Of a stretch of DNA of 39,790 nucleotides, positions 1-39,790 are shown one piece after another; position 1 is the stretch's first letter, and each line of letters starts with the position of its first letter. The notes beneath the pieces were generated by a model. The model was not told the DNA's origin. It did not search any database and saw only the letters and a list, made by a program, of their open reading frames with translations. Origin of the DNA: a virus; the IMG/VR virus record IMGVR_UViG_3300042691_022216, positions 1 through 39,790 of that record; one strand, 5' to 3'. A program made the translations under genes and the position numbers.

Positions 1-1
1 A

Positions 2-1435
2 TTAAGTTTGGGGTTTAGTTACGAACAACTTAATCATCTTACTTTAGATTATGCCAAAGCAATGGGAGGTTTATCTGAACAACAACAAAGAGATTCAAAA
101 TACACAGCTAAACTGGTTGCAGAATACGGAAAAGAATTAGACCTACTATCTAAAATTACAGGTAAGAGTAGAGAGCAGATACAGAAAGATCTAGAAAAAC
201 AAACTCAAGAATCTAACTGGAAAGCATTTATGGCATCAAAAGATGAAAAAACAAGATTAAAATTAGAAAAAGTTCTTAAAGATGTTACTGCGGTCTACGG
301 AGAAGCTGGAGGAGATATTGCCAAGGCAAGGGCTATGGGGTTTGCTGTTCAAAGTGAAGCGGGCCAGATGCTATATTCTCTAGCAACAAACGCAGGACGG
401 TCTATTGATCAAATGATTGACAGCGCCAGCAATGGATCTGTATCAGTAAAACAAATTGAAGAAGAGTCGTCAAGACGACAGGCCAAATTACAAATGGAAT
501 TAGCCAAAGCATACCCTCAACTGGCAAGTGTATTTCAGGCATTAGCATTACAAGGTGATCAAACATATGCAAAAATTTCAGTAATGCCAGAAGTATACGC
601 AAGATTAACAAATGCAAATATAACCAGTGAAGAACAACTGTATCGAGTAATTGAAGCAGAAAAAATAAGACTTAAAAGTATTGAAGATGCAACTGCGGCT
701 AATCAAGCAGAATTACAAGCACAATTAGCGTCAGAAGAACAATTAAGGAAATTGGCAATAACATTAGGTCAAGCATTAAGTCCATTAATTGCTGGAATTG
801 TTATACCGACTCTTAATTATTTAAACGAAAATCTTGGTAAAGTCATTGTTACGTTACGAGATTGGGTTCCAAAAATTATACAATTTATAAATGATCTGTT
901 TTCTCCTTCAGGGCGAGAAAAAATAATGACCGACATTGCAGAATTTTTAAAAGGTCTATTTGGAAAAATATGGGAAATGGTTAAACCTAGTTGGGCAGAT
1001 ACTGCTGGCAAGGTAGCGTCAACTGCCGGATATACACTGGCAGGAGCAGGGGCAGGAGCAGTTACTGGTGCAACAATAGGCATGCTAGGAGGTCCAGGCG
1101 GCGCAGCCGTAGGCGCTCTTGCAGGAGCAATAACTGGTCTGATTGCTGGCATGTTCCAAAATTTTGTCTCAAGGGATGATGGTAGTTTAGGAGCAACAGG
1201 ACAACCATTTGAAGATTTTGGCAAAGGAACTCCTGCAATGCTACACGGTACAGAAGGTGTTTTCAAACCGGAACAAATAGCCGGTCTAATGTCTGCCAAC
1301 ACCGCAGAAACTTTAAGAACCGTTGCACAGAACTTAAATACAGCAGAGATGGTTGCACAACTAAAGATCATTGCCGAAAACTCACGTAGAACTTATGATG
1401 CAGTATTAGGCATATCTGGCGATGCATTTGCATAA
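2..1435 (+). CDS. Tail tape-measure-like protein, C-terminal part (5' end outside window)
   Basis: The frame is open to the window edge; the first usable codon is a TTG at 8, so the real start almost certainly lies upstream. The visible ~475 residues are mostly alpha-helical and Gln/Glu/Lys/Ala-rich (about 1-300). A Gly/Ala-rich hydrophobic stretch follows (about 335-385, glycine-zipper-like, with AGAGAGAVTGATIGMLGG). Then comes the segment FGKGTPAMLHGTEGVFKPEQ, which resembles the 'G.GTPA.LHG.E.V.P' motif near the C-terminus of many phage tail tape-measure proteins. The role would be setting tail length and occupying the tube lumen. It sits directly before portal gp20, where T4 has gp19, so the order differs from T4. 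An internal virion protein is an alternative. Family assignment rests on motif recognition only. Confidence 0.55.
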   Translation, partial: LSLGFSYEQLNHLTLDYAKAMGGLSEQQQRDSKYTAKLVAEYGKELDLLSKITGKSREQIQKDLEKQTQESNWKAFMASKDEKTRLKLEKVLKDVTAVYGEAGGDIAKARAMGFAVQSEAGQMLYSLATNAGRSIDQMIDSASNGSVSVKQIEEESSRRQAKLQMELAKAYPQLASVFQALALQGDQTYAKISVMPEVYARLTNANITSEEQLYRVIEAEKIRLKSIEDATAANQAELQAQLASEEQLRKLAITLGQALSPLIAGIVIPTLNYLNENLGKVIVTLRDWVPKIIQFINDLFSPSGREKIMTDIAEFLKGLFGKIWEMVKPSWADTAGKVASTAGYTLAGAGAGAVTGATIGMLGGPGGAAVGALAGAITGLIAGMFQNFVSRDDGSLGATGQPFEDFGKGTPAMLHGTEGVFKPEQIAGLMSANTAETLRTVAQNLNTAEMVAQLKIIAENSRRTYDAVLGISGDAFA

Positions 1436-1449
1436 TTTGGAGTCAAATT

Positions 1450-3162
1450 TTGAGTTGGAAAAAATATTTTACACCAGTTGATACTACTGGACAGATGAGT
1501 GTTATATCATCTGGAGCCTCGAGACCTAATATGTCTCGTACTAATTACAGCAGTTATCTCCCTGATGTATACAGCGGGCATCCTAATCGTTTAGAACGTT
1601 ACGGTCAATATGATTCAATGGATACTGACAGCGAAGTTAATGCCGCTTTTGATATTCTTGCTGAATTCTGCACACAGATGAACGATGAGAACGGAACACC
1701 GTTTCAAGTATTTTTTAAAGAACAGGCAACTAGTACTGAAGTTAAAATTATTAAAAAGTATCTACAGCAGTGGACTAAACTTAATAAATTTCAAACACGA
1801 ATTTTTAAAATGGTGCGTAATGCCTTTAAGTATGGAGACGTATTCTTTATTCGTGACCCTGAAACACAAGCATGGTTTTATGTAGACCCACAAAAAGTTG
1901 ATAAAGTTATTGTTAACGAAAGTGAAGGTAAAAAACCTGAACAATATGTATTGCGTGATCTTAATGTAAATTTTCAAAACTTAACTGTTACTGCAATTAA
2001 TCCTACTAATCAAAACGTTACTCCGGGCGGAACTGCGTACCTCACAGGTGGCGCCCAACAAAAAGGCATGGTTGGCGGCTTTGGTGGACAAGCAGGCGCC
2101 GGCGGACGATTTTCAAATAACATACAACAATGGGCAATTGATGCAAAGCACGTTATTCACTTGTCAATGAGTGAAGGTTTAGACAATAACTTTCCGTTTG
2201 GTAACAGCCTAATGGAGACTATTTTTAAAGTCTACAAACAAAAAGAATTACTTGAAGATGCCATCATCATCTATCGTGTACAACGTGCGCCAGAGCGTAG
2301 AGTATTCTATATTGACGTAGGTAACATGCCTAGTCACTTGGCCATGGGCTTTGTGGAACGTGTTAAAAATGAAGTAAATCAACGCAGAATACCAAGTGCC
2401 GCAGGTGGCGGCCAAAGTGTTATCGACAGTAGTTACAATCCGTTAAGCATTAATGAAGACTATTTCTTCCCACAAACCGCAGAAGGCCGAGGATCTAAAG
2501 TTGAAATTTTGCCAGGCGGTACTAATCTAGGTGAAATTGACGATTTACGCTATTTTACTAATAAGCTATTTAGGGCTTTGCGTATTCCTAGCAGTTACTT
2601 ACCTACCGGTCCTGATGACGGGGGATCATCATTTAATGATGGTCGAGTAGGAACTGCTTACATACAAGAATTACGCTTTAACAAGTATTGTGAACGCTTA
2701 CAATCTTTAATTAACGAACAATTTGATACAGAATTTAAACTGTATCTATACAATAAAGGCATTAACGTAGACAACAATTTGTTTGATCTTAAGTTTAATC
2801 CTCCCCAAAATTTTGCCGCTTACCGTCAAGCAGAAATGGATACTGCTCGTGTAGGCACATTTGCTTCTATCGTTGAGATTCCTTTTGTAAGTAAACGCTT
2901 TGCTCTTAAGAGATTCTTGGGTATGACACAAGAAGAAATTGCAGAAAACGAAAAACTTTGGAGAGAAGAAAATATCGATCAAGGTACTAATTTAAGTGCC
3001 CAAGCAGAATTACGTAGTGCAGGTATTACTGCAAGCGGAATTCAAGGGGATATTGACAGTCTCGAAGGAGCAACTGAGCCTCCGGAAGATATGGAAGACG
3101 GTGAAACAGGTATGGCTCCAATGCCAAGCACTCCAGAAACTACACCGACTCCTGCGGTATAA
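1450..3162 (+). CDS. 20: Portal vertex protein gp20
   Basis: This is the dodecameric portal at the head-tail vertex, which nucleates prohead assembly and is the DNA channel. The 570 residues match the T4 gp20 family (T4 about 524). Near residues 50-80 is the conserved 'YGQYDSMDTDSEVNAAFDI' region, then 'RNAFKYGDVFFIRDP' and the 'RAPERRVFYIDVGNMP' segment. Next are 'LPGGTNLGEIDDLRYF' and 'LRIPSSYLP', hallmarks of the T4-type portal core. The C-terminus is Pro/Thr/Glu-rich and probably disordered. The start is a TTG; GGAG at 1439-1442, 7 nt upstream, supports it, and no better ATG lies near. First gene of the head module. Confidence 0.95.
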   Translation: MSWKKYFTPVDTTGQMSVISSGASRPNMSRTNYSSYLPDVYSGHPNRLERYGQYDSMDTDSEVNAAFDILAEFCTQMNDENGTPFQVFFKEQATSTEVKIIKKYLQQWTKLNKFQTRIFKMVRNAFKYGDVFFIRDPETQAWFYVDPQKVDKVIVNESEGKKPEQYVLRDLNVNFQNLTVTAINPTNQNVTPGGTAYLTGGAQQKGMVGGFGGQAGAGGRFSNNIQQWAIDAKHVIHLSMSEGLDNNFPFGNSLMETIFKVYKQKELLEDAIIIYRVQRAPERRVFYIDVGNMPSHLAMGFVERVKNEVNQRRIPSAAGGGQSVIDSSYNPLSINEDYFFPQTAEGRGSKVEILPGGTNLGEIDDLRYFTNKLFRALRIPSSYLPTGPDDGGSSFNDGRVGTAYIQELRFNKYCERLQSLINEQFDTEFKLYLYNKGINVDNNLFDLKFNPPQNFAAYRQAEMDTARVGTFASIVEIPFVSKRFALKRFLGMTQEEIAENEKLWREENIDQGTNLSAQAELRSAGITASGIQGDIDSLEGATEPPEDMEDGETGMAPMPSTPETTPTPAV

Positions 3163-3167
3163 TTAGG

Positions 3168-3173
3168 TAAATA
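3168..3173 (+). promoter_or_regulatory. Late promoter TAAATA, predicted leaderless start
   Basis: GGTAAATATT lies just after the gp20 stop. In T4 the late -10 box TATAAATA spans about -13 to -6, so transcription should start 6 nt past the final A, at 3179. That is the A of the next gene's ATG. There is no Shine-Dalgarno sequence between promoter and ATG. Motif seen; start site inferred. Confidence 0.55.
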
Positions 3174-3178
3174 TTAAC

Positions 3179-3421
3179 ATGTTATTACAAGAATTTATTT
3201 ACTTTGAAAAAGATTCTGGAGACCTAAAGTCTAATAATCGCTATGACTCTGATAGAGACACCAGTGTTATTATTAATAAAGACACAAGAAAAATGCGTCT
3301 TACTCTTGAAATGTTAAACAGTTTACGCAAAGCAGGCGATGCTCGAGAACAAGAGACGAAAGAAGATCTTGAATTAGTAAGAATAATGTATGCAATTCCC
3401 GAAGAAGAACCGACGGAATAA
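3179..3421 (+). CDS. Small conserved-type T4-like head-module protein (unknown function)
   Basis: An 80-residue charged protein between portal and prohead core genes. It has many Asp/Glu/Arg, a central 'DTSVIINKDTRKMRLTLEML' stretch and a predicted helix ending in an acidic tail. No signal peptide, membrane segment or catalytic motif is visible. T4-like phages often carry short acidic ORFs (gp67/gp68 type) between genes 20 and 21, so a role in the prohead core is possible, but I do not recognise the sequence firmly. The ATG follows TAAATATT by 3 nt with no ribosome binding site, suggesting leaderless late expression. Confidence 0.7.
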   Translation: MLLQEFIYFEKDSGDLKSNNRYDSDRDTSVIINKDTRKMRLTLEMLNSLRKAGDAREQETKEDLELVRIMYAIPEEEPTE

Positions 3422-3450
3422 TATTGTACTTTAACATTATTGACGTCAAA

Positions 3451-3457
3451 CTAAATA
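3451..3457 (+). promoter_or_regulatory. Late promoter CTAAATA (distal)
   Basis: CTAAATATTTT lies upstream of the gp67-like gene. The predicted start is near 3463, giving a ~142-nt leader. It matches the other TAAATA elements in the window. A second copy (GTAAATA) lies closer to the gene at 3557-3563. Confidence 0.45.
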
Positions 3458-3507
3458 TTTTGACAGAAAAAAACCTCAAAATGGGTTATAAATTTCCTGA
3501 CTGTTGT

Positions 3508-3525
3508 CAAAAACGACCGTTTTTG
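3508..3525 (+). repeat. Perfect inverted repeat in gp67-like leader
   Basis: CAAAAACG at 3508-3515 and CGTTTTTG at 3518-3525 are perfect 8-bp complements with a 2-nt spacer. It lies between the two late-promoter motifs upstream of the gp67-like gene. It could be a protein-binding operator or an RNA hairpin; there is no terminal U-run typical of a terminator. Confidence 0.5.
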
Positions 3526-3556
3526 GCCTATTTCGCATAAGTAAATCATCTTGGCT

Positions 3557-3563
3557 GTAAATA
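3557..3563 (+). promoter_or_regulatory. Late promoter GTAAATA (proximal), inside an inverted repeat
   Basis: GTAAATA lies in the loop of the inverted repeat GGCTGT (3553-3558) / ACAGCC (3570-3575). The predicted start is near 3569, giving a ~36-nt leader that carries AGGAG at 3591-3595 before the ATG at 3605. The overlap of promoter and repeat could be coincidence or a binding site. Confidence 0.4.
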
Positions 3564-3604
3564 ACATTGACAGCCTTGCCAGTCTAATATAGGAGAAACC
3601 CGCA

Positions 3605-4630
3605 ATGTCTAAAAAGTTTGAACAACTTCTAGATTATCTTGTCAACGAGGAAATGGACAAGGCAAACGAATTATTCCATGAGATCGTTGTAGAAAAATCT
3701 AGAGAAATTTATGAAAATATGATAGCTGAAGAAGCAGAAGAAGAATCTGTTGACGAAGCTGATAATGCAGATGATGCAGATGAGTCTGTTGAAGAAGCAG
3801 ATGAAGATGTAGAAGAAGATGAGTCAATTGAAGAAGGCTTTGGTGCTGACGACGATGCACCTGCCGATGATGAGACATCTATGTCTATTGGCGGTGATGG
3901 TGATGCCAGTGACGATTTTTCTGCAGATGTAGCAGCCCCAGATGATGATAATCAAGCAGCTGGTGGAGATATGAGCGCAGGTGAAGAACAAATCATCGAC
4001 ATTCTTACTCAACTAAAACAAGAATTCCAAGACATCGTTCAAAGCCACGGCAGTGAAGACGAACCAGCAGAACCAACTTTTGGTGATGATGATTCTGCTC
4101 CTGCAGATGATGACAGCCAAGACGATGATGAAGACAAACCAGATGCAGAAAGCATGGGACAACCAATGCGTGAGTATGTAGAAACTGTCGGTAACGATTG
4201 GCATAAAAACAGCATGAAGTCACCTGGCCCAGTTGGTTCTGGTCGCGGCGACAAAGCTGGTCAAGCTACTGAAACAAATACAAAGAGTCCTGGATTACAA
4301 AATCCAAAAGGACGTCCTACAACAACTGCTAGTGCAAAAAATATTGCACAAGGCGGTACTGGCGTAGGAGAAATGAGTGGTACAAGCCCAAATGCAGACA
4401 AAGGTTCACGTGGCCTAGTTGGCAGTACAAAGGGTGAGTTTACAAAAGGTGTTGAAAAGAACCTATCTAGCAGTTCAAAATCTAGCTTTGGTAACGGATC
4501 TTCACTAAACAAAGTTCCACAAGGCAACAAGACAGGTGAAGGTGCTCCAGTTGGTTCTGGTTCCGGCGACAAAGCTGGCCAAACAGGCGGAAACACAAAT
4601 ACACGTTCACCAGTTGATAGAAAGTTTTAA
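3605..4630 (+). CDS. Prohead core protein, gp67-like, strongly extended
   Basis: The first ~45 residues (MSKKFEQLLDYLVNEEMDKA, then ELFHEI and repeated Glu) resemble the short helical N-terminus of T4 gp67 (PIP), an internal scaffold-core protein cleaved by gp21. Residues ~45-185 are extremely acidic (Asp/Glu runs), as in gp67. Unlike the ~80-residue T4 protein, this one is 341 aa. It has an added Gly/Ser/Lys/Thr-rich, basic, low-complexity C-terminal half (~190-341). That half contains a duplicated segment (PVGSG.GDKAGQ, DNA at about 4229-4290 and 4547-4610). AGGAG 9 nt upstream supports the ATG. Position between gp20 and gp21 fits gp67. Its core role is inferred from charge, place and N-terminal similarity. 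Confidence 0.65.
   Translation: MSKKFEQLLDYLVNEEMDKANELFHEIVVEKSREIYENMIAEEAEEESVDEADNADDADESVEEADEDVEEDESIEEGFGADDDAPADDETSMSIGGDGDASDDFSADVAAPDDDNQAAGGDMSAGEEQIIDILTQLKQEFQDIVQSHGSEDEPAEPTFGDDDSAPADDDSQDDDEDKPDAESMGQPMREYVETVGNDWHKNSMKSPGPVGSGRGDKAGQATETNTKSPGLQNPKGRPTTTASAKNIAQGGTGVGEMSGTSPNADKGSRGLVGSTKGEFTKGVEKNLSSSSKSSFGNGSSLNKVPQGNKTGEGAPVGSGSGDKAGQTGGNTNTRSPVDRKF
4229..4610 (+). repeat. Direct repeat pair inside the gp67-like gene
   Basis: Copies of roughly 60 bases at about 4229-4290 and 4547-4610 both begin CCAGTTGGTTCTGGT and encode PVGSG(R/S)GDKAGQ followed by N-T-(K/R)-S-P. The coordinates span both copies and the DNA between them. This suggests the long C-terminal tail grew by internal duplication. 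Confidence 0.7.
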
Positions 4631-4643
4631 TTAGAGATCGTTA

Positions 4644-5273
4644 ATGAAACTATCTTATCTACGAGAACATTTAAGTTTTGATCAGGCAGGGGTTGTATTA
4701 GAGTCTGACGACAAGGAAGGCAAAAATCTTTATCTTAAAGGTATTGCTATTCAAGGCGGCATTCGTAATCAAAACCAGCGGGTTTATCCAGTTCGAGAAA
4801 TCGAGAATGCTGTTAAGACTCTCAACGACCAAATTCAAAATGGTTACAGTGTATTAGGTGAGGTAGATCATCCTGATGATCTTAAAGTTAATTTGGACCG
4901 AGTAAGCCATATGATCACAAACATGTGGATGGAAGGTCCTAACGGATATGGCAAAATGAAGATTTTGCCAACTCCAATGGGTAATTTAATTCGTACTATG
5001 CTTGAAAGCGGCGTAAAACTTGGTGTAAGTTCTAGAGGAAGCGGAAACGTTGATGAGAGAACTGGCGAAGTAGCCGAATTTGAAATTATTACAGTAGACG
5101 TAGTTGCCCAGCCTTCAGCGCCAGGAGCTTATCCTACACCGGTTTATGAACATCTTTTAAATGCAAGAGGTGGTAGTAGAGCGTTTAGGGTGGCGCAAGA
5201 AGTACAACAAGACCCAAAAAAAGACAAGTATCTCCGCGAGGCGATGCTTAACATAATCAACGGTTTGAAATAA
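4644..5273 (+). CDS. 21: Prohead core protease gp21
   Basis: A serine protease (T4 prohead protease family) inside the prohead that cleaves scaffold, core proteins and gp23 during maturation. The 209 residues match gp21 (T4 212). Visible are 'YPVREIENAV', the catalytic-His block 'LGEVDHPDD' (His76) and the catalytic-Ser block 'GVSSRGSG' (Ser129/130). The 'DVVAQPSAPGAYP' strand follows. The C-terminus (LREAMLNIINGL) is likely an autoprocessed tail. It lies between gp67-like and gp22, as in T4, with 13 nt after the preceding stop. Confidence 0.95.
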   Translation: MKLSYLREHLSFDQAGVVLESDDKEGKNLYLKGIAIQGGIRNQNQRVYPVREIENAVKTLNDQIQNGYSVLGEVDHPDDLKVNLDRVSHMITNMWMEGPNGYGKMKILPTPMGNLIRTMLESGVKLGVSSRGSGNVDERTGEVAEFEIITVDVVAQPSAPGAYPTPVYEHLLNARGGSRAFRVAQEVQQDPKKDKYLREAMLNIINGLK

Positions 5274-5286
5274 CCGGAAGGAGAAC

Positions 5287-6378
5287 GTGATGTTGGACGC
5301 ATTCAAACAACTAGTTGAGTCAGGCGTGATGACCGTGGAAACACAATCCGTTATCGAGTCTGCCTTCGCTAAAAAAATTCAAGAGAATCGCGACCAAGTC
5401 ACCGCTGAACTTCGTGAAGAATTTGCACACAAGTATGAACACGATAAAGGTGTCATGGTTGAAGCAATCGACAAGATGTTGAGCGAGAGATTGGCCGCAG
5501 AAATGGCTGAACTTGCAGAAGATAAGAAATCTTTAGTAGAAGCTAAAGTTGCTTATCAACATAAAATGAAATCTGATGCGAAAGTATTAGAATCGTTTGT
5601 GCTAGGTCAGCTAGGAAAAGAATTGGTAGAATTCCAAAATGATCGTCAGAAAGTTTCGGAAAACTTCCAGAAACTCGAGCAGTTCGTGGTTCACGCACTT
5701 GCAAGAGAAATCAGTGAATTCGCAGCCGATAAGCGTGATTTAGCAGAGACCAAGGTTAAACTTGTTCGCGAAGCTAAAACACAATTTGAAGCTATTAAGA
5801 AGCAGTTCATTCAACGTAGCGCCGCAGTAGTTCAAGAAGCAGTCACTACCAAATTAACTTCTGAGATGAAACAACTCAAAGAAGATATTGATAGTGCCCG
5901 CGAGAACAGCTTTGGTCGCCGCCTGTTTGAAGCATTTGCCCAAGAATATTCTACATCTTACCTTAACGAAAAATCCGAAACAAGTAAATTGTTACAGATT
6001 ATCCAAAAGAAAGATCAAGAATTAGCTGAAGCAAAGCAAGTCGTAGCAGAAAAAAGCACTATCGTAGAATCTAAAGACCGCGAAATTCGCATTACTAAAG
6101 ATTTGATGGAGCGCAAAGCTGTAATGGCAGAAATGCTAGCACCTTTAAGTGCCGACAAAAAAGAAGTTATGCAATCGTTGTTAGAAAGTGTAAAAACTTC
6201 CAGACTTCGTGATGCATATGACAAATACCTACCAGCAGTAATTGAAGGCGAGAAGAAGAAGACAACTCAAAAAGTTGCTTTAACAGAGAGCACCGAAATC
6301 ACAGGCGATAAAGAGAGCAAGCCAGAGGTAGGCTTCGATAACATTTTAGATATCCGCAAGTTAGCGGGACTAAAATAA
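5287..6378 (+). CDS. 22: Prohead scaffold protein gp22
   Basis: The main internal scaffold of the prohead, degraded by gp21 before DNA packaging. The 363 residues are almost entirely alpha-helical and rich in Glu, Lys, Ala and Gln, with long coiled-coil-like heptads (about 40-280) and only two Gly-rich breaks. This is the composition of T4 gp22 (269 aa), and it lies exactly between gp21 and gp23. The C-terminus ends 'DNILDIRKLAGLK'; similar LAG(I/L) tails occur in gp22 of other T4-like phages, as I recall. GGAAGGAG just upstream supports the ATG. Confidence 0.9.
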   Translation: MMLDAFKQLVESGVMTVETQSVIESAFAKKIQENRDQVTAELREEFAHKYEHDKGVMVEAIDKMLSERLAAEMAELAEDKKSLVEAKVAYQHKMKSDAKVLESFVLGQLGKELVEFQNDRQKVSENFQKLEQFVVHALAREISEFAADKRDLAETKVKLVREAKTQFEAIKKQFIQRSAAVVQEAVTTKLTSEMKQLKEDIDSARENSFGRRLFEAFAQEYSTSYLNEKSETSKLLQIIQKKDQELAEAKQVVAEKSTIVESKDREIRITKDLMERKAVMAEMLAPLSADKKEVMQSLLESVKTSRLRDAYDKYLPAVIEGEKKKTTQKVALTESTEITGDKESKPEVGFDNILDIRKLAGLK

Positions 6379-6400
6379 TTAATATTCAAGGAGACAGAAA

Positions 6401-7582
6401 ATGTCACAACTATTAAATGAAAGATGGTCAGAGACCAAAGACGCTCTACTTGAAGGCCTATCCGGTACCCGCAAGTCGAGCATGAGTGTTTGTTTAGAAA
6501 ACACACGTAGATATCTAGCAGAAAGTGCAACTACTGGTGCAACAAGCTCCGGTAACATTGCAACACTTAACCGTGTTATTCTTCCAGTTATCCGTCGTGT
6601 TATGCCAACAGTTATTGCCAACGAAATCATCGGCGTTCAGCCAATGACTGGCCCTGTTGGACAAATCCACACTCTACGTGTACGTTACGCAGATACATCA
6701 TCTGGTGACAGCGTAGTTGCGGGTGATGAGGCATTAAGCCCATTCAAGATTGCTGCCGCTTATTCTGGTAACAACGTTGATGGAACACCAAAGGCTAACA
6801 CCACTGCTGTTCTAGAAGGTCAACCAGGCAAGCGTATGAGCATTCAAATCTTGAAAGCTCCAGTTGAAGCGAAAAGCCGCAAGCTATCCGCTCGTTGGAC
6901 TTTTGAGGCTGCACAAGATGCACAAGCCATGCAAGGTATTGACATCGAAGCAGAAATCATGGCTGCTCTAGCACAAGAAATCACTGCTGAAATTGACCAA
7001 GAGATTCTACAATCTCTACGTACTCTAGCTTCAGTTGAGCAAACATATGACCAGTCACTAGTTTCTGGTACAGCTACGTTCGTAGGTGATGAGCATGCCG
7101 CTCTAGCTATCCAAATCAACCGTGTTGCTAACTTAATTGCTCAGCGTACACGTCGTGGTGCGGCTAACTGGGCTGTTGTTTCTAACCAAGCTCTTACAAT
7201 TCTACAAAGTGCTACAACTTCTGCGTTCGCAAGAACAACAGAAGGTACATTCGAAGCTCCTACAAACACCAAGTTTGTTGGTACATTGAATGGCGCAATG
7301 AGAATTTATGTTGACGCATATAAGACAGACAGCGATGACAACAACCAAGTATTAGTTGGATACAAAGGTACTAGCGAAGCAGATGCTGCCGCGTTCTATT
7401 GCCCATACATTCCTCTAATGTCTTCTGGTGTTGTTCTTGACCCAGCAACATTCGAGCCAGTAGTTGGCTTCCTAACACGTTACGGTTATGTAGAGTTGAA
7501 CAATACTGCTTCTTCTCTAGGTAATGCCGCTGACTACCTAGGTAAAGTTGCTATCACTAGCGCAACAGTAAGCTTCAAGTAA
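6401..7582 (+). CDS. 23: Major capsid protein gp23
   Basis: The HK97-fold shell subunit of the head. The 393 residues match gp23 with the diagnostic 'LPVIRRVMPTVIANEIIGVQ', 'PMTGPVGQIHTLRVRY', 'KLSARWTFEAAQDAQAM' and the C-terminal 'FLTRYGYVELNNTASSLG'. It is shorter than T4 gp23 (521) and lacks the T4 insertion domain, as expected for many aquatic T4-like phages. The N-terminal ~41 residues are a probable prohead propeptide: 'RRYLAE|S' (Leu39-Ala-Glu41) fits the gp21 consensus (L/I)-x-E. AAGGAG 6-7 nt upstream supports the ATG. The most highly expressed gene here would be expected to have the strong terminator that follows it. Confidence 0.97.
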   Translation: MSQLLNERWSETKDALLEGLSGTRKSSMSVCLENTRRYLAESATTGATSSGNIATLNRVILPVIRRVMPTVIANEIIGVQPMTGPVGQIHTLRVRYADTSSGDSVVAGDEALSPFKIAAAYSGNNVDGTPKANTTAVLEGQPGKRMSIQILKAPVEAKSRKLSARWTFEAAQDAQAMQGIDIEAEIMAALAQEITAEIDQEILQSLRTLASVEQTYDQSLVSGTATFVGDEHAALAIQINRVANLIAQRTRRGAANWAVVSNQALTILQSATTSAFARTTEGTFEAPTNTKFVGTLNGAMRIYVDAYKTDSDDNNQVLVGYKGTSEADAAAFYCPYIPLMSSGVVLDPATFEPVVGFLTRYGYVELNNTASSLGNAADYLGKVAITSATVSFK

Positions 7583-7600
7583 TTTGAAATTACTCAAAAC

Positions 7601-7626
7601 AAAAGGACTCTTCGGAGTCCTTTTTG
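7601..7626 (+). terminator. Rho-independent terminator after gp23
   Basis: Hairpin AAAAGGACTC-TTCG-GAGTCCTTTT with a stable UUCG-type tetraloop and T-run, 19 nt past the gp23 stop. It closes the head operon. Confidence 0.93.
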
Positions 7627-7634
7627 TTTACACA

Positions 7635-7641
7635 ATAAATA
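7635..7641 (+). promoter_or_regulatory. Late promoter ATAAATA
   Basis: ATAAATA lies right after the gp23 terminator. The predicted start near 7647 falls at the base of a small hairpin. It gives a ~64-nt structured leader with AAGGAG (7698-7703) ahead of the ATG at 7711. Confidence 0.6.
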
Positions 7642-7646
7642 ACAAT

Positions 7647-7710
7647 GTTCAAATGAACTTATAGCGGTCGCCACCGCGTAGGCCCAGAACGCTAATCAAG
7701 GAGAAATAAA
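7647..7710 (+). promoter_or_regulatory. Structured 5' leader of the 165-aa virion-type gene
   Basis: Two hairpins are visible: GTTC-AAAT-GAAC (7647-7658) and GCGGT-CGCC-ACCGC (7664-7677). TAGCG (7662-7666) could alternatively pair with CGCTA (7690-7694). The ribosome binding site AAGGAG at 7698-7703 stays outside the first two stems. It could protect mRNA ends or tune translation; I do not recognise a known riboswitch. Confidence 0.4.
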
Positions 7711-8208
7711 ATGGCAAAAGGTATGAAAATCGCAAAAGGTAGTTCACCACAAATTGATGTGTCAATTACCCCAGAGCAAATAAATGTTCCAATTACTACA
7801 ACAACTAACGAAACAGTTTACTTCGGTGGTGTTGGTGGTAATCCAGATGTAGTTAATACGTTAACTATCAAAGTATGGTATAAAGATTCCGACGGTGTTG
7901 CATATTCCGACGGTTATATCGATTCACAAAAAGGTCGAAAACAATTTGTAATAAAGAGTCCTAGCACTTCTACAGTTACAAGGGCTACTCTTACAGCCGT
8001 AACTGCAACGACAGCACTTACCACCGGTCAAATGGCAATTAAGGCTATTAGTAATACTGGTGTTGCTTTTTGGGCCAGTAGAATTACTAACAAATATGTT
8101 TGGAACGGCGATAACCGTTATCGTTATGCAACAGTAAGTAGTGGTACTATAACTGCGGTTGACACTGCAAATGCTACTCTAACTTATGCAGTAGTTCAAG
8201 GTGTTTAA
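7711..8208 (+). CDS. Putative virion structural/decoration protein (unknown)
   Basis: A 165-residue Thr/Val/Gly-rich protein with the alternating pattern of a beta-sandwich, no Cys, no signal peptide and no membrane segment. Motifs include 'VNTLTIKVWYKDSDGVAYSD' and 'NKYVWNGDNRYRYATVSSGT'. It is a single-gene transcription unit between two terminators (7601-7626 and 8228-8250), with its own late promoter and strong AAGGAG. That isolation and the location directly after gp23 suggest an abundant particle protein such as a head decoration protein. I do not recognise a family, so this is inference. Confidence 0.75.
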   Translation: MAKGMKIAKGSSPQIDVSITPEQINVPITTTTNETVYFGGVGGNPDVVNTLTIKVWYKDSDGVAYSDGYIDSQKGRKQFVIKSPSTSTVTRATLTAVTATTALTTGQMAIKAISNTGVAFWASRITNKYVWNGDNRYRYATVSSGTITAVDTANATLTYAVVQGV

Positions 8209-8227
8209 TTAATTTAACCTAGATAAG

Positions 8228-8250
8228 AAACGCCCGCAAGGGCGTTTTTT
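8228..8250 (+). terminator. Rho-independent terminator
   Basis: Stem AAACGCCC / GGGCGTTT with loop GCAA, followed by TTT. It lies 20 nt past the stop of the 165-aa gene and immediately before the next late promoter. Confidence 0.93.
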
Positions 8251-8255
8251 ATTGA

Positions 8256-8262
8256 ATAAATA
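8256..8262 (+). promoter_or_regulatory. Late promoter ATAAATA, predicted leaderless start
   Basis: ATAAATATTGATATG. The predicted start, 6 nt past the last A of the box, is 8268, the A of the next gene's ATG. No Shine-Dalgarno sequence is possible because the promoter and the preceding terminator fill the gap. Confidence 0.6.
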
Positions 8263-8267
8263 TTGAT

Positions 8268-9089
8268 ATGGCCAAACCTTTAAATCGCCGCCTGTTCGGC
8301 AATGACACAATTAATGTCCACAAGTGGACTGCATATCGAAGAAATACTACTGCCACTGACAATTTTATAGGTGGGGAAGGTGTATGGGATATTAAAGTTG
8401 TAAGTACTGGTTCTGGATATATGGACTGGTATCCAGCATGGCAAATACAAACAGGTAGGACTTTAACTGGAACACTAACAGTGTATTGGGAAGCATCGAC
8501 TCCAGAGTTACCTGGTGGAGTAGCAGCTTATGGACAGATGGGTATCAGTATGCGTAACGGCGGCGTTGATCCAGACTCAGTATATTGGTTTGACAAGGGA
8601 TCAGGTTATATACAACCGCCTACAATAAATTTAGCTTGGGATTATGTAAATCAACCAGTTCAACAACGTGCAGTATTTGAAACACAATTAAGAAATATTA
8701 CTCCAAACGCAATAGGAGTATATGCTATTCCGCCTGAACCATTAATATCTGGTCAACCTATAACCAATGTTTCGTATCCTGCTGATATAGTTAAACAGAT
8801 AAGTGATAAGAAATTTCACTTAAAAACAAAAATAAGCAAAGGCGTGTGTGTTCTTACAACAGGAACAATAACAACAGGAACGTGCTCCATATTTGCAGAA
8901 GATTCAAACAAAAATGTCTACTGGGTTACTAAAATACAATTACATAATGTAACACTTTATAGAAAACAATTGTCTGGCCTAGGTCCTTTTATCTACAACA
9001 CAAATGACAGAGCCAAATGGACTTTTGTAGAAGCTAATGGAACAGACACTAGTCTAACAACTACTGTTGTTAAATTATTAAATTGGTAA
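8268..9089 (+). CDS. Putative virion/fibre-region protein (unknown)
   Basis: A 273-residue, Tyr/Trp/Thr/Gly-rich, beta-strand-type protein with no recognised domain. Notable stretches are 'SGYMDWYPAWQIQTGRTLTG' and 'DKGSGYIQPPTINLAWDYV'. It may be a jelly-roll-like binding module. It begins a run of plus-strand fibre-region genes (8268-26245) and is followed 7 nt later by the next ORF, which has no own ribosome binding site, implying coupling. The start ATG is set 3 nt after TAAATATT, so the mRNA is predicted to be leaderless. Confidence 0.75.
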   Translation: MAKPLNRRLFGNDTINVHKWTAYRRNTTATDNFIGGEGVWDIKVVSTGSGYMDWYPAWQIQTGRTLTGTLTVYWEASTPELPGGVAAYGQMGISMRNGGVDPDSVYWFDKGSGYIQPPTINLAWDYVNQPVQQRAVFETQLRNITPNAIGVYAIPPEPLISGQPITNVSYPADIVKQISDKKFHLKTKISKGVCVLTTGTITTGTCSIFAEDSNKNVYWVTKIQLHNVTLYRKQLSGLGPFIYNTNDRAKWTFVEANGTDTSLTTTVVKLLNW

Positions 9090-9096
9090 AAAAATA

Positions 9097-10197
9097 ATGC
9101 GTATAGACATATCTGGATATGAATTTAATGGTACAGGATGGTGCCTTCCTACGGTAGTTACACAGGTAGCTGAAGATCCAGCACACATACCATGGGATAA
9201 CACAGGAGATTTTTGGCTTATTAAATCTTACGATAAAGGACATGTTAAAACTATGTCGCCGGTAGCACATGTAGTAAATTCGTTTACCGGTCCAAGATTA
9301 AACAAAACAAATTATTTGTATTGCACTGGATTTAATTTTAATATTCCGAGATTGTTATACGGCATAGAAGTTAAGATAGTAATGAATACCGGTGGTCGCG
9401 TAATGGAAGATACTATTCAATTAAGATGGAATAACAAGTGGATAGGTTTAAACAAAGCCAGTGATAATATGGATTCCATTAAACGTGTAAACAAACTTTC
9501 ACAATGGATTACTGACGAAACTCCATATTGGGGGATAACAATTCAAGATCTTAACACATCCACTGCAAATTTAAGTTGGCTTAAATCGTGTATTTCTGAC
9601 CCATCTTTCGGAATAGGATTAAGATTTAAAAGTAATAATACAATTCCACATTCTACTACTCCAATGATTGAATATGTTGCTATTCGATTAATCGATGAGT
9701 TTTTTAAAGGAGACCTAGCTATTGGTTACATAGATGGGGAGGAGGTGTTATCGGGACAAGACAGTTCGGGCACTCAAGACACTGGTGCCGGTCCCAGAAA
9801 CACCGCACCGCCAAAATGGGGTGAAGACGGTGATACTGGATTTGGTCCTAAAGAACCAATTCCCCCCGCAGATATCGGACAGTATCTTGGATCAACAGGA
9901 ATTTTTACCATTTTTGATAATACAAGTACCCGTGTTGTTTCTACCTCAACAAATACTGTTATAAATGACTCGTCTGCTACAGCAACTACATCTACATTCT
10001 GGCCTGGAGTCCAAATTATTACAATAACAAAATTGTTAGGAGTGGTCGATACTCCTGACCAACTACCTCTGGATGTTCGATTTAATCCCAATGCATCTTA
10101 TTCTATGGGGTCTGCTTATGCTGTTAGATCTACACAAACATTTTGGGCGTGGGACGGATACCGGTTTAGTAATACTGGATCTGCAATACTACAATAA
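9097..10197 (+). CDS. Putative virion/fibre-region protein (unknown)
   Basis: A 366-residue protein of two visible parts. Residues 1-205 are beta-rich with aromatic patches (DISGYEFNGTGWCLPTVVTQ). They are joined by a Gly/Pro/Asp-rich linker (about 213-265, 'GEDGDTGFGPKEPIPPADIG') to a Thr/Ser-rich C-terminal domain ending 'TFWAWDGYRFSNTGSAILQ'. The last motif resembles the short 'W.WDG..' elements common at fibre ends. It starts 7 nt after the previous stop and lacks a clear Shine-Dalgarno, so it is probably translationally coupled. Function unknown; a structural role is inferred from neighbours and composition. Confidence 0.75.
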   Translation: MRIDISGYEFNGTGWCLPTVVTQVAEDPAHIPWDNTGDFWLIKSYDKGHVKTMSPVAHVVNSFTGPRLNKTNYLYCTGFNFNIPRLLYGIEVKIVMNTGGRVMEDTIQLRWNNKWIGLNKASDNMDSIKRVNKLSQWITDETPYWGITIQDLNTSTANLSWLKSCISDPSFGIGLRFKSNNTIPHSTTPMIEYVAIRLIDEFFKGDLAIGYIDGEEVLSGQDSSGTQDTGAGPRNTAPPKWGEDGDTGFGPKEPIPPADIGQYLGSTGIFTIFDNTSTRVVSTSTNTVINDSSATATTSTFWPGVQIITITKLLGVVDTPDQLPLDVRFNPNASYSMGSAYAVRSTQTFWAWDGYRFSNTGSAILQ

Positions 10198-10200
10198 TCG

Positions 10201-10207
10201 ATAAATA
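10201..10207 (+). promoter_or_regulatory. Late promoter ATAAATA
   Basis: CGATAAATATTAAAAAGGAAGA. The predicted start near 10213 gives a ~10-nt leader that still contains AAGGA before the ATG at 10223. This is the shortest leader in the window that keeps a ribosome binding site. Confidence 0.6.
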
Positions 10208-10222
10208 TTAAAAAGGAAGAAT

Positions 10223-11245
10223 ATGGGAACTACTAGTGTTGTCCGCGTACCCGGCGATTATCAAATAGTTGCAAGGTCAGGTGGAGTTGTTATTGATGTG
10301 ACAACTACATCTACCTTGCGTGCCGCCAATACCGGAACTGTTACAATTTATGGCGATCTCAACGTCATTGGTTCAACCACCTATATTAATAGCACTAATA
10401 CTAATATTCTTGATAATATCTTAATTCTTAATAGCGGAGAAACAAACGATTATGTAACACTAGGAACAGCTGGTATCGCAGTTTCTAGAGGATCAATTTC
10501 TACACTTACCAATGCGGCAACATTGTTGTACGACGACACAGTGTATTGGAGCTATGATAACAATACATCTTTTAGAGGAATATGGGAAGCCGCAGTCGGT
10601 AGTGGAAATTTAGAACGATCGCCAACCGCTGTTAGAATGGCCGCAATTCGAGTTGGTGCAAATTCTAATTCTTTTAATATATTTGGTCAAGACAATCCTT
10701 TAGCAGTTATTAATGTAAAGGGAACAACAGATTACGAACAACATGTATTAGACGATGATGATATTCCAAATAAAAAATATGTCGATGATAGATTTTTTAA
10801 CGGAAATGAATTAGCAAGAAAATTAAAAGTAGGCGAAACTCAAATTGAATTAAGGTCAAACGTTGTTGTTCCTTCAGATCCCTACTATAATGTGTCTGAT
10901 AAAGTTGTTGTATCTTTAGGAACTACTACCAATGTAGTTTTACAATTAGAAGGCCAAGAGGCTATTTTCAACGGACTTACACTTAACGACACTGAAATAA
11001 GAACTAATCAATACAGCGGAAGTGTTAATATTTCTGTAACTCCAAATTCTACAGGTACGTTTATAGTTAATTCTGTATTAAGTTTGACAAACAGCACTCC
11101 GGGAGATGCAGTTCAAGGAAAGACGCAAGTTTATTCTACGGCAACTATAGGTGGTGGCGGAACTGGATTATATTTTGTAAATACAGAACAAGCCGACGAA
11201 TTAGTAAGCAGAAAACGTGCAATAATTTACGGAATAATTTTTTAA
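10223..11245 (+). CDS. Fibre-type structural protein with beta-prism motif
   Basis: A 340-residue beta-rich protein. Residues ~40-75 carry 'IYGDLNVIGSTTYINSTN', a motif (G-[DN]-[LF]-x-V-x-G-[ST]-TT-x-[IV]-NSTN) also present in the 936-aa fibre at 23435 and common in T4-like fibre proteins. A middle segment 'DDDDIPNKKYVDDRFF' resembles the 'P.KKYVDD' linkers of tail fibres. A C-terminal Gly-rich 'GGGGTGLYFVNTEQADELVS' region precedes a short hydrophobic end. It probably heads a small operon with the next two ORFs (gaps of 11 and 1 nt). Virion location is inferred. Confidence 0.75.
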   Translation: MGTTSVVRVPGDYQIVARSGGVVIDVTTTSTLRAANTGTVTIYGDLNVIGSTTYINSTNTNILDNILILNSGETNDYVTLGTAGIAVSRGSISTLTNAATLLYDDTVYWSYDNNTSFRGIWEAAVGSGNLERSPTAVRMAAIRVGANSNSFNIFGQDNPLAVINVKGTTDYEQHVLDDDDIPNKKYVDDRFFNGNELARKLKVGETQIELRSNVVVPSDPYYNVSDKVVVSLGTTTNVVLQLEGQEAIFNGLTLNDTEIRTNQYSGSVNISVTPNSTGTFIVNSVLSLTNSTPGDAVQGKTQVYSTATIGGGGTGLYFVNTEQADELVSRKRAIIYGIIF

Positions 11246-11256
11246 GGTTTTAACAA

Positions 11257-11586
11257 ATGGCTATTTCAACAACACTTTTAAGTTCTGCCGCAACTACTCC
11301 TATTTTTATAGCTAACACCGGTACAGAATATGCAATTACAACAATAATATTCTGTAATACAGATGAACTTGCTGATGCTGAACTTAATTTGTTTGCAGTA
11401 CCTAACGGTGGTGTTCCATCTCAAGCTACACAAATTCTTAAATCTGTAAAAATTCCAGCAGGCGAAACGTTTGTAATGGATTCTGAAAAATTAATTTTAG
11501 GCGGTGGTGATAAAATATTTGCTAAAGTAGATCCACTAGCAGTCGGCGATATAGTGTGTGCAACGGTAAGTTCGGTACAAATTTAA
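11257..11586 (+). CDS. Small beta-sandwich virion-type protein
   Basis: A 109-residue protein with no Cys in the first 40 residues, alternating hydrophobic strands and a Gly/Asp turn (LILGGGDKIFAKVD). Its pattern, with 'ATTPIFIANTGTEYAITTII' near the start and a terminal 'V.ATVSSVQ' strand, is like the 127-aa protein at 19306. Both look like small trimeric or capping beta proteins from phage fibre clusters. Function unknown. It lies 11 nt after the preceding fibre gene and 1 nt before the next ORF. Confidence 0.7.
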   Translation: MAISTTLLSSAATTPIFIANTGTEYAITTIIFCNTDELADAELNLFAVPNGGVPSQATQILKSVKIPAGETFVMDSEKLILGGGDKIFAKVDPLAVGDIVCATVSSVQI

Positions 11587-11587
11587 T

Positions 11588-12115
11588 ATGAAATTCATTA
11601 AAAGATTACCACTAGATAATAATAATGTAATGAGCAATCGCTGGGCAGTTCTAGCGGACGATAGGATTGTTACTGATACAAATGTAGGACTTACTTTGCC
11701 AGTCGGCGGTGACGGGTCACGACCAATAATAAATGAAAATGGTACTATTCGTTATAATAGTGATATTAATGAATATGAAGTATATAACGGAACTAGCCCT
11801 GGTAGGGGATGGGAAAAGATAAGAACTGTAAGACCTGCTCCTATTACTGTGCAAAATTTAGGAGATGGAGATTACACAAAAACTGTCTTCGGACCATTGA
11901 ACTATTCTACCGGTGATCAGTATACTAATTTCAGTGATCCTCAAAATATTTTAGTCTTTGTTGAAAACGTTTATCAAATACCTGTTCTTAATTATACTCT
12001 AGTGCAAGGCACTGGGGGAACAGTTTCAATTGTATTTTCAAGCGCACCACCAAATAAGCGTGTAACTGCCCTGTTAGGATTTGACGGTTATTTCCCTCCG
12101 TTCCCGACTCCTTAA
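11588..12115 (+). CDS. Fibre-associated structural protein
   Basis: 175 residues in two parts. The N-terminal half has 'RPIINENGTIRYNSDINEYE' followed by 'YNGTSPGRGWEKI', a module often seen at the start of phage fibre proteins ('G.IRYN....FE.YNG..W..I'). The C-terminal half has 'NILVFVENVYQIPVLNYTLV' and 'VFSSAPPNKRVTALLGFDGY', matching the 'vlVfvNGv.q.p..dYt....I.F..APP' domain of tail fibres. The protein probably attaches to or forms part of a fibre. It starts 1 nt past the previous stop, with no separate promoter seen. Confidence 0.75.
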   Translation: MKFIKRLPLDNNNVMSNRWAVLADDRIVTDTNVGLTLPVGGDGSRPIINENGTIRYNSDINEYEVYNGTSPGRGWEKIRTVRPAPITVQNLGDGDYTKTVFGPLNYSTGDQYTNFSDPQNILVFVENVYQIPVLNYTLVQGTGGTVSIVFSSAPPNKRVTALLGFDGYFPPFPTP

Positions 12116-12136
12116 TCCGCATAAAATTTACTTTGG

Positions 12137-12144
12137 TATAAATA
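12137..12144 (+). promoter_or_regulatory. Late promoter TATAAATA (perfect T4 consensus)
   Basis: An exact T4 late promoter box, upstream of the 2352-aa gene. The predicted start near 12150 gives an ~86-nt leader with GAGGAG at 12225-12230. Confidence 0.75.
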
Positions 12145-12149
12145 AGTTC

Positions 12150-12235
12150 GATGCCTAATGATTGGCAGAAATAACTGTGGTAAACCCGCAATGTAAGGTG
12201 GTTCTAGGGTGAAATACCCTTGTTGAGGAGCACAA
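12150..12235 (+). promoter_or_regulatory. Structured 5' leader of the giant repeat protein gene
   Basis: The predicted leader contains TGCC/GGCA pairing near its 5' end (about 12152-12167), possible AACC/GGTT pairing in the middle, and a clear hairpin AGGGT-GAAAT-ACCCT at 12206-12220. That hairpin ends 4 nt before the GAGGAG ribosome binding site. It could be a translation-control or mRNA-stability element. No known riboswitch family is recognised. Confidence 0.35.
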
Positions 12236-15200
12236 ATGGCTGTAGGTCGCATATCAGGTCCGTTATTGGCAAGGAACTTATTCCGTGATAATGTCCCATT
12301 AGCATTTTATAATATCAATAGTACTGAAGAACCAGTTTTATATCTTGATGTTACAAATACCCGTGTAGGTATAAGAAAAGATACACCATTATTTCCTTTA
12401 GATGTTAAAGGAACAATCAACGGGGATGTTTTACGCATTGTTCAAACCAATAATGATAGTGGTACCGGTGTTGGTACTATTGGTAAGATCTTTATCTCAA
12501 CAAACACTATTTCTAGTGTAACAGGTCCAGTAAATATTGCCCCAGTAGGCGGCGATGATATTAATTTATTTGCAGATACAACAGTCTACGGTAGCTTACA
12601 TGCAACTGGAAATATTTCGGCAGATGGAAACATTGAATTAGGTAACGTTCCTACTGATAAACTTCGTGTACTTGCCGAAGTTGATAGTGATATAATTCCT
12701 GCAATTGATAAAAGATATAACCTTGGCGGACCAGATGCAAATTGGGCCAAAGCCTACGTTGATACTCTAGTAAGTAACGCATTGACCAGTACTTCTGGAA
12801 ATATAGAAATTAATCCAGCAGGCGGCCTATTAGAAATTAACGGTCAAATAAGAGTTAACAGTCCTAACAAACCATTAGGAACTGCACCAATTGTTACAAA
12901 TATTTTATATGTAACAATGGATGGTAGTGATACAAACGATGGCTCTGCTATGGATCCAACTCGTGCTTGTCGCACAGTAAGTGGAGCAACAAAGAGTCCG
13001 CTGTATGCACCTGGCACTAGTATTAAGGTTGCTCCAGGCAGGTTCTACGAAAACAATCCAGTATTAATGTTACCTAACACTAGTATTATTGGAAGCGACT
13101 TACGTACTACATTTATTGAACCTCTAAATAAAACACAAGATTTATTTCACGTACAGTCTGGTTGCTATATTGCCCAGCTACAAATGAGTAACGGACGTAG
13201 TGGTCTATTACCTATTGAAAATTCTAGTGGTTATAATAGAGGGGCATATGCAACAGCATTCCCTCCATTAGTTGACGGAAAAAAGATTGATGTATTCCAC
13301 TCACCATATATTCAGAACTGTACTAATCAATCAGGTCCGTGGTTAAAAGATGGTACAATGTTTGCTCCTAATCAAACAGTGCAGATTCCAAGCGGCGTAG
13401 GTATTGGTTCTTGGCCAGCTGGTGCAACATCTCTTACTATAAGCATGACTACTGGAACTATTTCAGTAGGTGATAGTATCAATGCAGGCCCACAAAATCT
13501 TGGATTTTTTGATGCTAGAACACTTATTTTAGCAAACAAATCTTTTATTCAAGATCAAGTAATTAATTATATTACGTATCAAATTGTAAACTCAACTGCA
13601 ACATCTTATTGGTATGATTTCAAATACAGTAGAGCAAAATGTCATAGAGACGTAGGAATTATTTTAGAAAATATATCATACGACACAACATTTGGCGGCA
13701 ATGAAAAATCTGTTGAGAGTGGATTAGCGTACTATCAAGGTGTTATCAGTCTTATTGCTGGACAAGAAAGACAAACTCTTGAAGCAATTAATTATATAAA
13801 CAGTCTTACACAACGAGTTATAGTTAATTCTTCTGCAACAATTTATGGTCCAGCTACTATTCCTCAAGTTTATAATTACAACCTAAAAGGTGGTGCTATT
13901 GCAGGCCCTGCGTTTGCTAGAAATATTAATATAGTTACTAATATTATTCTTAACGGCCCCGCAGTTGCACCGGCAATTTATAAGAGTTCTGGCCCAGACC
14001 AACAAACTATAAGTGCAGAAACGTTATTACAAGACAACAGGTCGTTTATTCAAAATGAAGTAACTGCATGGACAGACTATAATTATTCTAATATTAATTA
14101 TTCTACAGCAAAATGTAAAAGAGATTTAGGAATTATTATTGACAGTATTGGAATTGATTTAACATATCCCGACAATACTTACAAGTCTCAAAGTACATTT
14201 GCCGGTTTGCAATATTGGAATCAATCTAGTTATACTGGAGAAATTGCTAACGAGCTGAGTACAACAACAAATGCTATCAAATATGTAAGTTTGTTGGCAC
14301 AGGAAATTGTACAAAATGTTACAACAGGTGTCCGTTACCAAGGAGTGGCAACTCAAACAGCTCGAACAACACACCCTGGATCGTATGTAGAAGCTGATTT
14401 TATTAAATCAGAATTTACTACAATTCTTGACATTATTATCAATGGAACAACTGGAGTTACTGATAGAGTTATACCAAATAGTGCCACAACTAGTTCTAGG
14501 GTAAGCGTATGGAATGCATATAATTTACTTGTTGCAAATAGATCTTACATTCAAACAGAAGCTATTGCATTCGTTGAACAAAATAAAACAACAGGATTTG
14601 CTTACGATACAGCAAAATGCGAACGTGACGTTGGATTCATGATTGATTCAGTATGTTTTGATTTGTTACACGGCGGCAATAGAATGGCTATTCAAAGTGG
14701 TGTATACTATTACGACTTTAACGGAAGCGACAGTGCAATTAAAAACGAAATTCCGCAAACGTTAGATGCTTACAGTACACTAACAAATATTGTAAGTAAT
14801 ATTATACAAAATATCCCTGTAGTAAGAACACAAACTATTGTTGCACAAGACACATCGTTACCTGCCGCATCTGCTACAGAAGCTACAGCATTGACTAGTT
14901 ATATTAACAATATCATTAATATTATTACTAACGGTCCAGCGGCAGCTCCTGCAAAACGTCCAGTACCGCTTACCGCTTCGACTAATCCTCTTACTTTTAG
15001 AGCCTGGAATATCTTACAGGCAAACAGAGAATTTATTAAAGAAGAAGTTGTTTCTAGAATTAATCAAAAGTATTTTAGACAATATGCTTACAACGAAGAA
15101 AAATGTTTTAGAGATTCTGGGCTAATTGTTGACGCAATTGTACAAGATTTAATGTTTGACTCAACAAGTCAAAGTACATTTAGTGGTTTGCAATATTGGA

Positions 15201-18200
15201 ATCAGAACAATGTATACACTGGACAGATTGCTGGCCAAGTAAGCACAACCACAGCGGCTATTTCTTTTGCAAAAGAGATAGCAGGCAAAGTTGTAATGCT
15301 TAATACATCTGTTCCTAGATTCTCAACAGGTACACAGATTGTAAACATGCCAATGGCAACACAAAGTCAAGTTGCTGCCATCTATGAAAAATTTGACACT
15401 ATTATTGATATAATTACAAACGGTATTGTTGGCGTAACTGATAAAATTATACCTAACAGATTAGAACCATCATTTAAAAATGATGATCTAGACGCATTTA
15501 ATCTATTACAGGCTAATAGAACATACATTCAGCAAGAAGTTGTTCGCTGGGTAGAATATTGGAAAGCTAATAACGATCCGGGGTATACTTACGATCAAGA
15601 ACTTTGTTTTAGAGATATCGGATACATTGTAGACAGCGTGTCGTTTGACTTATTATACGGTGGCAATCGTCAATCTATTCAATCAGGTGTTTATTATTAC
15701 GGCTATAGTGCAAGTAGTAGCGCAATATATGGTCAAACTACTGGTACTATTGCAGCCTTTAATCGTATAAGAAGTATTGTACCTAATATTATTAGGGGAG
15801 TACCAGTAGAGAGATATCAGAGCGATGTATTACAAGTATTTGACATGAATACAAATGATACTTCTACTATTGCTACAGCCGTTGGTAAAGTCGATATAAT
15901 TACAAATATTATAGAAAATGGACCAAGCGTTGCTGGTGCAAAAACACCTATTAATGTTACTCGATCAACATCTACTAATAAAATTAATGCAGGATTTATT
16001 TTGTCAGCTAATCGTGAATTTATTCAAGCTGAAACAGTTGCCTACGTAAATCAATTTTATGCTTTCAAATATAATAGAGAAAAATGTAGCAGAGATGCAG
16101 GACTAATCATTGATGCAGTATCTCAAGATTTAATTCTAGGAGGTACTACTAAATCAATTGAAGCAGGTGTAACGTACTGGAAAGGTGCTAGAAGTTATAT
16201 TGAAGGTCAAATTCCACAGACAGTTGCATCAGTAGAACATGCAAAAGAAGTTGCTCTAACTGTAGTAAGAAATCTTACCTATACACCAACTTCAGGCAAC
16301 GGAACTAAACAACGTATTAACACATATTATCAAGGTGGTGGGTTTGCCGCAGAGGGTATAATAAGAAGTTTTGATATTATTACCAAAATAATGCGAGACG
16401 GCCCCGAAGCCGCACCTCAATCATATGTAGGATCAGGGTTATTTGCTGATACAGGAATAAGCAATAACGATACAAAACTTGCTCCAAAAGTTACTGCTAT
16501 TAGTGCTTTTACCTACGATGAAAATTTATGTAGACGCGACGCCAGCTATATAGTTGACGGAGTTTATTATGATGCGGTATTAGGGACAAATTATAATGCC
16601 GTACTCAATGGTCTAGCGTATCAAAGAGGTACAGCCTCAATAGCGTTGTTAAGGGCAACAGAATTAAGTCAAACTATCACGGCATTTACCTATCTTAAAG
16701 ATCAGGCAGCAACGTTAATGTCTACCAGCCCACTTGCGGCAGCAAGAGCTGATAATTCTTTTGCGGAATTATTAAGAATAGTAGATGGAAATACTGCTCC
16801 TGTAATTATTTTTGCTAATCCGACCGGCGGAGTTGCAGGAAAAATAGCAGCCAAAAATCAATTAGTTGCAAATAAAGAATTCCTTAAGGCAGAAACAATT
16901 GCATGGATAGAAAATCAAATTGAATATAATATTGCACCTTTTAGTAGTAACTTTGTTTTTAATAAAACAAGGTATGCTAGAGATGTTGGATTTATCGTTG
17001 ATGCATTATGTTATGATATTTTATACGGTGGAAATAGCGGTAGCAGATTTAATGCGATGTTATTATTTACTGACACAGGTGCAAGTGTAATTGCAGGCGA
17101 AACATCTCAAGTAGTTGCGGCGTTTAATCATCTGTCTAATGTAGCACAGTCAGTTATACAAGGTATAAATGTAATTCCTACTTATGGAAATGAGTTAGGT
17201 CAACGTGCAGACGGAGAAGATGCAACAGCCACTGAAGCCACAACATTATCAGCGTTGGTAGATATTATTACAGGAGCTATTACTGACGGTAATTTATCTA
17301 ATCTTCCTGCTAAAGAAGATCCAGGTACTAATTGGGTGCCAGCAGGAATTGTAAATGCAGCCGGTGCATTTAGTAGTGTAAAAGCTACGCTAATTAACGA
17401 AATGATTGCCTATATCAATTCGTTCCCAGCTGGACAATATCTAATTGAATTAGACAAACCAACAATTGGACCTGCTGTAAATGCTACATTATATTTCGGT
17501 CAAACATTAGTATTTCCAAAACTTGATGCAGAGTTTACGCCACAACAGGCAATAGATTGGGGTCAGCGTATGGTTGATCCAACAGGCTCTATGGGCGGAT
17601 CATTAGTAGACGGCGCAGTAGTAAGTGAGCGAAGTCCTATTAACTCGTTTGTTTACGATGCCTTCACTCAAGTTAATCAAGGTGGCCGAGGCATTCACAT
17701 CATCAACAACGGCTATGCACAGCTAGTTTCTGTGTTCACCGTATTCTGCTCGATTGCTGTTGAAGTTGGCAATGGAGGCATTGCATCTATTACTAACAGT
17801 AATAGTAACTTTGGTGACTTCTGTTTAGTAGCAAAAGGTAAAGGAAAATTAGATTTCCAAGGAACAGTTTATAATCCTTCATACCCAACACTTGCACAAT
17901 CAGGCGGTCTTACAGAAAACGGACAATATTATCCAAACGGATTTTGGCCACAAAATGCAGAAATGCTTGCATTTATTCCAGATACTACATATAGACCTCA
18001 CATTGGTTTAGTGATGGAAGTTGTTCCACCTAAATATTATTTGCAAGATACTACTGGTGCTGGAAATTTTGTAGAAACTTTATATACAAATGATCAAGGG
18101 TTGCCAGGATTTTTAACTGCTGCCGCTAACATGGCAACACTAACAACTGGATCAATCAAGATTACAAACATTGTAACAGACGGAGTTGCAATTGGCCAAA

Positions 18201-19294
18201 CAGTATACATTCGAGATCAATTTGGTAGTTTTGTTGATACTAATGGTGTTATGTATGCTACTACAGGAACTTTAGTTACTGATGTTAATTATCAAAGCAT
18301 TACATTAAGTGTAGCCCTTACATCCGGTGGTGGGGAAGTTGATAATCCTAACTTTTTTACAATATTAACTTGCGGAAATGCATACTATAATGTATTAAGT
18401 AGTTCTATTACTTCGAACCCAATTACTGTTGGTAACTCTATGTTACCTGATGTTCCTGGAGCACTACATAAACTAGCTGAAAAAGAAGCACTTGAGTTTA
18501 TGACTCAACTAGTAATTAATGTAGTTGCAAACAATACTATTATTGCAGGCAACACAGTAGGCGTAATACAGAACAAAGTTAATGACTCTGGCGCAGCCGC
18601 AAACTCTTTTATCAGTGACAGATTTAATGATATATTAACAATCTTTAATGACGGTGTAGGTTCAGCTCCTACGATACGAAAAACAGGACAAAGTCCTCCT
18701 CAAGCATCACAAGCTATTGCACAACTACGCGCCAATAAAGAGTTTATTGTTGCAGAAGTTACCCACTATGCTGTAAGTAGAAATACTTATACTATGACTG
18801 TAAGCCAAACTTACAAATGTAAGAGAGACACTGCGCTAATTATTGATAGACTAATCCTAGATCTTACAAATGGCGGAAATTATAACGCAGTAATGAGCGG
18901 ATTAAGTTATTGGAGTAGGGCAGGTACATATCATAAGATTAGTTTAGAAGATCAAGTACGTAATCCATTGTTATTCCCAGATGGTTCAACAATTAATTTC
19001 TATCAAAGAAGTTACATGAGTGCGTTGGGTTATACATTTGAATATGTTGGTGCTGGTACAAACTATGGTAGTTTACCTCAAGTTGGTAGAGCAGATCCTA
19101 TCCAAAGTCGAGAAGTAGTACAAATAGATAACGGTAAAGTATTCTTTACATCAACTGATCAGAACGGCGATTTCCGTATTGGTCCGGGATTAGTTATTAG
19201 TCAGGCAACCGGAGTGTTGTCAGGAAGAACATTTACGAAGTCGTTGTTTGCCCAAATGACTCCGTTTATATTAGCCGTTGAGGCAGGTGGATAA
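12236..19294 (+). CDS. Giant fibre/baseplate structural protein with nine Cys-Arg-Asp repeats
   Basis: 2352 residues. Residues 1-215 resemble a fibre/appendage N-terminus (LARNLFRDNVPLAFYN, VGIRKDTPLFPLDVKGTING, YNLGGPDANWAKAYVD). Residues 220-430 look like a beta-helix start (YVTMDGSDTNDGSAMDPTRA, 'APGRFYENNPVLMLPNTSII'). From ~430 to ~1735 there are eight tandem repeats of 148-168 residues. Each has 'ANR.FIQ.E', 'Y...KC.RD.G.I(I/V)D', 'GGN' and a late 'IITNGP' element. Beta-helix sequence then resumes (GRGIHIINNGYAQLVSVFTV) and a ninth repeat lies near 2110-2230. The C-terminus is 'DQNGDFRIGPGLVISQATG'. The pattern fits a long host-contact or baseplate appendage built by insertion of a repeat array into a beta-helix. 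The function of the repeat is unknown. Confidence 0.85.
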   Translation: MAVGRISGPLLARNLFRDNVPLAFYNINSTEEPVLYLDVTNTRVGIRKDTPLFPLDVKGTINGDVLRIVQTNNDSGTGVGTIGKIFISTNTISSVTGPVNIAPVGGDDINLFADTTVYGSLHATGNISADGNIELGNVPTDKLRVLAEVDSDIIPAIDKRYNLGGPDANWAKAYVDTLVSNALTSTSGNIEINPAGGLLEINGQIRVNSPNKPLGTAPIVTNILYVTMDGSDTNDGSAMDPTRACRTVSGATKSPLYAPGTSIKVAPGRFYENNPVLMLPNTSIIGSDLRTTFIEPLNKTQDLFHVQSGCYIAQLQMSNGRSGLLPIENSSGYNRGAYATAFPPLVDGKKIDVFHSPYIQNCTNQSGPWLKDGTMFAPNQTVQIPSGVGIGSWPAGATSLTISMTTGTISVGDSINAGPQNLGFFDARTLILANKSFIQDQVINYITYQIVNSTATSYWYDFKYSRAKCHRDVGIILENISYDTTFGGNEKSVESGLAYYQGVISLIAGQERQTLEAINYINSLTQRVIVNSSATIYGPATIPQVYNYNLKGGAIAGPAFARNINIVTNIILNGPAVAPAIYKSSGPDQQTISAETLLQDNRSFIQNEVTAWTDYNYSNINYSTAKCKRDLGIIIDSIGIDLTYPDNTYKSQSTFAGLQYWNQSSYTGEIANELSTTTNAIKYVSLLAQEIVQNVTTGVRYQGVATQTARTTHPGSYVEADFIKSEFTTILDIIINGTTGVTDRVIPNSATTSSRVSVWNAYNLLVANRSYIQTEAIAFVEQNKTTGFAYDTAKCERDVGFMIDSVCFDLLHGGNRMAIQSGVYYYDFNGSDSAIKNEIPQTLDAYSTLTNIVSNIIQNIPVVRTQTIVAQDTSLPAASATEATALTSYINNIINIITNGPAAAPAKRPVPLTASTNPLTFRAWNILQANREFIKEEVVSRINQKYFRQYAYNEEKCFRDSGLIVDAIVQDLMFDSTSQSTFSGLQYWNQNNVYTGQIAGQVSTTTAAISFAKEIAGKVVMLNTSVPRFSTGTQIVNMPMATQSQVAAIYEKFDTIIDIITNGIVGVTDKIIPNRLEPSFKNDDLDAFNLLQANRTYIQQEVVRWVEYWKANNDPGYTYDQELCFRDIGYIVDSVSFDLLYGGNRQSIQSGVYYYGYSASSSAIYGQTTGTIAAFNRIRSIVPNIIRGVPVERYQSDVLQVFDMNTNDTSTIATAVGKVDIITNIIENGPSVAGAKTPINVTRSTSTNKINAGFILSANREFIQAETVAYVNQFYAFKYNREKCSRDAGLIIDAVSQDLILGGTTKSIEAGVTYWKGARSYIEGQIPQTVASVEHAKEVALTVVRNLTYTPTSGNGTKQRINTYYQGGGFAAEGIIRSFDIITKIMRDGPEAAPQSYVGSGLFADTGISNNDTKLAPKVTAISAFTYDENLCRRDASYIVDGVYYDAVLGTNYNAVLNGLAYQRGTASIALLRATELSQTITAFTYLKDQAATLMSTSPLAAARADNSFAELLRIVDGNTAPVIIFANPTGGVAGKIAAKNQLVANKEFLKAETIAWIENQIEYNIAPFSSNFVFNKTRYARDVGFIVDALCYDILYGGNSGSRFNAMLLFTDTGASVIAGETSQVVAAFNHLSNVAQSVIQGINVIPTYGNELGQRADGEDATATEATTLSALVDIITGAITDGNLSNLPAKEDPGTNWVPAGIVNAAGAFSSVKATLINEMIAYINSFPAGQYLIELDKPTIGPAVNATLYFGQTLVFPKLDAEFTPQQAIDWGQRMVDPTGSMGGSLVDGAVVSERSPINSFVYDAFTQVNQGGRGIHIINNGYAQLVSVFTVFCSIAVEVGNGGIASITNSNSNFGDFCLVAKGKGKLDFQGTVYNPSYPTLAQSGGLTENGQYYPNGFWPQNAEMLAFIPDTTYRPHIGLVMEVVPPKYYLQDTTGAGNFVETLYTNDQGLPGFLTAAANMATLTTGSIKITNIVTDGVAIGQTVYIRDQFGSFVDTNGVMYATTGTLVTDVNYQSITLSVALTSGGGEVDNPNFFTILTCGNAYYNVLSSSITSNPITVGNSMLPDVPGALHKLAEKEALEFMTQLVINVVANNTIIAGNTVGVIQNKVNDSGAAANSFISDRFNDILTIFNDGVGSAPTIRKTGQSPPQASQAIAQLRANKEFIVAEVTHYAVSRNTYTMTVSQTYKCKRDTALIIDRLILDLTNGGNYNAVMSGLSYWSRAGTYHKISLEDQVRNPLLFPDGSTINFYQRSYMSALGYTFEYVGAGTNYGSLPQVGRADPIQSREVVQIDNGKVFFTSTDQNGDFRIGPGLVISQATGVLSGRTFTKSLFAQMTPFILAVEAGG
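13523..17440 (+). repeat. Tandem array of eight ~480-bp coding repeats
   Basis: Anchor codons for the motif C-x-R-D lie at 13640, 14114, 14618, 15104, 15605, 16085 and 16529, plus 16973 (Tyr replaces Cys). This gives spacings of 158, 168, 162, 167, 160, 148 and 148 codons. A ninth, dispersed copy has its Cys at 18818. Units 2 and 4 share 'TF.GLQYWNQ' and 'GVTD.(V/I)IPN'. Units 3 and 5 share 'GGNR..IQSGVYYY' and 'NGP..A.AK.P'. This points to duplication of a two-unit block. Confidence 0.85.
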
Positions 19295-19305
19295 AAGGAA
19301 ATATC

Positions 19306-19689
19306 ATGGCATTAATACCATTAAATACATTTAAGACAAAGACACAGGTACTTACAACAAGTACAACTGCAACAATTTATACTGCCCCAATCGGTACAAC
19401 TGCTATTATTCTTATGACACAAATTGCAAACGTTACTAACGCAACACAATATGTATCATTTGGGCACTACAGAAGATTACAAGTATTACCTGACGCACAA
19501 GGTAACGGAGGACAGCCGGGAAATACATTTACTCCCCTAGTATCTAATTTTGCTATTCCAAAAAATAATGCGTCTAGTGTTGTTACTGGAAAAGTAATTG
19601 TTGAAAGTCTTGATAGTGTACGTGCGTGGACTACTAATCCTGATGCCTGCAGAATAACTTTAAGTGTCTTGGAGACAGCAAATGCTTAA
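19306..19689 (+). CDS. Small beta-type virion protein, fibre cluster
   Basis: 127 residues, Thr/Ala/Val-rich, likely a beta-sandwich. The motif 'TSTTATIYTAPIGTTAIILM' followed by 'IANVTNATQYVSF', and a last part 'VTGKVIVESLDSVRAW', are typical of small phage capping or fibre-adaptor proteins with a '.tvYtaP.gttai' start. It resembles the 109-aa protein at 11257 in layout. It sits between the giant repeat protein and the collagen-like protein. AAAGGAAAT before the ATG is a usable ribosome binding site. The 3' end overlaps the next gene by 8 nt, implying coupled translation. Confidence 0.75.
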   Translation: MALIPLNTFKTKTQVLTTSTTATIYTAPIGTTAIILMTQIANVTNATQYVSFGHYRRLQVLPDAQGNGGQPGNTFTPLVSNFAIPKNNASSVVTGKVIVESLDSVRAWTTNPDACRITLSVLETANA

Positions 19690-22600
19690 GACTCTCGACG
19701 ACTCAGTTGAACGTGACGGGGGATCGGGTGATTTTATTAACCTGTCCGGCGCTCAACCGGCGTTGGGACCTTCTCCTTCAACTAGTACTGGTTTTACATT
19801 AATTACTGACGAGCTTTCTCGTACAAGATATGCTAGTAGTTTAGGAAATTTAGAATTTTCTACAGGTACAGTTCTTGCTCAGCCTGGCATTAATATTACA
19901 CTTAAAGCTGATGTTAACGGAGTCATTTTTGTAGACTCGACTGCAACAATCTTCTTACAAGGACTCACGGTTCCAGATACTCAGCCAATTAATCATGGTG
20001 GTCGTCCTAGTTATCGCATTCCTAATTTTTATAGAGGACCTAATCCACCTGGTCCTTCAATCGCTAGAGAAGGCGATGTTTGGTATGATTACAATTCTGA
20101 TGTAATGTATGAATACACAAACGACAACACCCAATTAGTCTGGATTGATGTAACTGGACCATTCTTTTCAACAACTGTTGCTCAATTTGGTTTTACTGGT
20201 AGTAGTTCTGGATTTACTGGTTCGCAAGGCGCAAAAGGTGACCCGGGTATTCCAGGGGGATACACCGGTAGCAAAGGATATACAGGTAGTTTTGGCTACA
20301 CAGGTAGTAGAGGTTATACAGGTAGTCAAGGATACACAGGTAGTTTTGGATATACAGGTAGCAAAGGGGATCAGGGTTATTACGGAAGTCAGGGTACTTC
20401 TGGATTTGCAGGTAGTCAAGGCCTTGACGGTTTTACTGGATCATTTGGCTACACAGGTAGTATTGGATATACTGGCAGTACCGGAGCAGGGTTTGTTGGT
20501 AGTACAGGCTACGATGGTAGTAGAGGATATACAGGTAGTGAAGGTCCTCAAGGCTATACAGGGAGCAAAGGATTTATTGGTAGCTTTGGTTACACTGGTA
20601 GTGCTGGTTATTCAGGAAGTTTTGGTTCAACTGGTTTTACAGGTAGTCGAGGCGTAGAAGGATTTGTAGGCAGTCAAGGCTATACTGGTAGTCAAGGATA
20701 TGTCGGTAGTCAAGGAATTCAAGGCTATACTGGCAGTCAAGGTGAATTAGGCTACGGCGGCTCTGCAGGTGATAAAGGTTTCACTGGTAGTAAAGGTTTC
20801 ACTGGTAGCCTAGGCGGACCTGGTTATACAGGATCTATAGGATTTAGAGGCAGCATCGGTTTTGCAGGTAGCCAAGGACCAAAAGGAGATACTGGTTTTA
20901 CTGGATCTGACGGTTTCCAAGGTAGTGCGGGTTTTGCAGGTAGTATCGGTTTTACTGGCAGTCGTGGATTTGGAGGTAGCCAGGGTTTTGCTGGTTCTCA
21001 AGGTAATGATGGATTTACAGGTAGCCAAGGTAACGTAGGCTATACTGGTAGTATTGGCTATGTAGGTAGTAAAGGTGAAAAAGGTTTTACTGGATCTCTG
21101 GGCTATGTTGGTAGCTTCGGTTACACTGGTAGTCGAGGCTATGTTGGTAGCTTCGGTTATACTGGTAGTGCTAGTGATATTCCCGGTTATAGCGGGTCAA
21201 TGGGATACACCGGATCTAGTTCAGGATTTACTGGCAGTCGTGGATTGGTAGGATTCGACGGTAGTCAGGGAGATATAGGCTATACTGGTAGTAGTTCTGG
21301 ATTTACAGGTAGTAAAGGATTTATTGGTTCTGTAGGTTATACAGGTAGTCTTGGATTTACTGGATCTATCGGTATTGGATTTGCAGGCAGTTACGGATTT
21401 GTAGGTAGTGTTGGCTTTACTGGTAGTGCTGGCGCTGGATTTACTGGTAGTGCTGGCGGCCAGGGAGAAACCGGTTATCTAGGTAGTAGGGGATATACAG
21501 GTTTCCAAGGAAGTAAAGGCGATCAAGGTTATAGAGGTTCAGCAGGTTATGTCGGTAGTCAAGGCCGTCCAGGAGTTCAAGGTCCGGTAGGAGAAGTTGG
21601 ATTTCAAGGATCAGAAGGTTATTATGGTAGTGCTGGATATGCCGGTAGTAGAGGCGACTCTGGGTATGTAGGATCTGAAGGTTACTTTGGTAGTGCTGGA
21701 TTTACAGGTAGCTCTGGCGAAGGTTTCCAAGGGTCTGCTGGTTATTACGGTAGTGCTGGATATTGGGGTAGTGCTGGTTATGTAGGTAGCCGAGGAGTTG
21801 GCGGCTATTGGGGTAGCACAGGCTATCAAGGTAGCGAAGGTGTGGGTTACCAAGGATCAGAAGGCTATCAAGGTAGTAAAGGTAGAGATGGATTTACTGG
21901 ATCAGAAGGCGTAGGATACCGGGGTTCTGCTGGTTACCAAGGTAGCGAAGGTTATTACGGCAGTGCTGGATTTAGAGGTAGTGCTGGCTTCCTAGGTAGT
22001 GCTGGATATGCCGGTAGTATTGGCGATGTAGGTTATAAAGGATCTACAGGTTATAGAGGAACAGAAGGATTCCGCGGCAGTGTAGGATTCCAAGGTAGCT
22101 CAGGTATTGGATATCAAGGATCTGAAGGATTTAGGGGCAGTACTGGTTATAGAGGAACAGAAGGATTCCGAGGTAGTACTGGATATTGGGGCAGTGCAGG
22201 ATTCCAAGGTAGTTCAGGTGTAGGTTATAGAGGATCTGAAGGTTTCAAAGGTAGTATTGGATATTGGGGCAGCGCTGGATATATCGGAAGTGCTGGTTAT
22301 TACGGCAGTGCTGGATATCGAGGATCCGAAGGTTACGTTGGTAGTCGCGGCCTAACAGGATATACTGGCTCACAAGTTGTAGGATACCGAGGTAGTGAAG
22401 GTTTCCAAGGTAGTATCGGTCCTATTGGTAGTATTGGTCCTGTTGGAAGTCGTGGTGCAGTAGGTTATAGAGGATCTGAAGGTTTCCAAGGTAGTATTGG
22501 ACAAGTTGGTTATACAGGCTCAGCCGGTTATCTAGGTAGTAGAGGCGGCACTGGTTACATTGGTAGTCAAGGTATTCCTGGTTATCAAGGTAGCAGGGGA

Positions 22601-23419
22601 GTAGTAGGATACCAAGGAAGTATAGGTGCAGTAGGCTATCGTGGAAGTATAGGTGGTGTAGGATTTCAAGGTAGTGCTGGTGCTATAGGACCAACTGGAT
22701 TTACAGGTAGTATCGGTCCTATTGGTAGTATCGGTCCTATTGGTAGTATAGGTCGTGTAGGCTACCAAGGTTCCGCTGGTAATCTTGCAGGTGTTGGTAA
22801 CAATAATGAAATTCTATATAAGAATAGTATAGGACTTCTTGCCACAAGTAGCAGACAAACCTTTGACGGTACTCAGACTAAACTTCATGATCTTAAAGTA
22901 CAAAATGATGGATCTGTTTCAACTGGTAGAGTATATCTAGGCAATTCAAATACAAAATATCTCGAGTTTAACGGCGCTAGTTATCAAATGCCAAACGCTG
23001 ACCTGTATTTGTCTTCATCATCTAACGATGTATATGCAAGATATTTCCGAGGTACTGCAATACAGGCATTCTACGCTGACGTTGCTGAAAAATATCTAAC
23101 AGATAAAGAATATGCAGTTGGTACGTTAGTTAAAGTTGGAGGAGTATGTGAAGTAACAATGGTTACTGATAGTGATTGCTATGTATTAGGAGTTATTTCT
23201 GACAAACCAGCTATGCTAATGAACAGCCATGCAGAAGGGCAAGCAGTTGCTTTATTAGGGCGTGTTCCTGTTAAGATCATAGGCACAGTAAGAAAAGGTG
23301 ATCCTATTTGGCCAGCAACAAACGGTTGTGGCAGTACAGTAAGCAACGGTAAAGAACCATTTGCGTTTGCACTTGCTGACGGCGAAAATAGTTTAGTTGA
23401 ATGTATTGTAAGAAGATAA
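19682..23419 (+). CDS. Collagen-like fibre protein with C-terminal chaperone/G2-like domain
   Basis: 1245 residues from the ATG at 19682. GGAGA 6-7 nt upstream favours it over the in-frame GTG at 19664. Residues 1-165 form an anchor domain with 'EGDVWYDYNSDVMYEYTNDN' and a Trp-rich end. Residues ~170-1035 are about 140 hexapeptides G-[YF]-x-G-S-x, that is Gly-X-Y triplets as in collagen triple helices, with periodic 2-residue breaks (for example GAGF, GVGY, QVVGY). The last ~205 residues form a globular domain: 'FYADVAEKYLTDKEYAVGTL', 'VLGVISDKPAMLMNS', 'VALLGRVPVKIIGTVRKGDP'. It resembles the C-terminal domains of phage appendages, possibly of the Peptidase_G2 type. It probably forms a trimeric host-contact fibre. 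The self-cleavage suggestion is inference. Confidence 0.88.
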   Translation: MLKTLDDSVERDGGSGDFINLSGAQPALGPSPSTSTGFTLITDELSRTRYASSLGNLEFSTGTVLAQPGINITLKADVNGVIFVDSTATIFLQGLTVPDTQPINHGGRPSYRIPNFYRGPNPPGPSIAREGDVWYDYNSDVMYEYTNDNTQLVWIDVTGPFFSTTVAQFGFTGSSSGFTGSQGAKGDPGIPGGYTGSKGYTGSFGYTGSRGYTGSQGYTGSFGYTGSKGDQGYYGSQGTSGFAGSQGLDGFTGSFGYTGSIGYTGSTGAGFVGSTGYDGSRGYTGSEGPQGYTGSKGFIGSFGYTGSAGYSGSFGSTGFTGSRGVEGFVGSQGYTGSQGYVGSQGIQGYTGSQGELGYGGSAGDKGFTGSKGFTGSLGGPGYTGSIGFRGSIGFAGSQGPKGDTGFTGSDGFQGSAGFAGSIGFTGSRGFGGSQGFAGSQGNDGFTGSQGNVGYTGSIGYVGSKGEKGFTGSLGYVGSFGYTGSRGYVGSFGYTGSASDIPGYSGSMGYTGSSSGFTGSRGLVGFDGSQGDIGYTGSSSGFTGSKGFIGSVGYTGSLGFTGSIGIGFAGSYGFVGSVGFTGSAGAGFTGSAGGQGETGYLGSRGYTGFQGSKGDQGYRGSAGYVGSQGRPGVQGPVGEVGFQGSEGYYGSAGYAGSRGDSGYVGSEGYFGSAGFTGSSGEGFQGSAGYYGSAGYWGSAGYVGSRGVGGYWGSTGYQGSEGVGYQGSEGYQGSKGRDGFTGSEGVGYRGSAGYQGSEGYYGSAGFRGSAGFLGSAGYAGSIGDVGYKGSTGYRGTEGFRGSVGFQGSSGIGYQGSEGFRGSTGYRGTEGFRGSTGYWGSAGFQGSSGVGYRGSEGFKGSIGYWGSAGYIGSAGYYGSAGYRGSEGYVGSRGLTGYTGSQVVGYRGSEGFQGSIGPIGSIGPVGSRGAVGYRGSEGFQGSIGQVGYTGSAGYLGSRGGTGYIGSQGIPGYQGSRGVVGYQGSIGAVGYRGSIGGVGFQGSAGAIGPTGFTGSIGPIGSIGPIGSIGRVGYQGSAGNLAGVGNNNEILYKNSIGLLATSSRQTFDGTQTKLHDLKVQNDGSVSTGRVYLGNSNTKYLEFNGASYQMPNADLYLSSSSNDVYARYFRGTAIQAFYADVAEKYLTDKEYAVGTLVKVGGVCEVTMVTDSDCYVLGVISDKPAMLMNSHAEGQAVALLGRVPVKIIGTVRKGDPIWPATNGCGSTVSNGKEPFAFALADGENSLVECIVRR
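20186..22790 (+). repeat. 18-bp-period coding tandem repeat (GYTGSx hexapeptides)
   Basis: DNA repeats of the form GG(A/T/C)TA(T/C)AC(A/T)GGTAGT run for about 2.6 kb. The first third favours GYTGS/GFTGS. The last two thirds favour GY(R/Q/Y)GS(E/A)G, so the array is diverged, not freshly amplified. Confidence 0.95.
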
Positions 23420-23434
23420 TAGGAACATAAGAAC

Positions 23435-26245
23435 ATGTCATTTCCATTAACCCCAGCTAACGGCGATTTTGCAATAGTCAACGGCATCAAATATCAATAT
23501 TATTTTGCAACAAATAGTTGGCGGAGAGATTTTAATAACGTACTAGATAGATTATTTTTAGTCGGTTATAATCAGGCAACCAATACTGGAACAGGTGATC
23601 TTGTTGTATTTGGTGGCGGCTCATTTGGTAAAAATCTATGGGTTGGAGAAGATCTACATGTTCTTGGTAATATCTACGGAAATCTTATCGGTCTAATTAC
23701 AACTGCCAGCCTAGCTATTTCGGTAAAAGGCGGTGCTCCTGGATCTATTCTATATCAAACTAATACCTCTACTACTGGATTTGTTTCTATTGGTAATACT
23801 GGATCATTGTTGGTAAGCAACGGTGTTATTCCAATATGGACTACTACTGCGGCCATTAGCGTAAACTATGCTAATTCTGCAACTAACCTAGTAGGCGGCG
23901 GCCCGTGGCAAATTCCTTTCCAATCAAATACCGGAACAACTACATTTAATCCGTTATTTCAATACGATAATACCAAACTAATAATTTCTAATACTACAAC
24001 TTCGGTAAATTCGTCTACTGGAGCATTGGTTGTATTGGGCGGTGCGGGATTTGTTACCGACGTAAACATTGGACGAAATTTAACTGTTGGCGGAGACTTT
24101 ACTGTTAACGGAACAACTACATGGGTTAACTCTACAAATTTAGATGTAACTGATAAGAATATTACTATTGCTAAAGGTGCTACAACTGCAACTATGGCAG
24201 ACGGTGCTGGATTAACTATTGAAGGCCCAACAGTTCCAGTTCAATGGGTTTACAACGCAGGAACAGATCGTTGGATATCCAATAGATTAGTTGAAATTCC
24301 TAGCGGATATGTAAATTCTGGAGTGAATTCTACGGCAACAACAAATGGCGCCCTTGTTGTTCGAGGCGGCATTGGAGTAAGTGCCAATGTGGTTGCAGAT
24401 GAATTCTTTGGAAGATTTACAGGACCAATCGGCCTTGCTACTAAAAATGGAGGAAACTTTACCGGATTATCAGCAAATGATATAGTTAATTTTACTTCTA
24501 ATCAAAATGCAGTAAGCACAGCATCGGGTGCAGTAAGAATTGTAGGTGGAGTAGGTATTGGTCAAGATTTGTATGTTGGCGGACAAATCTACGGATATGT
24601 AACTACAGCAACTTTTGCAACAACCGCAGGAGTTGCAAATACCGCAACTACAGCAGACTATGCTACTACTGCATCATTTATTGGCGGCGGCCTTGCTGGC
24701 GAAATTCCTTATCAGTTTGCTCCGGGAATTACAACATTTTCTGCAAACCTTAAATTTATAAGTGCTTCTAACGAGTTTCAAACAGTAAACATTAAAGCAA
24801 ATAAAATAAGAGTTGAAGTAACTAGCACGGCTTATACAGAAGGATTAGAGTTAATCAATACCAATACTCTAGGTAATAAATCTCCTTTGTTTAGGCTGTC
24901 TACTGCATCTAATAGTATTATTTTTGTAAATGATGCAAGCACTCTTAAAATTTACGATAATACTACTACTGATTCTTTATTTTCTCTTAACTCTACTTCT
25001 CTTACCATAGCTCCAAGAACATTAATTAATAACACTCTTACTGTACGTGGAGATATATTACCCAATTTCTTTGACGTATACGACATAGGCAAACAAGATA
25101 ATGCTTGGAGAAATGTGTACGCTAATACCGCAACTATTGATTATGAAGTAAGAGTAGGAGATGTGTCAGTTGACAACTATAGTAGATTTATTCACTATAG
25201 AAATCCAACAGGAAACTTTACTGTTTATGGTATACCTGTTGAATACGGCCAAGCAACAATTATTACTAACGAAGAATCTACTTGGAATCAAGCAATGGTT
25301 CTTGGAGATACCGGGTCATCTAGTGCAACACATAGTCTATTTGGTATAGCAACCGCAGACAATACACTCGGTGCATACACTACTCCGAGTACTGGATTAG
25401 AATCAACTTGGCAACAACGACTTATACTATTTGGAAATGGTATACTTAAAGTTCCAACTGGCGGAATTCAACTTAACGGTAATCTTACTCCGCTTACTAA
25501 TAATTTGTACGACATAGGTTTTTCAACAGCAACCTGGAGAAATTTATTTGTAAGTAGTGCTACCATTACAACTGCTAATATTACAACTGCTAATATTACA
25601 ACTGCTACTGCTATTACATTAAGAAGTACAACTGCTACTATTACAACAGTTAATGCTACGTCTGCTACAGTTATTACACTAGAAAGTACAACTGCTACCA
25701 TTACAAAATTAACAAGTGAAATAGGGGCTGTTACTACACTAGAAAGTACAACTGCTACCATTACGACAGTTAATGCTACATCTGCCACCGTTACTACGAT
25801 AGAAAGTACAACTGCTACTATTACAACAGTTAATGCTACAACAGCTACAATTGACACAATCAATGCTAATATTGGTATAATTAAGACAAGTGTTAATAAT
25901 GCTCAACTTAAAACTGCTTCAACTGGGACAGTTAATCATGATTTAGCTCTTGGTACAACATTCTTTCATGCATTAATAGCGGACAATTTTACTGCTAATT
26001 TTACAAATATGCCAGCAATAGATTCAGGAACAGTTGTTGTAGATTTATACCTACAACAAGACGGAGTTAACAGTCGATTTGCATCTAATGTTACAATCAA
26101 TGGCACAGCAGTTACAGGAGTAATTTTTGGATCTACTGCTCAACATGGAATATACACTACCGGAGTTCATCGTCAAAGAATTACACTTCTAATAAGTGGA
26201 GTCTCCAAATACGCATTAATTGATTACGAAGCGTATCCGCCCTAA
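23435..26245 (+). CDS. Long beta-structured tail fibre protein
   Basis: 936 residues, Thr/Asn/Ser-rich. The N-terminus (FPLTPANGDFAIVNGIKYQY, 'YYFATNSWRRDF') is the fibre-attachment module also seen in other T4-like fibres. It contains repeated 'STGALVV.GG.G...DV.IG..L.VGG' units (about 205-225, 300-325, 355-385) and 'FTVNGTTTWVNSTNLDVTDK'. Repeated 'YDIGK.DNAWRNVYA' / 'YDIGFSTATWRNLFV' segments follow. An 18-residue repeat zone 'LESTTATITTVNATSATV' (about 705-805) and a compact C-terminal head come last. It probably acts as a host-recognition or baseplate fibre. It lies 15 nt past the collagen-like gene, with GGAACATAAG as a weak ribosome binding site. Confidence 0.8.
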   Translation: MSFPLTPANGDFAIVNGIKYQYYFATNSWRRDFNNVLDRLFLVGYNQATNTGTGDLVVFGGGSFGKNLWVGEDLHVLGNIYGNLIGLITTASLAISVKGGAPGSILYQTNTSTTGFVSIGNTGSLLVSNGVIPIWTTTAAISVNYANSATNLVGGGPWQIPFQSNTGTTTFNPLFQYDNTKLIISNTTTSVNSSTGALVVLGGAGFVTDVNIGRNLTVGGDFTVNGTTTWVNSTNLDVTDKNITIAKGATTATMADGAGLTIEGPTVPVQWVYNAGTDRWISNRLVEIPSGYVNSGVNSTATTNGALVVRGGIGVSANVVADEFFGRFTGPIGLATKNGGNFTGLSANDIVNFTSNQNAVSTASGAVRIVGGVGIGQDLYVGGQIYGYVTTATFATTAGVANTATTADYATTASFIGGGLAGEIPYQFAPGITTFSANLKFISASNEFQTVNIKANKIRVEVTSTAYTEGLELINTNTLGNKSPLFRLSTASNSIIFVNDASTLKIYDNTTTDSLFSLNSTSLTIAPRTLINNTLTVRGDILPNFFDVYDIGKQDNAWRNVYANTATIDYEVRVGDVSVDNYSRFIHYRNPTGNFTVYGIPVEYGQATIITNEESTWNQAMVLGDTGSSSATHSLFGIATADNTLGAYTTPSTGLESTWQQRLILFGNGILKVPTGGIQLNGNLTPLTNNLYDIGFSTATWRNLFVSSATITTANITTANITTATAITLRSTTATITTVNATSATVITLESTTATITKLTSEIGAVTTLESTTATITTVNATSATVTTIESTTATITTVNATTATIDTINANIGIIKTSVNNAQLKTASTGTVNHDLALGTTFFHALIADNFTANFTNMPAIDSGTVVVDLYLQQDGVNSRFASNVTINGTAVTGVIFGSTAQHGIYTTGVHRQRITLLISGVSKYALIDYEAYPP
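25555..25870 (+). repeat. Short coding repeats (TTATITTVNATSAT)
   Basis: Near-identical 54-60-bp segments such as GAAAGTACAACTGCTAC(T/C)A alternate with ACAGTTAATGCTAC. They encode a Thr/Ala-rich stalk inside the 936-aa fibre. Confidence 0.85.
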
Positions 26246-26248
26246 AAG

Positions 26249-26277
26249 TTGACGGGTTGGCATCAATTGTATATAAT
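26249..26277 (+). promoter_or_regulatory. Sigma-70-type promoter, predicted leaderless at rmlC
   Basis: TTGACG (26249-26254), a 17-nt spacer and TATAAT (26272-26277): one mismatch from the bacterial consensus. With the -10 hexamer at -12 to -7, the start falls at 26284, the A of the rmlC ATG. This suggests host-polymerase (early) expression, unlike the late TAAATA promoters of the structural genes. Confidence 0.75.
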
Positions 26278-26283
26278 TAATTG

Positions 26284-26853
26284 ATGCTAACAAATTTACC
26301 ACTATCGGGCGCAAAAGTAATCTCTTCAAAAAAAATTAATGACAGCAGGGGTTGGTTTTTAGAAGCCTTCAAAGAAAACTGGCTTGAAGAATACGGAATT
26401 GATCATCGTCTAATATTTGATTGTTGTAGTTTTAACAAATATGCAGGGACTTTGCGAGGATTGCATTCACAACTAGGGGATAGTGTTCCTGGAAAATTAC
26501 TTCGAGTATTATCAGGAAGTGTGCAAGATGTGTTAGTAGATGCAAGAAAAGACAGTCCTACTTACGGACGGCATGTTACTCTTAATCTTTCTGCAGAAAA
26601 CGCCGATATTGTATATATTCCTCGAGGATTTTATCATGGGTTTCTTACATTAGAACCCAATACTCTTGTATATTATAAAGTCGATAGTTACTACGATCCT
26701 AAAACTGACTGCGGTATAGCGTGGAACGATCCGACGCTTAATATAAATTGGGATTTAGATGCGCTTTCTTTTGATAGAGTAAAAAAAATTAATTTAACAA
26801 TAAGCGATCGTGACCAAAAAAATCCTTCATGGGACGATTGCTATAAATTCTAA
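26284..26853 (+). CDS. rmlC: dTDP-4-dehydrorhamnose 3,5-epimerase-like (RmlC)
   Basis: A cupin-fold epimerase of deoxyhexose nucleotide synthesis that converts dTDP-4-keto-6-deoxyglucose to dTDP-4-keto-rhamnose in the classical pathway. The 189 residues carry the family landmarks 'DSRGWFLEAF', 'LRGLHSQ', 'PGKLLRVLSGSVQDVLVDAR', 'SPTYGRHVTL', 'IPRGFYHGFLTLE' and 'YYKVDSYYDPKTDCGIAWND'. Catalytic His is in RGLH and HGF, with Tyr nearby. The usual length is about 180. The start is the ATG at 26284, because the sigma-70 promoter predicts transcription there; an in-frame TTG at 26281 would be upstream of the predicted start. It is followed at once by the reductase gene. The exact substrate is not determined. 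Confidence 0.85.
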   Translation: MLTNLPLSGAKVISSKKINDSRGWFLEAFKENWLEEYGIDHRLIFDCCSFNKYAGTLRGLHSQLGDSVPGKLLRVLSGSVQDVLVDARKDSPTYGRHVTLNLSAENADIVYIPRGFYHGFLTLEPNTLVYYKVDSYYDPKTDCGIAWNDPTLNINWDLDALSFDRVKKINLTISDRDQKNPSWDDCYKF

Positions 26854-26854
26854 T

Positions 26855-27652
26855 ATGAACGTTTTAATTACTGGCGGCAATGGAACAATTGGCAAATTTT
26901 TAAAAGAAACTCTTTCTTATAATATATTTGCACCGTCAAGGAACGAATTAGATCTTGCATCGGCTGATGCTGTTTCTAAATATTTTGACGAAAATAAAAT
27001 AGATACTGTAATACATTGTGCTCTTACAGGAAGAAATGATTTGTTTAGTAAAGATCCTGCCTTTACAACTGATAGCTTATGGATGTTTAGAAATTTATGG
27101 AATAATCGACATAAATTTAATAAGTTAATCAATCTCGGAACTGCTTATGAGTTAGACCTTGAGCAGAACAACGAGAACATTATTGAAACAGAATTTCTAA
27201 ATCATCTACCGTCAACTAGTTACGGATATGCTAAAAATATAATAACAAGAATAATCCATGAAACTGACAAGTTTTATAATTTACGATTGTTTGGAGTATT
27301 TCATGAACATGAAGCAGATAATAGATTTTTTAAAAAATTATACCTTAATAAAGGCATAGAAATTAACAATGACATTTACCTAGACTACATTTACCTCGGT
27401 GATGTTGTTCCTGTCATTAATGAAATTATAGAAAATAAAGTTATATACAAAGACATAAACATGGTGTACTCTCACAAATTTAAATTAAGTGAACTAGCCA
27501 ATGTATTTTGTATTATCAATAATATAGATCCGACTAATGTAGTAATATCTGGTTCTAAAGGAAATAATCTTACAGGTAACAGCTCTAGACTAGAAGCACT
27601 TAATTTAAGAATGCTGGGACTACGGCGAGCATTGGCTTTATATCAACGTTAA
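26855..27652 (+). CDS. NAD(P)-dependent sugar-nucleotide epimerase/reductase (extended SDR)
   Basis: 265 residues from the ATG at 26855, one base after the rmlC stop. The N-terminus 'MNVLITGGNGTIGKFL' is a Rossmann fold with GxxGxxG. 'NELDLASADAVSKYFDENKI' and 'DTVIHCA' match RmlD/NDR-like short-chain dehydrogenases, and 'SYGYAKNIITRI' carries the catalytic YxxxK (Tyr then Lys four residues later). Domain order fits dTDP-4-dehydrorhamnose reductase (RmlD) or a GDP-fucose-synthase-like epimerase/reductase. 'LDYIYLGDVVPVINEIIE' is the usual downstream helix. It forms a two-gene unit with rmlC. The 3' end overlaps the convergent Nudix gene by 15 nt. Substrate is inferred from neighbours only. 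Confidence 0.8.
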   Translation: MNVLITGGNGTIGKFLKETLSYNIFAPSRNELDLASADAVSKYFDENKIDTVIHCALTGRNDLFSKDPAFTTDSLWMFRNLWNNRHKFNKLINLGTAYELDLEQNNENIIETEFLNHLPSTSYGYAKNIITRIIHETDKFYNLRLFGVFHEHEADNRFFKKLYLNKGIEINNDIYLDYIYLGDVVPVINEIIENKVIYKDINMVYSHKFKLSELANVFCIINNIDPTNVVISGSKGNNLTGNSSRLEALNLRMLGLRRALALYQR

Positions 27653-28063
27653 AATTATTTCTAACTTATCTTTAATATATTTGTTGTTAAGACTAGACTT
27701 AACACCTTGATGCAATGGTTTAGGAAATCCTTCGTAACTGCACCAAGCATACCCGGAATGCTCATTGTTGAGCTGTGGAATAAATTCGTTATCTATTAAC
27801 AATACATAGGTATTGTAACTAAAATGTTGATCGTTACTTACGTATTGTTCCAACGGAATAACTTTTTTAATAACTGGAGTTTTTCCAACCTCTTCGTTTA
27901 TTTCTCTAGTAAGGGTATCATACGGAGTAAGATCAATAGGTTCTTTTTTCCCTCCAACAAATCCCCAAGTACCAGCAGTTTTTCCCTTATCTCTTAACAA
28001 AAATAAGAATCTTTTAGTACTTTTTGAAAGAAATAATCCTCCGCTACATGTGATTAATTTCAT
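27638..28063 (-). CDS. Nudix hydrolase
   Basis: 141 residues from the ATG at 28063. A longer frame to 28078 exists, but ATGA overlap with the gp15 stop favours this start. It hydrolyses nucleoside diphosphates linked to another group (Nudix family). Visible are 'TWGFVGGKKE' and the core Nudix box REINEEVG (residues 53-60), which binds the metal. The gap between GG and RE is slightly longer than usual. The N-terminal 'KLITCSGGLFLSKSTKRFLF' matches Nudix proteins of other T4-like aquatic phages, as I recall. Last gene of the gp14-gp15 minus operon, tail-to-tail with the reductase. A role in clearing damaged or regulatory nucleotides is possible; the substrate cannot be read from sequence. Confidence 0.85.
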   Translation of the reverse strand: MKLITCSGGLFLSKSTKRFLFLLRDKGKTAGTWGFVGGKKEPIDLTPYDTLTREINEEVGKTPVIKKVIPLEQYVSNDQHFSYNTYVLLIDNEFIPQLNNEHSGYAWCSYEGFPKPLHQGVKSSLNNKYIKDKLEIILTLI

Positions 28064-29475
28064 AAAACTAACCGCCACGCTCCTGACTCATATATACCTT
28101 CAAAACTCTTTGACCACTGCCATGCACCGTTAGAATTATCCCATTTATATTGAATACCTGTATATGTATTATTCACATAGGTAACGGTTTTAGTATTTGC
28201 ACTGTTGAATAATACAGACCAAACTGCTCCGTCCCATTCAATAATATCGTTAGCATATGCTTGGAAATCTGTACCATCAAGATTTTTCCATGCCTCGGGT
28301 CCTGAATATCCTGATATATTAAACAGTTCTGCATTTATATCTTCTAAAATAAGATACCTTGTGCCTGCAGGTTTATCTTTTGGATTTAACTTTCCTGGGT
28401 CTATAATTGCATCAACAGTTCCTCTTCCGCCTATAAGCGTGTTGAGCGGAACAGTGTCGGCGTCAAATGACAGAATCATTGAAAAATCGTCAAGGGGATT
28501 AAGACTGATGTATGCAATTATTTCTGAATTATTTTCTTTTAACAATCGTATCTGACTCAAACCTGCTTTAAATTTTCCCGGGTATAAATCTAGGATAGTT
28601 AACCAATTTGCTTTAGATTGAAGATCGTTTGTTGAAGTTAACAGATTGTCTGTATTATGCGGAACTAACGATGCTGAGTTGTTTAACACAACTAACGAAA
28701 AGTTACCGGGAGTTACTACGCTTCTTCCTGCCGGAGTTTGGCCAACAAATAAATCAGCAAGCGCATCGTCTTTATAATCGTGTCTACTTTCAAGAGTTGC
28801 AATAGATTGACTAATAAACACATTAGAAATAATTTTAGTAATAATGCCTAATTTTTTAATCTTTGCAGGAGGATTAATCCATATAGGGCAACTAAATTGT
28901 AAGTTACATATACTGATATCTGATTCTAACCCTTGCGGTATTGTTCTTGTTTCAAATGTTTGAGAAGTAAGTTCTACTACACTTAAACTAGACCAATCAA
29001 TATAATTGTCTGTACTCTGTAATTCTAAACTAGGATTAAAAAATACAGTAATTTGTTCCCATAATTGTAATTTTTGATCAGTGTTGGTTGTCCATAAGTC
29101 TGCTGAGAAAGTAGCAAGATATGGAGTAGGCATAAGCCTTTCTACAGTGTAGTTGCCGCCTTGACCCCTACCGTAAATTTCAGTACTATCGTCAAAACTT
29201 CGTTCTCTAATATTAACTTTACTTACAAACGTTGGATCCTGCACACGACTTCTATCATATTGTAAATCTTTAATGTAACAAGCAATAAAAGGAGCACTTT
29301 GTATAATGTTTTCACTATTTTTGTTTATGATTTGAGATACTTGTCGACTTACATCTCCATACCTTACAGGTACTTCAACTAGTTGACCTTTTGCATCCTT
29401 GTAACTAAAGTTACTCATTAATCTCATAAATTGTGTGAGGTATCGTTTAACCTGCCCGTCATAGAAATAATCCAT
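28060..29475 (-). CDS. 15: Tail sheath stabiliser / completion protein gp15, C-terminally extended
   Basis: gp15 caps the tail tube and sheath and joins the tail to the head neck. The first ~260 of 471 residues match the family (T4 gp15 272): 'MDYFYDGQVKRYLTQFMRLM' at the start, 'VPVRYGDVSRQVSQI', 'PFIACYIKDLQYDRSRVQDP', 'YTVERLMPTPYLATFSADLW', then 'ITVFFNPSLELQSTDNYIDW'. The remaining ~210 residues are an added beta-rich part ending 'FEGIYESGAWRLVL', like fibre-type modules. The ATG at 29475 shares one base (TGATG) with the upstream ORF stop; an in-frame TTG at 29478 is less likely. It is in the minus operon with gp14, inverted relative to gp13 and gp18. Confidence 0.88.
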   Translation of the reverse strand: MDYFYDGQVKRYLTQFMRLMSNFSYKDAKGQLVEVPVRYGDVSRQVSQIINKNSENIIQSAPFIACYIKDLQYDRSRVQDPTFVSKVNIRERSFDDSTEIYGRGQGGNYTVERLMPTPYLATFSADLWTTNTDQKLQLWEQITVFFNPSLELQSTDNYIDWSSLSVVELTSQTFETRTIPQGLESDISICNLQFSCPIWINPPAKIKKLGIITKIISNVFISQSIATLESRHDYKDDALADLFVGQTPAGRSVVTPGNFSLVVLNNSASLVPHNTDNLLTSTNDLQSKANWLTILDLYPGKFKAGLSQIRLLKENNSEIIAYISLNPLDDFSMILSFDADTVPLNTLIGGRGTVDAIIDPGKLNPKDKPAGTRYLILEDINAELFNISGYSGPEAWKNLDGTDFQAYANDIIEWDGAVWSVLFNSANTKTVTYVNNTYTGIQYKWDNSNGAWQWSKSFEGIYESGAWRLVL

Positions 29476-29681
29476 CAATTATCCTTTATAGGTTTTTCAC
29501 CTGTTAGATAAGGTAAGCTGAACCATAGTTGGAACCATGCCGGCGTGCCTGGTTTAATATTATATTTTTTCATAAGCTCGCCTTTTTCGTTACCAGTGAT
29601 ACTTATGTTACTACCTTCGTAAGGCTGGTAGCCTTTGAATTCTGTTATTCCGGCAAGACGTTTTAATTCCGTTAGTTCCAT
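29475..29681 (-). CDS. Small hypothetical protein, gp14-gp15 operon
   Basis: A 68-residue polar protein 'MELTELKRLAGITEFKGYQP', with a helical N-terminus and a Trp-rich C-terminus (PAWFQLWFSLPYL). It shares one base with gp14 (TAATG) and one with gp15 (TGATG), so it is translationally coupled in a head-tail joining operon. The LKRLAGI motif resembles the C-terminal 'IRKLAGLK' of gp22. Function unknown; a small neck or assembly factor is possible from position only. Confidence 0.75.
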   Translation of the reverse strand: MELTELKRLAGITEFKGYQPYEGSNISITGNEKGELMKKYNIKPGTPAWFQLWFSLPYLTGEKPIKDN

Positions 29682-30883
29682 TAATTATCTGCCCTTGGTT
29701 TTAATGCTTTACTGAGTGCTTGTTTTTGTTGAATAACTCTTCCGTCAATTGTTGCAGTATTATTATTATTAACAAATGTGCCTCGTTGTGTTAGCTTAAC
29801 ATCTTTGCCTTGATACGGTGCTCCTATTGCGGTATCTTCTGTACCGTGATTAGTGAGCGTCATTCTTACATTATCTTCGTACTTGACCCAACGCTTACCG
29901 TCATATCTAAATAATCGATTTGGAAAATAGTCAGTACGTAAATGAAATTGCCCTTTACTGGCACCAGCTGGAAAATTAAGACCAAAGGAATACGGTGCAC
30001 CGTTTGCAGGAGTAATATCCTCAGTCATATAACCAACATAAAAATCCTTTGAAGGATTAGCTAATGTGGTAGTTACATTAAGTCCTAATTGATCAATAGT
30101 TACATCTGTTTCTGAAGCATCAAGATAATCAACTAGCCCGTTTTCATCTAACGGAATTGTAAATAGATTTTTAGTTTCATATCCACTTAATTTAACATCT
30201 TCTTCTGCTTGAGCAAGAATAGCACGATTAATTTCGATACTCTTATTGTAAGTTGACATTATGTCTCTTAATGTAGATCCATCGCCTGCTCCTGCATCTG
30301 CATCAAGAATTTCTTTAAATTCTTGACTGTCAACTAATGGTTGACATTTTGCTCTTATCAAGTGAGGATACCATGTTTGACTAAAACCTGCGGCTGCTCT
30401 TGTTACATCAGTGATAACATAATAACGTTTTAAGGCAACGGCCGCATCATCTAGAGCATATTCGTCTTTTAAGTGTGGTAATTCTAATACATCACCGGCC
30501 ATAAGTTTTCTACCTAAATTACCAACAGTAGAACTCAAATGGAACGTTACCATAATATTATCATTTTGCAAAAATAATCCAAACTGACTTAAATTAAAGT
30601 CAATATCTTGCATAGTGTAAATTCCACGCAATTGATATACATCTGGATCGTATCGCCTATCTCTGTTTTCTAAAAATATAAGATCTTGTATTCCTAATTC
30701 ACCTATAGGATTTGTATTAACAGGAACACCGGGAGTAGAGTTTCCAGCATCCGGATTAACGGGACCTAGATATTTGTGAACAAACACATCAGTACCGCCC
30801 ACTTGAAACTGTTCGTTTATTGTGCGGTCTAAAAATTTAAAATCATTGCCCTTTTCAGGACGGTACAGAGATAAACGTGGCAT
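29681..30883 (-). CDS. 14: Neck protein gp14
   Basis: gp14 and gp13 form the neck that closes the filled head and attaches the tail. The 400 residues match the gp14 family. 'EQFQVGGTDVFVHKYLGP' is near the start. The conserved 'GIQDLIFLENRDRRYDPDVY', 'QLRGIYTMQDIDFNLSQFGL', 'DNIMVTFHLSSTVGNLGRKL' and 'MAGDVLELPHLKDEYALDD' follow. It is larger than T4 gp14 (256). The C-terminal half has a module 'LFRYDGKRWVKYEDNV' like that in other virion proteins here. It is the first gene of the minus operon (gp14, 68-aa ORF, gp15, Nudix). The late promoter predicts a leader of only 3 nt and there is no Shine-Dalgarno. Confidence 0.93.
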   Translation of the reverse strand: MPRLSLYRPEKGNDFKFLDRTINEQFQVGGTDVFVHKYLGPVNPDAGNSTPGVPVNTNPIGELGIQDLIFLENRDRRYDPDVYQLRGIYTMQDIDFNLSQFGLFLQNDNIMVTFHLSSTVGNLGRKLMAGDVLELPHLKDEYALDDAAVALKRYYVITDVTRAAAGFSQTWYPHLIRAKCQPLVDSQEFKEILDADAGAGDGSTLRDIMSTYNKSIEINRAILAQAEEDVKLSGYETKNLFTIPLDENGLVDYLDASETDVTIDQLGLNVTTTLANPSKDFYVGYMTEDITPANGAPYSFGLNFPAGASKGQFHLRTDYFPNRLFRYDGKRWVKYEDNVRMTLTNHGTEDTAIGAPYQGKDVKLTQRGTFVNNNNTATIDGRVIQQKQALSKALKPRADN

Positions 30884-30891
30884 AGTGACAG

Positions 30892-30899
30892 TATTTATA
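30892..30899 (-). promoter_or_regulatory. Late promoter TATAAATA for gp14 operon
   Basis: TATTTATA on plus is TATAAATA on minus, the exact T4 late consensus. The predicted start at 30886 leaves a 3-nt leader before ATG (30883-30881). It lies one base from the plus-strand CTAAATA of gp13, giving back-to-back divergent promoters. Confidence 0.75.
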
Positions 30900-30900
30900 G

Positions 30901-30907
30901 CTAAATA
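30901..30907 (+). promoter_or_regulatory. Late promoter CTAAATA for gp13, predicted leaderless start
   Basis: CTAAATATTCGTATG. The predicted start at 30913 is the A of the gp13 ATG. There is no Shine-Dalgarno. The whole gp14-gp13 intergenic gap is 29 bp. Confidence 0.7.
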
Positions 30908-30912
30908 TTCGT

Positions 30913-31671
30913 ATGAACGATTCTACAATTTCCCGACAACAAGTAATCGACTACGTTAAACCCTTGCTAGGTGAAGGGATGATCGATGTTGAGTTAGAAC
31001 CCCAGCATTATAATGTTGCAATTGACAGGGCTTTAGCAAAATTTCGTCAACGAAGTAGTAACGCCAGCGAAGAAAGTTATGCATTTTTAACTTTGCATAC
31101 AGATATAAACGAGTATATACTTACTTCTGAAGTAACGGAAGTAAGACAAATATTCCGCAGAAGCGTTGGAAGTAGAAGTGGTGGGGGCGATGGTGGAACA
31201 ATGTTTGAACCATTTAACCTAGCTTATACAAATGCTTATCTTTTAAGCTCTAGCAACATGGGCGGACTTGCTACATATTATGCTTTTGCTAGTTATCAAA
31301 AGCAGGTAGGTAAAATGTTTGGTAGTGAAATCAATTTTTCGTGGAATCCTACTTCCAAGAAGCTTACACTAATGCAACGACCACGCGGCGAAGAACAAAT
31401 TTTATTATGGTTGTATAACCAACGTCCAGATTTTGTATTATTTCAAGACCCGTATGCTGGTATTTGGCTTAAAGATTATGCGTTAGCAACCTGTAAAATT
31501 ATCTTGGGAGAAGCCCGAGAAAAATTTCAAACGATTGCTAGTCCTCAAGGTGGAACAACCCTAAACGGCACTGCCCTCAAAACTGAAGGTAAGGCAGAAA
31601 TTGAGCAACTTGAAATGGATCTTATCAACTACAAAGATGGTGGAAAACCATTGACTTTTGTCATAGGATAA
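30913..31671 (+). CDS. 13: Neck protein gp13
   Basis: The partner of gp14 at the head-tail interface. The 252 residues match gp13 (T4 309). The family features are 'QVIDYVKPLLGEGMIDVELE', 'HYNVAIDRALAKFRQRSSNA', 'EYILTSEVTEVRQIFRRSVG', 'NPTSKKLTLMQRPRGEEQIL' and 'LKDYALATCKIILGEAREKF'. It is transcribed divergently from gp14 through adjacent late promoters and is followed by gene 1 after 28 nt. The start ATG is fixed by TAAATATT-N3-ATG. The order and orientation differ from the T4 13-14-15 series. Confidence 0.95.
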   Translation: MNDSTISRQQVIDYVKPLLGEGMIDVELEPQHYNVAIDRALAKFRQRSSNASEESYAFLTLHTDINEYILTSEVTEVRQIFRRSVGSRSGGGDGGTMFEPFNLAYTNAYLLSSSNMGGLATYYAFASYQKQVGKMFGSEINFSWNPTSKKLTLMQRPRGEEQILLWLYNQRPDFVLFQDPYAGIWLKDYALATCKIILGEAREKFQTIASPQGGTTLNGTALKTEGKAEIEQLEMDLINYKDGGKPLTFVIG

Positions 31672-31679
31672 TGTAAATT
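31651..31679 (+). promoter_or_regulatory. Candidate sigma-70 promoter for gene 1 kinase
   Basis: TTGACT (31651-31656), 17-nt spacer and TAAATT (31674-31679, weak -10). It lies within the end of gp13. The predicted start near 31686 falls inside the hairpin described next. It would suit an early-expressed nucleotide enzyme. Confidence 0.4.
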
Positions 31680-31701
31680 ATAGTATCTCTGGAGATACTA
31701 T
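31680..31701 (+). promoter_or_regulatory. Inverted repeat covering gene 1 ribosome binding site and start
   Basis: ATAGTATCTC (31680-31689) and GAGATACTAT (31692-31701) are perfect 10-bp complements with a 2-nt spacer. The second arm includes the AT of the ATG at 31700, and GGAGA (31691-31695) overlaps it. A read-through mRNA would hide the ribosome binding site; a transcript starting at 31686 would lose most of the left arm. Confidence 0.6.
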
Positions 31702-32356
31702 GATTATAGGCTTTGTTGGTTTTATTGGGTCGGGCAAAGATACTGCCGCAGACTACCTAGTTAACTTTCACGGATTTAGACGTGATTCATTTGCAAACAC
31801 ATTAAAAGACGCGGTTGCGGCTGTATTTGGCTGGGACCGCGTTCTGCTGGAGGGTAGAACTGCGGAAGCCCGGGCGTGGCGAGAAGAAGTCGATATTTGG
31901 TGGGCAGAGCGATTAAAAATGCCCAAACTTACTCCTCGATGGGTATTACAATACTGGGGTACAGAAGTTTGCCGTCAAGGGTTTCACGACGATATCTGGA
32001 TTGCTAGCGTAGAAAATAAGATGCGTAAAACTACCGATAATATTGTTATAAGCGATGTGCGATTTCCTAATGAAATCAAAGCAATTCATAATGCAGGCGG
32101 AAAAGTTATACGAGTAAAACGCGGCGAAGATCCTGAATGGTACGAGGCTGCTATTAGTGCTAATAAAGGTCCTGATGCAAATTCTACTTGGTCATTAAGT
32201 AAGGCTAAATTAGCACAGCTTAAAATTCATGCTAGCGAAACAGCTTGGGTAGGCGGCGACATAGACGTAACAATTTCTAATGATAGTACAATTGATGAAT
32301 TGTTTTTATCGATCAGAAATCAGGTGATAGATCTCCCTGTCTCCATGGCAAATTGA
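31700..32356 (+). CDS. 1: Deoxynucleoside monophosphate kinase (gp1-like)
   Basis: Phosphorylates dNMPs to dNDPs for phage DNA synthesis. 218 residues (T4 gp1 241). P-loop 'GFVGFIGSGKDTAADYLVNF' is at residues 4-23, with GSGKDT as the Walker A. 'FANTLKDAVAAVFGW' is the usual 'LKDA' helix. 'WVLQYWGTEVCRQ' and 'DNIVISDVRFPNE' (Walker B-like, DVRFPNE) are hallmarks of the phage dNMP kinase family. 'AGGKVIRVKRG' follows. It is an early-type metabolic gene set among late virion genes, with a candidate sigma-70 promoter and a start-covering hairpin. Its 3' end overlaps the convergent HNH-like gene by 44 nt. Confidence 0.9.
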   Translation: MIIGFVGFIGSGKDTAADYLVNFHGFRRDSFANTLKDAVAAVFGWDRVLLEGRTAEARAWREEVDIWWAERLKMPKLTPRWVLQYWGTEVCRQGFHDDIWIASVENKMRKTTDNIVISDVRFPNEIKAIHNAGGKVIRVKRGEDPEWYEAAISANKGPDANSTWSLSKAKLAQLKIHASETAWVGGDIDVTISNDSTIDELFLSIRNQVIDLPVSMAN

Positions 32357-32648
32357 GATCGTGCAGTATGCGCTGGCAGTTAGCACATACTGTTTTTAGA
32401 TTGGTAATTTTACAATTATCTAAATCACCGTCTACATGATAAACATTAAATTGTACCATATGTTTACTGCTATGTCCACACTTATCGCATTTATTCTTTA
32501 AACGATATCCTGCACGATACCATTTAGGTAATCCATCTTTAGCTCCACGGGCGCAGTGGTCACATTTACTTCTATAAAACGGTTTTTTTTCTTTGTAATA
32601 GTTTATGGCCACCGGTCTTTTGCCGCAGGTTTTACATAATTTTCTCAT
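32313..32648 (-). CDS. HNH-like zinc protein, possibly inactive endonuclease
   Basis: 111 residues from the ATG at 32648, preferred because AAAAGGG lies 5 nt upstream. The frame extends to 32753, but that would overlap the gp18 promoter and start. It has four Cys pairs (CKTC, CDHC, CDKC, CANC), as in zinc-ribbon HNH proteins. 'YHVDGDLDNCKITNLKTVCA' supplies the first His and the Asn of an HNH site. The last position, normally 'C..CH', is 'CANCQ', so the final His is missing. It may be a degraded homing-type endonuclease or a DNA-binding protein. It sits antisense between gene 1 and gp18 with its own late promoter. Confidence 0.75.
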   Translation of the reverse strand: MRKLCKTCGKRPVAINYYKEKKPFYRSKCDHCARGAKDGLPKWYRAGYRLKNKCDKCGHSSKHMVQFNVYHVDGDLDNCKITNLKTVCANCQRILHDLNLPWRQGDLSPDF

Positions 32649-32676
32649 CAGCGCCCTTTTCATGCCCTTTTCGTTG

Positions 32677-32682
32677 TATTTA
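32677..32682 (-). promoter_or_regulatory. Late promoter TAAATA for HNH-like gene
   Basis: TATTTA on plus reads TTAAATA on minus. The predicted start near 32671 gives a 23-nt leader carrying AAAAGGG before the ATG at 32648. It is divergent from the gp18 promoter 26 bp away. Confidence 0.5.
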
Positions 32683-32707
32683 AGTCGGTAAAATTTGAGG
32701 CCTTCCG

Positions 32708-32714
32708 CTAAATA
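32708..32714 (+). promoter_or_regulatory. Late promoter CTAAATA for gp18
   Basis: CTAAATATAAC. The predicted start near 32720 gives a 27-nt leader with AAGGAGA at 32734-32740, 6 nt before the gp18 ATG. Confidence 0.7.
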
Positions 32715-32746
32715 TAACAAATGATAATCCATTAAGGAGATACCAA

Positions 32747-35700
32747 ATGGCAATGAGTTCAGCAGGCGTACAAGTAAACGTCATTGATGAAAGTTTTTAC
32801 ACTTCGGCAGCACCGGGGACTACTCCCCTTATTATTGTTGCATCAAAAACAAATAAGACTAACAGTTCCGGTACTGGAATAGCACCGGGAACTTTGGCTT
32901 CAAATGCAGGCAAAGTTTATACCATTACAAGTCAGAGAGATCTTTCTGATACGTTTGGTACTCCATATTTTTACACTGATTCAAACAGTAATCCTATTCA
33001 TGGCGGAGAACTTAATGAATATGGTCTACAAGCGGCCTACAGTACGCTAGGTGTTACCTCTAGAGCCTACGTAGTAAGAGCTGATGTTAACTTATCCGAG
33101 TTGGTTCCAAAAACATCTGAACCAACAGGATTACCTGCCGCTGGAACTTATTGGATCGATACTACAAGTTCAAAATTTGGCATAAGCGAGTGGAACGCAA
33201 CTACAAAGGTGTTTATTAATAAAACTCCTCGAGTAATTAACGATGTTACATTATCTTTATATGCTGATGCAAATAGAGTGCCGCTTGATAGTTTTGGAAA
33301 TCAAGGCGATTACGCTGTTGTAGTTACCAATGATAATCGTTATACAATGTATTTTAAAAACGTTGACAACGTTTGGGTTAGATTAGGTAGCAACATTCAA
33401 ACTACATTCGGCAACCCAATTGTTGATTCAAGATTTGTAAGCAACTGCTGGCAAACTAGCTGGCCTATTGTAAAAGGTACTCCGACACAACCGTCTAGCG
33501 GAAGTAGATTTGCTATTAACGATATAGAAATTACAATTACTGATCCAACAGTAGACGGAATTGCAAGAAGTATCAATGCCCTTACTCCTCAAGCAGGTGT
33601 AGGTGCAAAATCAGACGGTACTAACTTGTATCTATATGCTGATGCATCAGCACAATCAGATCAAGCAGCCGGCCCAAATGGAAAAATTGCATTAGTTAAT
33701 AGAGGCGGCTCTGCAACTCTTGCTAGTTTAGGCCTTGAAGTTGGCGTTTTTGGACCATTAAAATTAACACTTGCTCCGCATTATCAATTCCCACAATATG
33801 CATCTCAGGGTGTTGCTACAGGTAGTGTTTATGTTAAAACAACAAGTCCTAATAGCGGTGCTAATTGGGTTGTAAAATATTTTAACGGAACTGAATCTAT
33901 TTGGGAAACAGTAAATGCTCCGGTGTTTAAGAATTCTAGAGAAGCTATTAAATCACTTGATTCTTCCGGCGGTACAAACATTGCGGCAGGTAAGTTGTTT
34001 ATTCAGAGCGATTACAACGAAGGTAACGGAACTGCGGCACAGGCAACTATTGCTAACTTTAAATTATATCGAAGAGTTACTTCGGCCCCTACAGTTGTAA
34101 CAACAGTTATACCTAATACTTCGGCATTTGCTATAGGTGCAACATTTATAATTTCTGAAACAGAACCGAACAGTACTACATTAGGCAATCCAAAAACTGT
34201 AGTAATTACAACAAGTAGCGTTGCAGGGTTTGCAACTGCTGTAAGTGCAGTTGGTCTAAAATATGTTACTTCTACATACGATCCTGTATCAGGAGTATTA
34301 AGACTAGAACACTCATTAGGCGGTGAAATTTTCATGAGTGACGGGATAGATGTTCCGTTATTCCAAGCAGGTTTTTATGATTCTGCAACCAATACCTATG
34401 CTTCAAATGTGTATCCTACAGGGTTGTATGATGGATTTGCATTAAAAGCAAGTAACTGGAAACCAGTTGAGTTACTAACTTCTGTAGTAAAATCATCTGC
34501 AACCGCTTTAACTACAGCTCCAGCAGATGGAACATTGTGGTATTCTGCTATTCAAGACGAAGTTGATATTCTTGTACATAATGGCACAACCTGGGCAGGA
34601 TATCATTCAGTATACCCATTGACTAGTCCTAATGGACCTATTATTAAAGCAACAGCCCCAGGCAAAGATGACGGTCAAAGTGACGGTACTCCATTAGTAG
34701 ACGGCGATTTATGGATCGATAGTAGCGACCCAGAAAAATATGGTCAAAATGTTTATGTATGGAGCGCAAGTTTAATCAAATGGGTTAAACAAGATCTTAC
34801 AGACAATACAAGTCCAACAGGATGGTTGTTTGCTGATGCTCGATGGGGTGCTAGCGGAACTGCTACAACGCCGGCAACTATCAAGGCATTATTAACAAGT
34901 TTATATCTTGATCCAGATGCTCCTGATCCTACAATATATCCACAGGGTATGCGCCTATGGAATACTCGTCGTAGCGGAAACAATGTAAAACAATACAAAG
35001 CAACCGCAATTGATATCACTGCCGACAACGGTACTAATCAGCGTTTTAACGACGAAGTTATGGACGGATCTACTAATTCTCCTAAATATGCAACTGCTCG
35101 TTGGGTAAGTGCATCTGGCAATAATGAAGACGGATCTGGTAAATTTGGTCGACACTCACAACGTGGGTTTGTTGTCAAAAGTCTTAAATCTTTAATTGAC
35201 ACTAGTCTATCAATTAGAGATACTGATACAATGGTAGTTAATTTACTAGCATGTCCTGGGTATCCAGAGGCAATTACTAATCTAGTAGGCCTAAACGTAG
35301 CTAGAGGATTAACTGGATTTGTTATTGGTGACACACCGTTTAGATTACCTGCTACAGGTACTGCTCTACGTGAATGGGGCGCAAGCAATACAGCACTTGA
35401 CAACGGAGAAACTGGATCTGTAACGTACGATGAATACATGGGAATGTTCTATCCAAGCGGATTTACCACAGACAACAGCGGTAACAGCATTGTTGTTCCG
35501 CCAAGTCATATGGTATTGCGTACTATGGCGTTGAGTGATCAAAAGAGCTACCCATGGTTTGCTCCAGCTGGTACACGCCGCGGTGGTGTTGATAACGCAA
35601 CAGCAGTTGGTTACCTTAAAAACGGCGAATTCCAACAGGCTCCACTACCACAGAGCTTACGAGATGTTCTACAAGATGTTAAGATTAATCCAATTGCAAC

Positions 35701-36085
35701 ATTGCCTGGAGCAGGAATTGTATTGTTTGGTCAAAAGACAAGGGCTAGAAATTCAAGCTCTTTAGATAGAATTAACGTATCTCGTTTAGTTGCGTACCTA
35801 CGTAGACAACTTGACTTGTTAGCTCGTCCATTCTTGTTTGAGCCAAACGACAGAACTACACGTAACGAACTCAAGCAATCGGCAGAAAGTTTATTACTAG
35901 AACTTGTAGGACAAAGAGCACTTTACGACTTTATTGTTGTATGCGATGAATCTAACAATACTCCTGCAAGAGTTGATAGAAACGAACTATATCTTGACAT
36001 TGCTATTGAACCGGTAAAAGCAGTGGAATTCATTTACATTCCATTACGCTTGAAAAATACTGGTGATATTGCAGCCGGAAGATAA
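32747..36085 (+). CDS. 18: Tail sheath protein gp18 (large variant)
   Basis: Contractile sheath subunit. 1112 residues versus 659 in T4. The N-terminus 'SAGVQVNVIDESFYTSAAPG' and 'LNEYGLQAAYSTLGVTSRAY' are typical of phage sheath. The conserved C-terminal domain is 'NYP'-type: 'GRHSQRGFVVKSLKSLIDTS', 'KSYPWFAPAGTRRGGVDNAT', 'ARNSSSLDRINVSRLVAYLR' and 'LFEPNDRTTRNELKQSAESL'. The extra length is in the middle (about 110-740). It has insertions with fibre-like modules such as 'DGDLWIDSSDPEKYGQNVYV' and 'GTYWIDTTSSKFGISEWN', probably outward-facing domains on the sheath. Strong AAGGAG. Followed by gp19 as in T4. Confidence 0.95.
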   Translation: MAMSSAGVQVNVIDESFYTSAAPGTTPLIIVASKTNKTNSSGTGIAPGTLASNAGKVYTITSQRDLSDTFGTPYFYTDSNSNPIHGGELNEYGLQAAYSTLGVTSRAYVVRADVNLSELVPKTSEPTGLPAAGTYWIDTTSSKFGISEWNATTKVFINKTPRVINDVTLSLYADANRVPLDSFGNQGDYAVVVTNDNRYTMYFKNVDNVWVRLGSNIQTTFGNPIVDSRFVSNCWQTSWPIVKGTPTQPSSGSRFAINDIEITITDPTVDGIARSINALTPQAGVGAKSDGTNLYLYADASAQSDQAAGPNGKIALVNRGGSATLASLGLEVGVFGPLKLTLAPHYQFPQYASQGVATGSVYVKTTSPNSGANWVVKYFNGTESIWETVNAPVFKNSREAIKSLDSSGGTNIAAGKLFIQSDYNEGNGTAAQATIANFKLYRRVTSAPTVVTTVIPNTSAFAIGATFIISETEPNSTTLGNPKTVVITTSSVAGFATAVSAVGLKYVTSTYDPVSGVLRLEHSLGGEIFMSDGIDVPLFQAGFYDSATNTYASNVYPTGLYDGFALKASNWKPVELLTSVVKSSATALTTAPADGTLWYSAIQDEVDILVHNGTTWAGYHSVYPLTSPNGPIIKATAPGKDDGQSDGTPLVDGDLWIDSSDPEKYGQNVYVWSASLIKWVKQDLTDNTSPTGWLFADARWGASGTATTPATIKALLTSLYLDPDAPDPTIYPQGMRLWNTRRSGNNVKQYKATAIDITADNGTNQRFNDEVMDGSTNSPKYATARWVSASGNNEDGSGKFGRHSQRGFVVKSLKSLIDTSLSIRDTDTMVVNLLACPGYPEAITNLVGLNVARGLTGFVIGDTPFRLPATGTALREWGASNTALDNGETGSVTYDEYMGMFYPSGFTTDNSGNSIVVPPSHMVLRTMALSDQKSYPWFAPAGTRRGGVDNATAVGYLKNGEFQQAPLPQSLRDVLQDVKINPIATLPGAGIVLFGQKTRARNSSSLDRINVSRLVAYLRRQLDLLARPFLFEPNDRTTRNELKQSAESLLLELVGQRALYDFIVVCDESNNTPARVDRNELYLDIAIEPVKAVEFIYIPLRLKNTGDIAAGR

Positions 36086-36088
36086 TGG

Positions 36089-36095
36089 GTAAATA
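36089..36095 (+). promoter_or_regulatory. Late promoter GTAAATA for gp19
   Basis: GGTAAATACATAG starts 3 nt past the gp18 stop. The predicted start near 36101 gives a ~16-nt leader with AAGGA before the ATG at 36117. It allows separate, higher expression of the tube protein. Confidence 0.55.
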
Positions 36096-36116
36096 CATAG
36101 AACAAGGAACCCTACG

Positions 36117-36731
36117 ATGATCACTTTAAACAAATTTTCAGTTCCAATTCCGGGGCAAGGAAATCAGACGTTACTGATGCCAAAACTAAAATACCGCTTC
36201 AGGGTATCTTTAGAAGGTTTTGGCGCATCTGGCGGAAGCACTGAATTAACAAAGCAGGTAATGAACATTACTCGCCCAGGAGTACAATTCGACAATATCG
36301 AATTAAACATTTACAACAGTAAACTTAACTATGCTGGTCGTTACACATGGGCAGATATTACCCTTGTTGTAAGGGATGATGTAAGCGGAGATACAAGTAG
36401 AATTGTTGGAGAACAAATTCAGAAACAATTTGACTTCTTCGAACAAAGTTCTGCGGCAGCAGGTATCGATTACAAGTTTACAACTAGAATTGAAATCCTA
36501 GACGGTGGTAACGGATCCAACGAACCGGGCATTTTAGAAACGTTTGAACTATACGGATGCTATCTACAAAATACAGTTTATTCTAACACAGATTATTCAT
36601 CTAGTGATCCTGTAGATATTACTATGACAATTAAATATGATAACGCTATTCAAATGAAGGGCACTACACGCAGTGGTATTGGTTCTGAAATTGGAAGAGC
36701 AGTAGGCCAGGCAGCAACTGGTTTAGGTTAA
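36117..36731 (+). CDS. 19: Tail tube protein gp19
   Basis: Forms the inner tube of the contractile tail. 204 residues (T4 gp19 163). Visible features are 'MPKLKYRFRVSLEGFG', 'KQVMNITRPGVQFDNIELNI', 'YNSKLNYAGRYTWADITLVV', 'IGEQIQKQFDFFEQ'-type text (here VGEQIQKQFDFFEQ) and 'ILETFELYGCYLQNTVYSNT', the usual gp19 order. 'DITMTIKYDNAIQ' closes the fold. It lies directly after gp18, as in T4, with its own late promoter, and is followed by a bidirectional terminator. Confidence 0.95.
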   Translation: MITLNKFSVPIPGQGNQTLLMPKLKYRFRVSLEGFGASGGSTELTKQVMNITRPGVQFDNIELNIYNSKLNYAGRYTWADITLVVRDDVSGDTSRIVGEQIQKQFDFFEQSSAAAGIDYKFTTRIEILDGGNGSNEPGILETFELYGCYLQNTVYSNTDYSSSDPVDITMTIKYDNAIQMKGTTRSGIGSEIGRAVGQAATGLG

Positions 36732-36746
36732 TCAACATAACCCAAT

Positions 36747-36775
36747 AAAAACGGACCGTAAGGTCCGTTTTTTTT
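36747..36775. terminator. Bidirectional rho-independent terminator between gp19 and the sugar operon
   Basis: Stem AAAAACGGACC / GGTCCGTTTTT with loop GTAA, flanked by A-run and T-run. It serves gp19 on plus and the glycosyltransferase-like gene on minus, whose stop codon is at 36774-36776, just inside the T-run. Confidence 0.93.
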
Positions 36776-37709
36776 AATCTAAAATCTGCATCTGTGCATT
36801 ATGGGTCTTGCCCTTACCATTAAGTATTTCATTAAGATAAAAAGTAAGTTGATGTAGCTCTTCCCTACTGTAATGAAAATACCTGCAAGGAAATCCAATG
36901 ACATGCATCAGATAACTATCACTTGGTCTATGACTTAAACTTAAGAATGCTTGATTAGGATTTGCTATATTTTCTCTTACATGAGAAAACATAAAAGGCC
37001 CGCTATTTTTTCCAACTATAAGCTCTGCTTTAGTTGATAAAAATCCTATCTCGTTAAGGTCACCTCCTTCTACTTCTGCAAATATATCATCTGTAAAATA
37101 TATATTAGATGTATAAGGAAACCACTCGGTACTAAATTTTGTAGTACACACAAATGAAACATCGGGATGAATCTGTGCTAGATTTTTTATAATCTCTCCC
37201 ATGGTGCCTAATTGACTTTGAGAACTTTGTGCTATTCCATTACAAAATAAAGCTATACGTCCTTTACCTTCAAGCCATGCCAATGCAGGCGCAATATTAA
37301 ATTTTGACCAATCTGTGGTAGGTATAAGTGCAAATAAGTTAGTAGTATGTTCAATTGGCCTATCTAGATACCATGCTACTCTGTCGTAGATATACATCCA
37401 CATTCTATTGAGCATTGGGTAGTTTGCGTGTTCCTCATTAGGAAACATAAAATCTTTATACCCTCCAACCCAGGTGTTAATGTAGATGGTATCCTCTGAT
37501 GCAGAAACTCTATGAGAATCTGTTACAGGTATTTGATCAATAGGTAAGTGCGTGAACGGCATATCTCCCATAGTTTTAATCTTATTAACCTGTGAATGTG
37601 AGAATTCAATATCAGGTAGTTGTCGAATTAAATCTTGCATATAACCTTTACCGGAGAACACATCTCCGTTATGCCACCTATTATAAAAACAAATTTTATT
37701 GATAGTCAT
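36774..37709 (-). CDS. Glycosyltransferase-like protein (GT-B/GT9-type suggested)
   Basis: 311 residues. The N-terminus 'KICFYNRWHNGDVFSGKGYM' resembles the 'GD' start of heptosyltransferase-like GT-B enzymes. The second half has 'GRIALFCNGIAQSSQ', 'GTMGEIIKNLAQIHPDVSFV' and 'FLSTKAELIVGKNSGPFMFS'. This order resembles the nucleotide-sugar-binding half of glycosyltransferase family 9 (a 'GKNSGP' loop in place of 'TPDTG.MH'). It would transfer a sugar to a glycan, cytoplasmic side. It is the last gene of the minus sugar operon (TAATG overlap with the DUF6165-like gene). The family call is tentative; the acceptor is unknown. Confidence 0.6.
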   Translation of the reverse strand: MTINKICFYNRWHNGDVFSGKGYMQDLIRQLPDIEFSHSQVNKIKTMGDMPFTHLPIDQIPVTDSHRVSASEDTIYINTWVGGYKDFMFPNEEHANYPMLNRMWMYIYDRVAWYLDRPIEHTTNLFALIPTTDWSKFNIAPALAWLEGKGRIALFCNGIAQSSQSQLGTMGEIIKNLAQIHPDVSFVCTTKFSTEWFPYTSNIYFTDDIFAEVEGGDLNEIGFLSTKAELIVGKNSGPFMFSHVRENIANPNQAFLSLSHRPSDSYLMHVIGFPCRYFHYSREELHQLTFYLNEILNGKGKTHNAQMQILD

Positions 37710-38083
37710 TAGTATATTTTTTCCTCAACAATGTGGCTATTAGTAAGTTCATTAATTTGTCTTTTCACCACTGCTCGTTTATCATTATAAATGTAAACAG
37801 ACCTAGCAAGGTCGATAAACTCCTGATCAAATAATTTTGATTTTTCTTTAATACGTATGTCGTCTTCAATTTGCCAAATAATTTCATTAATACATTTTAG
37901 TTCTAATGACAAATTTCTAATTATTATTGTATCTAAATTAAGCAACTCTGAAAGTTCGTCGAGCTCTTTAGTAATGTTTTGTATTTTACCTGTGTCTGAC
38001 GTGTGATCTAATTTTATCGATAAGATTGTAATTTTATCAATTAACTCTCCTACACTTATTGGAGCCAAAATTCGACTAGACAT
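37709..38083 (-). CDS. DUF6165-like protein, sugar operon
   Basis: 124 residues. 'PISVGELIDKITILSIKLDH' near the start, then '..KIQNITKELDELSELL', matches a family (DUF6165) I associate with polysaccharide-synthesis gene clusters. It is helical, with a likely coiled coil through residues 15-110, no membrane segment and no visible catalytic motif. It lies between the PLP dehydratase and glycosyltransferase-like genes, with TAATG one-base overlaps on both sides, so translation is coupled. Role unknown; probably an accessory to the glycosyl transfer step. Confidence 0.65.
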   Translation of the reverse strand: MSSRILAPISVGELIDKITILSIKLDHTSDTGKIQNITKELDELSELLNLDTIIIRNLSLELKCINEIIWQIEDDIRIKEKSKLFDQEFIDLARSVYIYNDKRAVVKRQINELTNSHIVEEKIY

Positions 38084-39249
38084 TAAATTTCTCCTAGTGT
38101 TTTAGCTAGCCATTCTAAATCTTTTTTGGTAACAAAGTGACTATTACCTATATAGACACCATTGTCGTTTAGTAGATCTACATTTGCATTTTTACGGGGA
38201 GTACCAAACTTGTAACCTTTAAGGAAGGGTTGACGTAGCAGGTTGCCTCCTACAATAGGACGATGTTCAACGCCGTTGTCATCAAACACTTTTTTCATTT
38301 TTTTAGTAAGTTCTGGATTTTTACAAATGAACGGAAATGCAAAATTACTGTTATGTATATTATGATCAACAGGATAAAATTTGTCTTTATGATCGTCCAT
38401 GATTTTAACAAATTCTTTAAAATTCTGTCGACGCTGGTCAATCATATCGTCAAGGCGAGTAAGTTGACTTAATCCTAATACTGCATTAAAGTCGCTACTG
38501 CGAAAATTATATCCATCTGTCATGAACAAGAACTGTGGATGTATTTCTGGATACTGGTCAGCATACTTTTTCAAGTTGCCTGACTCACGTGCTAGTCCAT
38601 GACTACGTTTCATACGCATGAGTTCGTATAGTTCGCTGTCATTTACGTTAACCATACCACCTTCAATTGTAGTCATATGGTGGCCAAAATAAAAGCTAAA
38701 ACTTGCCGCAACACTATTTGCGCCAACTTTATAACCGTTAATATCTAAACATCCGTGAGACTCGCAAACGTCATCTAGGATAACTGCATCAGGAAATATC
38801 TCTTGATATAGATTATTATCTGCAGGAAACCCTAACAGATGTGTTACAAACACAATTTTAATATCTGGGTGTTTTTCTTTAATTTCTTTCATGTGTTCAA
38901 TATCAAAACTAAAATTTTGTAAATTGACATCACAAAAAATTGGTTTGAAGCCTAACTGAAACACTGGACTAATGTTAGTGACCCAGGTACATGCCGGAAC
39001 AAGCACCTTATCACCATCTTTAAATCCGTATTTTTCTTTAACGGCCGCCATGATTAAACTATTAGCAGTGCTACCCGAACTAACCATTAACGCATGTTTG
39101 CTTCCTACCCATTGAGCCCATTGGTCTTCAAATTCTCGAACACGTGGTCCGTTTGTGTAGCGATCACTAGTAAGTAAAAACTTTATCATCTCATATTTGT
39201 CACCCCAGGTAACAGCATTTTTCATTAAAGGCCAGCGTGATTGTTTCAT
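38083..39249 (-). CDS. PLP-dependent sugar 3-dehydratase of ColD type (DegT/DnrJ fold)
   Basis: 388 residues, the length of E. coli ColD. The fold is that of sugar aminotransferases (DegT/DnrJ/EryC1): 'SDRYTNGPRVREFEDQWAQW', 'VSSGSTANSLIMAA', 'PACTWVTNISPVFQLGFKPI' and 'ILDDVCESHG' (PLP-binding Asp). At the position of the catalytic Lys the sequence is 'SFYFGHHMTTIEGG': His190 replaces Lys, so the PLP cannot form the usual internal aldimine. This is the mark of GDP-4-keto-6-deoxymannose 3-dehydratase (ColD) and CDP-sugar E1 (RfbH). E1's iron-sulfur Cys cluster is not apparent, so ColD type is favoured. It would remove the C3 hydroxyl to make a 3,6-dideoxysugar. ATGA overlap with the upstream gene. 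Confidence 0.82.
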   Translation of the reverse strand: MKQSRWPLMKNAVTWGDKYEMIKFLLTSDRYTNGPRVREFEDQWAQWVGSKHALMVSSGSTANSLIMAAVKEKYGFKDGDKVLVPACTWVTNISPVFQLGFKPIFCDVNLQNFSFDIEHMKEIKEKHPDIKIVFVTHLLGFPADNNLYQEIFPDAVILDDVCESHGCLDINGYKVGANSVAASFSFYFGHHMTTIEGGMVNVNDSELYELMRMKRSHGLARESGNLKKYADQYPEIHPQFLFMTDGYNFRSSDFNAVLGLSQLTRLDDMIDQRRQNFKEFVKIMDDHKDKFYPVDHNIHNSNFAFPFICKNPELTKKMKKVFDDNGVEHRPIVGGNLLRQPFLKGYKFGTPRKNANVDLLNDNGVYIGNSHFVTKKDLEWLAKTLGEI

Positions 39250-39788
39250 AGTTTTCTTTCGATGTCTTCTTCAGAACATTCTTCTCCGTATTGTATTTCT
39301 ATTAGTTGTAATGGTTGATCTGTTTCATTACACAGGTGATGCCACTCATTAAGTCCTATCCAAATAGGTTCGTGTTGATTAAACGTGCCTATTAATTCTA
39401 GATCTGTAGTAATTGAACTTAAGGTGTAAACAGTTGCAATTCCTTCTGCAACAAACCAGAACTCTTTTCTTTTTGCATGTCGTTGCATACTTAAACTCTT
39501 ACCAGGCATGACTGTAAGTTCTTTAAGTTTAAGTTGAGTTTCTGTTTCCATGCCGCGTTCGTATAACAGTCTAAAATGCCCCCAAGGTCTGTCAGTCTGC
39601 GGATGTTTCCATTCGCTTAAAATCCAGCGGCTACTATTTTGTTTCCAGTCTCCACCTACACCAAATTGAAAAGACAAATTTGGATCACTAGCAAACATTT
39701 CTTGTTCAGGAACGTTAGCAGTGTTTCTATCACCGCCATTTGCAAATACAATGTGTGCGTCTGGATACATTGCTCTCACTTGTGTTAT
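39246..39788 (-). CDS. Nucleotidyltransferase-cupin fusion (PMI type II C-terminal domain), 5' end outside window
   Basis: The frame stays open to the window edge; a GTG at 39779 is only the first usable codon. Residues 1-60 ('YPDAHIVFANGGDRNTANVP') resemble the end of an RfaE-type nucleotidyltransferase domain (tentative). Residues ~65-177 are a cupin like the mannose-6-phosphate isomerase C-terminal domain of ManC: 'RPWGHFRLLY', 'KELTVMPGKSLSMQRHAKRK', 'EFWFVAEGIATVY', 'IWIGLNEWHHLCN' and 'QLIEIQYGEECSEEDIERK'. The His/Glu metal-binding set is visible. First visible gene of the minus sugar operon. It probably supplies activated sugar for the ColD-type enzyme. Confidence 0.72.
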   Translation of the reverse strand: MTQVRAMYPDAHIVFANGGDRNTANVPEQEMFASDPNLSFQFGVGGDWKQNSSRWILSEWKHPQTDRPWGHFRLLYERGMETETQLKLKELTVMPGKSLSMQRHAKRKEFWFVAEGIATVYTLSSITTDLELIGTFNQHEPIWIGLNEWHHLCNETDQPLQLIEIQYGEECSEEDIERKL

Positions 39789-39790
39789 AC

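Follow-up and report, generated by a model that had tools for sequence, protein, structure and literature searches.

Here, we describe a phage start region in which a host-type promoter lies inside an RNA hairpin that would hide the start codon of the gene it serves. We propose, with a probability of roughly 0.6, that a sigma70 promoter produces a leaderless rmlC message from within an AUG-occluding hairpin, the read-through RNA being silenced. The stretch analysed (hereafter the window) comprises 39,790 nucleotides of viral DNA. According to this proposal, the host-type (sigma70) promoter would drive an accessory sugar cassette that a T4-like jumbo phage carries within its late structural block. 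Transcripts made from the internal promoter would begin on the rmlC AUG, be translated as leaderless messages and, having no left arm, stay open, while read-through RNA from the fibre gene, holding both arms, would fold and hide the AUG. Since the read-through RNA would be folded and the promoter's own RNA open, rmlC should be expressed only from its own promoter. This promoter is probably active early, ahead of the switch to the late sigma, and rmlC would stay silent on late read-through RNA, as an early gene within a late block.

The hexamers TTGACG and TATAAT are separated by 17 nt, and the -10 is followed by TAATTG and then by the rmlC ATG (26284-26286; Table 1). A -10 hexamer usually ends at position -7, a spacing that places the predicted +1 on the A of this ATG. 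The first-pass annotation had proposed this same promoter, with +1 at 26284, and its coordinates are exact; with 11 of 12 consensus positions and a 17-nt spacer, it is the top sigma70 match of the window (TTGACA/TATAAT-like hexamers, 16-18 nt apart). The annotation was also right that rmlC has no ribosome binding site, as the Shine-Dalgarno (SD) score is 0 in the window and in the relatives scored, and no SD lies within 20 nt upstream of the gene. The in-frame TTG at 26281 could formally serve as the start instead, but it lacks conservation in the relatives L093-L096. By itself, the promoter match is unremarkable: Markov-1 copies of the window contain a mean of 1.9 sites matching at least 11/12 positions, with at least one site in 49 of 60 copies, and for this reason the near-consensus match was dropped as stand-alone evidence. 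The case therefore rests on context, and three elements of it are above chance: the recurrence of the position relative to the ATG in orthologues whose upstream DNA cannot be aligned, the enclosing hairpin, and the bimodal promoter-to-ATG distances across the clade.

Table 1. Features of the rmlC region and of some T4-type late-box starts in the window
Feature	Position	Strand	Remarks
Tail-fibre-like gene upstream of rmlC	23435..26245	+	Probable source of the read-through RNA
-35 hexamer TTGACG, rmlC promoter	26249..26254	+	TTGACT in L002, TTGACA in L093-L096
Hairpin left arm GTTGGCATCAATTG	26256..26269	+	Within the promoter spacer; missing from RNA begun at 26284
-10 hexamer TATAAT, in hairpin loop	26272..26277	+	Identical in every relative with the cassette
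Hairpin right arm TAATTGATGCTAAC	26278..26291	+	Holds the rmlC start codon
Predicted +1, A of the rmlC ATG	26284..26284	+	Predicted from the spacing rule
rmlC, dTDP-4-dehydrorhamnose 3,5-epimerase family (PF00908)	26284..26853	+	
NAD-dependent epimerase / RmlD-like gene, second in cassette	26855..27652	+	Begins 1 nt past the rmlC stop; no SD
Late box ATAAATA, ATG of gene 8268 5 nt beyond	8256..8270	+	No SD; leaderless late class (predicted)
Late box TATAAATA, ATG of gene 30883(-) 8 nt beyond	30881..30898	-	No SD; orthologue offsets 5-8
Late-box variant CTAAATA, ATG of gp13-like gene 30913 5 nt beyond	30901..30915	+	

The most informative part of the rmlC start region is the hairpin, which was absent from the first-pass annotation. 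It is formed by a 14-bp inverted repeat that encloses both the -10 and the ATG, with the former in the loop and the latter in the right arm. Among the short hairpins of the window it ranks third; ranks 1 (8222) and 5 (36747) are terminator-like, and rank 2 (31676-31705) sits on the start of a dNMP kinase gene. In both rmlC lineages, the folding energy is -15 to -19 kcal/mol for RNA that reads through from the fibre gene, but just -1.3 to -3.2 kcal/mol for RNA begun one base before the rmlC ATG, which leaves the latter nearly unfolded. When both hexamers and the coding part were held fixed and the rest was shuffled (2000 shuffles per sequence), none of the shuffles folded as well for the window, L002 or L093, and only 10 and 2 did so for L094 and L096, respectively. 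In L093-L096 the AUG falls in an interior loop of the hairpin, with a pairing probability of ~0.47. An exact search of viral contigs for the hairpin pattern returned 10 stretches, which we attribute to chance. A strong hairpin is not a requirement for predicted leaderless sigma70 genes, since others with co-directional neighbours lack one.

The comparison of rmlC relatives involves only two independent lineages, the window with L002 and the group L093-L096. L002 matches the window region at 86% DNA identity and folds at -19.3 kcal/mol; its 7 noncoding changes in 40 nt all fall outside TTGAC and TATAAT (probability 0.08 by chance). When the changes were placed at random, the fold was retained as well in 500 of 5000 trials (10%, with few sequences compared); its retention between these two sequences is not significant and was rejected as support by itself. 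In L093, L094, L095 and L096, the rmlC protein shows ~58% identity, and no alignment of the upstream DNA with that of the window is possible. These relatives carry TTGACA-16-TATAAT followed by 5 nt and the ATG, which would put +1 on or beside the start codon, and this promoter also lies inside a start-codon hairpin, of different sequence from that of the window. The promoter-to-ATG offsets of the two lineages, 5 and 6, are thus 1 nt apart. A profile search for further rmlC relatives added only L110 (40% identity), the rest being known loci, and no named phage was found to resemble the region at the DNA level. Because this layout recurs in distant relatives with different sequence, the promoter and its hairpin look like a selected on/off device.

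The main rival explanation treats the inverted repeat as an operator in the DNA, with its centre at the -10, where a dimeric repressor would block the promoter, the RNA fold being a by-product. We consider this unlikely. The dyad is indeed centred on the -10 in both lineages, and overlap with the -10 is frequent among operators. However, the arm sequences differ between the two lineages. Moreover, the changes in L002 and L093 break the DNA symmetry but keep G-U pairs in the RNA, and L002 gains the outer RNA pairs GACTTG/CAAGTT, although all of these observations concern few sequences and none is decisive.

The predicted leaderless start of rmlC has counterparts across the clade. The scan covered 0.69 Mb of clade DNA, including the related contigs G001-G007 (seven contigs, 0.65 Mb). 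Distances from promoter-like motifs to ATGs opening a frame are bimodal in both the sigma70-type and the T4-late-type classes. For the late box NATAAATA, an ATG occurs at offset 4-8 in 52 of 133 distinct sites and at 9-12 in none, while for TTGAC-N16..19-TATAAT it occurs at offset 5-8 in 6 of 42 sites and never at 9-19, with 32 counts at 20-37. T4 late boxes span -13 to -6 (PMC1524935), and therefore an offset of 5 corresponds to a +1 on the ATG; a gp55-like sigma is encoded in G001 and G002. The near starts are poor in SD words of at least 4 nt, which precede 2/57 near versus 28/48 leadered starts in the late class, and 1/13 versus 32/36 in the sigma70 class. The near-late set comprises about 20 protein families, 11 of them in at least two contigs, as counted from mechanical ORFs before filtering, so that some spurious ones are included. 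The first-pass annotation had suggested that two promoter classes give leaderless starts in one genome. Both classes are borne out clade-wide by these SD-poor near sites, but predicted leaderless genes are a minority, as an SD word of at least 4 nt precedes 18 of the 28 starts scored in the window. The sequences support a leaderless mode for a subset of genes, and the majority carry SDs.

Some individual loci of this kind can be described. The divergent genes at 30884-30912 have starts 29 nt apart, each ATG beside a T4-late box and without an SD, and the 29-nt gap is also present in the orthologues in L093 and L096. In L093, L094 and L096, the gp13-like gene is preceded by CATAAATA at offset 5. 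In addition, one family of ~390-400 aa with no PHROG match (L119:1174, L136:3780 and L141:6565) has TATAAT exactly 6 nt before the ATG and no SD; its copy in G001 is preceded by a terminator-like sequence.

A further alternative, to which we give slightly less weight than to the operator, accepts the promoter as real but places the start elsewhere, for example a few nucleotides upstream, so that a short leader would precede an AUG translated in the ordinary way near the 5' end. In its favour, the sequence does not fix the exact start, and the lineage offsets differ by 1 nt. The lack of an SD close to rmlC speaks against this alternative, as does the empty interval at 9-19 among the sigma70 sites of the clade, which is expected if short SD-less leaders are avoided.

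The predicted leaderless late class is a property of this clade. The motif ATAAATA-N4..8-ATG occurs 61 times in the clade versus 13 for the reversed control, whereas in Phosso, Atu_ph07, PA5oct, GAP32, 121Q, Vibrio 2.275.O and T4 pooled it occurs 55 versus 47 times. It is this enrichment, with none comparable in the named relatives, that points to the clade. The class of host alone does not explain it, because two of the named phages without enrichment infect alphaproteobacteria. In the major capsid protein, identity to jumbo phages such as Phosso and GAP32 amounts to 68-70%. A search for the host in genome contigs, using the dNMP kinase, gave one weak and uninformative match, and no host was found. 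We see even odds for a broader proposal, in which leaderless initiation would be a standing mode at sigma70- and gp55-type promoters in this clade of uncultured T4-type jumbo phages, joined to start-codon hairpins, with promoter choice alone deciding translation in a mixed operon.

The surroundings of rmlC also bear on how the gene is expressed. L093-L096 show the gene order fibre, RmlC, epimerase, Nudix, with rmlC at the same place as in the window, while L015, L030 and L066 have the fibre and Nudix genes but no rmlC/epimerase cassette between them; the cassette is therefore accessory. In the window the insert spans 26246-27652 between the fibre and Nudix genes, and L016 has other genes upstream of Nudix. 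The cassette seems to carry its own promoter and hairpin along. No terminator-like site was found to separate rmlC from the upstream fibre gene. At its end (25558-25860), this fibre gene contains diverged tandem repeats (ACAACTGCTACTATTACA-like), which are also self-matching out of register in L002. It is improbable that rmlC is instead translated from the fibre transcript by termination-reinitiation, with the promoter-like sequence and the repeat incidental or stabilising the 3' end of the fibre RNA: the fibre stop is merely 38-46 nt upstream and the coupling-like junction at gene 26855 would fit, but the stop-start distance is long, a strong AUG hairpin intervenes and the promoter is conserved.

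The dNMP kinase locus (31651-31705), likewise within the late block, shows conservation of a sigma70-type promoter: TTGA[CT]N-17-TAAATT-like hexamers are present in 45 of 47 distinct relatives, with a spacer of always 17 nt, and are followed by 19-25 nt to the ATG, usually with an SD-like GGAG/GGGG. Its hairpin (31676-31705) was considered as a second occluding device, but the pairing of the stem is matched by 1651 of 5000 shuffles. With no sign of covariation, we rejected this hairpin and do not count it as support.

In this one clade, then, about 20 gene families (from unfiltered ORFs) carry a T4-late box at the start codon, next to a sigma70 class with the same placement. If our reading is correct, this would give a testable rule for start-codon calling in the genomes of the clade and a hint towards hosts with efficient translation of leaderless RNA. 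Moreover, a gene within a late operon could then be run in a compact manner, with no terminator needed.

The closest proven parallel to the rmlC device is the lysozyme gene e of T4, in which the long early transcript folds so as to cover the start region while late promoters in the 5' arm produce an RNA that escapes; occluding hairpins with an internal promoter are also present at T4 soc, 49 and I-TevI (PMC3014915). As in gene e, the rmlC start is predicted to be hidden in a longer RNA, by a helix evident in the folds and constrained shuffles, and the promoter lies within the DNA of the 5' arm, which by its position upstream of the predicted +1 would be missing from the promoter's own, open RNA. 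In gene e, however, the internal promoters are late, the RNA keeps its SD and early read-through is blocked, whereas rmlC has a host-type promoter and a message predicted to lack a leader, and the RNA blocked would be late read-through. With a sigma70-type promoter and no SD, the rmlC device would therefore work like gene e without being the same element. In the literature searched, with subscription papers mostly outside its scope, we found no leaderless messages in T4-type phages. The Thermus phage phiYS40 has leaderless middle and late mRNAs (PMC3594737), and it resembles the clade in having many leaderless messages, here predicted. It differs in host and phage type, and the part of its description consulted mentions no occluding hairpin; in the clade, moreover, leaderless starts are predicted at both sigma70-type and T4-late-type promoters. 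Finally, the clade shares with T4 late promoters the box TATAAATA (-13 to -6) and, in G001 and G002, the gp55-like sigma. In contrast to T4 and the six jumbo relatives, where no such enrichment is seen, many of its boxes would put +1 on or within 3 nt of the ATG.
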